Notes under the pieces: model-generated
Told to the model about the DNA's origin: nothing
Databases searched by the model: none
What the model saw: the letters and a program-made list of their open reading frames with translations, nothing else
Translations under genes and position numbers: made by a program
Assembly (NCBI RefSeq): GCF_008370495.1
Contig: NZ_VTUX01000004.1
Span: forward strand, 310,001 to 374,000
Direction of reading: 5' to 3'
Origin: Pseudohalioglobus sediminis
GTDB lineage: Bacteria; Pseudomonadota; Gammaproteobacteria; Pseudomonadales; Halieaceae
Length of the DNA: 64,000 nucleotides
Shown: one piece after another, positions 1 to 64,000 of the stretch
Numbering within the stretch: the stretch's first letter is position 1
Layout: each line of letters begins with the position of its first letter

Positions 1-2
1 GT

Positions 3-791
3 ACACGCCTGCTGGGCGCCCTGCTGCTGGCGGACGGCAAACGCTATGGCGCCGAGGTAAACGGCACGCGTGCCTCCGGCTGGGGGGAAGGCCAGAATCG
101 GGATTTCCAGCGCAGCGCGCCATTCCTGGCCTTGCGCACAGACGCGCCATTGGCGGAGGCGATCGCACAGGGCATCGCGGAGGCGCGTGCCGACCCCGCC
201 ATGGCCAGGGCCCTGCCTGCAGATATCAGTGCCGCGCAGGTGGCCTGGTGGATGCGCGACATCACCGAAGTGGTCTTGCTCGATTACATCCTCGGGCAAC
301 AGGACCGGGTCGGCAATGTGGACTACCTGTGGCGATGGGTGTGGCAGGAAGAGGGTGAACTGCGCACAGCGCGCAGCGAGCCGGCGGGCCCGGCGCAGAA
401 GCTGCGCATCACCGTGCTCAACGACAACGACGCCGGTGCTCGCGCCAGCTACGCAAACTATGCCCGCAGTACCGGCATGCTCGATGGCTGGCACCATATC
501 GATGCCGGGCTGTATCGCCGGCTGCAGGACCTGGGCGCTGATTTCAGGCAGGGCGGGCCGGTCGCGCAGGCCGTCAGGCAGAATTACCGCCTGTCCGAGC
601 GGGAAGCGCAGCGCATTATCGACAGGGGCATGGCCGCTGCTGACGCATTGCGCAAGCGCTGCCGGGATGGCGCCCTGCGTTTTGACCTGGGTCTGGCCGA
701 CGTGCTCAATCCGGGGGCCGCCCGGGCCCAGCCTGTGGATTGCGGTGCGGCCCCCGACTCCCGGCCGATCGCCCGCGAGGACTCGCCATAG
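3..791 (+). CDS. Partial kinase-like protein, 5' end outside window
   Basis: The reading frame is open from the first bases of the window and stops at 791, so the start lies upstream. The internal TTG at 132 is not a convincing start. The visible 262 residues contain 'DYILGQQDRVGN' followed about 45 residues later by 'LNDNDAG'. This spacing resembles the catalytic-loop D-R-x-x-N and the metal-binding D-x-G-like motif of atypical kinases (HipA, PI3K-like and FAM20-like folds). That reading is inference from motif shape only. No membrane segment is visible. The gene is 103 bp upstream of phoD on the same strand. Function unknown. Confidence 0.6.
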   Translation, partial: TRLLGALLLADGKRYGAEVNGTRASGWGEGQNRDFQRSAPFLALRTDAPLAEAIAQGIAEARADPAMARALPADISAAQVAWWMRDITEVVLLDYILGQQDRVGNVDYLWRWVWQEEGELRTARSEPAGPAQKLRITVLNDNDAGARASYANYARSTGMLDGWHHIDAGLYRRLQDLGADFRQGGPVAQAVRQNYRLSEREAQRIIDRGMAAADALRKRCRDGALRFDLGLADVLNPGAARAQPVDCGAAPDSRPIAREDSP

Positions 792-894
792 AGACTGGCC
801 GGCGTGGTTAACGCCAGGGTCATATTTTTGTGCCAGACTCAGAACAGTGCCGCACCCCAGCGGGTCCTTTGCTGACTAACCGGAGCTCCCCAAC

Positions 895-2613
895 ATGAAA
901 GACCAACCCGACGTTACGCGCAGGCGACTTGTACAGGGCCTCACCGGTGCTGCGCTGTTACCGCTGTTCAGTGCCAATCTGATCGGTTGTGCCGATAGTT
1001 CAGACCGCCAGCGAACGCCGACCGTGCCCGCAGACTTTCGCCACGGCGTGGCGTCCGGGGACCCGCTGGGCGACAGCGTCATTCTGTGGACCCGGCTGAC
1101 ACCGGAACGGCCCGGTGTCGTGGGGGTGGGATGGGAGGTCGCCCTGGATGAGTCCTTCACCGAGGTGGTGGTCAGTGGCTCGGGCACCACCACGGCCGAG
1201 GTCGACTACACCGTAAAAGTGGACGTGCAGGGTCTGTCGGCGGATACGCACTACTACTACCGGTTCAGCAGTGGTGACAAGGTCTCACCTGTCGGTCGCG
1301 CCCGCACCGCGCCCACCGGTGCGGTGGTGGCCGCCAGTTTTGCCGTGGTTTCCTGTTCGAATTACCCCGCCGGCTATTTCCACGCCTATCGCGAAATTGC
1401 CAATCGCGACTATGCCGCCGTGCTGCATCTGGGCGACTATATCTACGAGTACCCGGCGGACGGCTACGCCAGTGACGATGCGCAGGCCCTCGGTCGGGTG
1501 TCGGAGCCGGCCAACGAACTACTCACGTTGGCGGATTATCGACGTCGTTATGCCCAGTACCGCAGCGATGCCGATTTACAGGCCTGCCACGCCGCGCACC
1601 CGTTTATTGTGGTCTGGGACGACCATGAAGTGGCAAATAACACCTGGAAAGGGGGTGCAGAGAACCACCAGCCAGAAACTGAAGGTGACTTCTTCCAGCG
1701 CCGCACGGAGGCTATCCAGGCCTGGTACGAATGGTTACCGGTGCGCCCACCCGCCAGCGAGCGTGAAATCACCTATCGTCGATTCGACTACGGCGACCTG
1801 CTTGACCTGATCATGCTGGATACGCGCGTGATCGGGCGCGACCTGCAACTGGAATTTGCCGATTTTGTGAATGGTGAGCTGATCGATGTCGATACGCTGC
1901 GCGCTGCCGTGGCAGATCCGGGCCGTTCGCTGCTCGGTGAGGCGCAACTCAACTGGCTCAGGCAGTCGCTGACCGATAGTACGGCGCGCTGGCAGGTGCT
2001 GGGGCAGCAGGTTTTGATGACGCGACTGGTGATGCCCGAACCCCTGGTGCGGCCGCTCAGTGGCATTGGTGATGGCGGGCTGGGCGAGGCCACGTCAGCG
2101 CTGCTGGCAGCGCTGGCTGCCAAGGCCACGCCACCGGAGAACCGAAGTCCCGAGCAGCAGGCGCTGCTGGACTCGGCCATTCCGCTGAATCTCGATGCCT
2201 GGGACGGTTACGATTTCGAGCGCGAGGACATCCTCGCGCATGCGCACCAGCTGCAGTCCCGCCTGGTTGTGTTGGCCGGCGACAGCCACAACAGCTGGGC
2301 TTCCCAGTTGACCCTGGCTGATGGCACCCCAGTGGGTGTCGAGTTCGCTGGGGCGAGTGTGACCTCACCAGGTGCCGAGGGGCAGTTGGGGGTAGACAAC
2401 GCGGTGTTGTTCGCGCCCCTGGCCACGCAGCTGGTAGACGACCTGCACTACGCCAATCTTGCGGATCGCGGTTTCATGGAGATTGTTTTCAACACGGATG
2501 AAGTACGTGCGCGCTGGCACTACGTGTCGGATATCAAAAGCCGGGACTATACGCTGTTGCAGGATATTGCGGCGGAAAGGGTTGTGAGCGGGGCGGACAT
2601 GCTGTTGTCCTGA
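895..2613 (+). CDS. phoD: PhoD-family alkaline phosphatase/phosphodiesterase, Tat-exported
   Basis: A 572-residue PhoD family enzyme that hydrolyses phosphate mono- and diesters outside the cytoplasm. The N-terminus has a twin-arginine-type signal (TRRRLVQGL) followed by a lipobox-like LIGC near residue 33, so a Tat-exported lipoprotein is plausible. An N-terminal PhoD immunoglobulin-like domain (about 45-145) precedes the metallophosphatase domain. Metal-site motifs are visible: HLGDYIYEY (D181), WDDHE (241-245) and GDSHN (D463, H465). Family members use Fe3+/Ca2+. The ATG is preceded by a modest CGGAG. It ends facing the fasciclin gene. No PhoB box was identified. Confidence 0.93.
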   Translation: MKDQPDVTRRRLVQGLTGAALLPLFSANLIGCADSSDRQRTPTVPADFRHGVASGDPLGDSVILWTRLTPERPGVVGVGWEVALDESFTEVVVSGSGTTTAEVDYTVKVDVQGLSADTHYYYRFSSGDKVSPVGRARTAPTGAVVAASFAVVSCSNYPAGYFHAYREIANRDYAAVLHLGDYIYEYPADGYASDDAQALGRVSEPANELLTLADYRRRYAQYRSDADLQACHAAHPFIVVWDDHEVANNTWKGGAENHQPETEGDFFQRRTEAIQAWYEWLPVRPPASEREITYRRFDYGDLLDLIMLDTRVIGRDLQLEFADFVNGELIDVDTLRAAVADPGRSLLGEAQLNWLRQSLTDSTARWQVLGQQVLMTRLVMPEPLVRPLSGIGDGGLGEATSALLAALAAKATPPENRSPEQQALLDSAIPLNLDAWDGYDFEREDILAHAHQLQSRLVVLAGDSHNSWASQLTLADGTPVGVEFAGASVTSPGAEGQLGVDNAVLFAPLATQLVDDLHYANLADRGFMEIVFNTDEVRARWHYVSDIKSRDYTLLQDIAAERVVSGADMLLS

Positions 2614-2630
2614 ACCCCGCGTCACGGTTT

Positions 2631-2650
2631 GGCGCCCGCGGGCGGGCGCC
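2631..2650. terminator. GC-rich hairpin between convergent phoD and fasciclin genes
   Basis: GGCGCCC (2631-2637) and GGGCGCC (2644-2650) form a perfect 7-bp stem around a 6-base loop. It lies between two convergent stop codons, so it could end transcription from both sides. No clear T-run follows on either strand, so intrinsic termination is uncertain. Confidence 0.45.
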
Positions 2651-2662
2651 GGTACCTTGTGC

Positions 2663-3190
2663 TTACAGGTTCGGCAGCAACACGCTGTCGATCACAAACA
2701 CGATACCGTTGGAAGCGCGCACGCCTTCACAGACGACACCGGCGTTGTTGACACGGGGCTGGCCGTCGGCGCGAGTGAAGTAAATGGACTGGCCCTGCAG
2801 GGTGTCACGTGCCACGGATACAGCACCGGGGAACTTGCGCGGATCCTGGTGACCGGTAGTCACGTGGTAGGTCAGGATGCCTGTCAGCAGGTCAGTGTCT
2901 GCCAGGGCAGCATCCAGCAACGGTGCCGGCAATGCTGCAAAGGCGTCGTTGGTCGGCGCAAATACGGTAATGTTTTCGGTGGTGGCCAGTGCGTCACCGA
3001 GACCGGCTGCAGTGACTGCATCCACCAGGGTGCTCAGTGCGGGTGTGGCGACAGCGGCGTCGACGATAGTGCCGTCAAAATTCACCAGGCTGGTGGACGC
3101 GCACTCAGAGAAAGTTTGTGCCTGTGCACCAGCGGACATGCCGAGGGCGAGGGCGGCAGAGGCGATCAGTGTGGTTACCTTGTTTTTCAT
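2663..3190 (-). CDS. Secreted fasciclin (FAS1) domain protein
   Basis: A 175-residue single-FAS1-domain protein. I chose the ATG at 3190 over the TTG at 3202 because GGAG lies just upstream and the resulting N-terminus (MKNKV...) starts a clean Sec signal peptide ending near GAQA. The FAS1 H-box-like segment ITVFAPTNDAFAALP and a later ILTYHV motif are clear. Two cysteines (in the mature N-terminus and in 'VVCEGV') could form a disulfide. FAS1 domains mediate adhesion or matrix contacts; the role here is unknown. Monocistronic, convergent with phoD and divergent from the sulfide operon. Confidence 0.9.
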   Translation of the reverse strand: MKNKVTTLIASAALALGMSAGAQAQTFSECASTSLVNFDGTIVDAAVATPALSTLVDAVTAAGLGDALATTENITVFAPTNDAFAALPAPLLDAALADTDLLTGILTYHVTTGHQDPRKFPGAVSVARDTLQGQSIYFTRADGQPRVNNAGVVCEGVRASNGIVFVIDSVLLPNL

Positions 3191-3213
3191 AGTCAGCTCC
3201 AAAAGTGTTCCTG

Positions 3214-3237
3214 ATTCAAAAGTCCAAATTCAAAAGT
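3214..3237 (-). repeat. Two direct 10-bp repeats upstream of the fasciclin gene
   Basis: ATTCAAAAGT occurs at 3214-3223 and again at 3228-3237 (period 14), 24-47 bp upstream of the fasciclin ATG. On the coding strand this reads ACTTTTGAAT twice. Placement suggests a regulator site or part of the promoter or leader; no regulator can be named. Confidence 0.5.
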
Positions 3238-3321
3238 AGTAACGTACCTCTGGCCACGCCCCTCCCGCGCTTGTTTCCGGCCGGCAGTCGTTACTTAAAT
3301 CGGTATACGCCCTGGTTTTGA

Positions 3322-3340
3322 ACTCGGATCAAACCCGAGT
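3322..3340 (+). terminator. Small hairpin with T-rich tail upstream of sqrR
   Basis: ACTCGG (3322-3327) and CCGAGT (3335-3340) form a 6-bp stem with a 7-base loop, followed by GTTTTAG. It looks like a weak rho-independent terminator on the plus strand and would shield the sqrR promoter from read-through. It could be chance. Confidence 0.35.
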
Positions 3341-3382
3341 GTTTTAGTACGGTATGTCTGGGCGCGGTGCCGACTATTCGAC

Positions 3383-3424
3383 CTAAGTATTAGTTGACTC
3401 TAATATTATAAATACCTAATATTA
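3383..3424 (+). promoter_or_regulatory. Sigma-70 promoter and overlapping AT-rich operator of the sulfide operon
   Basis: TTGACT (3394-3399), a 17-bp spacer and TAATAT (3417-3422) make a strong sigma-70 promoter. It is overlapped by AT-rich palindromes: CTAA-GTA-TTAG (3383-3393) and two TAATATTA copies (3401-3408 and 3417-3424), the second sitting on the -10. This is a typical layout for an ArsR-family repressor that blocks RNA polymerase. The predicted transcript would start at about 3429-3430, on the ATG of sqrR. Confidence 0.7.
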
Positions 3425-3429
3425 AGGTC

Positions 3430-3750
3430 ATGAACGAAGCTCAACCGGAAATGAATCTCGCCGTGCTGCAGGCAAATGCGCAGGAAGCAACGGCGTTACT
3501 GAAATCGCTGGCTAACGCGAGCCGCCTGCTGGTGCTCTGTGCACTGGTGGGGCGGGCGCATACCGTGGGTGAGCTGGAAGAGTTGACCGGCCTCAGCCAG
3601 TCGGCCATTTCCCAGCACCTCGCGCGCCTGCGTGAAGCGGGCATCGTCAGCACGCGTCGCGATGCGCAGCGGATCTTTTACTCCTTGAACAATGCAGAGG
3701 TGCGGGCAGTGCTGGAAACGCTGCATGGCATTTACTGCCCGGATCGATAA
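3430..3750 (+). CDS. sqrR: ArsR-family persulfide-sensing repressor (SqrR/BigR/YgaV type)
   Basis: A 106-residue winged-helix repressor. The recognition helix region LTGLSQSAISQHLARLREAG is typical of ArsR proteins. It lacks the CxCxxC metal site of arsenic sensors but keeps two cysteines, C37 in RLLVLC and C103 in the C-terminal GIYC. These match the dithiol pair that SqrR and BigR use to sense reactive sulfur by forming a disulfide or polysulfide bridge. The next gene is sulfide:quinone oxidoreductase, which supports the assignment. With the promoter placed as it is, the mRNA may be leaderless. A second ATG at 3451, preceded by GGAA, is an alternative start. Likely autorepressed through the AT-rich palindromes. 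Confidence 0.85.
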   Translation: MNEAQPEMNLAVLQANAQEATALLKSLANASRLLVLCALVGRAHTVGELEELTGLSQSAISQHLARLREAGIVSTRRDAQRIFYSLNNAEVRAVLETLHGIYCPDR

Positions 3751-3782
3751 TTAAACCAGCCCCGCAGGGCGAGGGAGGCAAC

Positions 3783-5054
3783 ATGGCAAAGGTAGTGGTA
3801 ATGGGAGCCGGCATCGGCGGTGTTTCGCTGGCTTACGAACTGAAATCCGAACTGGGTGCAGGCCACGAGGTCATGGTGGTGTCTGATGCGCCGGAATTCC
3901 AGTTTGTGCCTTCCAACCCCTGGGTTGCGGTGAACTGGCGCAAGCGCAAGGAAGTGGTGGTTGAACTGGAACCCTATTTCAAGCGCAAGAACATCGGCTT
4001 CACTGCCGTGGGCGTCAAGCGCGTTCACGCAGAGGAAAGTCGCCTTGAGCTCAATGACGGCAGCAGCCTGGATTACGACTACCTGGCAATTGCCACCGGG
4101 CCGCGACTCGCCTTTGAGGAAATCCCCGGGCTTGGGCCTGAGGGCTACACCAAGTCTGTGTGTCATATCGACCACGCAATGACCGCGCAGGATGACTGGC
4201 AGGCGTTCACACAGAATCCCGGCCCCATGGTGGTCGGGGCTGCGCAGGGCGCTTCCTGTTTCGGGCCCGCCTACGAATACGCTTTCATTGCCGATGCGGC
4301 GCTGCGCAAACTGAAGATACGTGACAAGGTGCCGATGACCTACGTCACCTCGGAGCCCTACATCGGCCATATGGGTCTCGACGGCGTGGGCGACTCCAAG
4401 GGACTGCTGGAGAACGAACTGCGCCAGCGCCACATTGACTGGATATGCAACGCCAGGATCCTGGAAGTGAAGGAAGACGTGATGATCGTCTCTGAGTGCG
4501 ATGACAAGGGCGAGGAAATACAGCGCCATGAGTTGCCGCACAGCTATTCCATGGTATTGCCGGCGTTTACCGGTGTCGATGCGGTGCGTGATATCGAGGG
4601 GCTGGATAATCCGCGCGGATTTATCCTCATTGATGACTACAATCGCAACCCGACTTACCAGAATATCTACGCTGTTGGTGTGTGCGTGGCGATCGCCCCC
4701 AACAAGCCGACACCGGTTCCGACCGGGGTGCCCAAAACCGGCTACATGATCGAATCCATGGTCGCGGCGACGGTAAAGAATATCGCTCAGGCCGTTGCCG
4801 GTAAGGAACCCAGCCATGAGGCCACGTGGGCGGCTATCTGCCTGGCTGATATGGGCGACAGCGGTGCTGCCTTCGTGGCCATTCCGCAGATACCGCCGCG
4901 CAATGTGACCTGGGCCCGCAAGGGCAAATGGGTGCACCTGGCAAAAGTGGCGTTTGAGAAGTATCACCTGCGCAAGGTACGCACAGGCAGCACCGACCCA
5001 ATTTACGAGAAATTGACGCTCAAGTTTATGGGCATCGAAAAACTCAAGTCATGA
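3783..5054 (+). CDS. sqr: Sulfide:quinone oxidoreductase
   Basis: A 423-residue FAD flavoprotein that oxidises sulfide to sulfane sulfur and passes electrons to quinone at the membrane. The N-terminal dinucleotide fold is clear (VVMGAGIGG). Three cysteines fall at C127 (SVCHID), C159 (GASCFGP) and C353 (AAICLADMG). They correspond in position to the three redox cysteines of type I SQR (C128, C160 and C356 in Acidithiobacillus), so the enzyme looks catalytically complete. The C-terminal amphipathic region probably docks the membrane. It starts 32 bp after sqrR with GAGGGAGG as ribosome site, and is followed 10 bp later by the DUF2892 gene. Confidence 0.92.
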
Positions 5055-5064
5055 GGACATCAAT

Positions 5065-5268
5065 GTGAACGTTGACAGACTGGTGCTGGCCATTGCCGGC
5101 GTATTCGTTCTGCTCAGCCTTGTGCTGAGCCAGTTACATTCCGCCTACTGGCTGTGGTTCACTGCCTTCGTGGGCGCCAATCTTTTGCAGGCGGCATTCA
5201 CGGGTTTCTGCCCGCTGGCCATCATCCTGAAAAAGTTCGGCAAAGAACCCGGCTGCGCTTTCCAGTAA
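5065..5268 (+). CDS. DUF2892 (YgaP-like) small membrane protein
   Basis: A 67-residue protein with two hydrophobic segments (about 5-25 and 29-50) and the family C-terminal block [18 protein letters not shown]. The same domain forms the membrane anchor of the rhodanese YgaP. Two cysteines (in GFCP and PGCAF) flank the second helix end. It starts with GTG, preceded by GAGGA at 7 bp spacing. It sits between sqr and the RND pump, so a role in handling or moving sulfane sulfur is inferred, not shown. Stand-alone DUF2892 genes next to sulfur-oxidation genes are common. Confidence 0.85.
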
Positions 5269-5295
5269 CGGGCGCGTTCAGGAACAATACTGACT

Positions 5296-8200
5296 ATGGT
5301 GCACCCTGTTGATCGATTGATCCGCTACACCCTGGGCGGCGGCCTGCCGAAACTGATATTCGTGGTGGGGGTCTTTGCCGGCCTGCTGGCATTGCTGTAC
5401 ACACCGCGCGAGGAAGAGCCGCAGATCGTGGTGCCCATGGTGGATGTGATGGTGGCGGCTCCGGGACTGAGTGCCGGGCAGGTCGAACGGCAGGTGACCA
5501 TCCCGCTGGAAAAACTGCTGGCGCAGATACCCGGTGTCGAGCATGTGTACTCATCCAGTGGCACCGGGCAGGCCGCGGTGACCTTGAGCTTTTACGTAGG
5601 CGAGGACCGCGAGGACTCCATCCTCAACACCTACAACAAGCTGTACTCAAACCAGGACCGTCTGCCCCCTGTGGTGTCGCGGTGGATGATGCGTCCGGTG
5701 GAAGTGGATGACGTGCCTATCATCATGCTGGGCCTCTGGAGTGAAGACCCCGGGCTCTACAGTGACTTCGAGCTGCGCCGCATGGCTGAAGAGGTATCCA
5801 CCTTCCTGCAGGCCATTCCCAGTACCAGTGAAGTCGAGGTGGTAGGGGGGCGCCCGCGTACCGTACGCATACTGGTCGACCCGGAAAGCCTGGGTGCGCG
5901 CAGCACCACGGCGCAGGATATCGTGCAGGCCCTGGCGGTTTCCAACGTGTTGCAAAGCGCCGGCGACTGGACGTTCGCGAACCAGTCCATTGAACTGGAA
6001 GCAGGTGATGTGCTGCGCGATACCGCCGAGCTGGACAACCTCGTGGTCAATGTTATTGACGGCGTCCCCATCTACCTGCGTGACGTTGCCCGCATCGAGG
6101 ACGGTCCCGATGAAGCGGACGCCTACACCTGGATCGGCTTCGCCCCTGATCATCCTGTGGGCGACATCGGCACGCGGCCCATGGTGGCTGTTTCTGTTGC
6201 CAAGCAGCCGGGAACCAATGCCGTGGGTGTGGCCCGCGATGTGCACGGGGTCATGGCCGAACTCAAGCAGCAACTGTTGCCCGCCGAGGTGCACATCGAG
6301 GTATTGCGCGATTACGGGCAAACCGCCAATGAAAAGGTGAACAACCTCACCAGTAGCCTTGGCTTCGCCATTATCACCGTGGTGGTGTTTATCGGTGTGT
6401 TCCTGGGCTGGCGGCCAGCGCTGGTGGTCGGCCTGGCGGTGCCGATTTGCTACGGCATCACCCTGGCGATGGATATGGCCCTGGGGTATACCATCAACCG
6501 CGTTACCCTGTTCGCGCTGATCCTTTCCCTGGGCTTGTTGGTCGATGACCCGATTACCGGTGTCGACAATATCAGTCGCTTCATGGGGCGTAAGGATCTC
6601 TCTCCGGCAGATCGCGTGGTGGCGGCCATGAGCGAGATCCGGGTGCCGCTGATCATGTCTACCATTACCATCATCTTCGCCTTCCTGCCGCTCGCGGGCA
6701 TCACCGGGATGATGGGGCCCTACATGGCGCCGATGGCGTTCAACGTGCCAGCCAGTGTGGTCACCAGTACGGCGGTGGCATTCATGGTGACCCCGTGGCT
6801 GGCCAGCCGCCTGCTCAAGGAAGCCCCCCCTGCTGCGGAGACCGCGAACGACGACGGCCTCTACGTGCGCTTGATGGCCCCGCTGCTGGACAATCGCAGC
6901 AGGGCGAAATTGACGCTCTGGGTGGTCCTCGGCCTGTTCATGGTGACTGCCAGCCTGCCGCTGTTTCGCCTGGTGCCATTGAAACTGCTGCCCTTCGATA
7001 ACAAGAACGAGGTCCAGGTACTGATTGATATGCCCGAGAGCGCGAGCCTCGAGCAAACCGCGGCGTTGGCGCGGGAAATTGCCGCAGACGTGGCCCGCGT
7101 GCCAGAGGTGCGGGCCATCGCCGCATTTATCGGGCAGCCCTCACCCATCGATTTTAATGGCATGGTGCGTCGCTATTACCAGCGCATCGGCCCGCACCTG
7201 GGCGAGTTGCGAATTACGCTGGCCGACAAGACGGAGCGGGCGCATCAGTCACACGGCCTGGTGTTGCGCCTGCGTGAACTGCTGGCGCCCTACAGCGCCG
7301 ATGGCATCTCGGTGAAAGTGGTAGAGGTGCCGCCGGGCCCGCCGGTCCTGAGCACGCTGGTAGCGGAAATCTACGCCGATACCCTGACACCCTACGCGAC
7401 CCAGAAGCAGGCGGCCAGGGAGCTGATGGCGCGTCTCTCGCGGGAGGCGCATGTGGTCGAGATCGACTCCACGCTGGAAGCAGAACAGCCTCGCCTGCGC
7501 TTCGTGACCGACCGCCAAAAGGCCGCGCTTTCCGGCATTTCCACGGATGACATTGCCCAGACGCTGGCCATGGCAAATGACGGCTATGTGGCCGGTTACG
7601 TGCAGTCCCCACGTGAGGCCAGCCCACTGCCGATTGAGTTGCGCCTGGACCCGCAGCAACGCATAGCCGACAACGACTTCGAGCGCCTGCTGGTGAGGGG
7701 TCGACAGGGCGTAGCCAAGAGCAGCACCCCCCAGGGCCTGGAGATCGCGCCGCAGCCGCTGGCCGCCCTTGGTGAACTCGGTGAATTTGAAACGGGTGTG
7801 GCGGATACGATGATTCATCGCAAGGATCTGCGCCCGGTGGTTTATGTGATGGCCGAGCTCAACGGGCGTACGCCGGCGGAAATTATCGCCGACGTGCACG
7901 CTGACATGGGCGCGGATCCGGGCGCGGCCAACGACTGGCAGTCGCGCACCTTCCTCACTAGCGGTGCCGGTGACGGCTGGCAACTGCCGCAGGGCACTGA
8001 TGTGCAATGGACCGGTGAGGGCGAGTGGCGCATTACCAAGGATGTGTTCCGGGATATGGGCCTCGGCTACGCCTTCGCCCTGCTGGCGATCTTTTTTGTG
8101 CTGCGGGTGCAGACCAGTTCGACCCCGCTGTCGTTGATCATCATGCTGTCTATCCCGCTCACCGTCATCGGCATCATGCCCGGGTTCTGGGTGATGAACC

Positions 8201-8610
8201 AGTTTGGTGAACGCTGGATTGCCGGTGCCCCGGAGCCGGTGTTGTTCACTGCCACGGCCATGATCGGGATGATCGCACTCGCCGGTATTGTGGTGCGCAA
8301 CTCGTTGATTCTGGTCGAGTTTATCAGCCAGGCACGGGATCGGGGTGCGTCCATTCGCGATGCGCTGCTGCAGGCGGGATCAGTGCGCATGCGGCCCGTA
8401 TTGCTCACCGCGGGCACGACCATGCTGGGTAATCTCATCATCACCCTGGATCCGGTGTTTTCCGGGCTGGCCCTGGCCATTATTTTCGGCATTGTCGCCT
8501 CGACGGCGTTCTCGCTGGTCGTGGTGCCGGTGGTCTATATGCTGGTCTTTGATAAACCGGGTAACGCGCCGGAGGCCGCGCCTTCCCCGGTAGAGGAAAC
8601 GCAATCATGA
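5296..8610 (+). CDS. RND-family efflux permease (AcrB/HAE-like)
   Basis: A 1104-residue inner-membrane proton-driven exporter. It has the RND plan: one N-terminal helix (about 18-35), a large periplasmic porter domain, a helix cluster from about 355, then the pattern repeated with a second loop and a C-terminal helix cluster from about 925. The helix-4 proton relay motif reads LGLLVDDPITGVDN (D417, D418), a variant of the usual VDDAI. Length is slightly above that of AcrB. It begins 27 bp after the DUF2892 gene and overlaps the adaptor gene by 4 bp, so it belongs to the sqrR operon. No TolC gene is in the window. The substrate is unknown; the context hints at a sulfur-linked compound. Confidence 0.9.
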   Translation: MVHPVDRLIRYTLGGGLPKLIFVVGVFAGLLALLYTPREEEPQIVVPMVDVMVAAPGLSAGQVERQVTIPLEKLLAQIPGVEHVYSSSGTGQAAVTLSFYVGEDREDSILNTYNKLYSNQDRLPPVVSRWMMRPVEVDDVPIIMLGLWSEDPGLYSDFELRRMAEEVSTFLQAIPSTSEVEVVGGRPRTVRILVDPESLGARSTTAQDIVQALAVSNVLQSAGDWTFANQSIELEAGDVLRDTAELDNLVVNVIDGVPIYLRDVARIEDGPDEADAYTWIGFAPDHPVGDIGTRPMVAVSVAKQPGTNAVGVARDVHGVMAELKQQLLPAEVHIEVLRDYGQTANEKVNNLTSSLGFAIITVVVFIGVFLGWRPALVVGLAVPICYGITLAMDMALGYTINRVTLFALILSLGLLVDDPITGVDNISRFMGRKDLSPADRVVAAMSEIRVPLIMSTITIIFAFLPLAGITGMMGPYMAPMAFNVPASVVTSTAVAFMVTPWLASRLLKEAPPAAETANDDGLYVRLMAPLLDNRSRAKLTLWVVLGLFMVTASLPLFRLVPLKLLPFDNKNEVQVLIDMPESASLEQTAALAREIAADVARVPEVRAIAAFIGQPSPIDFNGMVRRYYQRIGPHLGELRITLADKTERAHQSHGLVLRLRELLAPYSADGISVKVVEVPPGPPVLSTLVAEIYADTLTPYATQKQAARELMARLSREAHVVEIDSTLEAEQPRLRFVTDRQKAALSGISTDDIAQTLAMANDGYVAGYVQSPREASPLPIELRLDPQQRIADNDFERLLVRGRQGVAKSSTPQGLEIAPQPLAALGELGEFETGVADTMIHRKDLRPVVYVMAELNGRTPAEIIADVHADMGADPGAANDWQSRTFLTSGAGDGWQLPQGTDVQWTGEGEWRITKDVFRDMGLGYAFALLAIFFVLRVQTSSTPLSLIIMLSIPLTVIGIMPGFWVMNQFGERWIAGAPEPVLFTATAMIGMIALAGIVVRNSLILVEFISQARDRGASIRDALLQAGSVRMRPVLLTAGTTMLGNLIITLDPVFSGLALAIIFGIVASTAFSLVVVPVVYMLVFDKPGNAPEAAPSPVEETQS

Positions 8611-9650
8611 AAAAGATATTGCTCCCGCTGGCAGCCATCGTCCTGCTGTTGCTTATGGTGGCCGGGATGGCCGGCTATTTCAGCGACAAGATAGAACCAG
8701 GGCTGGCCGAGCCACAAGCCACGTCAACGGAACAGGCCGTCGCCGTTGTCAGGCGCAGCGCACCGTCCACGGAATCGGTGCCCGCCTCGATAGAGGCCAA
8801 GGAGGCGACGATGATCTCTTCCCGGCTGCTGGCGCGGATCACTTCGATCAAGGTGCGCGCGGGGGACTACGTGGAAGAGGGGCAACTGCTGCTGGAACTG
8901 GAGCAGTCTGACCTCAATGCCCGTGCCGAGCAGGCCCGCGAACAAGTGCGGGTAGTGGAGGCGCGCTTACGTGAAGCACAGCAGAACCTGAAACGCGCGC
9001 AGGAGCTGCACCAGCGCGGCCTTATTGCCGTGGCCGACCGCGACGCGGCCCGAGCCGATGCGACGGCGCTGGCAGCGGAGCTCTCCTCTGCCCGCCGCGC
9101 CCTGGAAGAGGCCGAGGCATCGGTCGCTTTCAGTGAAATCCGCTCGCCGATTGCGGGGCGCGTGGTGGACCGGTTTGCCGAACCGGGCGACACGGCTTCG
9201 CCGGGCAGCAAGTTACTGTCGCTCTACAACCCTTTTTCACTGTGGGTGGAGGCGCGCGTGCGCGAGCAGTTGGCCCTCTCATTGCAGATGGGGCAGACGC
9301 TGACAGTGGAGGTTCCTGCGCTTGAGAAGCGCCTGACAGCTCGCATAGAGGAGATTGTGCCGGCCGCTGACCCGGGCTCGCGCAGCTTCCTCATCAAGGC
9401 GGTCCTGCCCGGCGAAAAAGACCTGTTACCGGGAATGTATGCCCGCCTGCTGGTGCCCGCCGGTGAGCGCGAGCGTCTGCTGGTTCCCGCTGACCGGGTG
9501 GTAGAGGTGGGCCAGCTGGATGTGGTCTGGGTAGCCGAGGGGGGCGCGCCGGTGCGTCGCTTTGTGCGTCTTGGTCGATCTGCCGAGGACGGCATGGTAG
9601 AAGTGGTTTCCGGGCTGTCGGAGGGTGACCTGGTACTGCCGGTTCCGTGA
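8607..9650 (+). CDS. RND periplasmic adaptor (HlyD/AcrA family)
   Basis: A 347-residue membrane fusion protein that links the preceding RND permease to an outer-membrane channel. One N-terminal membrane anchor (about 5-25) is followed by a split lipoyl domain (VRAGDYVEEGQLLLELE and SPIAGRVVDRFAEPGD), a coiled-coil hairpin (about 95-175, rich in A/E/R) and the beta-barrel and membrane-proximal domains. The ATG overlaps the permease stop (ATGA), indicating translational coupling. The order permease-then-adaptor is the reverse of acrAB. Confidence 0.9.
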   Translation: MKKILLPLAAIVLLLLMVAGMAGYFSDKIEPGLAEPQATSTEQAVAVVRRSAPSTESVPASIEAKEATMISSRLLARITSIKVRAGDYVEEGQLLLELEQSDLNARAEQAREQVRVVEARLREAQQNLKRAQELHQRGLIAVADRDAARADATALAAELSSARRALEEAEASVAFSEIRSPIAGRVVDRFAEPGDTASPGSKLLSLYNPFSLWVEARVREQLALSLQMGQTLTVEVPALEKRLTARIEEIVPAADPGSRSFLIKAVLPGEKDLLPGMYARLLVPAGERERLLVPADRVVEVGQLDVVWVAEGGAPVRRFVRLGRSAEDGMVEVVSGLSEGDLVLPVP

Positions 9651-9686
9651 ACCGGTATCGATACGCCTGAAGCGCGGGGGAGTGCA

Positions 9687-9714
9687 GGCGGGGTACACCA
9701 GCGTGCACCCCGCC
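9687..9714. terminator. Hairpin between convergent adaptor gene and rpoD
   Basis: GGCGGGGT (9687-9694) and ACCCCGCC (9707-9714) form a perfect 8-bp inverted repeat with a 12-base loop in the short gap between convergent stop codons. There is no strong T-run, so a bidirectional terminator is likely but not certain. Confidence 0.5.
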
Positions 9715-9721
9715 TCGTGGT

Positions 9722-11536
<1,815 letters not shown>

Positions 11537-11584
11537 TAAGCTGGCACCTTAAAATTCAAATAAGCAAAAAAAAATCAGCCGGCA

Positions 11585-11613
11585 ATTATAGCCGGCAATC
11601 GATGGCTTAACTA
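11585..11613 (-). promoter_or_regulatory. Candidate rpoD promoter
   Basis: On the minus strand a perfect TATAAT (11585-11590) lies 48 bp upstream of the rpoD ATG, with a poor -35 (TAGTTA, 11608-11613) at 17 bp. A run of nine T residues and an AT-rich leader follow. Just upstream lies a 12-bp palindrome ATTTCGCGAAAT (11629-11640). The weak -35 suggests help from an activator, or use mainly as a backup promoter. Confidence 0.45.
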
Positions 11614-11706
11614 CTAAAAAGCCGGGATATTTCGCGAAATCCGGGCCATTTTCCGCCCTTTGCAGCCGTTTTTCTTAGATGAGGGCAGTTTGCTCAAAAA
11701 CAACGT

Positions 11707-11745
11707 CTCCCGGGCGATAAGCGGGGGTTTTTCCTGCCCCGGGAG
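11707..11745 (-). terminator. Likely terminator or attenuator after dnaG
   Basis: Immediately downstream of dnaG on the minus strand, CTCCCGGG and CCCGGGAG form a perfect 8-bp stem (arms 11738-11745 and 11707-11714) with a 23-base loop. It is followed within a few bases by TTGTTTTT. This could end or attenuate cluster transcription before rpoD. Confidence 0.5.
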
Positions 11746-11749
11746 CGCG

Positions 11750-13666
11750 TTACGGCTCACGCCGCTTGCGCTCTTCATCGCGTCGCTGTTTTTCCTGCAG
11801 CATTTCTCTCAGTTGCTGCTTCTCCAGATCGCTCACTTGAGCGTAGTTCGTGAGTTTGAGTTTGTCGACTTGCTGGGCGAGTTTTGATTCCCGCGGCAGT
11901 CGATCGGCAAGACTGTGCATGATATCGCTGAATTGCTGCTCGATGCCCGCGCTGGGAATCAGTCGTTCCTGCCCGGCCAGCCGGCTAAGCAGTTCCCCTT
12001 CCGGGGTGCCGTACCAGTGCCCCAAGAGCATGCCGGTATTGGATTCCGGCCGCCGCTGCACCAGTTCGATCAGGTCTCGCAACAGGTTGACGTCGTCGCC
12101 GCTGAGCGCCTCCAGGCTGGCCGTTTTTACGGTGCGGGCTATCTCCGGCTGGTGCAGGATGAGGGCGATGGCGCTCTGGGCGAGATTGGAGTAACCCGGG
12201 GCGGTTTGCGGTGTTGGCGTGCGCTTGCGCGGCTGCGCTGCCAGTTCGCCCTCGTCGAAGTGCCCATAGTCGCCGGGCTCCGCCGGCGGCGGCTCTCCCG
12301 GCCCCGGGACGTTGTGTTCTGTTGCCGCATCGGGCGCGAAATTTGGCGCTGGGGGCGGGCTCGCCGCTTCCAGGCGCATCAGGCTCTCCAGTTCCAGCCC
12401 GGTGCGCTCGGCCAGTGCCTGGAACATCAGCTGCCGGTAGACCCCGTCGGGAAGCTGCCGGATGTAGGGCAGGGCCAGCTTGCTGAGGCGCGCGCGCCCG
12501 TCGAGGCTGTTCGTATCCAGCCCCTCGGCCATGGAATCGAAGAGAAAGGTTTCCAGGGGCTGCGCCTCCTGCAGCAGGGCGGTGAACTGGCTGGCGCCGC
12601 CGGCCCGGACAACCGTATCCGGATCTTCGCCCTCGGCGAGGAACAGAAAGCGTGCCTGGCGGCCATCTTCCATACACGGCAGGGCCGCTTCCAGGGCGCG
12701 AAAGGCCGCCTTGCGCCCGGCCTCGTCGCCGTCGAAGCAGAAAATCACCTCGGTGCAGCGCCGGTATAGCCGCTCCAGGTGCGTCTTGCTGGTGGCCGTG
12801 CCGAGTGTGGCGGTGGCGTAGCTGATACCGTGCTGTGCCAGCGCAATAACATCCATGTAGCCTTCCACTACCAGCACGCGATCGAGTTTCCGATTGGCCT
12901 GCAGGGCCTCGTAAAGACCGTAGAGCTCGCGGCCCTTGTGGAATATTTCCGTCTCCGGGGAATTCAGGTATTTGGGTTTGTCGTCGCCTAGGACCCTGCC
13001 GCCAAATGCGATAACGCGCCCGCGCTGGTCGCGGATCGGGAAGACCACGCGGTCGCGAAAGCGATCGTATATCCTGCCCTTGTCGTTCTCGACCAGCATA
13101 CCTGCCTGCATCAGCAGCTGTTTCTTCTCGTCAGTCTCGCCGATAGCCTGCAGCAGGTTGTCCCAGCCCGGCGGTGCGAACCCGAGGCCGAACTGTCGCG
13201 CGATTTCGCCGGTGAGTCCGCGCTGCTTCAGGTAGGCGACTGCCTTGTCGCGCTGCGGGTGATGGCGCAACTGGTGCTTGTAGAAACCGGCTACCTGCTC
13301 CATCAACTTGTAGAGCGGCTTGCTGGTCTCCTCGCGCCGCTCCTGCGCCGCGCCGCCGCGAGAGGGCTCTCTCTGGACCTCCAGCCCGACGGTGCTGGCG
13401 AGGTTTTCCACCGCCTGCGGGAACTCCAGGTTCTCGTAGTCCATGAGAAAACCCAGCGCGTTGCCACCGGCGCCGCAACCGAAGCAGTAGTAGAACTGTT
13501 TGTCGGGACTGACCGAAAACGAAGGTGTTTTCTCGTCGTGAAAGGGGCATCGCGCGCTGTAGTTCTTGCCGGTTTTCTTCAGCTTCACGCGCCGATCGAT
13601 GACGTCGACGATGTCGACGCGGTCCAGCAGGTCATCGATGAAGGTCTGTGGGATTCTTCCGGCCAT
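11750..13666 (-). CDS. dnaG: DNA primase
   Basis: A 638-residue primase that makes RNA primers at the replication fork. I chose the ATG at 13666 because MAGRIPQTFIDDLL is the canonical DnaG N-terminus; the longer frame begins at a TTG with no family support. The CHC2 zinc motif is intact (C40, H43, C61, C64). The TOPRIM core shows VLVVEGYMDVIALAQ and a later FCFDGDEAGRKAA. A proline-rich linker (about residues 430-490) leads to the C-terminal helicase-binding domain. The ribosome site upstream is poor. It lies between yqeY and rpoD, with 453 bp of gene-free DNA before it. Confidence 0.97.
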   Translation of the reverse strand: MAGRIPQTFIDDLLDRVDIVDVIDRRVKLKKTGKNYSARCPFHDEKTPSFSVSPDKQFYYCFGCGAGGNALGFLMDYENLEFPQAVENLASTVGLEVQREPSRGGAAQERREETSKPLYKLMEQVAGFYKHQLRHHPQRDKAVAYLKQRGLTGEIARQFGLGFAPPGWDNLLQAIGETDEKKQLLMQAGMLVENDKGRIYDRFRDRVVFPIRDQRGRVIAFGGRVLGDDKPKYLNSPETEIFHKGRELYGLYEALQANRKLDRVLVVEGYMDVIALAQHGISYATATLGTATSKTHLERLYRRCTEVIFCFDGDEAGRKAAFRALEAALPCMEDGRQARFLFLAEGEDPDTVVRAGGASQFTALLQEAQPLETFLFDSMAEGLDTNSLDGRARLSKLALPYIRQLPDGVYRQLMFQALAERTGLELESLMRLEAASPPPAPNFAPDAATEHNVPGPGEPPPAEPGDYGHFDEGELAAQPRKRTPTPQTAPGYSNLAQSAIALILHQPEIARTVKTASLEALSGDDVNLLRDLIELVQRRPESNTGMLLGHWYGTPEGELLSRLAGQERLIPSAGIEQQFSDIMHSLADRLPRESKLAQQVDKLKLTNYAQVSDLEKQQLREMLQEKQRRDEERKRREP

Positions 13667-14119
13667 AAGCCGAGTAGTGTACCTGTATTTCTGGTGTCTC
13701 ACCCGTGGTTCTGGGGCTTGTTTGGCCAAGCCGGTATGGCGCCATCAGACTCCAGACCTCAGAAGAGTCACCAGGAACAACCACCGACTTGGTGGGCGGA
13801 ACAGAACAGTAATTGATGATTGATACGAGGTTTGGGGGCCTGGTCAACTGCTCCCGGGGCGTGCGAGGCCACGGACGGCCGAGCCCGAGCCTGGCATGGA
13901 TGCCGCTGTTTGGCGGTCCCGGGAGCAGTTGACCAGGTCTCCAGACCGCTTAGAGCGAAAGAAACTTTTCAAGACTTTGGGATTTCCCCGGGCGATTTTC
14001 CAAGAATATGCTGCGCCGGCGGTCACGGAAACAGTTGATCCTGCCTCCAAGCCGTGTAGGCAATAGGAAACAGCACCTCTGTTACGTGAGGTGATAGATG
14101 AGAGTGTCTCAGAATAGCG
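13667..14119. other. Gene-free 453-bp gap between yqeY and dnaG
   Basis: No credible gene: the short open frames here overlap the inverted repeat and lack ribosome sites. The gap holds the long inverted repeat described separately, a small hairpin CCACC-gactt-GGTGG (13781-13795), and a weak ACCTC/GAGGT hairpin about 14081-14098. Much longer than the few bases that usually separate genes in this cluster. It may carry a processing site, an internal promoter for dnaG or a small RNA. Confidence 0.7.
13839..13937. repeat. 20-bp perfect inverted repeat upstream of dnaG
   Basis: CCTGGTCAACTGCTCCCGGG (13839-13858) and its exact reverse complement (13918-13937) flank 59 bp that include a smaller hairpin (GGCATGGATGCC). 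In plus-strand RNA the stem extends outward to about 13829/13947 using G-U pairs, giving a stem near 30 bp. It resembles a MITE-like or structured RNA element. No terminal target duplication was recognised and no second copy was noticed in this window. Confidence 0.75.
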
Positions 14120-14575
14120 TCAGGCGGAAAGCCGCTGCTTGACCAGCCCACTGACGGCACCCATATCGGCGCGTCCGGCGAGTTTTGGCTTGAGCTGGCC
14201 CATGACCGGCCCCATGGCGGCCATGCCCTCGGCACCCGAGGCGGCGATGGCCTCGTCGATCAGGGCGATGATTTCGTCTTCAGACAGCTGCTGCGGCAGG
14301 AATTCCTGGAGTACGGCGATCTCGGCGTTTTCTTTCTCAGCGAGTTCGTCGCGGCCAGCGTCGGCGTACTGCTGTGCGGAGTCGCGGCGCTGCTTGACCA
14401 TCTTGTCGAGCACAGCCAGGGCGCGTGCGTCATCGACTTCGATGCGCTCGTCCACTTCGATACGTTTGAATTCGGCCTGTATCAGCCGGATGGTGCCCAG
14501 TCGATCCTTATCCCTCGCCTTCATGGCCGCTTTCATGGCGGCCCTGATGCTTGCGGTGAGCGACTGGTCAGTCAT
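14120..14575 (-). CDS. yqeY: YqeY/GatB-like domain protein
   Basis: A 151-residue YqeY family protein, related to the C-terminal tRNA-binding domain of GatB. Its function is unsettled; a tRNA-linked role is inferred from homology. The sequence is helical and charged, with typical blocks (MKARDKDRLGTIRLI, then KQRRDSAQQYADAGR and a C-terminal GPVMGQLKPKLAGRADM). It begins 16 bp after rpsU, with no clear ribosome site, so translation may be coupled to rpsU. The rpsU-yqeY-dnaG order is common in proteobacteria. Confidence 0.93.
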   Translation of the reverse strand: MTDQSLTASIRAAMKAAMKARDKDRLGTIRLIQAEFKRIEVDERIEVDDARALAVLDKMVKQRRDSAQQYADAGRDELAEKENAEIAVLQEFLPQQLSEDEIIALIDEAIAASGAEGMAAMGPVMGQLKPKLAGRADMGAVSGLVKQRLSA

Positions 14576-14591
14576 TGGGAGGGGTGGGCGC

Positions 14592-14807
14592 TTAGTACAG
14601 GCGTACGCGCTTGCGGTTTTCCCGGGAGACTTTCTTCAGGTGACGCTTGACGGCAGCTGCTGCAGCGCGCTTGCGCACGGTGGTGGGCTTCTCGTAGTGC
14701 TCACGCTTGCGTACTTCAGCCAGCACGCCGGCTTTTTCGCACGAGCGCTTGAAGCGGCGCAGGGCCACGTCGAAAGGCTCGTTATCTTTGACCTTGATAT
14801 GGGGCAT
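14592..14807 (-). CDS. rpsU: 30S ribosomal protein S21
   Basis: A 71-residue, strongly basic protein starting [21 protein letters not shown], standard for bS21, which sits by the anti-Shine-Dalgarno end of 16S rRNA and aids initiation. The C-terminus is Arg/Lys rich ([14 protein letters not shown]). First gene of the minus-strand macromolecular synthesis cluster. Its own ribosome site is weak, which is often seen for rpsU. A sigma-70 promoter and a 5'-leader hairpin lie upstream. Confidence 0.98.
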
Positions 14808-14842
14808 TAACTCTGTACCTGTCTCTGTTGTTGGTCACGGGC

Positions 14843-14861
14843 ACCGGCCTTCGGGGCCAGT
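14843..14861 (-). promoter_or_regulatory. Hairpin in the rpsU 5' leader
   Basis: On the minus strand ACTGGCC and GGCCGGT pair over 7 bp (one G-T) with loop CCGAA, about 35 bases before the rpsU ATG. Given the predicted promoter it would lie within the rpsU leader RNA. It could be a site for ribosomal protein feedback or RNA stability; this is inference. Confidence 0.4.
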
Positions 14862-14881
14862 GAACACCTGAAAGGGCGCGC

Positions 14882-14910
14882 ATTCTATACCTAACCAGAG
14901 GGCTTTGCAA
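14882..14910 (-). promoter_or_regulatory. Sigma-70 promoter for the rpsU-yqeY-dnaG-rpoD cluster
   Basis: Minus strand TTGCAA (14905-14910), exactly 17 bp, then TAGAAT (14882-14887). Predicted start near 14875 gives a leader of about 70 bases. Confidence 0.65.
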
Positions 14911-15064
14911 AGGCCCTGGCGGGGCGAAATTCGGTAATTTGCGGGGATGGTCGCCGTTTGGCAGCGATCCCGGGGCGGGGCGCGGCGTCGGGCAGCCAAT
15001 TCAGGCTGGTTTGCGCCTTTTGCAGCCAGTATGATGCGCCGGTGAGTGCTATTGGAACCCCCGA

Positions 15065-16102
15065 ATGCTGATCCTCGGCCTGGAAACCTCCTGTGATGAA
15101 ACCGGCGTGGCGTTATACGACACGGAACGCGGCCTGCTGGCGCATGCCCTGTTCAGCCAGGTCGATATTCACGTGGAATATGGGGGTGTGGTGCCGGAAC
15201 TGGCGTCCCGCGACCACGTGCGCAAAACCCTGCCGCTGATTGACGAGGTAATACACGAAGCCGGCGTCAGCGTTACCGATATCGACGGGGTGGCCTACAC
15301 CGCCGGCCCGGGGCTGGTGGGCGCGCTCATGGTGGGCGCCACACTGGCCAGGTCGCTGGCCTGGGGCTGGGGTGTACCTAGCCTGGGGGTGCATCATATG
15401 GAAGGCCATTTGCTGGCGCCGATGCTGGAGCCCGAGCGCCCCGAGTTTCCCTTTATTGCGTTGTTGGTCTCCGGCGGGCATACGCAGCTGGTGCGCGTGG
15501 ACGGTATTGGCCGCTACCGGCTGCTGGGGGAATCACTCGACGATGCCGCCGGCGAGGCCTTCGACAAGACCGCCAAAATGCTTGGCCTGCCTTATCCCGG
15601 TGGCCCGCATGTAGCGCGCCTGGCCGAGAAAGGCGAACCCGGCCGCTTCGACTTTCCGCGACCGATGGTCAACCGGCCGGGGCTGGATTTCAGCTTCAGC
15701 GGCCTCAAGACCTATACCCTGAATACCGTTGCAGCGTGTCGTGGCGAGGGCGAGCTGAGTGAGCGTGACCGGTGTGACATTGCACGCGCCTTCGAGGAGG
15801 CCGTGGTGGCGACCCTGGTAATCAAGTGCCGCAGGGCCCTGCAACAGGAAAAGCTGCACACGCTGGTGATGGCTGGCGGGGTCAGCGCCAACGCCAACCT
15901 GCGCGCCGAACTCAAACGCGCGCTGGCGAAAGAGCGCGCCGAGGTATTTTACCCGGCCCCCGTCTTCTGCACGGACAACGGCGCCATGATCGCCTACGCT
16001 GGCGCACAGCGGCTGTTGGCGGGGCAGGTGGATTCCGCCGAGGCCAGGGTGCGCCCGCGCTGGCCCATGGATGAACTGCAACCACTGGAGCGCGCGGGCT
16101 GA
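15065..16102 (+). CDS. tsaD: tRNA threonylcarbamoyladenosine synthase subunit TsaD
   Basis: A 345-residue ASKHA-fold protein that transfers the threonylcarbamoyl group to A37 of ANN-decoding tRNAs, with TsaB and TsaE. The start [19 protein letters not shown] is canonical. The metal-binding pair is visible as H111 and H115 (HHMEGH), and the phosphate loop as [11 protein letters not shown]. The C-terminal Asp is in [13 protein letters not shown]. It is divergent from rpsU, as in many gammaproteobacteria, and its stop overlaps the folB start (TGATG). Confidence 0.97.
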
Positions 16103-16458
16103 TGGATATTGTCTATATCACCGGGTTGCAGGCCGAGGCGGTGATTGGCGTTTACGAATGGGAGCGTTCGATTCGCCAGCAACTGGTGCTGGATCTTGAG
16201 CTGGCCTGCGATTGCAGGGTGGCAGCCAGTAGCGATTCGATAGAGGATGCCGTGGACTACGATGCCATCTCCGGCCGCCTGCTCGCCTACATTGGCGACA
16301 GTGAATTCCAGCTCATCGAGACCCTGGCCGAACGCGCAGCCGAGCTGGTGATGCGGGAATTTGGGGTCAGCTGGCTGCGCTTGCGCCTGGCCAAGCCCGG
16401 TGCCGTGGCGGAGGCAGCCAGTGTGGGCGTGGTAATTGAACGGGGCCAGCCGGGCTGA
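16102..16458 (+). CDS. folB: Dihydroneopterin aldolase
   Basis: A 118-residue enzyme that converts 7,8-dihydroneopterin to 6-hydroxymethyl-dihydropterin and glycolaldehyde in folate synthesis. The family start DIVYITGLQAEAVIGVYEWER includes the catalytic-region Glu and Tyr. The central block VDYDAISGRLLAYI and the C-terminal lysine segment RLAKPGAV match FolB. It overlaps both neighbours by a single base, so tsaD-folB-folK are translated as a coupled unit. Confidence 0.95.
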   Translation: MDIVYITGLQAEAVIGVYEWERSIRQQLVLDLELACDCRVAASSDSIEDAVDYDAISGRLLAYIGDSEFQLIETLAERAAELVMREFGVSWLRLRLAKPGAVAEAASVGVVIERGQPG

Positions 16459-16970
16459 TGGCGCGGGTTTACCTTGGCCTGGGCAGCAATATCGAGCGCG
16501 AGCGCTACATCGTTGCCGGCCTCGACGCCTTGCACACCCTGTTCGGGGCGCTGGACCTGTCACCGGTGTACGACTGCCCGGCCATGGGCTTTACCGGCCG
16601 GCCATTCCTCAACCTCGTGGTGGGTGTGCACACTGACCTGGACGTGGCTACTCTGGCACGCCGCCTGCGCGCAGTGGAAACCGAGCACGGGCGGCCGGCC
16701 GATGCGCAGCGTAATTCACCGCGCCAGCTGGATATCGACATACTCACCTACGACAATTTGACCGGACACGTGCACGGCGTGGAATTGCCGCGGGGCGAAA
16801 TCCTGCAGCATGCCTTTGTGCTGCGCCCCCTGTCCGACCTGGTCCCTGACGAGCGTCACCCCGTTTCCGGGAAGCGCTATCGCGAGCACTGGGAGGAGTT
16901 CGACCAGTCCTCGCAGCCCATCTATCCTGTCGCTTTCCAGTGGCGCGGCAGGGACCTGCCGCTGCCCTAG
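16458..16970 (+). CDS. folK: 2-amino-4-hydroxy-6-hydroxymethyldihydropteridine pyrophosphokinase (HPPK)
   Basis: A 170-residue HPPK that pyrophosphorylates the FolB product, so the two genes encode consecutive steps. The N-terminus [13 protein letters not shown] and the metal-binding signature [12 protein letters not shown] (usually R-x-L-D-L-D-L-L) are present, with [14 protein letters not shown] near the C-terminus. The C-terminal tail is slightly longer than in E. coli. A second folK elsewhere in the genome is common in related bacteria and cannot be excluded. Its TAG stop shares the bases CTAG with the stop of cca on the other strand. Confidence 0.92.
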
Positions 16971-18205
16971 CCAGTGGCGCCCTGACAGCTGTCCCGCAGC
17001 GCGTCGAGTTCCGCGATGCGCTTTTGCCGGATCGCCTCACCCAGGGCCTTGCCTTCCAGGCCCTGCCCGGCGAAGTCGCGGGCACTGACCTGTGCGGCAA
17101 GCTGCTGTGCCCGGCGCAGGTAGTCGGCCTGGGGGTAGGGCGCCTGCTCCTGTCCCCCGCGCCCCCTGGCGTCGGCCGTGCATGCCAGCAGGAACGACTC
17201 GAAGCGATCGGGCCGGCGCAGGGCATCGGTGGCAGTGAGGAGTTTCAGCAAAGTCTGGCCGCGCAACTCCATGGCGCGGTGACTGTGCAGGTGAAACTCG
17301 CAGACCTTGAGCGCAAGCTCCTGGTACAGCCGTGGCGCTTTCAACCGTTGGCAAACCGCTTTCACAGGCTTCAGCCCCCGGTGCTCGTGGGCGATGTGGC
17401 GGGGTAACTCCGCAGCCGGGGTCAGGGCTTTGCCGAGGTCGTGCAGCAGCACCGCGAAGCGTACGTCGCGATCGGGTGACAGCATGACCGCCTGTTGCAG
17501 CGCCATCAGCGTGTGGCGCCCGCAGTCGATCTCGGGGTGATGGGCGGCGGGTTGCGGTACGCCGAACAGGGCGTCCAGCTCTGGCAACAGGCGCGCCAGT
17601 GCACCGCACTGCCGCAGGGTCTCGATAAATACCTCCGGGTGACGCTCGCCCATGGCGCGGTCCAGTTCGACCCAGATGCGCTCCGCTGGCAGGTGCCCCA
17701 GTTCGCCCTGTTCGCCGATGGTGCGCATCACCGCCAGGGTTTCGTCGGCAACCTCGAAGCCCAGGTGGGCATAGCGTGCCGCGAACCTGGCCGTGCGCAG
17801 CACCCGCAGCGGGTCCTCGACAAATGCGTCGGAGACATGACGCAACCTGCGCTGCTCCAGGTCGCGTTGGCCGCCGTAAGGGTCGATGAGGCGGCCCTCG
17901 GTGTCCATCGCCATGGCGTTTACCGTGAGGTCGCGACGTTTCAGGTCGTCTTCCAGGGTCACGTCTTCGCCGCAGTGTACGGCGAAACCGGTATAGCCGT
18001 GGCCGCGCTTACGCTCGGTACGGGCAAGGGCGTACTCGTCCTTGGTTTCCGGGTGCAGGAATACCGGGAAGTCCTTGCCGACCTGCTGAAAGCCGCGCGC
18101 CAGCATGTCGTCCACGGTCGCGCCGACGACCACCCAGTCGCGTTCGGTAACCGGGTAGTTCAGCAGTTGGTCGCGGACGGCGCCGCCAACGAGATATGTC
18201 TCCAT
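16967..18205 (-). CDS. cca: CCA-adding enzyme (tRNA nucleotidyltransferase, class II)
   Basis: A 412-residue enzyme that builds or repairs the 3' CCA of tRNA. The polymerase head begins [15 protein letters not shown], with the carboxylate pair E21/D23 in [10 protein letters not shown], then [16 protein letters not shown] and [22 protein letters not shown]-terminal HD domain ([14 protein letters not shown] and LLHDLGKAL) indicates the multifunctional form with phosphohydrolase activity. It is convergent with folK, overlapping by four bases, and lies just downstream of apaH on the same strand. Confidence 0.96.
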
Positions 18206-18250
18206 GTCAGCAGTCTACAGAAAGTGGTGGTCTCATGGGGCGGCCGAATC

Positions 18251-19081
18251 TCAGGCTGGCACCAGGGGTTTTCCGTCTTCGCAACGGCAGCGTGTCCAGG
18301 CGCCGGTTTCGAGGCAGTAGAGGGAGAGGGCGCCGCCCCAGACACAGCCCGTATCCAGGCCGATGGCGTTGGGTGTATCCGTTTTCCCCTGCAGGGAAGC
18401 CCAGTGACCGAACAGGATGCGATCATTGGCCGCCTTGCGATTCGCGTGGCTGAACCAGGCCGATACCTTTTTGCCATTGCAGGGTGGCTCCGGCCCCTTG
18501 TCCACCAGGTCCAGCCAGCCTTCCGCGGTGCAATACCGCATCCGGGTCAGGTAATTGGTGATCACGCGCAGTCGCTCCATGCCCTGCAGTTCCCTGGACC
18601 AGACTGCCGGCTCATTGCCATACATACTGCGCAGGAAGTTGACGCAATCCGGCCCGCGCAGCACTTTCTCCACCTCGCGGGCGCGCTTCATCGCCTTCTT
18701 GACGCTCCATTGCGGTGGAATGCCGGCATGGACCAGCGTGTACCCGTCCTGGTGATGAATCAACGGGCGGTGGATCAGCCACTCAATGAGTTCTGCACGG
18801 TCGGGCGCGTCCAGGATCTGGTCGAGGGTGTCTGACTTGGCCGGGCGCCTGGCGCCGCAGGCCACCGCCAGCAGGTGCAGGTCATGGTTGCCCAGCACCA
18901 CCACGGCACTGTCGCGCAACTGGTAAAAGAAGCGCAGGGTGTCGAGGCAGTTAGGCCCCCGGTTGACGATATCGCCAACCGACCAGAGCATATCCGTGGC
19001 CGGGTCGAACTTTACTGTCTGCAGCAGGCACTGTAGTGGCTCGAGACAGCCCTGAACATCACCTACAGCATAGGTGGCCAT
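18251..19081 (-). CDS. apaH: Bis(5'-nucleosyl)-tetraphosphatase, symmetrical
   Basis: A 276-residue metallophosphatase that splits Ap4A into two ADP, limiting alarmone and Np4-capped RNA. The phosphoesterase motifs are intact: GDVQG (7-11), GDIVNRGP and GNHDLH, plus a later TLVHAGIPP. Last gene of the rsmA-apaG-apaH unit; only one base separates it from the apaG stop, so the two are coupled. Confidence 0.97.
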   Translation of the reverse strand: MATYAVGDVQGCLEPLQCLLQTVKFDPATDMLWSVGDIVNRGPNCLDTLRFFYQLRDSAVVVLGNHDLHLLAVACGARRPAKSDTLDQILDAPDRAELIEWLIHRPLIHHQDGYTLVHAGIPPQWSVKKAMKRAREVEKVLRGPDCVNFLRSMYGNEPAVWSRELQGMERLRVITNYLTRMRYCTAEGWLDLVDKGPEPPCNGKKVSAWFSHANRKAANDRILFGHWASLQGKTDTPNAIGLDTGCVWGGALSLYCLETGAWTRCRCEDGKPLVPA

Positions 19082-19082
19082 A

Positions 19083-19496
19083 TCAATTCAGCGCCGTTGG
19101 CGTGTGCAGGGTGAAAGGCGAGATAGGCACTTCGAAGGTGGGCAGTTCCTCCGGCGCCATATCCATCGGTTCGCGCACCACCATGTAATAGCTGCCCTCC
19201 ATGTAGCCCAGGGGGGTGTTCAGGGTGGCACCGCTGGTATAGCGGTAGGAGTCGCCGGGTGCGATAACTGGCTGCTCACCGACAACCCCTTCGCCGCGCA
19301 CTTCCTGCACCGACTCATTGGCATCGGTGATTTTCCAGTGGCGCGACAGCAGTTGCACCGGCAGGTCACTGGCGTTGCTGATGGTGATGGTGTAGGCGAA
19401 GGTGTAGTGATTGTCTTCAGGATTGGAATGCGTCGGCAGGAAGGTGGTGACCACGCTGACGCCAATCAAGGAGGGGTTGAACGGGCTATTTTGCAT
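19083..19496 (-). CDS. apaG: ApaG (Co2+/Mg2+ efflux-associated FN3-like protein)
   Basis: A 137-residue ApaG/CorD protein with an immunoglobulin/fibronectin-III-like fold. Typical blocks are present: HYTFAYTITISN, LLSRHWKITDAN, GEGVVGEQPVI and a glycine-rich GATLNTPLGYMEGSY. The molecular role is uncertain. Its start lies 11 bp inside the end of rsmA and its stop is one base from apaH, as in E. coli. Confidence 0.96.
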   Translation of the reverse strand: MQNSPFNPSLIGVSVVTTFLPTHSNPEDNHYTFAYTITISNASDLPVQLLSRHWKITDANESVQEVRGEGVVGEQPVIAPGDSYRYTSGATLNTPLGYMEGSYYMVVREPMDMAPEELPTFEVPISPFTLHTPTALN

Positions 19497-20283
19497 GGAT
19501 GGCGTTCGCGATATCGATAAACTGGGTCAGTTCAAGCGTTTCTGCGCGGGCACCCGGGTCAATCCCGAGTCGCTCCAGGTCAGCGCTATCTATAAGCGCT
19601 TTCAGGTTGTTGCGCAAGGTTTTCCTGCGCTGGGCAAAGCTCGCCTGCACTACTTGCCGCAATTGTGCCTGGTCGCACTCGGGCCAGGGGCTGCTCTGCC
19701 ACGGCGTGAGGCGGACAATCGCTGACTGTACCTTTGGCGGCGGGTTAAACGCCTCCGGGGGCACGTCGAACAGATGTTCTACAGCGCACAGGTATTGCGC
19801 CATGATGCCGAGCCGGCCCCAGTGTTTGCTGCCCGGGCTGGCCGCCAGTCTCTGCACGACCTCCAGCTGCAGCATGAAATGCATGTCCCGAATGATCGGA
19901 GCGTCCTGCAGCAGCTTGAAAATCAGTGGCGTGGAGATGTTGTAGGGCAGGTTGCCGACCACCCGCAGCGGGGCGCCGGCGCTGCCGAGCGTGTTGAAGT
20001 CGAACTTCAGCGCGTCGGCGTTGTGCAGGGTGAAGTGCGGGTAGATGCTGAATGCGGCGAGCAGGCCGGGCACCAGGTCCCGGTCCAGTTCTATGACATC
20101 CAGCTGGCACTTCAGCGGCGCCAGGGTTTCCGTGAGCGCGCCCTGGCCCGGGCCGATCTCGACCACGTGATCCTGCTCGCTGGCGGCTATCGCGTCGGCA
20201 ATGCGGTCGATCACACTGTGATCAGTGAGAAAGTTCTGGCCGAAACGCTTGCGCGGTCGATGAGTGGCGGGCTTGCGGGACAT
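19486..20283 (-). CDS. rsmA: 16S rRNA dimethyladenosine transferase RsmA (KsgA)
   Basis: A 265-residue methyltransferase that dimethylates two adjacent adenosines in helix 45 of 16S rRNA late in 30S assembly. N-terminus KRFGQNFLTDHSVIDRI is canonical. The SAM motif I EIGPGQGALTE and the catalytic NLPYN are intact. The usual upstream partner pdxA lies 3.5 kb away here, beyond three unrelated genes, so rsmA must use its own promoter in the 110-bp gap shared with the ABC permease gene. Confidence 0.97.
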   Translation of the reverse strand: MSRKPATHRPRKRFGQNFLTDHSVIDRIADAIAASEQDHVVEIGPGQGALTETLAPLKCQLDVIELDRDLVPGLLAAFSIYPHFTLHNADALKFDFNTLGSAGAPLRVVGNLPYNISTPLIFKLLQDAPIIRDMHFMLQLEVVQRLAASPGSKHWGRLGIMAQYLCAVEHLFDVPPEAFNPPPKVQSAIVRLTPWQSSPWPECDQAQLRQVVQASFAQRRKTLRNNLKALIDSADLERLGIDPGARAETLELTQFIDIANAIHAK

Positions 20284-20346
20284 GGCAGCTATTGTACCTG
20301 TGGCAAAGGTGAATACTACTGATTGCCGCTAAGCGCAGCAGATTTC

Positions 20347-20355
20347 TGGTAAACT
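20347..20355 (+). promoter_or_regulatory. Possible extended -10 promoter for the ABC exporter
   Basis: TGG-TAAACT (20347-20355) fits an extended -10 element 39 bp upstream of the permease ATG. No good -35 lies at 16-18 bp. Weak call; this is the only stretch between divergent rsmA and the exporter. Confidence 0.35.
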
Positions 20356-20393
20356 CTTGGCGTTCAGTTCGGGCCCGCCCCAGCACAACGGAA

Positions 20394-21185
20394 ATGACAC
20401 ACTGCATGACCCTCCGACAGTATTTCAGTCTAATCGATGTCCAGGCGCGGATGCTGTTGAAGGCGGATTCCTCTAAATTCCGCCTCGGCTTTCTGTGGTG
20501 GTTTCTCGAACCCCTGCTCTGGGTTTCCGTGTTCTTCCTGGTCTTCAACCTGATTCTTGACTCGGGCCGCAAGTCCGGGGACTTTATCCTGTTCCTGGCC
20601 TGCGGCAAGTTCGCCTTTATCTGGTTTTCCAAGACCGTGACCCAGGCCTCCGGCAGCATCGTCGCCAGCCAGGGCCTGGTGGGTAAAGTGAACATGCCCA
20701 AATCCCTGTGGCCGATGTCGGCGATACAGGAAAGCCTGTACCGCCAGGCCACCGTCTACCTGCTGCTGTTGCTTATCCTGGTCCTGTTTGGCGTTTACCC
20801 GGGAGCGGCCTGGCTGTGGATGCTGCCGGTTGCCGCGGTCATGTACCTGGTCATCGTCGCCTGCGGCCTGATCGGCGCGTGCCTGGTGTGCATTTCCCGT
20901 GATTTCCAGAAAGTCATTCCCCTGGCAATGACCTTCCTGTTGTTTACCTCGGGCATATTCTGGGACGTGCGCGAAATCGCTGACCAGGACAAGGCCCGGC
21001 TGCTGTTGAATGCCAACCCACTCACCTTCATGGTGGATGCGCACCGGCAGGTGCTGATGTACAAGCAGGCGCCGGACCTGTGGCATCTCGGGCTTATCGC
21101 GCTGGGCGCAGTGCTACTGATCGTTGCGGCGATAGCGTACATGCGGCGCAACAGCCAGTACCTGGCGCTGAAGGTGCTGACCTGA
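20394..21185 (+). CDS. ABC-2 type exporter permease (Wzm/TagG/KpsM-like)
   Basis: A 263-residue inner-membrane permease of the polysaccharide-export type. About six hydrophobic segments are visible, beginning near residue 35 after a short amphipathic N-terminus. The motif FRLGFLWWFLEPLLW resembles the 'LG-WW-EPL' region of ABC-2 permeases for O-antigen, capsule or teichoic acid. A second ATG four codons in (20406) is possible; CGGAA precedes the first. Its stop overlaps the ATPase start by one base. It interrupts the usual pdxA-rsmA adjacency and runs against both. Confidence 0.88.
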   Translation: MTHCMTLRQYFSLIDVQARMLLKADSSKFRLGFLWWFLEPLLWVSVFFLVFNLILDSGRKSGDFILFLACGKFAFIWFSKTVTQASGSIVASQGLVGKVNMPKSLWPMSAIQESLYRQATVYLLLLLILVLFGVYPGAAWLWMLPVAAVMYLVIVACGLIGACLVCISRDFQKVIPLAMTFLLFTSGIFWDVREIADQDKARLLLNANPLTFMVDAHRQVLMYKQAPDLWHLGLIALGAVLLIVAAIAYMRRNSQYLALKVLT

Positions 21186-21904
21186 TGAGTGTTGTCGACA
21201 ACGACGTCATGCTGGAACTGCGCGACGTGTCCATTAATTTCCGCAGCAGTCCGGGCACCTTCGACCACGGTGTGCACCACGTGCTCGATCGCGTTTCATT
21301 CAAGCTGTATGAAAACGAAACCCTGGGCATCATCGGCCGCAACGGGGTGGGTAAGACCACCATGCTGCGGATCATGGCCGGTATCCTCGCGCCCACCAGC
21401 GGTGAGGTCATCACCCGCCAGGGCATAGCAGCCTCGCTGTTGACGCTGGGCCTGGGTCATCGCCTCGATCTCAATGGCCGCGACAACGCCATCCTCTCCG
21501 CCATGTTGCAGGGCGCGAGCAGGTCCGAGGCGCTGGGCTACCTGGAGGAGATCAAGGCCTTCTCGGAACTGGGTGACTCTTTCGAGGAGCCAGTGAGAAC
21601 GTACTCCGCGGGGATGAAGGCGCGGCTGGGGTTTACCACCGCGCTGTTGACCCATGTGGATGTTCTGCTGGTGGACGAGATTCTCAGCGTTGGCGACGCG
21701 CAGTTCAGGAGCAAGGCCGAAGAGGCCATGAAGCAGCGCATCAGCGGCAAGCAGACAGTCGTGTTCGTCTCACACTCCGCGCCGCAGGTGAAAGACCTGT
21801 GCGACCGGGTATTGTGGATCGACCAGGGCCGGATACGTGCCCAGGGTGATCCGGCGGATACCATTGCCCAGTATCGCGATTCGATGAAGCCCGCCCGGGA
21901 CTGA
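21185..21904 (+). CDS. ABC exporter ATPase (Wzt/TagH/KpsT-like, no C-terminal sugar-binding domain)
   Basis: A 239-residue ATPase for the preceding permease. I chose the ATG at 21185 because it overlaps the permease stop (TGATG); the longer frame reads back through the permease gene. Walker A is GRNGVGKTT, the signature is YSAGMKARLGF (the degenerate form seen in polysaccharide exporters), Walker B is VLLVDEIL and the switch His lies in VFVSHS. At 239 residues it lacks the C-terminal carbohydrate-binding domain of O9a-type Wzt, so the exported molecule is probably not recognised by a terminal sugar cap on this subunit. Confidence 0.88.
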   Translation: MSVVDNDVMLELRDVSINFRSSPGTFDHGVHHVLDRVSFKLYENETLGIIGRNGVGKTTMLRIMAGILAPTSGEVITRQGIAASLLTLGLGHRLDLNGRDNAILSAMLQGASRSEALGYLEEIKAFSELGDSFEEPVRTYSAGMKARLGFTTALLTHVDVLLVDEILSVGDAQFRSKAEEAMKQRISGKQTVVFVSHSAPQVKDLCDRVLWIDQGRIRAQGDPADTIAQYRDSMKPARD

Positions 21905-21941
21905 AACAGCAGCTACGGCAACGCCGCCCGCTGCACAGTCC

Positions 21942-23738
21942 TCAGGCGATATTCCTGGCGGCCTCGCGTATCTCTTCCCAGCCCGCCAACGCACAACCGA
22001 AACCACCCGCAAGATGGCGGAACTGCTCCAGTAGCTGGGCGTCGCTCTGGTCCCCCGGCACCTTGGGTAGGTCGCTGATGGCGGCGACTTCCTGCATGGC
22101 CCGGTTCACGTTGGCCGCACTTTCCTGTAGCCAGGATTCCCAGCTCGGGGGGCGGATACTGCCGTCCTGCAGCAGAGTGTTCAGTTTGTAGATTTCCAGG
22201 CCCTGGGCCTCTGCCACGTCACGGCGGAACAGGGTGGTCAGGCCGCGGTCATCGGTCTGCGACAGCTGTGTGGCCAGGTTGGCCAGGCCCTGCAGGCGCG
22301 TTTCCGGGCTGATACCCAGCTCGTAAACCGTGTGGTCGGTCACGTACTTGCCTACGCTGAACAGGCCCTTGCCGGTTTTCGCTGGCGGCGTCGCCGGTGC
22401 CTGTCGTTCCTCGAGCGGCAGGTGCGGTACGCACCAGGTGTAGCTGAGCACGGCCGCCTGTGGGTGCATATGCTCGGTCATCGCCCCGAACAGGTAGTCC
22501 TCGCCGCGGAACACCGGGAAATAAGGCGGCAACAGCCGCGCGTTGTCCAGCCCGGTGGCCTGTGACATCACTGCCATCTTGGAAAAGCAGGGTCGGGGGT
22601 GGCCGAGCCAGTAGCTGCGCGATGCCAGGGCGCCCTCCAGGCCGCCGGGGAATGCGGCGAGGCGTTTGGCGGTATCGTCCTGGGCAAAGTAGATCCAGTC
22701 GGTATCCGGTGATCCGGGGTCGCCCAGGGTGCCACACTGGGTGACCAGGACCGGAGACCCGGCATCCCAGAAACGCAGGTAGCTGGCGCTGGTATCCTGC
22801 AGGTCAGCGGGGCTGATGTCGCCCGCGTTGAGCTTCTGCAGGGCCTGGCCCATGTTCAGGCCAAGGCACTGGCTGTGGCCGGCGATAGGGTCGAAATCAG
22901 CAGCAGTGGTGCTGGCGAGCATCTCCTGGTGATTGGCGTAAAAATCGGCCTCACGCTCGGCGGTGCCGAACTCAATGCCCGGTTTGCTATGTGGCGAGAC
23001 CAGGGCGCTGCACAGGACATCATCATCAAGGATGACCGCGCGTTTGCCCACCGACAGCAGCAGGCAGAGGTTCCTTGCCAGGCCATAGGTTTTCTCCCCG
23101 GACCAGCGCTGGCGGTCGATGAGGAAGCGGATGCCCTCTTCCCGCTGCGGGCAGGCCGCGATCAGGTCCGCCATCAGTTGCGCGGCCTCTTGCGCGCCGA
23201 AGTACTGCATGTCGCGGGGCGATGTAAGGTTGAACTGGGCAACGGCTTCGCGGTTGCGCTCGGCATTGGCTGCATCGCGGGAATCGTCCACCAGGAACAG
23301 CGCCTCGTGCCGGCTCAGGTTGCTGGTGCGCAACATGGATTCCAGTAACCTCTCCACCGCGGCCGGGCGATCGCAGGTGATAATGAATGCGCGCGTGGCC
23401 GGCAGGTCAACAGCCGGCGCAACCGAAGCGTTGATACGCTCGCACACCGCCGTCGCAGGGGTCATCAAACCGGCGTCGCGCAGCATTGCCAGTACGTTCA
23501 TCACGTCAGCGGTCTGGCCAGCCAGTTCGGGCACCGTAGAGGTCAGGTGCCTGGCGTGTTGCTCCATGGTGCGGAAGGTACGGCAGGTCTGCATGCTCTG
23601 GGCGACAGGCGGCGCGACCAGCACCTGGGCATCGCTGAACTTGTCGATGAGTAACACCGCACCGCTGAGCATGGGTACTACTTCGCATTCGGTGAATGCG
23701 TACAGTTCGGGTGCAGCGGCGGGGTCTGGGTTGCTCAT
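21942..23738 (-). CDS. PqqD-like domain fused to a GT-A-type glycosyltransferase-like protein
   Basis: A 598-residue protein I do not recognise as a named family. Residues about 14-93 (E-x-V-x-P-M-L-S-G-A-V-L-L-I-D ... AMLRDAGLM) look like a PqqD/RiPP-recognition winged helix. Residues about 115-440 look like a GT-A fold: start RAFIITCDRPAAVERLLESM, LFLVDDS, a DxD-like triplet ILDDDVL (D238-D240), and an acidic FRGEDYLFG (411-418) as a possible catalytic region. The C-terminal 140 residues are helical. No signal peptide, so cytoplasmic. It is convergent with the ABC exporter and has its own promoter. The substrate may be a peptide, lipid or glycan; both domain readings are by eye. Confidence 0.6.
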   Translation of the reverse strand: MSNPDPAAAPELYAFTECEVVPMLSGAVLLIDKFSDAQVLVAPPVAQSMQTCRTFRTMEQHARHLTSTVPELAGQTADVMNVLAMLRDAGLMTPATAVCERINASVAPAVDLPATRAFIITCDRPAAVERLLESMLRTSNLSRHEALFLVDDSRDAANAERNREAVAQFNLTSPRDMQYFGAQEAAQLMADLIAACPQREEGIRFLIDRQRWSGEKTYGLARNLCLLLSVGKRAVILDDDVLCSALVSPHSKPGIEFGTAEREADFYANHQEMLASTTAADFDPIAGHSQCLGLNMGQALQKLNAGDISPADLQDTSASYLRFWDAGSPVLVTQCGTLGDPGSPDTDWIYFAQDDTAKRLAAFPGGLEGALASRSYWLGHPRPCFSKMAVMSQATGLDNARLLPPYFPVFRGEDYLFGAMTEHMHPQAAVLSYTWCVPHLPLEERQAPATPPAKTGKGLFSVGKYVTDHTVYELGISPETRLQGLANLATQLSQTDDRGLTTLFRRDVAEAQGLEIYKLNTLLQDGSIRPPSWESWLQESAANVNRAMQEVAAISDLPKVPGDQSDAQLLEQFRHLAGGFGCALAGWEEIREAARNIA

Positions 23739-23769
23739 GAGTTGCTCTTGGCAGGCTGGAAAAGCGCCA

Positions 23770-23798
23770 ATTCTAGGGCTGTGGGTGGTGGGTGTAAA
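23770..23798 (-). promoter_or_regulatory. Sigma-70 promoter for the PqqD-GT gene
   Basis: Minus strand TTTACA (23793-23798), 17-bp spacer, TAGAAT (23770-23775): five of six matches in each box. It lies in the 82-bp gap after pdxA, so the downstream gene is an independent transcription unit. Confidence 0.65.
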
Positions 23799-23820
23799 CC
23801 GAACGCTGCAATGGCTGCGC

Positions 23821-24819
23821 TCAAGTGCGGCTGGTTGCGCGTGCAGACATTGCCATTTGCTGCGCCATGCGCAGCGCTGCCTGCAGGCTGGAAGCGTCGG
23901 CTTTACCGCTGCCCGCGAGGTCCAGGGCGGTGCCGTGGTCCACGGAGGTGCGCACGATGGGCAAGCCCAGGGTAACGTTCACAGCCTTGCCGAAACCAGC
24001 GTACTTGAGTGTAGGCAGCCCCTGGTCGTGGTACATGGCGAAGACGACGTCGCAATCATCCAGCACCTTTGGGTTGAAAGCCGTGTCCGCGGGGAGCGGG
24101 CCGGCCAAATCCAGCCCGCGCTCGCGCAGCGTATCCAGGGTTGGAATGATGACCTCGAGTTCCTCCCTGCCCAGGTGACCTCCCTCGCCCGCGTGCGGAT
24201 TCAGGCCCAGGACAGCGATACGGGGCTGCTCAAGGCCGAACTGGCGGCGCAGGTCCCGGTCCACGATGGTAAGGGTTTCTTCCAGCAGTGCGGGGGTAAT
24301 GGCATCGGGCACGTCGCGCAGCGGCAAGTGCGTTGTTGCCAGTGCTACGCGCAGGGAGTCACTTGCCAGCATCATCACCACGCGGGGTGTGCCGGTGCGC
24401 TCGGCCAGCAGTTCCGTATGGCCGGAAAAGGGAATGCCGGCATCATTGATCACCGACTTCTGTACCGGTGCGGTCACCAGGGCGGCAAAGGTGCCCTCCA
24501 GGCAGCCTGTTATCGCTTGCTCGAGCGTCGCGATAACGTAGCCGGCATTGGCGGTCTCAAGCTTGCCGGCGACGCAGGGCGCGGCAAGCGCAACCGGCGC
24601 CACGGGCAGTGAGCCGGCGGTATGACGGGCAGGGGGTGCAGAGGGGTCGAAATCAGTGAGTTCGATACGCAGGCCCAGTTGCTGCGCTCTCTGCCGCAGC
24701 AGTGCCGGGTCGCCGATGGCCACGATTTCCGCATCCCAGTCCAGCGCCGCAATAGCGAGGGTGATATCCGGCCCTATACCGGCTGGTTCGCCCGGGGTGA
24801 GGGCCAGTCTGGGTATCAA
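23821..24819 (-). CDS. pdxA: 4-hydroxythreonine-4-phosphate dehydrogenase
   Basis: A 332-residue enzyme of pyridoxal phosphate synthesis that oxidises 4-phospho-hydroxy-threonine. The start [17 protein letters not shown] is canonical. Metal and substrate histidines are visible in [20 protein letters not shown] and [12 protein letters not shown], and the C-terminal [14 protein letters not shown] is conserved. It starts 18 bp after surA as in the classic lptD-surA-pdxA order; the expected next gene, rsmA, has been displaced. Confidence 0.97.
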
Positions 24820-24837
24820 GGCAGCGTGCCCCGGCCG

Positions 24838-26115
24838 CTACTTGATGTCGACAAACGCTTCATCGCGTATTTGCCGCAGCCATGCGTCCAGCTCTTCCTG
24901 GTATTTACGCTGGTGCAGGTAGTTCTTCGCCTGGTTACGCACGGCGGTGTCGGTCATATCCTGCTCCCGGCGGTCCAGAACCTCGAGGATATGCCAGCCG
25001 AATTCACTGCGTACGGGGTCGGAAATTTCACCTACCGGGGTCGCCGCCATGGCCGCATCAAACTCGGGAACCATCTGCCCGGGGCTGGTCCAGCCGAGGT
25101 CGCCGCCTTCCTGTGCCGACCCGATATCTTCGGAGTATTCGCGCGCCAGTTCAGCGAAATCCTCGCCGTCCAGGGCGCGTTGCTTGAGCTCGGCTACCAA
25201 CGCCCGCGCCTGGTCGTCGCTCATGATTTCGGAGGGTTTGACCAGGATGTGCCGCACATGCGTCTGTGCAACTACCATGTTCTCGCCGCCGCGGCGGTCG
25301 GCCATGTTGATCAGGTGGAAGCCGCTCTCCGAGCGCACCAGGTCGGTTTCACCCTTGGCCAGGCCCGGTGCAATGTCCGCGAACAGGGAGGGCAGGTCAT
25401 CCAGGCGCCGCCAGCCCAGGTTGCCGCCGCTGAAAGCGTAGGGCCCGGGGGCACTCACCGCCTTGTCGAAGGGTGTGCCGGAGCGTATTTCCGCCAATAT
25501 CCTGTTGACGTAGGCCTCGGCACGGGCGACTTCATCGGCCGGAGCACTCGGGGATACCGCCAGCAGGGCGTGAAGAATCTGGTATTCAGGCTGCGACAGC
25601 TTGCGGCCGTCCTCCGTGGCCAGGAAGTTGTCGACTTCCTGTTCGCTGATCTCGATGCGCTGGTTGACGTTGCCGGCCTGGACGCGCTGGATAACGATCT
25701 CCTTGCGTATCTGTTCCCGCATCGCCTGGTAGGACTGGCCCTGCGATTCCAGCGCCGTGCGGAACTGCTCCAGGTCCATGCCGTTCTGTGCCGCGACCCG
25801 TTGCATGGCGCTGTTGAGTTGGGCGTCGGAAATGCGCACGCCCACCCGCTGGCCTTTCTGTATCTGGATGCTCTCCAGTATCAGTCGGTCCAGTGTCTCG
25901 CGGATGAGTACATCCTCAGGCGGCATTTCGACGCCCCGGGACTCCAGCGTTTCGCGCAACTGGTTGAGGCGCTCGCGCAGTTCGCTGGCCATGATCACAT
26001 CGTCTTCAACGATGGCCACGACCTGGTCAAGCATTACAGTTTCGGCCCTGGCGTTGCCGCCAATGAGGCACAGGGCTGCCAGTAACAGGCAGGGCAGCGT
26101 CGTTTTAATATTCAC
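24838..26115 (-). CDS. surA: Periplasmic peptidyl-prolyl isomerase/chaperone SurA
   Basis: A 425-residue outer-membrane-protein chaperone. A Sec signal peptide (about 1-24, ending NARA) precedes the N-terminal chaperone domain (VVAIVEDDVIMASELRERL). Two parvulin domains follow, near 170-270 and 285-385; the second has the fuller parvulin pattern (ARALVAELKQRALDGEDFAELAREYSED, split here by position). It overlaps the end of lptD by 11 bp, coupling the chaperone to one of its main clients. Confidence 0.96.
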   Translation of the reverse strand: MNIKTTLPCLLLAALCLIGGNARAETVMLDQVVAIVEDDVIMASELRERLNQLRETLESRGVEMPPEDVLIRETLDRLILESIQIQKGQRVGVRISDAQLNSAMQRVAAQNGMDLEQFRTALESQGQSYQAMREQIRKEIVIQRVQAGNVNQRIEISEQEVDNFLATEDGRKLSQPEYQILHALLAVSPSAPADEVARAEAYVNRILAEIRSGTPFDKAVSAPGPYAFSGGNLGWRRLDDLPSLFADIAPGLAKGETDLVRSESGFHLINMADRRGGENMVVAQTHVRHILVKPSEIMSDDQARALVAELKQRALDGEDFAELAREYSEDIGSAQEGGDLGWTSPGQMVPEFDAAMAATPVGEISDPVRSEFGWHILEVLDRREQDMTDTAVRNQAKNYLHQRKYQEELDAWLRQIRDEAFVDIK

Positions 26116-28498
26116 TATCGGTAAAACCTCGAATCATGTCTTTCATGATGCTGCTGGCACGGCTGCCGAAGCCGCCCATGCCTTTGAGCATGATTTGAAC
26201 CTGGGTGGAATCTTCACGCTCGAGCAGGGGGTCGTTAAAGTCTGGGTTTTCCCCGGAAGCGTTGTCGAAGTAGCGCAGGTAAAGCACCCGCACCCTCCAG
26301 CAGCAGCTATCATATTCCACTCCAAACATATCTTCTACGCTGGTGTTGGCCTCGACCGAGTAATTCATCGCTGCAAATACCCGCCAGTTGCGACCGGCAG
26401 GCATAAAAAATGACACGTGTGCCTGCTCGGTGGGGGCCTGCTCCGTGTTGACCGTGGTCAGCGGGCGACGGTAGGTGTAGCCGAGGTTGAAGATACTGCC
26501 ATCGTCACGGGTGTAGCTGGTGAAAAAATTACCCGAGTTCATCTTGTCGCTGTAGGGGTCCCAGATCAGGCTGGCGCGGGCGCTCAGGCGCTCATTGGGA
26601 TAGTAGGCCACCTCGGCAGCGAGTTCTGAGCCGCCCGTTTCCAGGGGCGGGTCATTCGGCTTCAGCCGGACTTCGCGGTCCCGGAAGTAGAGAATCTGGC
26701 CGATGCTGGCATTAAACTCCTCGCGGCCGTCTTCTTCATCGATGAAACGGGTGGTCAGGCCGACCGACAGCTGGTTGGCGTCGTCGATACGGTCACGGCC
26801 CGAAAAACGGGTATCACGGAACAGCTGGTTGTAGGTGAAGGTCAGTTCGGCACTGTCGAAATCCGGCTGGTCGCTCTGGTCGTCATAGCCGCTGTAGAGA
26901 TAGTAGAGCCGCGGCTCCAGGGTCTGCAGCATGGAGTTGCCGAACAGCCTGGTGGGGCGATCAAAATACAGTCCGCCATCCACATTCAGCATTGCAGCTC
27001 CAGCATCAGGGCTGTTGTCCTCGAAGTTCCTGTGCTCGTTGAGGTCGTATTTCAGGAATCGGTACTGTGCGGTCGGGCGCAGGAAGCCGTAAGTCCAGAG
27101 CATCGGGTAGGCGAGTCCGGCCTCGGTGTAGAGGCGGTTGCCGGTGACTCTCTCGTCGTCTGAATCGAAGGTGGAATACTGGGCCAGGAAAATTGGGTCT
27201 ATCTCGAATGGGGTGCCGTCCGGCCGGTAGCTGCCGGTAATCTGCGGCAGTTTCTTGTAGTCGTTGTTGATGTCGTCCGCGAGGCTCTGGAACTGCTGCA
27301 CTTCCACGTTTGCCAGCCAGCGATCACCAAGATAGTCCAGCGCCCCGTATTGCAGCAGCGCGGTCTCGCGTTTCGAATCCAGGCTCGAGGTTTCCAGATC
27401 CTTGAGATAATTCACATCACTGGCTTTGCTGTAGTCCACCTGCGAACGCCAGCGCTTGTTGAACAGCCCGTTATGCTTCACCACCGCCAGCCAGCGATCA
27501 TAGTTGCGATCGCTCGGGTACTCGTCCTCATAGCGCTTGTCGTTGTCCATGAAGGCGCCGCCCACCAGCCAGTCGCCAACCAGCGGATTCATGTAGCGCG
27601 CCTTGGCTTCGTGGTTGATGCCGCGTTCCTCGATATAGCGGGGCGAATACAGCAAGTCGTAGTTTGGGGCAATATTGAAGTAGACCGGCACCGACACGTC
27701 GATACCACCCCGGGTATCGGAACCGATATCCGGCCACAGGAAGCCCGTGCGACGGCGGTCATCGATGGGGAATTGCAGCCAGGGCGAATAAAACACCGGC
27801 ACACCGGCGACATCAATGCGCGCGCCGCGGGCAACCCCGAGGCCCTCCTCGACATCCAGTTCCAGCGTGTCTGCACGGATACGCCAGTCATCCCTGTCTT
27901 CGTCCGGCGCGCAGAAGCTCAGCTGCCCACCATGAATATGCAGTATACCGGCATCGTCGCGTTCAAGCAGGTCGGCATTGCCGTGCAGGTGTTGCTGGTG
28001 CAGTACAAACTGGCTGTTTTCTATGCTCGCTTCGCCGGTCCTGGCGTAAACCCGGGCGCGCTCACCCCGCAGCAGTACCCCGGGCTCGCGCAAGGAAATA
28101 TTTCCTTCCAGGATTGCCGAGCGCTCCAGCCGGTCGATACTGGCGCTGTCGGCCCGGATGCGGCGATAGCCCTGGTTGGCTTCCACCCCGCCCAGGAAGA
28201 TGACGGTATTGTCCCGGAGTTCAGTCTCCGCGGTGCGCGCGTTGATGTCGGATGCTTCCGGCGGTGTGGACTGGTCTTCATCCCGCAGCGGGTCAAGATA
28301 GCGCCCGTCGCACCGCAGGCACTGGTCGTCGCGCATATCCCTGGGTACGTCGCGCTCTTTGGACCAGTCCAGGGGGTGTGCCTCAGTCGCGGCGCTGGTA
28401 TCCTGTGCCGTCGCCGGGGTGGCGAAGACGAGCAGTACGGCCAAGCCGAGAACGGTAGTTCCAGTGCGCGGTCGATGGAGAGCAGAACTGAACGTCAT
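26105..28498 (-). CDS. lptD: LPS-assembly outer-membrane protein LptD
   Basis: A 797-residue beta-barrel that inserts lipopolysaccharide into the outer leaflet with LptE. A signal peptide (about 1-31, ending TATA) is followed by an OstA/LptA-like jellyroll (about 85-230) and a large barrel. Cysteines are few: a pair near the N-terminus (CLRC, about 60-63), one in LSFCAPD and a CC pair late in the barrel (DSCCWRV), consistent with the disulfides that link the domains. It is first of lptD-surA-pdxA and is divergent from amgK with only 55 bp between. Confidence 0.96.
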   Translation of the reverse strand: MTFSSALHRPRTGTTVLGLAVLLVFATPATAQDTSAATEAHPLDWSKERDVPRDMRDDQCLRCDGRYLDPLRDEDQSTPPEASDINARTAETELRDNTVIFLGGVEANQGYRRIRADSASIDRLERSAILEGNISLREPGVLLRGERARVYARTGEASIENSQFVLHQQHLHGNADLLERDDAGILHIHGGQLSFCAPDEDRDDWRIRADTLELDVEEGLGVARGARIDVAGVPVFYSPWLQFPIDDRRRTGFLWPDIGSDTRGGIDVSVPVYFNIAPNYDLLYSPRYIEERGINHEAKARYMNPLVGDWLVGGAFMDNDKRYEDEYPSDRNYDRWLAVVKHNGLFNKRWRSQVDYSKASDVNYLKDLETSSLDSKRETALLQYGALDYLGDRWLANVEVQQFQSLADDINNDYKKLPQITGSYRPDGTPFEIDPIFLAQYSTFDSDDERVTGNRLYTEAGLAYPMLWTYGFLRPTAQYRFLKYDLNEHRNFEDNSPDAGAAMLNVDGGLYFDRPTRLFGNSMLQTLEPRLYYLYSGYDDQSDQPDFDSAELTFTYNQLFRDTRFSGRDRIDDANQLSVGLTTRFIDEEDGREEFNASIGQILYFRDREVRLKPNDPPLETGGSELAAEVAYYPNERLSARASLIWDPYSDKMNSGNFFTSYTRDDGSIFNLGYTYRRPLTTVNTEQAPTEQAHVSFFMPAGRNWRVFAAMNYSVEANTSVEDMFGVEYDSCCWRVRVLYLRYFDNASGENPDFNDPLLEREDSTQVQIMLKGMGGFGSRASSIMKDMIRGFTDSEY

Positions 28499-28553
28499 TC
28501 TTATAAGGGTGTGGTGGCGGGTAAAGGCCGAATTCTAATGCATCAAATGGTCA

Positions 28554-29624
28554 TTGTCCGAGAAATTTTCCCGCGCGGTCTCCGCGGCGGTGCTGCCGTT
28601 GACTGACAGCGCCCCGCATCCCGACCTGCTGCCCTGGGCGCTGTCCGTGCTCGGTGACAGTCAGGTACCCGCATTGACGGCGGTGGCGGGCGATGCCAGC
28701 GCGCGTCGGTACTTCCGGCTGTCTTTCACCGGAGAGAGCTTCATTGCCGTGGAGTCGCCCCCGGCGAGCGAAAAAAACGCCCAGTTCCTGGCCATGCGCG
28801 ATGTGCTGGAGTCAGCGGGCCTGTGTGTGCCGGGCCTGGTGGCAGCTGACCTGGAGCGCGGCTTCCTGCTGCTGGGTGACCTCGGCGACAGGCTGCTGCT
28901 CGCTGAGCTGGCCGCTGATACTGTAGATGAACGTTACCGTGAGGCCTTTGACGTACTGCAGCGATTGGGCGCGGCCGACCCCGCCGATCCCGATTGGCCG
29001 CAGTACGATGAGGCACTGCTGCGTGAGGAGCTGAGTCGCTTTCCGCAGTGGTTTGCCGGGCGCCTGCTCGGTACCGAGGTGCCGCCGGAAGCTGGCTGGG
29101 ACGCCCTGGTGCGCTGCCTGGTAGACAGCGCACTGGAGCAACCCAGGGTGCTGGTGCACAGGGATTTCCACAGTCGCAACCTGATGCCGCAGGCCAATGG
29201 GGCGCTTGGCGTCATTGATTTCCAGGACGCGGTGATCGGCCCCGTCACCTACGACCTGGTTTCCCTGCTGCGTGATTGTTATGTCCGCTGGCCGCCCCAA
29301 CAGGTGCAGTCCTGGGCTCTCGCTTACCTGGAGCGACTGCTTAAGGCCCAGCCTGACACCGAAATCACGGCAGCGCGATTCTTGCGCTGGTTCGACCTGA
29401 TGGGCCTGCAACGTCACCTCAAGGTGCTGGGGACGTTTGCGCGGCTCTACCTGCGCGATGGCAAGCCGGCCTATCTCGATGATTTGCCGCTGGTACTGCG
29501 TTATGTCAGTGAAGTGCTCGATGCCTACCGCGATTCGATCCCCGAGGTGAAGCCATTTGCCCACTGGTTCGAGTCAGCCCTGGTGCCCGCCGCTGCGGCG
29601 CAGGATTGGAGCCAAGGCCGTTGA
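28554..29624 (+). CDS. amgK: N-acetylmuramate/N-acetylglucosamine kinase AmgK (aminoglycoside phosphotransferase fold)
   Basis: A 356-residue sugar kinase that phosphorylates MurNAc at the anomeric carbon in peptidoglycan recycling. The start is uncertain: I kept the TTG at 28554, the first possible after an in-frame stop; GTG 28590 is an alternative. Kinase motifs are clear: GDASARRYFRL (nucleotide loop), VHRDFHSRNLM (catalytic loop) and GVIDFQDAVIGP (metal Asp). The next gene, murU, overlaps its stop by four bases, and the pair is characteristic of bacteria that bypass GlcN-6-P and make fosfomycin-resistant UDP-MurNAc. Confidence 0.9.
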   Translation: MSEKFSRAVSAAVLPLTDSAPHPDLLPWALSVLGDSQVPALTAVAGDASARRYFRLSFTGESFIAVESPPASEKNAQFLAMRDVLESAGLCVPGLVAADLERGFLLLGDLGDRLLLAELAADTVDERYREAFDVLQRLGAADPADPDWPQYDEALLREELSRFPQWFAGRLLGTEVPPEAGWDALVRCLVDSALEQPRVLVHRDFHSRNLMPQANGALGVIDFQDAVIGPVTYDLVSLLRDCYVRWPPQQVQSWALAYLERLLKAQPDTEITAARFLRWFDLMGLQRHLKVLGTFARLYLRDGKPAYLDDLPLVLRYVSEVLDAYRDSIPEVKPFAHWFESALVPAAAAQDWSQGR

Positions 29625-30310
29625 AAGCGATGATTCTTGCCGCCGGGGTGGGAGAGCGGATGCGCCCGCTCACCGACCACAGCCCGAAGCCCCTGCTGCG
29701 GGTGGCAGGGGTGCCGCTGATTGAGCATCACCTCCGGCACCTGGCCCGGGCGGGGTTTCATCAACTGGTGGTGAATGTGTCCTACCTCGGCGAGCAACTG
29801 GAAGCGTATTGCGGAGATGGTTCGCGATGGGGCCTGCATATCGACTACTCTCGCGAGCAGCAGCCGCTGGAAACGGCCGGAGGTATACAACAGGCGTTGC
29901 CGCTGCTTGGCGATGCACCGTTCGTGGTGTTGAATGGTGATGTCTGGATCGACTATCCGCTGAAACGACTGCGCCACGCAGAACTGCAGCACTGGGAAGC
30001 GGCGCGACTGGTGATGGTGGACAACCCGCCACAGCATCCACTGGGAGACTTCGCTCTCGACGACACAGGCCGCCTGCGCTACCGCCAGGAGGGCTGCGTC
30101 GGCTATACCTATGCCGGCCTGGGCCTGTTCACGCCGCGCTTTTTCGCTGAGATCGGCGCCGGCAAGCTGGCCCTGCGCCCGCTGCTGGATGCCGCGATTG
30201 GCGCTGGTAACCTGGGTGCGGAGTACTACAGCGGCGACTGGGAAGATGTCGGTACGCCAGAGCGCCTGGCGGCACTGGATGCCCGCGTCAGTGCGCAAAC
30301 TGGTGCCTGA
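29621..30310 (+). CDS. murU: N-acetylmuramate alpha-1-phosphate uridylyltransferase MurU
   Basis: A 229-residue nucleotidyltransferase that makes UDP-MurNAc from the AmgK product. I chose the TTG at 29621, which gives MKAMILAAGVGERMRPLT, overlaps the amgK stop (TTGA) and has GGAG nine bases upstream. The signature LAAGVGERMRPLTDHSPKPL, GGI (in ETAGGIQQAL) and the metal Asp in VLNGDVWID are intact. Together with AmgK it recycles cell-wall sugar directly to a precursor. Confidence 0.92.
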   Translation: MKAMILAAGVGERMRPLTDHSPKPLLRVAGVPLIEHHLRHLARAGFHQLVVNVSYLGEQLEAYCGDGSRWGLHIDYSREQQPLETAGGIQQALPLLGDAPFVVLNGDVWIDYPLKRLRHAELQHWEAARLVMVDNPPQHPLGDFALDDTGRLRYRQEGCVGYTYAGLGLFTPRFFAEIGAGKLALRPLLDAAIGAGNLGAEYYSGDWEDVGTPERLAALDARVSAQTGA

Positions 30311-30383
30311 AGTTTTAGCGTGTCTCGTGCCCACGCGATTGAACAGTTAGAATAGCGCCCTCGTCATTTCCCGGAGTCCTGTC

Positions 30384-31052
30384 ATGGCCGACTACCAGAT
30401 CGCCCCTTCCATACTTTCTGCCGACTTTGCCCGCCTTGGCGAGGAAGTGGATAACGTGCTCGCTGCCGGCGCCGATATCGTGCACTTCGACGTGATGGAC
30501 AATCACTATGTGCCCAACCTCACTATTGGGCCCATGGTTTGCAAGGCCCTGCGCAACCACGGGGTCATCGCCCCGATCGATGTGCACCTGATGGTCAGCC
30601 CCGTTGATCGGCTGATCGGGGATTTCGCCGAGGCGGGCGCCACGTACATAACCTTCCACCCGGACGCGTCCACGCATGTAGACCGCTCCCTGCAAATGAT
30701 TCGTGACGCGGGTTGCAAGTCAGGCCTGGTGTTCAATCCCGCGATGGGCCTGGATGCGCTGAAGTATGTCATGGACAAGGTCGACATGGTGCTGTTGATG
30801 TCGGTGAACCCGGGTTTCGGTGGCCAGTCCTTCATACCCGCCACGCTGGACAAGCTGCGTGAGGCGCGGGCCCTGATCGATGCCTCGGGCCACGACATTC
30901 GCCTGGAAATAGACGGCGGCGTCACGCCGGATAATATCGCCGAGATCGCCGCGGCCGGCGCCGACACCTTCGTGGCCGGATCGGCGATCTTCAATCAGCC
31001 GGATTATGCCGAGGTCATTGGCCGCATGCGCGCACAGCTGGCATCGATTTAG
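30384..31052 (+). CDS. rpe: Ribulose-phosphate 3-epimerase
   Basis: A 222-residue TIM-barrel enzyme interconverting ribulose-5-P and xylulose-5-P. Motifs are [43 protein letters not shown] and EIDGGV, with the catalytic Asp residues in DVMD and DGGV. It is followed directly by the trp leader and trpE; the phosphoglycolate phosphatase gene usually placed between rpe and trpE in relatives is absent. Confidence 0.97.
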
Positions 31053-31149
31053 CCGGCGATATTTCCAGCTGGCATCGCTCCCCGGCGGCCAGGGCAGCCA
31101 GGCGCCGCCCGGCACCAATACCAACAATGGCCTCGTTGCCAGGCCGTAT

Positions 31150-31177
31150 TTGCCAATACCGGGCGGCAATGTAAAAT
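31150..31177 (+). promoter_or_regulatory. Sigma-70 promoter of the trp operon
   Basis: TTGCCA (31150-31155), 16-bp spacer, TAAAAT (31172-31177). The predicted start near 31184 gives a leader of about 140 bases that includes the leader peptide. Confidence 0.6.
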
Positions 31178-31204
31178 AGGCGCACTTTCTATCCGGAGAC
31201 CGCT

Positions 31205-31273
31205 GTGCAAACAGCCCTGCGTAACAGCATCGACCAACTCTCGATGCGGGAGATCACCTGCTGGCGATGGTAG
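31205..31273 (+). CDS. trpL: trp operon leader peptide (attenuator peptide)
   Basis: A 22-codon frame starting GTG and ending Cys-Trp-Arg-Trp-stop. CCGGAG lies 7-11 bases upstream as ribosome site. Two Trp codons in the last three positions just before a hairpin are the hallmark of ribosome-mediated attenuation. It sits 52 bp upstream of trpE and downstream of a sigma-70 promoter. Too short for routine gene finders. Whether it is translated and what structure it controls are inference. Confidence 0.7.
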   Translation: MQTALRNSIDQLSMREITCWRW

Positions 31274-31291
31274 CCAGGACACTGCTACGCC
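31263..31291 (+). promoter_or_regulatory. Hairpin over the trpL Trp codons
   Basis: GGCG..GTAGC (31263-31274, with an ATG bulge) pairs with GCTACGCC (31284-31291), covering the Trp codons and stop of the leader peptide. A ribosome stalled there would melt it. No T-run follows, so it is not itself an intrinsic terminator. Confidence 0.45.
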
Positions 31292-31325
31292 CTGATTACG
31301 CACCCCAATTCTCCGAGGAACACCC

Positions 31326-32810
31326 ATGAATCCGCAGGACTTTGCCGCGCTGGCGGCACAAGACTACAACCGTATACCCGTCAGCCTGGAAGTGCTGGCG
31401 GATCTGGAAACCCCGATCAGTGCCTACCGCAAGCTCGCGGAGGGCCCCTATTCTTTCTTTTTCGAATCGGTGCAGGGCGGTGAGAAATGGGGCCGTTACT
31501 CAATAATTGGCCTGCCTTGCCGCACCGTGCTGAAAGTGCACGGGTACCGGGCCGAGGTCTACCAGGACGGCAAGCTGGTGGAAAGCGAAGAGGTCGCGGA
31601 TCCGCTGGCCTTTGTCGAGGCCTTCCAGCAGCGTTACCGGGCCGCACCACGGGATGACCTCCCCGTATTCCACGGCGGCCTGGTCGGCTATTTCGGCTAT
31701 GACACCGTGCGCTACGTCGAACCGCGCCTGGCCGCCAGTGAGCCGGAAGATGAGCTGGGCAATCCCGATATCCTGCTCATGCTGGCGGAGGAAGTGCTGG
31801 TATTCGATAACCTGGCCGGCACCATTCGCCTGGTTGTCAGCGTGGATCCAGCCAAGGAAGACGCACTGGGGCGCGCCATGCAGCGGCTGCAGGAACTCGT
31901 GGCCACTTTGCCGCGACCGATGCCACCGTTGCCGCAGGTAGTGCTTGAGGGCGCTGACAGCGCCGAACTGGAGCGCGAGGCGGACTCGCATTTCACGGAA
32001 GCGTCCTACCATGATGCCGTCAACAAGGTGAAGGAGTACGTGCTCGCTGGTGATGTGATGCAGGTCGTGCCTTCACAGCGTATGAGTGCCCCCTTCAGCG
32101 CACCACCGCTAAATCTCTACCGTGCCCTGCGCAACCTCAACCCTTCCCCGTATATGTTTTACCTCGATCTGGATGACTTCCATATCGTGGGTTCGTCACC
32201 GGAAATCCTCGCCCGACTGGAAAAGGGCGAAGTGACCGTCCGCCCGATTGCCGGCACCCGCCGGCGCGGCTATTCGGATGAGGAAGATCGCGCACTGGAA
32301 GAAGAGTTGCTCGCCGATCCCAAGGAAATTGCCGAACACCTGATGCTGATCGACCTCGGCCGCAACGATGTCGGACGCATTGCGGAGATCGGTTCGGTGA
32401 AACTGACCGACAAGATGGTTGTAGAGCGTTACTCGCACGTGATGCACATCGTGTCCAACGTGACCGGAAAGCTGAAGGCGGGCTGCAGTGCCATTGATGT
32501 CCTGCGTGCGACGCTGCCCGCCGGGACATTGAGCGGAGCACCGAAAATTCGCGCGATGGAAATTATCGACGAACTGGAGCCGGTCAAACGCGGTGTTTAT
32601 GGCGGCGCAGTCGGCTACCTGTCGTGGGCGGGTGACATGGATACCGCCATTGCAATACGCACCGCGGTGATCAAGGACGGCAGGTTATACGTGCAGGCCG
32701 GCGGTGGCGTGGTTGCTGACTCGGTGCCGCATCTGGAGTGGAAGGAAACGCACAATAAAGCCCGGGCGATGTTCCGGGCAGCCTCCATGACCCTGGCCGG
32801 AGATGCGTAA
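31326..32810 (+). CDS. trpE: Anthranilate synthase component I
   Basis: A 494-residue chorismate-using enzyme, first step of tryptophan synthesis. The N-terminal regulatory region has [19 protein letters not shown], matching the Trp feedback site region (LLES in others). The catalytic C-terminal domain shows [40 protein letters not shown] and [21 protein letters not shown] precedes the ATG. It overlaps trpG by one base, matching synthesis of a 1:1 complex. Confidence 0.97.
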
Positions 32811-33388
32811 TGTTGCTGATGATCGATAACTACGATTCCTTTACCTACAACGTGGTGCAGTACTTTGGCGAGTTGGGTGCCGATGTAAAGGTGGTGCGCA
32901 ATGACGAGATCGCCGTGGCGGATATCGACTCACTGGCGCCCGAGCGCATTGTGATATCCCCGGGGCCCTGCACACCCAACGAGGCGGGCATCTCCATGGC
33001 GGTGATCGAGGCCTACGCCGGCAAGCTGCCGATTCTGGGTATTTGCCTCGGTCACCAGAGCATTGGCCAGGTCTTTGGCGGCAAGGTAGTGCGTGCGCGC
33101 AAGGTCATGCACGGCAAGACGTCACTGGTACATCACCGGGGAGAAGGTGTATTTCGCGGCCTCAGCCAACCCTTCGAGGCAACCCGCTACCACAGCCTGG
33201 TGGTAGAGCGCGAAACGCTGCCCGATTGCCTTGAAATTACCGCGTGGACCCAGAACGAAGCCGGGGAGATGGACGAGATCATGGGCCTGCGGCATCGCGA
33301 ACTGGCTGTAGAGGGCGTGCAGTTTCATCCCGAATCGATACTTACCGCGCATGGGCACGACCTGTTGCGCAATTTCCTGGAGCAATAG
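32810..33388 (+). CDS. trpG: Anthranilate synthase component II (glutamine amidotransferase)
   Basis: A 192-residue class I amidotransferase that feeds ammonia to TrpE. The catalytic triad is visible: C79 in GICLGHQ, and H173 and E175 in VQFHPES. The oxyanion strand is [12 protein letters not shown]. It may also serve p-aminobenzoate synthesis, as TrpG does in some bacteria. Start overlaps the trpE stop (TAATG). Confidence 0.97.
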
Positions 33389-33389
33389 C

Positions 33390-34433
33390 ATGGACATTCA
33401 GCAGGCTATCGCCGCACTGGTTGACGCACGGGACCTCACTCGACAGGACATGGCTGCAGTGATGCACCAGGTAATGTCCGGTGCCACCACGGATGCGCAG
33501 ATAGGCGCGCTGCTGGTTGCGCTGCGCATTAAAGGTGAGACCATCGAAGAGATAGCCGGCGCCGCCCAGGTCATGCGTGAACTTGCCACGCCGGTGGTGG
33601 TGGATTGTCCGCACCTTGTAGACCTGGTGGGCACCGGGGGAGATGGCGCCAACCTGTTCAACGTGTCCACCGCCTCTACCTTCGTGGTGGCAGCGGCCGG
33701 TGCGCACGTGGCCAAGCACGGCAATCGCGGCGTCTCTTCCAGCAGCGGCAGTTCCGACGTGCTGGAGACTCTGGGCATGCCGCTGGACCTGAAGCCGGAG
33801 CAAGTGGCGCGCGCCATTGAAGAGATCGGCGTTGGCTTTATGTTTGCACCGGCGCATCACAGCGCTATGCGTTACGCTGTTGGACCCCGCCGTGAGCTGG
33901 GCATGCGCACCGTGTTCAACGTCCTCGGCCCGCTCACCAATCCGGCCGCTGTGAAACGACAGGTCATCGGCGTTTTCAGCCCTGAATTGTGTACACCCAT
34001 GGCCGAGGTGAGCAAGGCGCTGGGCGCCGAACACGTGATGATCGTGCACTCGGACGATGGCCTTGACGAGATATCCATTGCCGCGGGCACCCGGGTCGCC
34101 GAGTTGCGCGACGGCAGTGTAGAGACCTACCACATTACCCCCGAGGAGTTCGGCGTTGAACGCCAGAGCCTGGACGGCTTGTCGGTGACAGACGCCGCGG
34201 CATCGGCAAAGCTGATTCGCGGTGCACTGGGCGGGGCCGCGGATGAGGCCTCGCGCAAGGCCGCCGCCATTATTGCGCTGAATGCCGGCGCCACTATCTA
34301 TGTAGCCGGTGTGGCCAGTACCCTGGCGGACGGTGTGGCGATGGCAGAAGACCTGCTGGCGAGTGGCCAGGCGGCGGAAAAACTGCAGTCGTTTATCGAC
34401 TTCACCCAGCTTATGCGCGGCAAGGGAGGCTGA
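33390..34433 (+). CDS. trpD: Anthranilate phosphoribosyltransferase
   Basis: A 347-residue enzyme joining anthranilate and PRPP. I chose the ATG at 33390 ([10 protein letters not shown]), which has GGAG seven bases upstream and starts one base after the trpG stop; the longer frame reads back into trpG. Motifs: [17 protein letters not shown] (PRPP loop), [18 protein letters not shown] and [10 protein letters not shown]. Free-standing, not fused to trpG as in enterics. Confidence 0.97.
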
Positions 34434-34437
34434 GCTT

Positions 34438-35247
34438 ATGGCTGTGAATGCGCCTACCATCCTGCGCAAGATTCTGGCGCGCAAGGCCGAGGAAGTGGCG
34501 GAGCGTCGCGCCAGGGTGTCGCTGGGGGAGCTGGAGTCACGTATCTCCGGGCAGGCGGCAGCCCGTGGTTTTGCCGCGGCGATGGCCGCCAGCGTGGCGG
34601 CCGGTAATCCTGCCGTGATTGCCGAGGTGAAAAAAGCCTCGCCCAGCAAGGGCGTTATTCGAGCGGATTTTCACCCGGCCCGGATCGCGGCCAGTTACCA
34701 GGCCGGCGGGGCCAGCTGCCTGTCAGTGTTGACCGATATCGACTTTTTCCAGGGTGCCGATGCCTACCTGCAGGCAGCGCGCGAAGCCTGCGAGCTGCCG
34801 GTTATTCGTAAGGATTTTACTGTAGACCCCTATCAGGTGGTGGAGGCACGGGCGATCAGTGCGGATGCCATACTGTTGATTGTCGCGGCCTTGGCAGATG
34901 AGCAGATGCGAGAGCTGGCTGCCACAGCTGCGGAGTGTGGGCTGGATGTGCTGGTGGAGGTTCACGACCGTGCGGAGCTGGATCGGGCACTGGAGCTGGA
35001 AACGCAACTGATCGGTATCAATAACCGCGACCTGCACACTTTCGATATGCGCCTGGAGACCACGCTGGACCTGCTGCCACACATACCGGCGGATCGTCTG
35101 GTGGTAACCGAGAGCGGCATTCATACGCCTGATGACGTGGCGCTTATGCGGGAACGGGGTGTGAACGCTTTCCTCGTTGGTGAGGCATTTATGCGTGCCG
35201 ACGAGCCCGGTGATCGCTTGCGCGAGCTATTCTTCGCCGCGGGCTAA
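34438..35247 (+). CDS. trpC: Indole-3-glycerol phosphate synthase
   Basis: A 269-residue single-domain IGPS (not fused to TrpF). I chose the ATG at 34438, preceded by GGGAGG, four bases after trpD. Motifs: [17 protein letters not shown] (catalytic Lys), [47 protein letters not shown] and ESGI. The trpEGDC order without trpF/B/A is the Pseudomonas-type split operon. Confidence 0.97.
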
Positions 35248-35250
35248 GAC

Positions 35251-35276
35251 GGGACGCCCGTATTCAGCGGGCGCCC
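35251..35276. terminator. Hairpin between convergent trpC and crp
   Basis: GGG-A-CGCCCG (35251-35260) and CGGGCGCCC (35268-35276) form a 9-bp stem with one bulged A and a 7-base loop, overlapping the crp stop codon. No T-run, so it is a likely but unproved bidirectional terminator. Confidence 0.5.
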
Positions 35277-35908
35277 AATACCACCATGGTCTTGCCGGAG
35301 ACAGACACCAGGCCATCCTGTTCCAGGGTCTTGAGTACACGGCCGGCCATTTCCCGTGAGCAACCCACGATCTTGCCGAGTTCCTGTCGCGTGATCTTGA
35401 TCTGCATGCCGTCGGGATGCGTCATCGCATCCGGCTCTTTGCACAGGTCCAGCAGGGTGTGGGCAATCCGCCCGGATACATCGACAAAGGCCAGGTCAGT
35501 GAGCTTGCGCGTGGTCTGGCGCAGGCGTTTACCCAGCTGGCGGGCAATGGCGTAGAGAATTTCCGGGTACTGGGCGCTGATCTGGTGGAAGCGGGCGTAG
35601 GATATTTCCGCCACTTCGCATTGCGTCTTGGCGACAACCATGGCGCTGCGCGGCTGGACATCATCTTCAAACAGCCCCATCTCACCGACAAAGTCGCCTG
35701 GATTGAGGTAGCTGACCACCATCATGTGATCGGGTTCGGATTCGTCCTCGACCATCACTGACACGGAACCGTCCAGGATAAGGTACAGCGTATCTCCGGC
35801 CTCGCCCTGTTTCATTACCGTGGCCTTGGCTTTGTACTCCTTGCGCTGGCAGTGGCGCAGAAAGCTTTCGATAGTGGGTATCGCATTGATAATTTGTGGC
35901 TTCAGCAC
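35264..35908 (-). CDS. crp: cAMP-receptor-type regulator (Vfr/Crp)
   Basis: A 214-residue global regulator. The cyclic-nucleotide domain has the phosphate-binding cassette GDFVGEMGLFEDDVQPRSAMV (E76, R87, S88) as in cAMP-binding Crp. The helix-turn-helix (TRQELGKIVGCSREMAGRVL, about 173-192) is close to E. coli Crp and Vfr. It is convergent with trpC and divergent from the OsmC-family gene, the same neighbour found next to crp in E. coli (yhfA). The upstream gap has a TAGAAT -10-like box but no clear Crp site. Confidence 0.95.
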   Translation of the reverse strand: MLKPQIINAIPTIESFLRHCQRKEYKAKATVMKQGEAGDTLYLILDGSVSVMVEDESEPDHMMVVSYLNPGDFVGEMGLFEDDVQPRSAMVVAKTQCEVAEISYARFHQISAQYPEILYAIARQLGKRLRQTTRKLTDLAFVDVSGRIAHTLLDLCKEPDAMTHPDGMQIKITRQELGKIVGCSREMAGRVLKTLEQDGLVSVSGKTMVVLGAR

Positions 35909-36043
35909 CCGTTTTTACCCTACCTTGCTTAATAATTGTTCGTTTATTTGTAGCTCGATTCTAGCCCAGACCCGGCCCAAGTAAAACGGTACTTGTTGTG
36001 CTAAGCTGCTGCGCCTTCAATTTCACGATGGAAACAGGAAAGC

Positions 36044-36472
36044 ATGAAAGCGACGGTAAAGTGGACAGACGGCGCCATGTTTGTAGGCGAATCCGGCAGT
36101 GGTCATGCGGTGGTGATGGATGGCTCGCCGGACCTGGGCGGACGTAATCTCGGCCCGCGCCCTATGGAGATGCTGTTAATCGGCACCGGGGGCTGTTCCA
36201 CGTACGATGTCATGGCCATGTTGCGGAAATCGCGGCAGCAGGTCGTCGATTGCCGGGTGGAAATCGATGCCGACCGGGCCGACGCGGTGCCCGCGGTGTT
36301 TACCCGAATCCACCTGCACTTCGTGGTGTCCGGCATCGGCCTGAAGGAGAGTCACGTCAAGCGTGCGGTGGAGTTGTCCGCGGAAAAGTACTGCAGCGCG
36401 TCGATAATGCTCGGTGCCGCCGGGGTGGAGATGAGCCACAGTTTTGAAATCCTCGAGTACCAGGCCGGCTAA
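36044..36472 (+). CDS. OsmC/Ohr-family protein (YhfA-like)
   Basis: A 142-residue OsmC-fold protein. The two redox cysteines are C51 (GTGGCSTYDV) and C117 (AEKYCSAS), as expected for thiol-dependent reduction of organic hydroperoxides. Its sequence and position divergent from crp fit the YhfA branch, whose physiological substrate is unclear. GGAAAG lies upstream of the ATG. No induction signal was recognised. Confidence 0.9.
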   Translation: MKATVKWTDGAMFVGESGSGHAVVMDGSPDLGGRNLGPRPMEMLLIGTGGCSTYDVMAMLRKSRQQVVDCRVEIDADRADAVPAVFTRIHLHFVVSGIGLKESHVKRAVELSAEKYCSASIMLGAAGVEMSHSFEILEYQAG

Positions 36473-36557
36473 CCTTTACCTGAGCGGGTGATTCCCGCTG
36501 CCCGGTTCTGGCCTGCGCCCGGCGTGATAGCGCCGCGTTGCCAACGCTAAATCGCCC

Positions 36558-36573
36558 GGCAGGTCATCCTGCC
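36558..36573. terminator. Hairpin between OsmC gene and sulfotransferase
   Basis: GGCAGG-tcat-CCTGCC (36558-36573) is a perfect 6-bp stem between convergent genes. The segment TCATCCTGCCC is repeated at 36564 and 36578, allowing an alternative longer stem with CCCGGG at 36586-36591. Confidence 0.45.
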
Positions 36574-36591
36574 CCGCTCATCCTGCCCGGG

Positions 36592-37356
36592 TCATTCAAC
36601 CGTAAAGCCCAGTGCCTCCACGGCCGCGATCGACTCCGGCGCAAATCGCGATCTTACATCGTGTTTACGGTAACGCTGCATGGAGCCGGGCTTGTGGACC
36701 AGTGCCAGGGCCCCTGTTATTTCGTCTTCACTGGCATCCGGCTGCAGGAACTGGCCCAGGCGCCTGACCTCGGTTTCGGGCTGGCAGCACAGGGCGTCGA
36801 AATCGACCAGCAGGAAGCGATCTCCCAGTAATTCACTCGCTGTCGCTATGGCGTGGTTGTTGGCTGCAATCCAGTAGGCCAGCAGGTCTTCGGGTGTGGG
36901 CGGGTCCTGGTGTTCAATCCCGAATCGCCAGCCCCAGTTCTTGATCTGGTTACGATTGCCGCTGAAAGCCATGTCCAGGCCGTGGCGCATGAAATGCACG
37001 TAGCGCATGCGCGGGAAATAGCGGGAAGTGTAGGGTAGCCAGTAGAAGGAACCGGGGATTTTCCAGCCCCACGAGCGATACCTTTGCTGGTCTTGCTCAA
37101 GGAAGTTTTCCTGCATGGTGTGTTCAAATTCAGCAAGACCTTTGAACACAATGGTTTCGCGTTCTGCCTCTGACTCGACCTCTTGCAACAGGCTGGCCAG
37201 CGGAGGAAAAGAAAAATTGTCCTTGGCGGTATTGAGCAAGGGACCAAGGTAAATGCCCAGGGCCTGCATGATCTCGGCGCCCACCCGGGTGCCGCTGCCG
37301 CCGACGCCACCCATGCACACCGGGTCTACCAGAAATCGGGCGCTGTCGTGCATCAT
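36592..37356 (-). CDS. Sulfotransferase family protein
   Basis: A cytoplasmic PAPS-type sulfotransferase of about 254 residues. I chose the ATG at 37356 (AAGAAG upstream) over the TTG at 37374. The 5'-phosphosulfate loop appears as GGVGGSGTRVG near the N-terminus, and the 3'-phosphate site as FMRHGLDMAFSGNRNQ, with a C-terminal HKPGSMQRYRKHD. The acceptor is unknown. It begins 30 bp downstream of coq7 on the same strand, an unusual neighbour, so it may be co-transcribed by read-through. Family assignment is by motifs. Confidence 0.75.
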   Translation of the reverse strand: MMHDSARFLVDPVCMGGVGGSGTRVGAEIMQALGIYLGPLLNTAKDNFSFPPLASLLQEVESEAERETIVFKGLAEFEHTMQENFLEQDQQRYRSWGWKIPGSFYWLPYTSRYFPRMRYVHFMRHGLDMAFSGNRNQIKNWGWRFGIEHQDPPTPEDLLAYWIAANNHAIATASELLGDRFLLVDFDALCCQPETEVRRLGQFLQPDASEDEITGALALVHKPGSMQRYRKHDVRSRFAPESIAAVEALGFTVE

Positions 37357-37386
37357 CGGCTTCTTGGTCGGCAATGGATCGGGAGA

Positions 37387-38031
37387 TCAGATGCGGTAAC
37401 TGGAACCGGTCATCACCCGGGACACCGCGCTCATGGCATCTTTCACCGGGCGCGGGAAGTCTTTGCCGCCGGCTTCCAGCGCGTTGCGGCCGTGCCGCTC
37501 CTCGTCCTCAAGCATTTGTTGCAGGATAAGCCGCGACTTGCGGTCATCCTCCGGCAATTGCTTGAGGTGGTCCTTGAGGTGGTTGCATACCCGCTCTTCC
37601 GTGGCGGCAACAAAGCCCAGGCTGACCTCGTCGCCGATGGCGCCGGCAATGGCGCCGAGTGCGAAAGACATGCCGTACCAGGCCGGGTTCAGTAAGCTGG
37701 GTCGGCTGTCGAGTTCACGCAGGCGTTCCTCACACCAGACCAGGTGGTCAATCTCCTCTTCTGCGGCTTCGCGCATTTCGTCGCGCACGGTAGGCAGGCG
37801 CGCGGTCAGGGCCTGGCCCTGGTACAGCGCCTGTGCGCAGACTTCGCCGGTGTGATTCACACGCATCAGCCCGGCGACATGTTTGCGCTCCTCTGCTGGC
37901 AGTTCGGCGTCGGTGTGGCCATCGGAGGGCGAGGGGCGCCCGGCGGAGTGCCCGCGGTTGGTGATGGTTCGCATCACCGCGTCCGCCTCGCTGATCAGGC
38001 GGTCTACCATGGTTAATCTGCGTTCACGCAT
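37387..38031 (-). CDS. coq7: 2-polyprenyl-3-methyl-6-methoxy-1,4-benzoquinol hydroxylase
   Basis: A 214-residue diiron hydroxylase that performs the last ring hydroxylation of ubiquinone. Iron ligands are in [36 protein letters not shown] and EDEERHG. The C-terminus (MTGSSYRI) matches the Pseudomonas enzyme. Two ATGs are possible (38031 and 38010); neither has a strong ribosome site. UbiF is the alternative in enterics. Confidence 0.95.
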
Positions 38032-38051
38032 TGACTTCGGTGCTCAGTAAC

Positions 38052-39341
38052 TCAGCCCTGACTATACCGCGCGATGGCCCGCCAGCCAATGTCGCGGCGC
38101 AGGGTCATGCCGTCCCAGTCGATCCTGTCTGCGGCCCGGTAGCAGGCCTGCTGGGCAGCGGCGATATCTTCCCCCAATGCGGTGACGCACAAGACCCGGC
38201 CACCACTGGTCACAACTGCATCACCGTCGCGGGCGGTGCCGGCGTGGAAAACCTTGATGCCCTCATCCTGCGCGGCATCCAGCCCGTGGATCACAGTGCC
38301 TTTGGCATAGCTTCCGGGGTAACCCCCGGCGGCCAGTACCACGCCGATGGCACAGCGTGGGTCCCAGTCTGCCTGGGCAGTGTCCAGTTTTCCGTCCAGC
38401 GCCGCGTCGCACAAGGTGACCAGGTCGGACTGCAGGCGTACCATGATCGGCTGGGTTTCCGGGTCACCAAAACGGCAGTTGTATTCGATAACCCTGGGCT
38501 CACCTTCTGGTGAAATCATCAGTCCTGCGTACAGGAACCCGGTGTAGTCGTTGCCTTCTGCGGCCATGCCGCGAACCGTTGGTGTGATCACCTGGTCCAT
38601 GATGCGCTGGTAGACGTTTTCGTCGACCACCGGCGCGGGTGAGTAGGCGCCCATGCCGCCGGTGTTGGGTCCGGTATCGCCCTCACCGATGCGCTTGTGA
38701 TCCTGGCTGGTCGCCATCGGCAGGACGTTGGTGCCGTCCACCATCACGATGAAGCTGGCTTCTTCACCTTCCAGAAACTCTTCGATCACTACCCTGCACC
38801 CGGCTTCACCGAAAGCATTGCCGGAAAGCATGTCGGTGACGGCGGCCTCGGCCTGCTCCAGCGTTTCGGCCACGATGACGCCCTTGCCCGCCGCCAGTCC
38901 ATCGGCCTTGACCACGATGGGGGCGCCTTGCTCCCGCAGGTAGGCGAGGGCGGCATCCAGGTCGGTGAAGTTGGCGTAGGCACCGGTGGGGATATCATGG
39001 CGGGCAAGGAAATCCTTGGTGAAAGCCTTCGACCCTTCCAGCTGTGCCGCGCCCCGGCTGGGGCCGAAGCAACGCAGGCTGCGTTCGCTGAAGTAATCGA
39101 CGATGCCTTCCACCAGCGGCGCTTCCGGCCCGACAATGGTGAGCCCGACTGCGTTGTTGGCGGCAAAGTCAGCAAGGCCCGTGAAGTCCATCACGTCGAT
39201 GGCGACGTTTTCCAGTCCAGGCTCCATCGCCGTGCCGGCGTTGCCCGGTGCGACATAGACGGTGTCTACGCCTGCCGACTGTGCAGCCTTCCACGCCAGT
39301 GCGTGCTCGCGTCCGCCGCCGCCAATAATCAATACATTCAT
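38052..39341 (-). CDS. purD: Phosphoribosylamine-glycine ligase
   Basis: A 429-residue ATP-grasp enzyme, second step of purine synthesis. N-terminus MNVLIIGGGGREHALAWK is canonical; the ATP-grasp core shows PIVVKADGLAAGKGVIVAE and EEFLEGEEASF, with FGDPETQ near the active site. It lies 80 bp downstream of purH on the same strand, as in E. coli purHD. Confidence 0.97.
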   Translation of the reverse strand: MNVLIIGGGGREHALAWKAAQSAGVDTVYVAPGNAGTAMEPGLENVAIDVMDFTGLADFAANNAVGLTIVGPEAPLVEGIVDYFSERSLRCFGPSRGAAQLEGSKAFTKDFLARHDIPTGAYANFTDLDAALAYLREQGAPIVVKADGLAAGKGVIVAETLEQAEAAVTDMLSGNAFGEAGCRVVIEEFLEGEEASFIVMVDGTNVLPMATSQDHKRIGEGDTGPNTGGMGAYSPAPVVDENVYQRIMDQVITPTVRGMAAEGNDYTGFLYAGLMISPEGEPRVIEYNCRFGDPETQPIMVRLQSDLVTLCDAALDGKLDTAQADWDPRCAIGVVLAAGGYPGSYAKGTVIHGLDAAQDEGIKVFHAGTARDGDAVVTSGGRVLCVTALGEDIAAAQQACYRAADRIDWDGMTLRRDIGWRAIARYSQG

Positions 39342-39421
39342 GCTTTAGGGCTTCCTCGTAATGTCGTGACCGCTCCTGCACGGATGCGGTTCCAGAGAAG
39401 GCGCCGGGAGAGCGCTGCTGC

Positions 39422-40990
39422 TTAGTGCCGGAAGTGGCGCATTCCCGTGAACACCATGGCCATACCATGCTCGTCCGCCGCGGCGATGACTTCCTCGTCG
39501 CGAATCGAGCCTCCCGGCTGGATCACGGCAGCGATGCCGCGCTCCCCCGCGCTGTCGATGCCGTCGCGGAAGGGGAAGAAGGCATCGGATGCCATCACCG
39601 AGCCTTTTACCTCCAGTCCGGCGTGTTCTGCCTTGATGGCAGCGATGCGTGCCGAATTCACGCGGCTCATCTGGCCCGCACCGACACCCACCGTCTGGCC
39701 ATTGCTGGCATAAATGATGGCGTTGGACTTGACGAACTTGGCTACTTTCCAGGCAAACAGCAGGTCCTGCAATTGCTGCTCGCTGGGCTGCACCCTGGTG
39801 ACGACCTCAAGATCGGCTGCGGTAATCATGCCCAGGTCGCGATCCTGCACCAGCAACCCGCCATTCACCCGCTTGTAGTCCAGTGCCGCAGACGGTGCCG
39901 ACCATTGACCACACGCCAGCAGGCGCACGTTTTTCTTGCCGGACACGGCCTCGATGGCCTCGGCAGATACACTGGGTGCAATGATGACCTCGACGAATTG
40001 GCGCTCGCATATTGCAGCGGCGGTGGCGCCATCAAGCTCGCGATTGAAGGCGATGATGCCGCCGAACGCGGATTCCGAATCGGTGGCGAAAGCCAGGTCG
40101 TAGGCCTTGCCGATGTCGCTGGCAACGGCCACGCCGCAGGGATTGGCGTGCTTGACGATGACACATGCCGGCTGCTCGAAGTTCTTGACGCACTCCAGCG
40201 CGGCGTCGGTGTCCGCCACGTTGTTGTAGGAGAGTTCCTTGCCCTGGATCTGTTTTGCGGTGGCGATGCCCGCCTCGGCAGGATTTGCCTCTACATAGAA
40301 GGCGGCTTTCTGGTGCGGGTTTTCGCCGTAGCGCATTTCCTGCACCTTGTGGAACTGCGTGTTGAAGGTGCGCGAGAAACTGGCGGAGCCGCCGGGGACC
40401 AGCTTGCCAAAGTGGTTGGCGATGGCGCCATCATAGGCCGCAGTGTGTTCGTAGGCCTTGATGGCCAGGTCGAAGCGTGTGTCCAGGCTGGTGGCACCGT
40501 CGTTGGCCTGCATTTCGTCGATAATGCTGTCGTAATCCGCCGCATTGACCACAATGTTGACGAAGCGGTGGTTCTTGGCCGCTGCACGCACCATGGTGGG
40601 GCCGCCGATGTCGATATTCTCCACTGCATCTTCCAGAGAGCAATCCTCCCTGGCCACGGTTGCCTCGAAGGGATACAGGTTGACTACTACCATGTCGATG
40701 GCGTCGATGCCGTGCTCGGCCATCACCGCGTCGTCCTGGCCACGGCGAGCAAGAATGCCGCCATGCACCTTTGGATGCAGTGTCTTGACACGCCCATCCA
40801 TCATCTCGGGGAAGCCGGTATATTCGGACACCTCGGTGACCTCCAGTCCGTTCTCCTGCAGCAGGCGATAGGTGCCGCCGGTGGACAGCAGCTCCACACC
40901 GAGTTCGCGCAGTTTGCTGGCGAAATCGACGATACCTGATTTATCGGAAACGCTAATCAGCGCGCGGGAGATTTTTACGGGTTCGTTCAT
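39422..40990 (-). CDS. purH: Bifunctional AICAR transformylase/IMP cyclohydrolase
   Basis: A 522-residue enzyme for the last two steps to IMP. I chose the ATG at 40990 ([19 protein letters not shown]), four bases after the fis stop; the longer frame starts at a TTG inside fis. The N-terminal cyclohydrolase domain has the phosphate loop STGGTYRLL and the C-terminal transformylase domain has [10 protein letters not shown] and the QMSRVNSAR block. Likely co-transcribed with dusB and fis. Confidence 0.97.
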
Positions 40991-40994
40991 GTTC

Positions 40995-41315
40995 TCAGCC
41001 TTTCTTGCCAATCAGGTTGTACTGCTTGAGCTTCTTGCGCAGGGTGCCCCGGTTGAGGCCAAGCATGACGGAAGCCTTGGTCTGGTTGTGGCGCGTGTAC
41101 GCCATGATTTCCTCAAGCAGGGGTGCCTCTATTTCTGCCAGCACCATCTGGTATACGTCGGTGGACATCTGGCCATCCAGTTCGTCGAGGTATTTGCGCA
41201 CGCTTGCCGTGACGGCATCGCGCAGGCTGGAGCCCTGGTGGGATTGGGCCTGTTGTTCATCGTTGGCGGCGGTATCGCCGTCCACTGCTGCGTGTAGGGG
41301 TTCAGCCCTGGTCAT
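40995..41315 (-). CDS. fis: Nucleoid-associated regulator Fis
   Basis: A 106-residue DNA-binding protein. The C-terminal half ([35 protein letters not shown], read in parts) is the conserved Fis helix-turn-helix. The N-terminal 35 residues are variable and acidic. Its start overlaps the dusB stop by four bases (ATGA), and purH begins four bases downstream. dusB-fis is the usual pair; fis-purH is the Pseudomonas-type continuation. Confidence 0.97.
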
Positions 41316-42307
41316 GCTGCGAGTTCCTCATTGGTTGCAAGTGAAAAAAGCTGTTCGATATGTTGCAGCTGCTGTGTCGCGGACTCCAGCCGGTTGAAGG
41401 TGCTGCGCGAAGCGGCGTAGTCGGCCAGTCCCTGCAGGTACCAGGCGACGTGCTTGCGGGCGATGCGTACACCCATGAATTCACCGTAGAACTCATGCAG
41501 TGCCCGCACATGGCGGTGCAGTATCGCCAGCTGCTCGCTGGTGTTGGGCGTCTGGAAGGATTCGCCGGCCAGGTGCGCGGCGATTTCCCCGCACAGCCAG
41601 GGGCGACCCTGGGCGGCGCGACCCACCATGACGCCGGCTGCGCCGGTGCAGGCGATAACCTGGGCTGCCTTGGTTGCGCATGTAATATCGCCATTGGCGT
41701 AAACCGGGAAGTCGGTAGCCTCGACGATGCGGGCAATGGTGTCGTACTCCGCCTCGCCGTTGAACTTGTCAGCGCGGGTGCGGCCGTGCACTGCCAGTGC
41801 CGCCACGCCAGCGTCTTCGGCAATGCGGGCTATGGCAACGCCGTTGCGGTGCGCCGGATCTGCGCCGGTGCGTATTTTCAGGGTGACGGGCACCGTCACC
41901 GCTGCTACCACGGCATGCAGGATGTCGCGTACCAGCGCCTCGTCGGCCAGCAGCGCCGACCCGGCTGCCTTCTTGCAGACCTTCTTGGCCGGGCAGCCCA
42001 TGTTGATATCGATAATCTGCGCACCCTGGTCCACGTTGTAACGGGCAGCTGCGGCCAGTTCGGCGGGTTCACTACCGGCGATCTGCACCGAGCGCGGTTC
42101 CACCTCGGCGTCATGCACGCTGCGCCATGCGGTCTTGCGTGAGTTGCGCAAACGGGGGTTGCTGCTGATCATTTCCGACACCACGAGGCCGGCTCCCATC
42201 TGCGCGCACAGGCGCCGGAATGGCAGGTCGGTCACGCCCGCCATAGGTGCGAGTGCAACGGGGTTGGCCAGCTTGTAGGGTCCAATCTGTGGCATAGCTT
42301 GCGGCAT
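41312..42307 (-). CDS. dusB: tRNA-dihydrouridine synthase B
   Basis: A 331-residue flavoenzyme that reduces uridine at D-loop positions of tRNA. Motifs: [27 protein letters not shown] (catalytic Cys in the MGCP-KVCKK block), VTLKIRTG and VHGRTR, with [11 protein letters not shown] near the FMN site. A second ATG four codons in is possible. In relatives a small zinc-ribbon DUF3426 gene lies between prmA and dusB; here there is only a 232-bp gap (42308-42539) with no recognisable gene. Confidence 0.96.
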
Positions 42308-42539
42308 CGAAGGGGTGGTGCAAAAAAGAGGCAGTAGTCTACTCGCAAGCCTGCTGGCGGGGAAGAATTACTGGATAAAAAACCGCCAGTTTGTGCGCCC
42401 GGTCAAGAATTCGGGCGTGTTTACCGGTCCCGGGCGTAAACTGTGCAGGGCCCGCCCCGGCGGCCTGTCTGCGACGCGGGGTGCTGCAGCGGTTGAAGGC
42501 GGATCTTCTTGCGGCCGGTGAGGGCCGGTGGGCGCTCGA

Positions 42540-43430
42540 TCAGGGCCTGTTTGTGCCCGCGAGGCAAACCCAGCCCTCGTGCTCCCCGACAGCGGTGAGT
42601 TCGATGTCACTGGCATAGTGCTCAATCATCTCCGCTGCCTGGGTGGCCAGCAGCCCGGAGATCATCAGCGTGCCGCCCGGTTTGAGAAAGCCGAGCAGGG
42701 TACCGGACAGCTGCATCAGCGGGCCAGCGAGAATGTTGGCGATCACCACTTCTGCCTGGTGCTGCCAGGCATTGCTGTCATATTGGCCGGGCAGGGCCAC
42801 GGGAAATATAGCGGGATCGACGCTGTTGCGGCCGGCATTGTCGCGGCTGGCAAGCAGCGCCTGCGGATCGTTGTCTACCCCCAGTGCCCTTGTTGCTCCC
42901 AGCTTGATTGCGGCGACTGCGAGGATGCCGGACCCGCATCCGTAATCGACCACGGTGCTTCCCGCCAGGTCCATCGCATCCAGCTGTGCCAGGCACAGGG
43001 CCGTGGTGGGATGCGTGCCGGTGCCGAAAGCCAGCCCTGGATCGAGCAGCAGGTTAACGGCCTCCGCCTCCGGGGGTTCCAGCCAGCTGGGACAGACCCA
43101 CAGCCGGTTACCGAAACGCATGGGCTGGTAGTGCTGCATCCACTCGCGCTCCCAGTCCTTGTCCTCGAGGATCTCCACGCGCTGGTTACAGCGAGCGAGC
43201 GTCTCCGCCGGGAAGTGCTGCAGCACCGCCTGCATGTTGGTGTCCGCCGGGTACAGGCCGGTCAGCCTGATCTGGCCCCAGAGTGGCGTTTCCCCCACCG
43301 CGGGCTCCAGTACGGGCTGGTCGGCGTTGTCTTCCATGGTGACAGCAACCGAGCCGCTGTCGAGAAGGAGCTGTTCCAGTGCCTCGGCGTGCTCCGGCGT
43401 GGTGTCCAGGCGCAGTTGCAGCCAGCTCAC
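42540..43430 (-). CDS. prmA: Ribosomal protein L11 methyltransferase
   Basis: A 296-residue enzyme that trimethylates ribosomal protein L11. It starts with GTG (MSWLQLRLDTTPEHAE). The substrate-binding N-domain is followed by the SAM domain: DPGLAFGTGTHPTT, VVDYGCGSGILAVAA and a catalytic-loop ANILAGPL. Placement between accC and dusB is typical. Confidence 0.96.
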   Translation of the reverse strand: MSWLQLRLDTTPEHAEALEQLLLDSGSVAVTMEDNADQPVLEPAVGETPLWGQIRLTGLYPADTNMQAVLQHFPAETLARCNQRVEILEDKDWEREWMQHYQPMRFGNRLWVCPSWLEPPEAEAVNLLLDPGLAFGTGTHPTTALCLAQLDAMDLAGSTVVDYGCGSGILAVAAIKLGATRALGVDNDPQALLASRDNAGRNSVDPAIFPVALPGQYDSNAWQHQAEVVIANILAGPLMQLSGTLLGFLKPGGTLMISGLLATQAAEMIEHYASDIELTAVGEHEGWVCLAGTNRP

Positions 43431-43512
43431 AGCGGCCGCGTGCAGCTCAGGCGACTGCTGCTTTCCGGGCGCCCGTAGGCTTTGCCTGATGCGTTTTCAG
43501 CCTGGATCACGC

Positions 43513-44859
43513 TCAATCTTCAAGCTTGCTTTCGAGGTAGTGAATGCTTACGCCGCCGGCCTGGAAGGCGCGGTCGCGGGTCAGGTCCCGGTGCAGCGGC
43601 ACATTGGTGCGAATGCCCTCGATCACCAGTTCGTCCAGGGCCTGGCGCATACGCGCGAGGGCGACGTCGCGATTCTCGCCAAAAGTGATGATCTTGGCGA
43701 TAAGTGAGTCGTAAAAAGGCGGCACCGTATAGCCGTCATACAAGTGGGAGTCGCAGCGTACACCCAGCCCGCCCGGAGCGTGGAAGGTGGTAACCTTGCC
43801 GGGCGAAGGCAGGAAATTCTGCGGATCCTCGGCGTTGATGCGGCACTCGAAAGAGTGGCCGTGAAAACGCACGTCTTCCTGCTTTATTGAGAGCGGCATG
43901 CCGGCGGCGATACGCAACTGCTCCTTGACGATGTCGAAACTGGTGATCATCTCGGTCACGGGGTGCTCTACCTGCACGCGGGTGTTCATCTCGATAAAGT
44001 AAAAGCCGCCATCTTCGTACAGGAATTCGAAGGTGCCCGCGCCGCGGTAGCCGATCTCGATGCAGGCATTGACGCAGGCCTCGGCCACCTGTTCGCGCAT
44101 ATTGTCGGGAATGCCGGGGGCGGGCGCTTCTTCCAGCACCTTCTGGTGCCGGCGCTGCAGTGAACAGTCACGGTCGCCGAGGTGAACCGCGTTGCCCTGG
44201 CCATCGGCCAGCACCTGAATCTCCACGTGGCGGGGCTTCTGCAGGAATTTTTCCAGGTACACCACATCAGAACCGAAGGCGGCTGCGGCCTCGGACTTGG
44301 TGACCTCGATGGAGCTGATCAATACTTCTTCGTTGTGTACCACCCGCATACCGCGGCCACCACCGCCGGCGGCGGCCTTGACGATGACCGGGTAGCCAAC
44401 ACGTTGCGCGATTTCCCGGGTGCGGTCGTGATCGTCAGTCAGCGGTCCGTCGGAGCCCGGAACCGTCGGTACCCCCGCCATCTTCATGGCTTCGATGGCG
44501 GAAACCTTGTCACCCATAAGGCGGATGGTCTCGGCTGTGGGGCCGATAAATGTGAAGCCGCTCTTTTCAACCTGGTCGGCGAAATCGGCGTTTTCTGCCA
44601 GGAAACCATAGCCGGGGTGTATCGCGTTGGCGTTGGTCACCTCCGCGGCCGAAATAATGGCGGGGACGTTCAGGTAGCTCTCCGCGGACGATGGCGGGCC
44701 GATACAGACGGATTCATCGGCCAGGCGCACATGCATCAGTTCCGCATCCGCAGACGAGTGCACCGCCACCGTCTTGATATCCAGTTCCTTGCAGGCCCGG
44801 AGAATGCGCAGCGCGATCTCACCGCGATTGGCGATGAGTACTTTGTCGAGAATGGGCAT
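43513..44859 (-). CDS. accC: Acetyl-CoA carboxylase biotin carboxylase subunit
   Basis: A 448-residue ATP-grasp enzyme that carboxylates biotin on AccB, first step of fatty acid synthesis. Motifs: [45 protein letters not shown] (ATP loop), [13 protein letters not shown], and [14 protein letters not shown] (catalytic region). It follows accB by 20 bp. Confidence 0.98.
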
Positions 44860-44879
44860 AGCTGGTTCCTCGGCGCGCC

Positions 44880-45347
44880 TTATACGATTGATATCAGCGG
44901 CTGGTCAAATTCAACAGGCTCACCGTTCTCTACCAGGATGGCCTCGATGGTGCCGGACTTGTCTGCCTCGATCTGGTTCATCATCTTCATCGCTTCGACA
45001 ATGCAGATGACATCGCCCACCTTGACGGTCTGGCCCACTTCAGCAAAGGCGGGGGAGGTGGGTGAGGGGGCACGGTAGAAGGTGCCCACCATGGGCGACT
45101 TGATCGTGTGACCCTGCACCGCGGGCGCCGCTTCCGCGGGGGCGGCGGGTTCTGCTGCAGGTGCCGGGGCTGCGGCCACCGGTGCGGGTGCCGGAGCGGC
45201 GTAAACAGGGGCCTGCGCGGCGGCGAACAGGTTCTGGCCGCTGTTGCGGCTGATGCGCACGGACTCCTCGCCTTCCTTGATCTCGATTTCATCGATGTTG
45301 GATTCTTCCAGCAGTTCGATGAGCTTTTTTACCTTGCGAATGTCCAT
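44880..45347 (-). CDS. accB: Biotin carboxyl carrier protein
   Basis: A 155-residue carrier. I chose the ATG at 45347 ([16 protein letters not shown]), with GGGAG upstream; the longer frame has no family support. An Ala/Pro linker (about 55-85) leads to the biotinyl domain; K121 in EAMKMMN is the biotinylation site. It lies between aroQ and accC. Confidence 0.97.
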
Positions 45348-45366
45348 GTCGTTGTCTCCCGTCTGA

Positions 45367-45813
45367 TTATTCGGTTTGTTCGAGGTGGCGCAAGGCGGCC
45401 TGCAATCCCAGTTCATAGCCTTGCGGTCCAAGTCCGCAAATCACACCCAGTGCGATATCGGAAAAGTAGGAATGCTGGCGAAACGCTTCTCGCGCATGCA
45501 CGTTGGAAAGATGGATTTCAATAAAGGGTATCTGTACCGCCGCGAGAGCATCGCGCAGGGCGACGCTGGTATGGGTGAAGGCAGCGGGATTGATGAGGAT
45601 AAAATTTACCCCCTCGTGGCGGGCATCCTGTACCCGCTCGACCAGTTCGTACTCGGCATTGCTTTGCACGTGCAGCAGGTGATGGCCCCGGTCTCGCGCC
45701 TGTTGCTCGAGCTGCTGGTTGATGTCAGTGAGGGTGGCGTGCCCATAGATGTCCGGTTCGCGTTCTCCCAACAGGTTCAGGTTGGGGCCGTGCAGCACGA
45801 GAATGGTCGCCAT
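45367..45813 (-). CDS. aroQ: 3-dehydroquinate dehydratase, type II
   Basis: A 148-residue shikimate-pathway enzyme. I chose the ATG at 45813 ([16 protein letters not shown]), with GGAG upstream. Active-site motifs: [16 protein letters not shown] (Arg/Tyr), [29 protein letters not shown] and [18 protein letters not shown]. It leads the aroQ-accB-accC run. Confidence 0.97.
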
Positions 45814-46020
45814 GTCGAGTTGCTCCAGAAGGGCAGGCACAGTTTGACAAAGTGTGGCCCAATTATGGTGCACTGTCTATGGTAAATGGTAATTTTTCGA
45901 ATTTTGACGACAGTTCGCCGCTTTATTCCAGAAGTTAGCCAGTTTTATCCATTTGTCGGTATCTACGGGAGAGTACAGTGGCGTATCGAAGAAGATGCCA
46001 AATAAAACGCTTATTTGTCG

Positions 46021-47778
46021 CTATTGTGCGGTCAAAGTGTGGGCAACTTCCGTCTTTTTGACCGAAACAGCCTGTAACGCCTCCAGCACTGCGGCGTCGG
46101 TGAGAATTTGCGGCAATATTATCGGTGCCAGCGTCGGATCCGCCGGGTACATCAGGTAAAGCGGTATCCCTGTGCGGCCATGTGCGCTGATAAAGCGGGC
46201 GATGTCAGCATCATAGTTGGTCCAGTCGGCGACCATGTAGGTGACCCCGTGTTCGGCAAAGGCCGCCTGCATGGTGTCGGTGAGCAGCACGGCGCGCTCA
46301 TTGGCAATGCAGGTGATACACCAGTCCGCCGTGACGTCCACAAACACCGGCTTGCCGGCAGCGCGCAGTTCCGCCAGCGCGGGTTCGGACCAGGCGACGC
46401 GACCTTCGGCCAACAGGCTGTTGCGGCTGCCACTCTCGTCAAGGCCCCGCCAGCCGCCGAGGGAGATAGCCGCCAGCGCAAAAGCGACGGCCAGCGCGCG
46501 CCGCCAGCCGCCGAAGCGCCACAGCCACAGTGCCATCGCCAGGGCCAATGCGCCGGTGAGTACGGCGGCCATGGTGTTGACCCCAGTCTGTCGGCCCACT
46601 ACCCACAACAGCCAGATCGCTGCAGCATAGAGCGGGAAGGCGAGAAATTGCTTCAGCGTGTCCATCCACGGGCCCGGCCGCGGCATGAGCTTGCGGGCGC
46701 CGCCGCTGTAACTGAACACCAGCAGCGGGGCCGCCATGCCCAGGCCGAGCGCGGCGAATACGAGCAGCCCGGTCAGCGGCGGCTGGGTCACTGCAAAGCC
46801 CAGCGCGGTGCCCATGAAGGGGGCCGTACAGGGACTCGCCACAACCACTGCCAGCACCCCGGTAAAGAAGCTCCCGGGCAGGCCCTGCTTGCTGGCCAGC
46901 TGGTTCCCGGTGTTCATCAGGCTGCCACCCAGTTGCAGCAGTCCGGATAGCGACAAGCCCATGACCAGGAACAGGTAGGTCAGCGCGATGACGAAGCCCG
47001 GGCTCTGCAGCTGGAAGCCCCAGCCCACTGCGCGGCCGGCCTGTTGCAGGCCGATCAACAGCGCGGCCACGGCGACGAAGCTCACCACGACGCCGGCGGT
47101 ATAGACCCAGCTGTGCAGGTGGCGATCGTGCTCATTGCTATTGGCGAAACTCAGTACCTTGAGCGAGAGGATGGGAAATACACAGGGCATCAGGTTGAGA
47201 ATCGCACCGCCCAGGAACGCCAGCAGCAGCATATAGGGCAGTGTGCCCGGAGCTCCGGTGCCGGCGCTGGAACCCACATCCTGCGCGCTCCGTGCGGGTC
47301 GTTCGAGCTCCTGTGCCGTGGCGGCTACGGTATCCAGTGAAAAATACTGGGTGCGCGGTGGGTAGCACAATCCCGCGTCGGCGCAGCCCTGCGAGGTGAC
47401 TGCCAGTGTGCCGCCGGTCGGTATGGCGGTTTCGGTTTCGAGCACCAGGTCGGCCTGCTGGTAGTACACGCGCACCTCGCCGAAGTATTCATCGGTGCGT
47501 TCCAGTGCCGGGGGGAAAGTCGGGGTGAGGGCGATGGCGCCGCCATCAAGCTTGAATTTAAAGGCGTGCTGGTAAAGGTAGTATGCGTCGGCAATCTGCC
47601 AGTAAAGGCGGATGCGCTTGTCGCCCAGTATCTCCACTTCCAGACGATAGGCCTCTTCCACCGGCAGGAAATCCGGCGTGGAGGCGGCACCGAAGTTCAC
47701 TGTCGCCTGTGAGCCCAGGCCCTGGGCAAAAGCGAGTGACGCGCTAAATAAGAGCAGCGCTGAAAGTAGTCCGCGCAT
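46021..47778 (-). CDS. dsbD: Thiol:disulfide interchange protein DsbD
   Basis: A 585-residue membrane protein moving reducing power from cytoplasmic thioredoxin to the periplasm. I chose the ATG at 47778, giving a clean signal peptide and AAGGA upstream. The N-terminal alpha domain has CADAGLC; the eight-helix core has the MPCVFPILSLKVLSF and ASPCTAPFMG cysteines; the C-terminal thioredoxin domain has ADWCITC (C487, C490). All three cysteine pairs are kept. It lies 207 bp upstream of aroQ, as in Pseudomonas. Confidence 0.96.
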   Translation of the reverse strand: MRGLLSALLLFSASLAFAQGLGSQATVNFGAASTPDFLPVEEAYRLEVEILGDKRIRLYWQIADAYYLYQHAFKFKLDGGAIALTPTFPPALERTDEYFGEVRVYYQQADLVLETETAIPTGGTLAVTSQGCADAGLCYPPRTQYFSLDTVAATAQELERPARSAQDVGSSAGTGAPGTLPYMLLLAFLGGAILNLMPCVFPILSLKVLSFANSNEHDRHLHSWVYTAGVVVSFVAVAALLIGLQQAGRAVGWGFQLQSPGFVIALTYLFLVMGLSLSGLLQLGGSLMNTGNQLASKQGLPGSFFTGVLAVVVASPCTAPFMGTALGFAVTQPPLTGLLVFAALGLGMAAPLLVFSYSGGARKLMPRPGPWMDTLKQFLAFPLYAAAIWLLWVVGRQTGVNTMAAVLTGALALAMALWLWRFGGWRRALAVAFALAAISLGGWRGLDESGSRNSLLAEGRVAWSEPALAELRAAGKPVFVDVTADWCITCIANERAVLLTDTMQAAFAEHGVTYMVADWTNYDADIARFISAHGRTGIPLYLMYPADPTLAPIILPQILTDAAVLEALQAVSVKKTEVAHTLTAQ

Positions 47779-47919
47779 GGTTATCCTTGCTGGCTGTCCG
47801 TAATGGGTGCGAAGTGTAACAGCCAGTTGCAACCGGCCCAATCCACTGCCCCATGTGGTATGGGGGTGCTATAGTGTACGACGCTGAAAAACGCTGTAAG
47901 TTTCCACCTGGAGTAAAAT

Positions 47920-48378
47920 GTGTTGCCAAGTCGTACCCTGCTTTGCGCAGCCTTGATGCTGCTCACCACGCCCGCTTTGGCGGAGCTACACCTGTCCTCG
48001 GCGTGGATCCGCGCCCTGCCACCGACGCAGCCGGTCACAGCGGCCTATGCAGAGGTGATGAACCACAGTGATACTGCCGCAACCATAAGCGGAGCCCGGG
48101 TGGATGGCGCTGGCAGGGTGGAAATTCACACTACCCTTGAGCAGGACGGCCTGATGCGGATGCAGCGGCTTGATGAGCTGGTCGTGCCTCCCGGGGAGAC
48201 CGTATCCCTGGCCCCCGGCGGTGCGCACCTTATGCTGTTTGATCTGCAAGCCATGCCCAAAGAGGGGGAGAGCCGCCAGCTGTGTTTGCTGCTCGCTTCG
48301 GGAGAAGAGAGCTGCGTGGCCGCTGAAGTGCGCAAGGATGCCGCCGCGAGCGGCCATGAACATCATCAACATCACTAA
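47920..48378 (+). CDS. Periplasmic copper chaperone, PCu(A)C family
   Basis: A 152-residue exported copper carrier. It starts with GTG, preceded by GGAG at 7 bp. The signal peptide ends near PALA. The Cu(I) ligands fit the family pattern: H in VEIHTTL, Met residues in LMRMQRL, and H-x-M in GGAHLML. The C-terminal tail GHEHHQHH adds a likely extra metal site. PCu(A)C proteins load copper into cytochrome oxidase or other cuproenzymes. Divergent from dsbD, whose product could reduce its thiols. Confidence 0.9.
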   Translation: MLPSRTLLCAALMLLTTPALAELHLSSAWIRALPPTQPVTAAYAEVMNHSDTAATISGARVDGAGRVEIHTTLEQDGLMRMQRLDELVVPPGETVSLAPGGAHLMLFDLQAMPKEGESRQLCLLLASGEESCVAAEVRKDAAASGHEHHQHH

Positions 48379-48393
48379 CAAGGCAGTAGGCAT

Positions 48394-49440
48394 ATGAACG
48401 CAGTGAAACAAACCCTGGCCGATTGGCGCGATAGCCTGGTCGACCTCGTTCCGGACGCCCGCCCCGTGCGCTGGGTATTGCTTGCGCTGGTGGCGTACCT
48501 GCTGGTCGCACTGGTGCTCGGTATGTACTGGAGCCTGTCACCGGAGCATTTCGACCCCAGGGAGAAGGCTGCAGAGTACGCAGTGGCTGATGGCGGGCAG
48601 GTCGTGACCGGGTCGGTCACCACCGCAGCGCTGATGGGCGTGATGGAAACCCTGCTGGAAAAGCCCGGTGGCTACCTGCACAACGATCGCTTCCCCCCGG
48701 GCATCTGGCTCGACAACATGCCCAGCTGGGAGTACGGGGCGCTCATCCAGGTCCGCGACCTGTCGCGTTCCATGCGTGAGGTGTTCAGCCGCTCGCAGTC
48801 ACAGTCGACAGAGGATGAAGACCTGGCGATGGCCGAACCGCGTTATCACTTTGATTCCGACAGCTGGGTATTGCCGTCTTCGGAGTCGGAGTACAGGCAG
48901 GCAAACGCCTACACGCGCGGCTACTTCCGCCGGCTGTCGGATGCCAACGACTCGCAGGCGCAGTTCTATGCCCGTGCCGACAACCTGCGTTACTGGCTGT
49001 CGACGGTTAACACCCGGCTGGGCTCGCTGTCACAGCGCCTCAGCGCCAGCGTCGGTCAGCGGCGCCTGAATACAGACCTGGCGGGTGACGTGGGTGCCAG
49101 CCAGTCGACGCAGGCGCCCCAGGAACTGCTGGTGAAAACTCCGTGGCTGGAAATCGACGATGTCTTCTACGAGGCACGTGGCACTACCTGGGCACTGATT
49201 CATTTCCTCAAGGCGGTGCAGGTCGACTTTGCCGAGGTGCTGCAGAACAAGAACGCTATGGTGAGCCTGCAGCAGATTATCCGCGAGCTGGAGGCGTCAC
49301 AGGAAACCGTCTGGAGCCCGTTTATTCTCAACGGTACCGGATTCGGCTTGGTGGCCAACCACTCGCTGGTGATGGCGTCCTATATCAGCCGGGCCAACGC
49401 GGCCATTATCGACCTGCGGGACCTGCTATTGCAGGGCTAG
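48394..49440 (+). CDS. DUF2333 family membrane protein
   Basis: A 348-residue protein with one N-terminal membrane segment (about 27-47) and a large, probably periplasmic, domain. The family block GGYLHNDRFPPGIWLDNMPSWEYG and the following R-D-L-S-R-S-M-R match DUF2333, a proteobacterial family of unknown function. The ATG lies 15 bp after the copper chaperone gene, so they may be co-transcribed. No catalytic motif is obvious. Confidence 0.85.
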   Translation: MNAVKQTLADWRDSLVDLVPDARPVRWVLLALVAYLLVALVLGMYWSLSPEHFDPREKAAEYAVADGGQVVTGSVTTAALMGVMETLLEKPGGYLHNDRFPPGIWLDNMPSWEYGALIQVRDLSRSMREVFSRSQSQSTEDEDLAMAEPRYHFDSDSWVLPSSESEYRQANAYTRGYFRRLSDANDSQAQFYARADNLRYWLSTVNTRLGSLSQRLSASVGQRRLNTDLAGDVGASQSTQAPQELLVKTPWLEIDDVFYEARGTTWALIHFLKAVQVDFAEVLQNKNAMVSLQQIIRELEASQETVWSPFILNGTGFGLVANHSLVMASYISRANAAIIDLRDLLLQG

Positions 49441-49459
49441 GGGTGCCGGGCGGTGGAGG

Positions 49460-49804
49460 CTAGTCTTCCAGGTAGCGCAGGCGGGTGCCGGTGTCCAGGG
49501 ACAGCCGGATTTCCTCCGGGGGCAGTTCCTTGGGGAAATAGGTGCCCGAGAGCTTGGCGTCGAGCAGGCTGGCGCCCTCGAGATTGGTATTGCGGAAATC
49601 GATACCGCTCAGGTCGGCATTGCGGAAGTACGAGTCACTGAAGTCCAGGCCGTCGGCGTTCATGTTGCGCAGATCACGTCCGCGATAATCACCGCTCTTC
49701 AACTCGCTGGTATCCAGTTGGTCACGCTGTTCGTTGAAGCTCTTGATGTCCTCATTGCGCAGCAACTGGTAAAGGGGGTCTGGCTTGATGACGGGCTTGT
49801 TCAT
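49460..49804 (-). CDS. Small pentapeptide-repeat protein
   Basis: A 114-residue protein. I chose the ATG at 49804, with AAAGGTAG upstream; the longer frame reads into polB. The centre contains about six A(D/N)LxX pentapeptides (YRGRDLRNMNADGLDF, then SDSYFRNADLSGIDFRNTNL), which would form a short right-handed quadrilateral helix. Function unknown; too short to mimic DNA like Qnr. It is divergent from polB with 41 bp between. Confidence 0.85.
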   Translation of the reverse strand: MNKPVIKPDPLYQLLRNEDIKSFNEQRDQLDTSELKSGDYRGRDLRNMNADGLDFSDSYFRNADLSGIDFRNTNLEGASLLDAKLSGTYFPKELPPEEIRLSLDTGTRLRYLED

Positions 49805-49845
49805 GACGCTACCTTTAAAATAATGCCCTAGCTTAAGCTGCGGCG

Positions 49846-52224
49846 GTGGGCGATGACAAGAGAACAGGTTTGAGTACACAGACTCTAAACGGCTTCCTGC
49901 TGACACGGAACTGGCGCGATGGCGCCGGAGGAGTGGAGCTGGAGTTCTGGTTTGCCAGCGACGAGGGAGCGATCTGTGTACAGGTGCTGGGAGAGCACAG
50001 TGTGTTTTTCGTGGCCTCGAACCAGCGCGAGAAGTTGCGACAGCTGATAGCGGATGAAACCGGGATTGACGTCCGGCCGCTGGCCTTGCGCGACTTTTCC
50101 ATGACCGCAGTAGACGGTGTTTATTGTCGCAGCTACAGGCAGTCGCGCGCGCTGGCGGAGCGGTTGCGTGCCGAGGGCCTGGAGCCACTGGAAGCGGACA
50201 TCAACCCTGCAGATCGCTACCTGATGGAGCGGTTTATCGCCGGAGGTGCGGAAATCCACGGGCAGTTCACGCGGCGCGGCAAGCACCTGCGCGCGCTCAA
50301 CCCGTCGCTGCGCAGTGCAGACTACAGGCCCGGTCTCAGGCTGGTCTCGTTTGACATTGAGACGGCAATGCAGGGCGTGCAACTGTACTCGATCGCCGCG
50401 CACGGAGTGGCTCCCGGGGTGACCGAGCAGCGCGTATTCATGCTGGGCGAGGGTACCGGGCAGGACTATGTGCACAGTTGTGCCAGCCAGGAGGCGGTGT
50501 TGCAGGCCTTCATAGACTGGCTGCAGGCCTTTGACCCGGATGTGCTGATCGGCTGGAATGTGATCAATTTCGACTGCTGGTACCTGCAGCGTGTAGCTGA
50601 TGCCGCGGGCCGCCGCCTGTTACTGGGCAGGGACAGCCGCGCCGCGCGCTGGCGCAACGTGGATAGCGAGGGCGAGCGCAGGAGTATCCACTGTCCCGGC
50701 CGCGTGGTGCTCGATGGCATCGACATGTTGCGTGCGGCCTTCTACAACTTCGAGAGTTTTGCCCTGGACCATGTGGCCCATGAGCTGCTTGGTGAGGGTA
50801 AGCTCATCCACGGCAGCGACAGGGGCGAGGAGATTGGCCGCCTGTTCCGGGAGGACAAGGCTGCTCTTGCAGCCTATAACCTGCAGGATTGTGAGCTGGT
50901 CACGCGGATATTTGACGCCACTTCGATGCTGGATTTCGCCATCGCGCGCAGCGTCATCACCGGCCTGAACATGGACCGTATGGGTGGATCGGTTGCCTCC
51001 TTTGATAATCTCTATCTGCCGCGCCTGCACCGTGCGGGCTACGTGGCGCCCAACGCCAGTGTCGAGCATATCGCCAGTCCCGGAGGCTGGGTGCTGGACT
51101 CCATTCCGGGGCTGTACAACCACGTCTTGGTGCTCGATTTCAAAAGCCTGTATCCCAGCATTATTCGCAGCTTTGCTATCGACCCCCTGGGCCTGGCGCT
51201 CGGTGTTTGCGGTGAGTTGGCCGAGGCAGATACCGTCCCGGGATTTCTCGACGCGCGCTTTGCGCGTGAGGGGCACATCCTGCCGCAGTTGATCCAGCAA
51301 CTCTGGGCCCAGCGCGACGCCGCGCGCAAGGCGGGTGATGCGCCCCTGTCGCAGGCCATCAAGATCATCATGAACTCTTTCTACGGTGTGCTGGGTACCC
51401 CCGGTTGCCGCTTTTTTGATGCCCGCCTGGCCAGTTCCATCACCCGCCGCGGTCACCAGATTCTCAAGCGCACGCGCGACCATATCGAGCAGTCCGGGCA
51501 CCGCGTCATCTACGGTGACACCGACTCGGTGTTCGTATGGATTCAGGACGCCGCCAGTGACGCCGAGGCCGAAGCAGCGGGTATGGCGCTGCAGGCCAGC
51601 CTCAATACCTGGTGGCGGCAGCAGCTGGCCGATGAATTCGGCGTGGACAGTGCGCTGGAGCTGGAATTTGAAACCCATTACAAGCGTTTCCTGATGCCCA
51701 CCATCCGCGGCTCCGACAAGGGCAGCAAGAAGCGTTACGCGGGCCTGGTAGGCACAGAGGACGGCGACAGGCTGGTGTTCAAGGGCTTGGAAAGCGTGCG
51801 CACTGACTGGACGCGACTGGCGCGGACATTCCAGGAGGAGTTGTATGCTCGCGTGTTTGCGGACCGGCCCTACGCAGAGTTCATCTGCGAGACCAACCGA
51901 CAACTGCTGGCGGGCGAGAGGGACGATCAGCTGGTTTATCGCAAGCGCCTGCGGCGCAAGCTGGACGAATACCAGCGCAACCTGCCGCCACACGTACAGG
52001 CCGCACGCCTGTATGAGTCCCGTGGGCTGGCGCCACCGTCGCGTGGGGACTGGGTGGAATACGTGATGACCAGCGCTGGCGCGGAGCCCGCCGCCGCGTA
52101 CCTCGCGCCCCTGGACTACGAGCACTACTCGGAGCGCCAGTTGCAGCCTGTTGCCGATGGTATCCTGGGTCTGTTGGGCAGCAGCTTTCGCAGCCTCGTT
52201 GACCAGCAGATCGACCTGTTTTAA
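49846..52224 (+). CDS. polB: DNA polymerase II (family B)
   Basis: A 792-residue family B polymerase used in repair and translesion synthesis. The start is uncertain: GTG 49846 or TTG 49870; the family homology begins at NGFLLTRNWRD. The 3'-5' exonuclease Exo I motif is SFDIETAM. Polymerase motifs: A, LDFKSLYPSIIRSF; B, KIIMNSFYGVLGTPG; C, YGDTDSV. It looks complete for polymerase and proofreading. No LexA box was seen in the 41 bp upstream. Confidence 0.95.
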   Translation: MGDDKRTGLSTQTLNGFLLTRNWRDGAGGVELEFWFASDEGAICVQVLGEHSVFFVASNQREKLRQLIADETGIDVRPLALRDFSMTAVDGVYCRSYRQSRALAERLRAEGLEPLEADINPADRYLMERFIAGGAEIHGQFTRRGKHLRALNPSLRSADYRPGLRLVSFDIETAMQGVQLYSIAAHGVAPGVTEQRVFMLGEGTGQDYVHSCASQEAVLQAFIDWLQAFDPDVLIGWNVINFDCWYLQRVADAAGRRLLLGRDSRAARWRNVDSEGERRSIHCPGRVVLDGIDMLRAAFYNFESFALDHVAHELLGEGKLIHGSDRGEEIGRLFREDKAALAAYNLQDCELVTRIFDATSMLDFAIARSVITGLNMDRMGGSVASFDNLYLPRLHRAGYVAPNASVEHIASPGGWVLDSIPGLYNHVLVLDFKSLYPSIIRSFAIDPLGLALGVCGELAEADTVPGFLDARFAREGHILPQLIQQLWAQRDAARKAGDAPLSQAIKIIMNSFYGVLGTPGCRFFDARLASSITRRGHQILKRTRDHIEQSGHRVIYGDTDSVFVWIQDAASDAEAEAAGMALQASLNTWWRQQLADEFGVDSALELEFETHYKRFLMPTIRGSDKGSKKRYAGLVGTEDGDRLVFKGLESVRTDWTRLARTFQEELYARVFADRPYAEFICETNRQLLAGERDDQLVYRKRLRRKLDEYQRNLPPHVQAARLYESRGLAPPSRGDWVEYVMTSAGAEPAAAYLAPLDYEHYSERQLQPVADGILGLLGSSFRSLVDQQIDLF

Positions 52225-52229
52225 TGCCT

Positions 52230-52246
52230 GCGTGCAGTCCGCACGC
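52230..52246. terminator. Hairpin between convergent polB and PfkB-kinase genes
   Basis: GCGTGC-agtcc-GCACGC is a perfect 6-bp stem in the 31-bp gap between convergent stops. No T-run. Confidence 0.45.
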
Positions 52247-52255
52247 CTGCCGCAA

Positions 52256-53257
52256 TCAGTCGCCGAAAAATTCTGCGCGCAGGGCCGGGTAGTCGGCCGC
52301 GGGCAGGCGCGGGCCGTAATTGGCCACTACCTTGCCCGCAGCCAGGCTGGCGAAACGCCCGGCAGTGGGGAAGTCTTCCCCGCGGGAGATAGCGTAGAGA
52401 AATGCCCCGGCAAACATGTCGCCGGCGCCATTGCTGTCCACGGCGTGCACGCGGTGCGGCGGTATTTCGGCGGTTTGCTCGCCGTCCCAGGTGATCGCGC
52501 CATTGCCGCCGCGAGTAATCACAAAGGTGTCAGCGGTTTGTTTCATGCGCTCGATGGCCACGGCGAGGTCGTCGGTGTCGCACCACCCCAGCGCCTCGGA
52601 CTCATTGCAAAACACCAGGTTGACGCGCTCGCCGATCATCTCCTGTAAACCGTCGCGAAAAAATTCCACCATTCCGGGATCAGACAGGCTGATGGAGGTT
52701 TTCACCCCGGCTGCCTCGGCGATTTCCCGCGCCCGCACCGCTGCTTCACGCCCCGTGGGCGATGTCACTAGGTAGCCCTCCAGGTACAGGTACTCCGACG
52801 CCTGGATCGCCTCGGGCACCAGTTGCTCGACAGACAGGGTTTCGCTGATGGCGAGGTTCGTGTTCATGCTGCGCTCGGCATCGGGTGAAACCAGCACCAG
52901 GCATTTGCCGGTGGTGCCATTCTCCCGGGTGCCGTTGAGGCAGTGATCAACGCCGGCGGCTTCCAGGTCGGCCAGGTAGATGTCGCCATCGTCATCGTTG
53001 GCGACCTTGCAGGACATGAAGGTGCGGCCACCAAACTGCGCGGTGGCGATCATGGAGTTCCCGGCACTGCCGCCGCTGGCATGGTTGGCCTTGACCAGGT
53101 GCCCTTCGAGGTGACCCAGCAGTTCGGCCTGTCGCTCGGCATCGACCAGGGTCATCATGCCTTTCTCCACCTGCATTTGTTTCAGTTCTAGGTCATCCAC
53201 CTTGATTTCGGTATCGACCAGGGCTGCGCCAATGCCGTATGCCACGTACTTCTTCAT
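52256..53257 (-). CDS. PfkB-family carbohydrate/nucleoside kinase (adenosine kinase-like)
   Basis: A 333-residue ribokinase-fold kinase. The N-terminal GGSAGNSMIATAQFGG and the C-terminal anion-hole motif DSNGAGDMFAGAF (D catalytic) are intact. Residues resemble the adenosine-kinase-like subgroup of proteobacteria, whose substrate varies (adenosine, inosine or a sugar). Transcribed alone. A GATAAT -10-like box (53287-53292) with TTTAAA at 16 bp upstream may be its promoter. Confidence 0.88.
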   Translation of the reverse strand: MKKYVAYGIGAALVDTEIKVDDLELKQMQVEKGMMTLVDAERQAELLGHLEGHLVKANHASGGSAGNSMIATAQFGGRTFMSCKVANDDDGDIYLADLEAAGVDHCLNGTRENGTTGKCLVLVSPDAERSMNTNLAISETLSVEQLVPEAIQASEYLYLEGYLVTSPTGREAAVRAREIAEAAGVKTSISLSDPGMVEFFRDGLQEMIGERVNLVFCNESEALGWCDTDDLAVAIERMKQTADTFVITRGGNGAITWDGEQTAEIPPHRVHAVDSNGAGDMFAGAFLYAISRGEDFPTAGRFASLAAGKVVANYGPRLPAADYPALRAEFFGD

Positions 53258-53503
53258 GCCTGGGTTCTCTTGATAAGTCAGCGCGTATTATCCCGATTCA
53301 GGCGCAGGTTTAAAGGGAATTGCCAAACAGAATGGGCACAGCTGGCTGCGATGTTCTGCCCCGGACCGCGCGGGCGAGAGCAGGCCAGCCCGGGTGACGG
53401 ACTGGCCGGAGTGTTGCGGAGCACGGGGCTGTCCCGCTGGTTTTTGCGTTCCTGGCCTGAAACAGCCGACCGCCCCGCCCAAAGTACGGTAAACTCGCCC
53501 ACC

Positions 53504-55753
53504 ATGAAAAAGACCCGCACCCTGCTATTCAAGCTGTTTATCGTTTTCCTGGTTCTTGGCGCCGGCTATCTCATTTATCTTGATGCCCGCATTACCAGTA
53601 CCTTTACCGACAAGATGTGGGAGCTGCCCGCCAAGGTTTATGCTCGCCCGCTGGAGTTGTTTGCCGGCGCTGACATCAAGCCCGATGACCTGGCATATGA
53701 ACTGGAGGTGCTGGGTTATCGCAAGGTGGCGCATACCCGCAAACCCGGCCAGGTAGCGCGCAATCGCAGTCGCTTCGAGATCTATACCCGGGGATTCGGC
53801 TTCCCGGGCGAGCGCGAGCCGGCGCGGCGTGTGCTGGTTGAGCTGGGTCCGACGAAGGTGCAGTCCATAACCGAGGAGGGCCGTGCCGTTGACCTCATGC
53901 GGCTGGACCCTGCCCAGATCGGTGGTATTTACCCGACTCACGGAGAAGACCGTGTGCTGGTGCGGCTTGATGCCGTGCCCGAGACATTGCGCCAGGGCTT
54001 GCTGGCGGTGGAAGACCAGCGCTTTTACCAGCACTGGGGGTTCTCGATCACCGGCATCGCGCGTGCTGCCTACAGCAACATGGTCTCCGGGCGCGTGGTC
54101 GCAGGGGGCAGCACCATTACCCAGCAGCTGGTGAAAAACTACTACCTGTCACCAGAGCGAACCATCCTGCGCAAGGTCAACGAGCTGTTGATGGCGGTGC
54201 TGCTGGAACTGCATTACGACAAGGACCAGATTCTCGAAAGCTATATCAACGAGGTCTACCTCGGCCAGGAGGGGCGGCGCGCCATACATGGATTTGCCCT
54301 GGCTGCGCGGCACTATTTTGACACCCCGCTGGAACAGCTCGGCCTGCACCAGCAGGCCCTGCTCGTGGGCATGATCAAGGGGCCATCGTTATACAACCCA
54401 CGGCGCAATCCCGAGCGGGCAACGCAGCGCCGCAACGTGGTCCTGGACGTGATGGTGGCCGAGGGCGTGATCTCAGAGGAACACGCGATGGTCGCCAAGG
54501 CCATGCCATTGGACCTGAACCGGGCGCCGAGTATTCGCGACACCTTTCCCGCCTACCTTGACCTGGTTCGTCGCCAGTTGCGCATTGAGTATCGCGACGA
54601 GCAGCTGACCCAGGAAGGGCTGCGCATATTCACCGCGTTCGACCCGTTGCTGCAGCGCCAGCTGGAGCGCAGTACGCAGGCGGTGATGTCGCAGTTGGAC
54701 AAGAGTGGCGAGCTGGAGACGGCATCCATAGTGACCCGGCTGGACAGCGGCGAGGTGGCAGCACTGGTCGGCGGACGGCGCTTCAGTTATGCGGGGTTCA
54801 ACCGGGCGCTGGACGCGCGGCGCCCCGCCGGATCATTGCTCAAGCCAGCGGTCTACCTCGCCGCCCTGGAGCAGTCGGACAAGTATACGCTGGCCAGTGT
54901 ACTGTCAGATACGGCCTTCACTGTGCCCCGGCCACAGGGTGAACCCTGGCAGCCGCGCAACTTCGATCGCATGGAGCACGGTGACGTGCTGCTTTACCAG
55001 GCGCTGGCGCACTCCTACAACCTGGCGACCGCCAGGCTGGGCATGGACCTGGGGATTGATAGCGTAGCGGATATGCTGCGCCGCCTGGGTATCGAACACG
55101 CGGTGCCAGAGGTGCCGGCGCTGACGCTCGGGGCAGGCGAATATTCACCCCTGGATATGGCGGTGCTGTACCAGACCATCGCTGCCGGTGGCTTCCGCTC
55201 GCCGCTGCGCAGTATTCGCGATGTGGTGGACGCCAGGGGCGTACCCGAGAAACGCTATGAGCTGCTTTACGACCGGCAGGTCAGCCTGCAGGCGACCTAC
55301 CTGCTGCAATATGCCTTACTGGAAGTCATGCAGAACGGCACCGGCCGCAGTGGCCGCGCGGCGCTGCCGGAGTGGATGACGGCGGCGGGCAAATCCGGCA
55401 CCACCAATGACGGGCGCGATTCCTGGTTTGCGGGTTTTTCCGGCGACCTGATGGCGGTTACCTGGATGGGTCGCGACGACAACGGTGGCACCGGCCTCAC
55501 CGGAAGTACCGGCGCTCTCAAACTGTGGTCACATTTCATGGCCAGGTCGAGTAAGCGAGGCCTGAACTACAACATGCCGGAAGGCATAGAGGTTGCGACT
55601 GTGGATTCCAGCAATGGTTACCGCACCGGAACGGGATGCCCCAACGCGCGCAGCGTGCCGTTCGTGGCCGGCACCGAGCCGCGCCGCAAGACCAACTGCT
55701 CGGCCAAGAAAAGTGGTATACGCGACTGGTTCCAGTCCCTGTTTGGCGACTAG
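53504..55753 (+). CDS. mrcB: Penicillin-binding protein 1B (bifunctional)
   Basis: A 749-residue peptidoglycan polymerase and crosslinker. I chose the ATG at 53504 (MKKTRTLLFKLFIVFLVLG), which puts the single membrane anchor at the N-terminus; the longer frame adds 78 low-complexity residues. A UB2H-like segment (LAYELEVLGYRK) is the LpoB docking site in E. coli. GT51 motif: AVEDQRFYQHWG (E170). Transpeptidase: S444-L-L-K447, SYN, and K630-S-G-T. The 246-bp gap upstream is shared with the divergent kinase gene. Confidence 0.96.
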   Translation: MKKTRTLLFKLFIVFLVLGAGYLIYLDARITSTFTDKMWELPAKVYARPLELFAGADIKPDDLAYELEVLGYRKVAHTRKPGQVARNRSRFEIYTRGFGFPGEREPARRVLVELGPTKVQSITEEGRAVDLMRLDPAQIGGIYPTHGEDRVLVRLDAVPETLRQGLLAVEDQRFYQHWGFSITGIARAAYSNMVSGRVVAGGSTITQQLVKNYYLSPERTILRKVNELLMAVLLELHYDKDQILESYINEVYLGQEGRRAIHGFALAARHYFDTPLEQLGLHQQALLVGMIKGPSLYNPRRNPERATQRRNVVLDVMVAEGVISEEHAMVAKAMPLDLNRAPSIRDTFPAYLDLVRRQLRIEYRDEQLTQEGLRIFTAFDPLLQRQLERSTQAVMSQLDKSGELETASIVTRLDSGEVAALVGGRRFSYAGFNRALDARRPAGSLLKPAVYLAALEQSDKYTLASVLSDTAFTVPRPQGEPWQPRNFDRMEHGDVLLYQALAHSYNLATARLGMDLGIDSVADMLRRLGIEHAVPEVPALTLGAGEYSPLDMAVLYQTIAAGGFRSPLRSIRDVVDARGVPEKRYELLYDRQVSLQATYLLQYALLEVMQNGTGRSGRAALPEWMTAAGKSGTTNDGRDSWFAGFSGDLMAVTWMGRDDNGGTGLTGSTGALKLWSHFMARSSKRGLNYNMPEGIEVATVDSSNGYRTGTGCPNARSVPFVAGTEPRRKTNCSAKKSGIRDWFQSLFGD

Positions 55754-55764
55754 GTGCTGGCGAT

Positions 55765-55790
55765 GGCGGCCTGCGTCAATGCGTGCCGCC
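55765..55790 (+). terminator. Hairpin after mrcB
   Basis: GGCGGC (55765-55770) and GCCGCC (55785-55790) form a 6-bp stem with a 14-base loop, followed by a T/G-rich GGTCGTTGTTGTG. Weak intrinsic terminator. Confidence 0.4.
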
Positions 55791-55880
55791 GGTCGTTGTT
55801 GTGTGATCCGGCACCGGGCCCATGTCCGGCGCTGGGGTTCGGTACCCGTTCGCGCCATTTTGTAAATTGCCAGCCATGAC

Positions 55881-57929
55881 CTAGAAAACGTAGTCGCCCA
55901 CGAGCTCGATAAGGCGGTCCGCCCAGGCTTGCGGGAACGGTTCTGTGAGCTCCGTGCTGTGAGCGAAATCCGGCAGGAACAGTTCATCCAGGAGTTCCTG
56001 TACAGCAGCCGGTTCCGAGGTGGCCAGGTTGATCTCGCGGTTGATCTTCAGGCTCAGTCGGTCGAAGTTGGCGCTGCCGACGCATGCCCAGCCGTCATAG
56101 ATCGCTGCCTTGGCATGAGTGAACCCGGGGTAGATATAGACCCGGATGCCATGGGCCAGCATCAGGTTGGCTGCTGTGGCGATATTGCGAGTGATCAGGC
56201 CGCGGTCCGTCTCCAGCGGGATGATCACGCGCACATCCACCCCCCTGCGTCGCGCTGCGATCAGTTCCCCCAATAACCGGTCATCGGTGAAATAGGCGTT
56301 TTCGATGTAAATGTAATCCCTGGCGCGGCGCATCGCTTCTCGCTGCAGGCTGAATATCTCCTGCTGACCGGGGCGGGTGTGAACCAGGCGCAGTGGATAA
56401 CCGTTTTCCCATTGGTTGACTGGCACCGGGTCACGACTGAGCATGACGCCGAAGTCGCCGAACCACCCCGCCTGTGCCCAGGCTTCATGAAACTCCTGGT
56501 TGAGCTCGTCCACTACAGGCCCGGTGACTTCCATCATCAGGTCGTGCCAGTCGTAGCGGTATTCTCGCCCGATGTTCATGCCGCCGATAAACGCCGTGCG
56601 CCGGTCTATGATCATGGATTTTACGTGGTCTCCCATCAGCCAGGTATTCTTCACCGCGCGCACGCTGACTTCCGAGTCTCGCTCCAGGTAGCTGTGTATG
56701 GAAATGGGCTCCTGATGGTGCTGCGGCAAACTCTCGGAGCGTTCGCCGCCTGCGAGGATAGTGCCGAGGCCATCGAACAGGACCCGGGTATCGATTCCTG
56801 TTAGTGAGCGCTGCTTGAGCAAGTCGGCAATAGCGAGGGCGACGTCGTCGTTATCGAAGATATAGGCCCGAATATCTACCGAAGCCTCAGCAGCAGACAC
56901 GCTGTCGATAAAGCGGGAGAAGAACTGCTCACCGTCCACCAGGAAATCCACTTTACCTCGGGTGGCGCTGCGCCCCAGTTTCTGGTCCAGGTCCCTTTCC
57001 CACTGTTCCAGGTCCATCGGAGGTAGATCTGAGAGGGGCGGGATGATCGTCTCGCTGGGAAGCGCTTGTACGACGGCGCGTCCCGGTTCCACCGCGGTAT
57101 CGGCCAGTAGTGCCAGCAGTGACTGCGCGGATGTGAAGGGTCGCAGGGGCACGCTGTAGGTATGACTGCCGATAAAGTGCCACAGCGATTGCAGCCAGTG
57201 TGCCGCGGGCAGCTCACCCTGCATGGCACGTGGCAGTTCGTCATAGCCGATGAGTATGATCAGCTGTTGCCGGGTGTTGATGTAAACAAATGGAAAGGAG
57301 CCTGGATTACGATGGCCGGTGTTGAATAGAACCTCGCCGCCGTCAATGCTTTCACGGCGCAGGTAATCCATGAGTATGGGTTCCCAGCGGCGATAGTAGT
57401 CGTCCAGATCAATGCTGGTCGCCACTTCGTACCAAGGCGGTTTGTCGACCAGGCGACTGGCACGAAATCGCCGCTGCCTGTCATAGAACAAGAAATACTT
57501 GTCCTGTTCAAAGGTGACGGCCACGCCGGTACCGCTTTCGCGGGGCATAAAACTCTGCAACACGCGATCTCGGAAGCGTATCCAGTCGCTGACGCCGAGA
57601 ATCGGCACCGGTGTCAGCTGACTGCTTATGCCCTGCCAGTCATCCAGATGGGGGGGCGCGAGTGTGTCCACGCCAGCGGGGTCGTAGACCTCTCCCCGCG
57701 CTTTCTGGGCCAGTTGCCGGCCGCGGAGGTCGCCCGAGGTGTAAAAGAAGTCCCCGTTTAGCTGGTAGCGCAGGAAGTAGCGGTCCAGTCCACGATAGGC
57801 TTCCATTGCAATCAAGGTGCCTTCGGGTGCAGATGCCTCGCCGATGGAGGAAGGTGGCGACGGTGAACTGCAGGCGCCCAGGCTGCAGCAGGCGACTACA
57901 TACCAGCACAGGCCGACAACTAAGCGCAT
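55881..57929 (-). CDS. Phospholipase D-family lipoprotein (cardiolipin-synthase-like)
   Basis: A 682-residue protein with a signal peptide and lipobox (LGAC at about 17-20). The N-terminal 300 residues match no family I can name. Two HKD motifs form the PLD active site: H435-V-K437 ... D442 in GDHVKSMIIDRR and H605-A-K607 ... D612 in THAKAAIYDG. Each is followed by the usual GGMN or GSANFD. ClsC-like or periplasmic PLD activity on phospholipids is likely; the exact reaction is not shown. Convergent with mrcB. Confidence 0.88.
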   Translation of the reverse strand: MRLVVGLCWYVVACCSLGACSSPSPPSSIGEASAPEGTLIAMEAYRGLDRYFLRYQLNGDFFYTSGDLRGRQLAQKARGEVYDPAGVDTLAPPHLDDWQGISSQLTPVPILGVSDWIRFRDRVLQSFMPRESGTGVAVTFEQDKYFLFYDRQRRFRASRLVDKPPWYEVATSIDLDDYYRRWEPILMDYLRRESIDGGEVLFNTGHRNPGSFPFVYINTRQQLIILIGYDELPRAMQGELPAAHWLQSLWHFIGSHTYSVPLRPFTSAQSLLALLADTAVEPGRAVVQALPSETIIPPLSDLPPMDLEQWERDLDQKLGRSATRGKVDFLVDGEQFFSRFIDSVSAAEASVDIRAYIFDNDDVALAIADLLKQRSLTGIDTRVLFDGLGTILAGGERSESLPQHHQEPISIHSYLERDSEVSVRAVKNTWLMGDHVKSMIIDRRTAFIGGMNIGREYRYDWHDLMMEVTGPVVDELNQEFHEAWAQAGWFGDFGVMLSRDPVPVNQWENGYPLRLVHTRPGQQEIFSLQREAMRRARDYIYIENAYFTDDRLLGELIAARRRGVDVRVIIPLETDRGLITRNIATAANLMLAHGIRVYIYPGFTHAKAAIYDGWACVGSANFDRLSLKINREINLATSEPAAVQELLDELFLPDFAHSTELTEPFPQAWADRLIELVGDYVF

Positions 57930-58099
57930 GCCCCCTCCTTACTTGGTTTTACCTTATTATCCTGACAGCTATGGCAGAAAAGCGAGCGCTAAGGCCAGAA
58001 ACCTTGATCTGTGTCGCTATCGACTTTTCGCGGTGATCTGCCCGCTAATGGCCGCAACTGCGTTACACTGCCGGGCCAGATGTCATAGCGGAGTGCCCG

Positions 58100-58531
58100 G
58101 TGGGTTTTTGTAGCTTGAAGTCGCCTGTGTTGGTCGTCGGCCTGGTTATTTTCCTCAGTGCCTGCGGGACCAACCCCTATTCCCTGCCGAAAATAGAGAG
58201 CCCGGAACCCGAGTATGAGGAATCGAAGCCGCAACCCGAGGCGCTGCCGAAGCCGCCGGTAGAGACTTCCCGCCCGCAGCCCGTAGGCGCCGCCGCGGGC
58301 CTGTTGGCGAAGGCGGACACCGCGCGCGAGCGTGGTGAGTACGATCAGGCCCTGGCCTACCTCGAGCGGGCGCAGCGTATAGACCCGGATAACGCGGAAA
58401 TATACCTGGGGCTGGCGCAGACCCATGCTGCGGCCGGTAATATGATACAGGCCCGGGCCACTGCCGAGCGCGGTCTGCTCTATTGCAGCGGCGGCAACCA
58501 GTGCGATGCGCTGAGGGCCTATACGCGCTAG
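58100..58531 (+). CDS. Small TPR lipoprotein
   Basis: A 143-residue protein starting with GTG; GGAG lies upstream. The signal peptide ends in a lipobox (FLSAC). A proline/glutamate-rich linker is followed by one or two TPR units (AKADTARERGEYDQALAYLERAQRIDPDNAEIYLGLAQTHAAAG, read in parts). Probably an envelope scaffold for a protein complex. Its stop TAG shares CTAG with the stop of the convergent ABC gene. Confidence 0.8.
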   Translation: MGFCSLKSPVLVVGLVIFLSACGTNPYSLPKIESPEPEYEESKPQPEALPKPPVETSRPQPVGAAAGLLAKADTARERGEYDQALAYLERAQRIDPDNAEIYLGLAQTHAAAGNMIQARATAERGLLYCSGGNQCDALRAYTR

Positions 58532-60006
58532 CGGTTCTCGCACCTCACCACGAATCCGTCGGCGTCGGGTTCAAAACGCAGATGCTGGTTGATGCACGCG
58601 GGGACATCCCCCACGCAGTGGCTGACAAATATGACCTGGGTGTCGGAATTCGCGGCGATATGGTCTATGGCGCGCAGCATCAGCCGGCGGTGATAACCGT
58701 CCAGCCCCAGGGTTGGTTCGTCCAGCAGCAGTATGGCCGGCGACTTGACCATGGCCCGGACCAGCAGGGCCATGCGCTGCATGCCGAAGGACAGCGCATC
58801 GAAAGAGGCGTGGGCAATGTCCAGTATCCCGACCGCGGCAAGCCAGCGTTCTGCGCTGGCGCGTTGTTCGTCCCCCCAGTCGTCGTAAAGGCCCACGCTG
58901 TCAAAGTAGCCCGAAATCACCACCTCCAGCACTTTCATGCCGCGTGCAAAATTCAGGTGCAGCTGATTGTCCAGCTGGCCGTATTTCTGCTTTATGTCCC
59001 AGATGCTCTCGCCGGAGCCGCGGCGCACCCCGAACAGGTAGATATCCTGCCCGTAGGCCTTGTGGTTGTCTCCTGTGACCAGGCTCAACAGGGTGCTTTT
59101 GCCGCAGCCGTTGGGGCCGGAGATATAACAGTGCTGCCCCCTGTCGAAGCGCCAGTGCACATCGCGCAGTACCTGTAACTCGCCGTAGCTGACGTTGACG
59201 CCATTGAGTTGCAGTAGGGGTGCGTCCGGCGGGATCTGGTATGGCCTGGGTGCGGGCGCAGGCAGGGTGTCGAGCTGCGCCAGCGGAGGCTGCATGAGTT
59301 GCTGCACGTCCGCGCGCGCAAGTATCGAGGTGCGTTCGCCCTGGGCAAGGATATGCCCTGATTGCATCACCATTACATGGCTGACGCCTGCCGGCAGGTC
59401 TTCCTGCTGGCGGCAGAGCAGCAACAGGGACAGGTCAGAATGCAGGAGTTCGTCGATAATCAGGGACAGCTCGGCTTGTGATGCGGCATCCAGTCCATCC
59501 AGTGGGCTGTCCAGGATCAGCAGGGCGGGCGCAGCCAGTATGGCCCTGACCAGCAGCGTCTTGCGCATCTCGCCGGTGGAAATATAGCGCAGGCCGCGTT
59601 GCAGTATATGGCCGATGTTGAGTCGCTCCACCCAGTAGGCAAACTGCGTATCGGGCTTGCGCCCCTGCAGGATCAGCTGCTGTACCAGGGTGCCCGGGTC
59701 GGTTGCGTCTGCGCGGGTTTCCGAGTCGTCGAGTTTTTTGTCCCGCTCACACAGGGTACGCGCCTGCTCAAAACAGACATAGGCGACGCCTTGCTCGCGC
59801 AACTCCGCAGAGCGTGTGTACACCCCTGAGAAGCGCCTGGCCTCGCCCGAAAGGATCTTCGCCAGGCTGGTTTTGCCGGCGCCGTTTGGGCCCAGGCAGG
59901 CCCATTGCTGGCCCCGATTGACCTCCCAGTCCACGTGATGCAGGGCGGGCAGGGCGCGGTATACCAGCTGGACATCCTGCAGGCTCAGTAGATTGCTGTG
60001 ATTCAT
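58528..60006 (-). CDS. ModF/PhrA-like double ATP-binding ABC protein
   Basis: A 492-residue protein with two ABC domains and no membrane part. Domain 1: GPNGAGKTSL, signature YISTGEMRKTLL (degenerate), Walker B LLILDSP with Ser-Pro in place of the catalytic Glu. Domain 2: GPNGCGKSTL, signature FGMQRMALL (degenerate) and LLLDEPTLG with the Glu retained. Matches ModF of E. coli, of unclear function near molybdate genes. No molybdate genes are nearby here. Confidence 0.85.
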   Translation of the reverse strand: MNHSNLLSLQDVQLVYRALPALHHVDWEVNRGQQWACLGPNGAGKTSLAKILSGEARRFSGVYTRSAELREQGVAYVCFEQARTLCERDKKLDDSETRADATDPGTLVQQLILQGRKPDTQFAYWVERLNIGHILQRGLRYISTGEMRKTLLVRAILAAPALLILDSPLDGLDAASQAELSLIIDELLHSDLSLLLLCRQQEDLPAGVSHVMVMQSGHILAQGERTSILARADVQQLMQPPLAQLDTLPAPAPRPYQIPPDAPLLQLNGVNVSYGELQVLRDVHWRFDRGQHCYISGPNGCGKSTLLSLVTGDNHKAYGQDIYLFGVRRGSGESIWDIKQKYGQLDNQLHLNFARGMKVLEVVISGYFDSVGLYDDWGDEQRASAERWLAAVGILDIAHASFDALSFGMQRMALLVRAMVKSPAILLLDEPTLGLDGYHRRLMLRAIDHIAANSDTQVIFVSHCVGDVPACINQHLRFEPDADGFVVRCENR

Positions 60007-60081
60007 GTTGCGAGTTCCAATGCGCTTGTATCGACGGCCGCGGGCTGGCTTAATCCCCTAAATTTCCCTGGATAAGTACTG

Positions 60082-60708
60082 TTGTCGGTATCGCTGTTAC
60101 AACTGGTTGAGAATCGTCTGCACGAGTTCAACCCCCGCAAGCCGCTACTGCGACCGCTGATGAAGCGCTCGGCAGTAGCCCTGATCCTGCAGGTCAGGCA
60201 GGGTGAGTTGCACATTCTAATGATCAAACGTGCGGAAAGGGAGGGGGATCCATGGTCGGGTCACATGGCTTTTCCCGGCGGGCGCATGGATAAGACCGAT
60301 GCCCACGGTTATGCGGTAGCCGTGCGCGAGACGGAAGAGGAGGTGGGGCTGGCCCTTGGGCCGGGAGATCGCTGTCTTGGCAGGCTTTCCGATATCAATG
60401 CCAGGCCCCGTCGGGGCAGCCTGGGTATGGCGGTCAGTCCCTTTGTGTTCCACCTGGAACGTGAGGTCAGCTTCACCCCGAATTACGAGGTGGCGGAGGT
60501 GATCTGGGTACCGCTGGAGTTCCTGCTCAACGCTGATAACAGGGAAGAAATGACCTGGGAGTTCAAGGGGCTGAAAATTCCCATGCCCTGTTACCGCTAT
60601 CGGGAGCGTTGCATCTGGGGCTTGTCCCTGATGATGCTGGATGAGCTGATGGACCTGATTGAAGGCGGGCGCAATCCACTGCGACCGCGCTGGCGGCGTC
60701 GACGTTAG
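60082..60708 (+). CDS. Nudix hydrolase, CoA-pyrophosphatase-like
   Basis: A 208-residue Nudix protein. It starts at TTG 60082, with GGATAAG upstream; ATG 60160 is a shorter alternative. The Nudix box is HMAFPGGRMD ... AVRETEEEVGL, and the preceding LHILMIKRAEREGDPWSGHMAFPGG is like the UPF0035/CoA-pyrophosphatase motif. The longer-than-usual C-terminal half and very basic tail (RPRWRRRR) are notable. The substrate is inferred. Its stop overlaps the convergent GGDEF stop by four bases. Confidence 0.82.
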   Translation: MSVSLLQLVENRLHEFNPRKPLLRPLMKRSAVALILQVRQGELHILMIKRAEREGDPWSGHMAFPGGRMDKTDAHGYAVAVRETEEEVGLALGPGDRCLGRLSDINARPRRGSLGMAVSPFVFHLEREVSFTPNYEVAEVIWVPLEFLLNADNREEMTWEFKGLKIPMPCYRYRERCIWGLSLMMLDELMDLIEGGRNPLRPRWRRRR

Positions 60709-61871
60709 TGCAATACGGTAGGCTGTGGCGACAGCTGTGATGTTCCCAGTTGCTTGGCACGGTACATGGCTCGGTCGGCAATCTCTTCAAGTTCCTGCTG
60801 GCTGTCACCGTCCTGGGGGTAGAGAGCGACACCACAGCTGACACCCAGGGTGAACGTCTCGTTGCGCAGTGTCACCGGCTGTTTGATCGCAGCGACAAGT
60901 TTTGCCGCGATCATGGGCAGGTCTTCAGTGGAGCGCATGTTCTCCATGATGACGGCGAACTCATCACCGCCGAGCCTGGCAATAAGGTCGGTTTCCCGCA
61001 CCTGTGAGCGCAGCCGCTCGCCCAGCTTCATCAGCAGGGCATCACCGACGCCGTGCCCGAAGGTGTCGTTGATTTCCTTGAACTCGTCCAGGTCGAATAC
61101 CAGCAAACCCATAGGCTTCTGCTGTTCCCTTGCTCGCTCCAGTGCAGACGTCATACGCTGCTCGTAGAAGCGCCGGTTGTACAGGCCGGTCAGCTCGTCG
61201 TGCGAGGAGAGATATTCCAGCTCCTTGTTCGCGTGCTGCAGCGACTGCCTGAGATACTTGTTCATCTCTGCATATACGATGATCACGCTGACCACGGCCA
61301 GTCCCATAGAGGCGTAGGCCAGGGTAATGGCCAGGTTGTAGTTCTGCGGCAGGATAATCTGGGTAAACTGCATGCCCATTCTCTCCAGCCCAACCAGGAC
61401 CAACCAGATCAGCGCTACCAGCGATGTCCAGAACAGGGTCGCCCAGATACTGCCGACGATGCCGGCCATCACCGGCGCCAGTATCAGCATGGCAAAGGTG
61501 GGAGACTTGGTGCCGCCGAAATACAGGCAGGCCACGGTAAAGGCGCTGGTAAACGCCAGCAGGAGAATGTGCATGGCAGCCAGCCGGTTGCGCCAGTAGC
61601 GCAGGATCAGCACGGTCGAGAGCACGGCAAAGCCGGTGGTGACGAACAGCGCTGTTGCCGCCGTGCGCCCCTCCGGGGACATATCCAGCACCAGCGGGCT
61701 GACAATGGTCAGCGCCAACACGGTGAGCAACCAGAAGAAGCTGGCGATGGCCAGTATGCGCTGGCGGTAGTGCTCCTCGTCCAGCGGGCGCAGCGGGTCG
61801 TTTCCGGTGCACAGCCTGATCCAGCCTTCCCGGACGCGCGCGAGGTCTTGCAGTAGTTTTTGCAGTTTCAT
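60705..61871 (-). CDS. Membrane diguanylate cyclase (GGDEF)
   Basis: A 388-residue protein with about six N-terminal membrane segments (about 40-215), a short coiled linker and a C-terminal GGDEF domain. The active-site GGDEF is intact (301-305) and the inhibitory I-site R292-x-x-D295 is present five residues before it, so it should make c-di-GMP and be feedback-inhibited. The membrane sensor is of no named type that I recognise. No phosphodiesterase (EAL) domain. Confidence 0.93.
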   Translation of the reverse strand: MKLQKLLQDLARVREGWIRLCTGNDPLRPLDEEHYRQRILAIASFFWLLTVLALTIVSPLVLDMSPEGRTAATALFVTTGFAVLSTVLILRYWRNRLAAMHILLLAFTSAFTVACLYFGGTKSPTFAMLILAPVMAGIVGSIWATLFWTSLVALIWLVLVGLERMGMQFTQIILPQNYNLAITLAYASMGLAVVSVIIVYAEMNKYLRQSLQHANKELEYLSSHDELTGLYNRRFYEQRMTSALERAREQQKPMGLLVFDLDEFKEINDTFGHGVGDALLMKLGERLRSQVRETDLIARLGGDEFAVIMENMRSTEDLPMIAAKLVAAIKQPVTLRNETFTLGVSCGVALYPQDGDSQQELEEIADRAMYRAKQLGTSQLSPQPTVLH

Positions 61872-61974
61872 GCTGTTTATTGTGCCGTAGCCCAGCTGTT
61901 TCGATTTTTATACCCCAGCAAGCCTGCAATTTCTTGAAATATCTCTACTTTTTCAAAGTTTTGGCAGTTGGCGC

Positions 61975-62583
61975 CTACTCCGGGTCGCCGCGCAGGAAGG
62001 CGCGTGTATCAAGCTTCAGTTCTCGCAGGGCGGGATCTTCGCGGCTGGCGTGCAGCAGGGCCTCGGCGTCGGTCTTGCCGTGGACGAACGCGGCGACCAG
62101 GTCGAGCAGCACCGGTGTCATCTTCGGTTCGCGTTCCCAGCGCGGCGACTGCACCAGCGCGCCGGTGACGTAGTCGCCGGTGACTTGCAGCCAGTAGCCA
62201 CCGCAGCTGGACAGCTGGTAATCGCCAACGCGCCCGTAGCTGATATTGGGCGTGCCGGGGTTGAACCCCCCGGGTACATCGCGGTCGATGCGCTGCAGCG
62301 CCATGAGCCAGGTGGACTCGAGGGGAAAGGTCTCGGTGGGTGGGCGGCAGTAGTCCGCTGTTTGCAGCCAGATACGAATGATGTCGACGGTGGCGGGGCC
62401 GCGCAGCTTGCGATCGATGCGCAGGTCAATGGAGTTGCCCTTGGTGGCCACCACGGTACCGCTGGCAACCAGGTCTGCCTTGTCCTGCACCTCAGCGAAA
62501 GATCCCTGCCACAAGCACTGGCATTCTGCCTGTGCCCCGGTGGCGACGAACAGTGTGAGCAAGAGTAGCAGTGGTGGCCACAT
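61975..62583 (-). CDS. Secreted protein with NTR/TIMP-like N-terminus
   Basis: A protein of about 202 residues. I chose the ATG at 62583, four bases after the hemB stop, which gives a signal peptide ending GAQA and a mature start ECQCLW. The mature N-terminus C-x-C ... F-A-E-V-x-x-x-A-D-L-V-A-S-G-T-V resembles the OB-fold NTR/TIMP-like domain. Other cysteines (DYCRPP, SSCGGYW) could form disulfides. Function unknown; probably co-transcribed with hemB. The fold call is by eye. Confidence 0.7.
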   Translation of the reverse strand: MWPPLLLLLTLFVATGAQAECQCLWQGSFAEVQDKADLVASGTVVATKGNSIDLRIDRKLRGPATVDIIRIWLQTADYCRPPTETFPLESTWLMALQRIDRDVPGGFNPGTPNISYGRVGDYQLSSCGGYWLQVTGDYVTGALVQSPRWEREPKMTPVLLDLVAAFVHGKTDAEALLHASREDPALRELKLDTRAFLRGDPE

Positions 62584-62587
62584 GTTG

Positions 62588-64000
<1,413 letters not shown>

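Follow-up and report, generated by a model that had tools for sequence, protein, structure and literature searches.

A predicted RRE domain joined to a GT75-like enzyme beside a polysaccharide-type exporter in Halieaceae

The window analysed here, a stretch of 64,000 nucleotides from a contig of Pseudohalioglobus sediminis, carries an ABC exporter pair and a large convergent gene between rsmA and pdxA (Table 1). The identities of RsmA, PdxA and ApaG were backed by Pfam, and we take apaH, surA and lptD to be such from a reading of their translations. The ATG of the ATPase gene overlaps the stop codon of the permease gene, and the 598-residue gene runs towards both from the opposite strand, which confirmed the layout given by an earlier, sequence-only reading. 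The GC content of the block (0.59-0.65) is similar to that of its flanks, and no Rfam families were found in positions 19000-25000.

Table 1. Genes, domains and motifs of the locus, with positions in the window
Feature	Position	Strand	Evidence or remark
apaH, apaG, rsmA	Locus edge, in this order	-	Followed by the permease
Wzm/TarG-type ABC-2 permease, 263 aa	20394..21185	+	Pfam ABC2_membrane E 9.5e-9; PDB TarG E 5.4e-17
Wzt/TarH-type ATPase, 239 aa	21185..21904	+	Pfam ABC_tran E 1.3e-18; TarH E 2.2e-43
RRE-GT75-like fusion protein, 598 aa	21942..23738	-	AF2 model pLDDT 91.9, pTM 0.91
GT75-like catalytic part (GT-A, core, C-terminal helices), residues 108-598	21945..23417	-	
Likely counterpart of MtdL His287, His439	22422..22424	-	Invariant 40/40; register by eye
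Counterpart of MtdL Arg257..Asp260, Arg411-Gly-Glu-Asp414	22497..22508	-	R411, D414 invariant 40/40
Counterpart of MtdL Ser228-Gln229, Ser392-Gln393	22560..22565	-	Invariant 40/40; hhalign
DDD motif, residues 238-240	23019..23027	-	Invariant 40/40
Predicted RRE (PqqD-like) domain, residues 8-112	23403..23717	-	Separate AF2 model pLDDT 86.9
Promoter-like boxes TTTACA-17-TAGAAT	23770..23798	-	Motif scan and genus comparison
pdxA, surA, lptD	Beyond the large gene	-	

The best NCBIfam matches of the exporter proteins were galactan Wzm/RfbD for the permease (29 bits, far below the cut-off of 380) and galactan Wzt/RfbE for the ATPase (152.5 bits, below the cut-off of 400), the latter protein being too short, at 239 aa, to hold a C-terminal carbohydrate-binding domain. 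Together with the Pfam and TarG/TarH matches, they bear out a polysaccharide-type exporter, an ABC-2 permease and ATPase of the TarGH/Wzm-Wzt kind; the Wzm/Wzt and TarGH polymer exporters and the mycobacterial galactan exporter belong to the same permease and ATPase families as the pair here. The sequence-only reading had also considered a RiPP-like cluster with an enzyme that acts on a peptide and an adjacent ABC pair that exports it. The RRE fold and the exporter are each supported, but the relatives of the pump are polymer exporters, and G012, G013 and G017 have close exporter matches but no fusion gene. Moreover, no conserved precursor was found in a comparison of 41 loci that covered 549 intergenic ORFs (20-130 aa, up to 5 kb away) but took in neither ORFs that overlap larger genes nor short contigs or precursors encoded elsewhere, so that the lack of a nearby precursor gene, remarked on earlier, holds across these loci and the neighbouring precursor expected of a RiPP cluster is missing from them. 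Peptide export by the pair is thus unsupported, and a RiPP-like cluster is very improbable. The small frames that did recur were of three classes, namely frames over apaG, one stretch in L053, L055 and L059 with parts in L061 and L064, whose L053 copy is rRNA (23S and 5S), and one stretch in L058, L060 and L062.

The idea of a single block inserted between pdxA and rsmA did not survive, as the exporter stands at rsmA also without the fusion gene (G012, G017). Among 25 close exporter matches, rsmA adjoins the exporter in 19, and in five pdxA comes directly after it with no fusion gene between. The exporter is a lineage feature separate from the fusion gene. A polysaccharide cluster lies between the two in four relatives, unlike in the window's genome, where no polysaccharide-synthesis cluster separates them. 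Outside the pdxA context, the neighbours of the fusion gene are genes that, from their translations, we take to be HD-GYP-, EAL- or BioA-like. These neighbours, and the finding that the exporter and the fusion gene converge as immediate neighbours in just 4 of 41 loci, favour an alternative in which the two are linked by synteny only and work apart, the enzyme having a lineage-specific function unrelated to polysaccharides.

Associations across whole genomes bear on this alternative from both sides. The firmest associate of the fusion gene is an unnamed polytopic membrane protein (c5), found in 33 of 40 fusion-positive genomes, with no match in the other seven, and in 1 of 21 negative genomes; after thinning to one genome per genus the counts were 15/17 versus 0/11 (P 3.6e-6). 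A PDB sequence search with c5 gave no match, and the protein presumably resembles a GT-C enzyme. Close Wzm matches were present in 22/26 fusion-positive versus 3/11 fusion-negative genomes (14/17 versus 3/11 with one genome per genus, P 0.006), whereas a loose cut-off gave 23/26 versus 9/11. The proposed co-occurrence of exporter and fusion gene therefore stood for close matches and was gone at the loose cut-off, which weakens the exporter link and is a further point for synteny alone. As the c5 and close-Wzm associations both survive genus thinning, however, that alternative is distinctly unlikely. It is from co-occurrence only that the fusion is tied to a glycan pathway.

The fusion gene gave 41 matches in 40 genomes with no internal stops, on which ground a pseudogene was rejected, and the protein alignment has 49 invariant columns over 40 rows. 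It is present in 40 of 61 genomes of Halieaceae and rare elsewhere; a recent mobile insertion was rejected on that distribution. No Pfam or NCBIfam family reached its cut-off with the protein, PDB sequence searches returned no match or only E 0.77 or worse, none of the 40 members matched a PHROGs family, and a viral fold search returned glycosyltransferases and unnamed proteins with a query TM-score of 0.28 or less. The gene had been credited with a strong promoter of its own, and what remains of this is that TTTACA, exactly 17 bases and TA(G/A)A(A/C)T are kept upstream in 8/8 genomes of the window's genus; the same boxes were not present in G014, of another genus, and the motif is not above chance (1 found versus 1.1 expected). 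Read-through from pdxA is possible, since the fusion gene lies 82 bp downstream on the same strand.

The presence of an RRE is read as pointing to the modification of ribosomal peptides. The PqqD/RRE fold proposed for the N terminus was supported by structure prediction and by the structural matches of the RRE model, which are largely RiPP enzymes, including the PbtF RRE and PqqD, along with hydroxylases and methyltransferases that have a similar winged helix; Foldseek gave a best E of 0.025, with no RRE match at E < 0.001. Most of the matched chains presumably carry RREs, and we take TigE, TruD, ThcOx, MadB, MibB, NisB and MccB to bear RRE or RRE-like domains. Pfam PqqD (PF05402) had no match in the fusion protein or its homologues, and PQQ biosynthesis was rejected because the PF05402 matches in the same genome lie elsewhere. 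PF05402 misses most RREs of other classes, according to PMC7470986. The domain, with a mean column identity of 50% over 40 rows, may bind a peptide segment. An N-terminal tail with [ST]YS[FYLW] precedes the RRE in 19 of 40 aligned homologues and in the distant L076, and other N-terminal matches to the motif are scattered among the loci compared. The RRE could accordingly be self-occupied by its own tail (xSYSY/F), or be vestigial, as has been described for possible cases in one part of PMC7470986, and regulate a glycan glycosyltransferase with no foreign peptide involved. Genomes of the window's genus lack the tail although the domain is conserved, and we regard this explanation as unlikely.

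The GT-A fold claimed behind the RRE was upheld by structure prediction and is refined here to a GT75-like one, with a GT75 core and a C-terminal helix domain. VIA-align separated GT75 from ordinary GT2 enzymes by 6 to 7 Z units, and an ordinary GT2 enzyme was rejected on this basis, although Foldseek alone ranked other GT-A enzymes first, with no GT75 among the best 50. At the sequence level, the resemblance to GT75 is close to noise (hhalign probability of 4-5%), with 12-16% identity to MtdL and plant UAM, and Pfam RGP (PF03214) had no match in the fusion, its homologues or its own genome. The DDD and metal-binding His of GT75 are found in all 40 rows (D238-D240 and, with its register set by eye, H439, at the end of a predicted strand). 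The substrate-site Ser-Gln, Arg257 and Asp260 correspond to S392, Q393, R411 and D414 by a weak hhalign placement (P 0.009-0.013); R411 aligned to Arg257 in the run with residues 230-598, and the one with 370-598, a third sub-alignment (P 0.16), puts it elsewhere. Six distant relatives, compared by eye, keep D414 and H439 in 6/6, R411 in 3/6 and Ser-Gln in 0/6. In contrast to MtdL with its autoglycosylated Arg159, the fusion has a variable column at this position in the weak hhalign register, and there is no invariant Arg between residues 241 and 391 among the 40 rows. Arginine stands in 38 of the rows at R374, in 37 at R262 and in 32 at R359, and R374 or R262 could in principle stand in for Arg159.

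It might be supposed that the fusion is an NDP-sugar pyranose-furanose mutase, as GT75 enzymes are, that provides furanose donors for the polysaccharide to be exported and has the RRE as a scaffold. Its fold and motifs match MtdL and UAM, and furanose chemistry fits the locus, as the exporter adjoins, or is one gene from, a pair of Glf (UDP-galactopyranose mutase) and a GlfT1-like protein in G001, G002, G003 and G024. The pair was checked against families in G002 only, and the Glf/GlfT1/WcaJ-like names elsewhere are assumed from translations. Glf, which marks the galactan-like cluster, was not found in the window's genome, and it had no match in G000, G004, G006 and G007, where another mutase could be needed. 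On the other hand, GT75 mutase activity requires Arg159, for which the fusion has no invariant counterpart, the RRE is left unexplained, and the fusion coexists with Glf in other relatives, so a mutase, too, seems improbable.

Of the earlier interpretation as a whole, the RRE fold, the GT-A fold and the polysaccharide exporter were supported by prediction, the one inserted block was corrected, and peptide export found no support. The fusion enzyme near a surface-polysaccharide pump is a promising but unproven lead, and we tentatively prefer, at somewhat less than an even chance, to read it as a peptide-docked, metal-dependent sugar transferase in a surface-glycan pathway. What the analysis shows is predicted domain folds, conserved motifs and genomic co-occurrence; peptide binding, donor and acceptor, what the membrane protein does and how the steps are ordered are inferred. 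The 598-aa protein would be a soluble glycosyltransferase whose built-in RRE holds a peptide segment, which could be the leader of a peptide encoded elsewhere or a partner protein's tail. The GT75-like domain would bind a nucleotide sugar and metal through DDD and His439 and, with Asp414 as the base, transfer the sugar, not to the protein's own arginine, but to a different acceptor. The product would enter a surface-glycan pathway with c5, probably of GT-C type, a GT4 enzyme and a polyprenyl-phosphate-sugar synthase-like (PpgS-like) protein, and the Wzm/Wzt pair would export the polymer. A bolder version, which we consider a long shot, would make the RRE-held ribosomal peptide or protein tail the sugar acceptor itself, glycosylated as a primer or anchor by a GT75-like domain that has lost its own acceptor Arg, with the c5/GT4/PpgS-like set finishing the polysaccharide for export.

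The GT75 NDP-pyranose mutases or reversibly glycosylated polypeptides (MtdL, plant UAM/RGP) have no extra N-terminal RRE and a shorter core than the fusion. An RRE joined to a glycosyltransferase is also what RRE-Finder predicted in other fusions, whose function, as for the fusion here, is a prediction in the passages that treat them (PMC7470986; PMC12710340). The 2025 paper names such fusions by Pfam PF00535 in the passage concerned (PMC12710340), and the present family differs in that only 5/40 members touch PF00535, weakly (best E 0.002), and in that no RiPP precursor was found among the intergenic ORFs of its 41 loci. Against the fusions as described there, the GT75-like catalytic part and the polysaccharide setting would be new. 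Glf and GlfT1 are genes of the mycobacterial galactan pathway in the part of PMC10951656 that covers it, and the exporter of some relatives likewise lies near Glf and a GlfT1-like gene.

A predicted RRE fold joined to a GT75-like enzyme has thus been kept in a marine bacterial family where gene content ties it to glycan genes, not to a gene for a peptide. Should the RRE dock a peptide, recognition in the RiPP style would reach into the assembly of cell-surface glycans; should it not, the fold is used otherwise, which calls for caution when genomes are mined by their RREs. The self-glycosylation arginine of GT75 has apparently been lost, and this gives a testable prediction on the acceptor.

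The gene order proposed from the sequence alone is borne out by manual reading and in part by Pfam, as set out in the table.

Gene order around the fusion gene
Feature	Position	Strand	Basis
apaH-apaG-rsmA	ahead of the permease	-	RsmA and ApaG by Pfam; apaH named by reading
Permease (Wzm)	20394-21185	+	Pfam
ATPase (Wzt)	21185-21904	+	Pfam
Fusion gene, 598 aa	21942-23738	-	below every Pfam and NCBIfam cut-off
pdxA-surA-lptD	beyond the fusion gene	-	PdxA by Pfam; surA and lptD named by reading

The sole named match to the fusion protein comes from Pseudohalioglobus lutimaris (Halieaceae), at 77% identity, which makes Halieaceae the probable identity of the window's family (f1). The gene had been credited with a strong promoter of its own, and in 8/8 genomes of the genus the promoter-like boxes upstream are of the same sequence type and stand 17 bases apart, but one such motif is expected in the region by chance. 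Fusions of a RiPP-recognition domain (RRE) with glycosyltransferases, and with PF00535 glycosyltransferases in particular, are already published as predictions in PMC7470986 and PMC12710340, respectively. A literature search found no paper in which an RRE is fused to a GT75-like domain or linked with Wzm/Wzt; printed tables may include members. The family is classed here as a variant of the RRE-glycosyltransferase fusions, outside GT75 membership.

The PqqD/RRE and GT-A folds suggested in the sequence-only reading are both supported by structure prediction (pLDDT 91.9 for the whole model). With VIA-align, seven GT75 entries rank first (OsUAM2 22.2, MtdL 21.5-22.1) over 303-311 residues, C-terminal helices included, and the next fold scores 15.2 over 218 residues; Foldseek places TarP, RmlT and GalNAc-transferases at the top, with no GT75 entry among its best 50 matches. 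A GT75 match covering core and helix domains is telling, since in PMC9937993 those of MtdL were without a meaningful PDB counterpart. The residues critical in MtdL according to the same paper are DDD109-111, S228-Q229, R257, D260 and H287, together with the autoglycosylated Arg159. Counterparts of the first five are D238-D240, S392-Q393, R411 and D414 (spacing identical) and H439 (register by eye), all invariant in the 40/40 rows of our alignment, A1, which comprises the window and 39 loci, with the truncated copy L072 excluded. The profile alignment behind these counterparts is weak (P 0.009, probability 4.5%), with 1/150 column shuffles equalling its score and the reversed control far lower; a sub-alignment of residues 230-598 puts R411 and D414 onto R257 and D260, and one of residues 370-598 does not. 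Six distant relatives, read by eye, have D414 and H439 in 6/6, R411 in 3/6 and Ser-Gln in 0/6, and DDD is present in all five that cover that stretch. Prediction and conservation support a putative RRE fold, a GT75-like fold and metal and donor motifs.

PDB searches match Wzm and Wzt to TarG/TarH and to O-antigen exporters. Co-occurrence of exporter and fusion gene held for close Wzm matches (E 1e-70 or better, the cut being placed at a gap in the list), which are found in 22/26 fusion-positive and 3/11 negative genomes among the 37 family genomes searched. At E 0.001, where 42/58 genomes match, the difference is gone (23/26 versus 9/11), so the link is limited to the close form. The block had also been described as inserted between pdxA and rsmA, which is the order in the window. 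Of the 25 close loci, window counted, 19 have rsmA inside the 1.5-kb flank and five have pdxA beyond Wzt (G031, G035, G012, G023 and G017), but G012 and G017 have the exporter reaching pdxA and no fusion gene in the genome, and the exporter between pdxA and rsmA is therefore a separate arrangement.

Wzt has a GlfT1-like gene as its direct neighbour in G002, G003, G014 and G024 and one gene off in G001, with Glf-like (UDP-galactopyranose mutase) and WcaJ-like genes coming next in G001, G002, G003 and G024; in G001, G002, G003 and G014 these polysaccharide genes sit between exporter and fusion gene. Family searches on them covered G002, where L127:5288-8838, with GlfT1-like, Glf and WcaJ-like genes next to Wzt, is a galactan-like polysaccharide locus. 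A Glf search gave no match in the window's own genome, G004, G006 or G007, and two short matches in G005. The main rival explanation, that the fusion protein is a furanose mutase, would suit such Glf-bearing clusters in relatives but not the missing autoglycosylated arginine: no Arg at residues 241-391 is invariant across the 40 rows, the commonest being R374 (38/40), R262 (37/40) and R359 (32/40). In the mechanism proposed instead, the RRE domain would hold a peptide, sugar would be passed to an acceptor other than that arginine, and the product would join a surface glycan. A 1294-aa relative in G106 (L088:4444-8328) has FkbH and acyl carrier domains ahead of the same GT75-like catalytic part, which agrees with a presenting function for the N-terminal module.

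The firmest associate of the fusion gene is c5, a polytopic membrane protein by reading, present in 33/40 fusion-positive versus 1/21 negative genomes (P 2.5e-9) and, with one genome per genus, in 15/17 versus 0/11 (P 3.6e-6), the tree not being modelled in either case. Neither Pfam nor NCBIfam assigns it to a family (the one hit, FixQ at E 0.007, is below its cut-off), it has no PDB match, and it may be a GT-C type enzyme. Among the 39 loci with a visible neighbour, the nearest co-directional downstream gene is c5 in 13 and GT4 in 2, and GT4 and PpgS-like cluster members accompany the fusion gene at L041, L050 and L072. The window genome has c5 (860 aa), GT4 and a PpgS-like GT2 (87.7 bits against a cut-off of 370) in a row on another contig (L188:9481-13958, C22). 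Counting against a glycan link, the fusion gene in other relatives adjoins HD-GYP-, EAL- or BioA-like genes (by reading). Two copies of the fusion gene occur in G029 (L043 and L045), each with pdxA upstream and c5 downstream.

With the fusion protein as query, 40/97 genomes match, own genome counted, all among the 61 of the window's family; other families of the order give 0/36. Across the class, a search with A1 matches 13/369 genomes. One is the own genome; G421, G460 and G241 align over most of the length and G106 and G101 over part of it, and the other seven are weak matches confined to about 90-100 residues each. The phylum search matches 5/398, namely the own genome, G460 again, the near-full-length G836 and two short weak matches. 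An N-terminal tail with [ST]YS[FYLW] precedes the RRE in 19/40 homologues (including L041, L043, L045-L050, L052 and L054) and in the distant L076, and is missing from the window's genus. Elsewhere in the window's genome lies a PqqD-family (PF05402) gene, L001 (C23:119213-119413). Proteins of ~560-625 aa at L090, L091, L092 and L093, whose N-terminal half is weakly related to the fusion glycosyltransferase, each adjoin a TPP-enzyme-like gene, with sulfotransferase-like or methyltransferase-like genes close to some of them (all named by reading).
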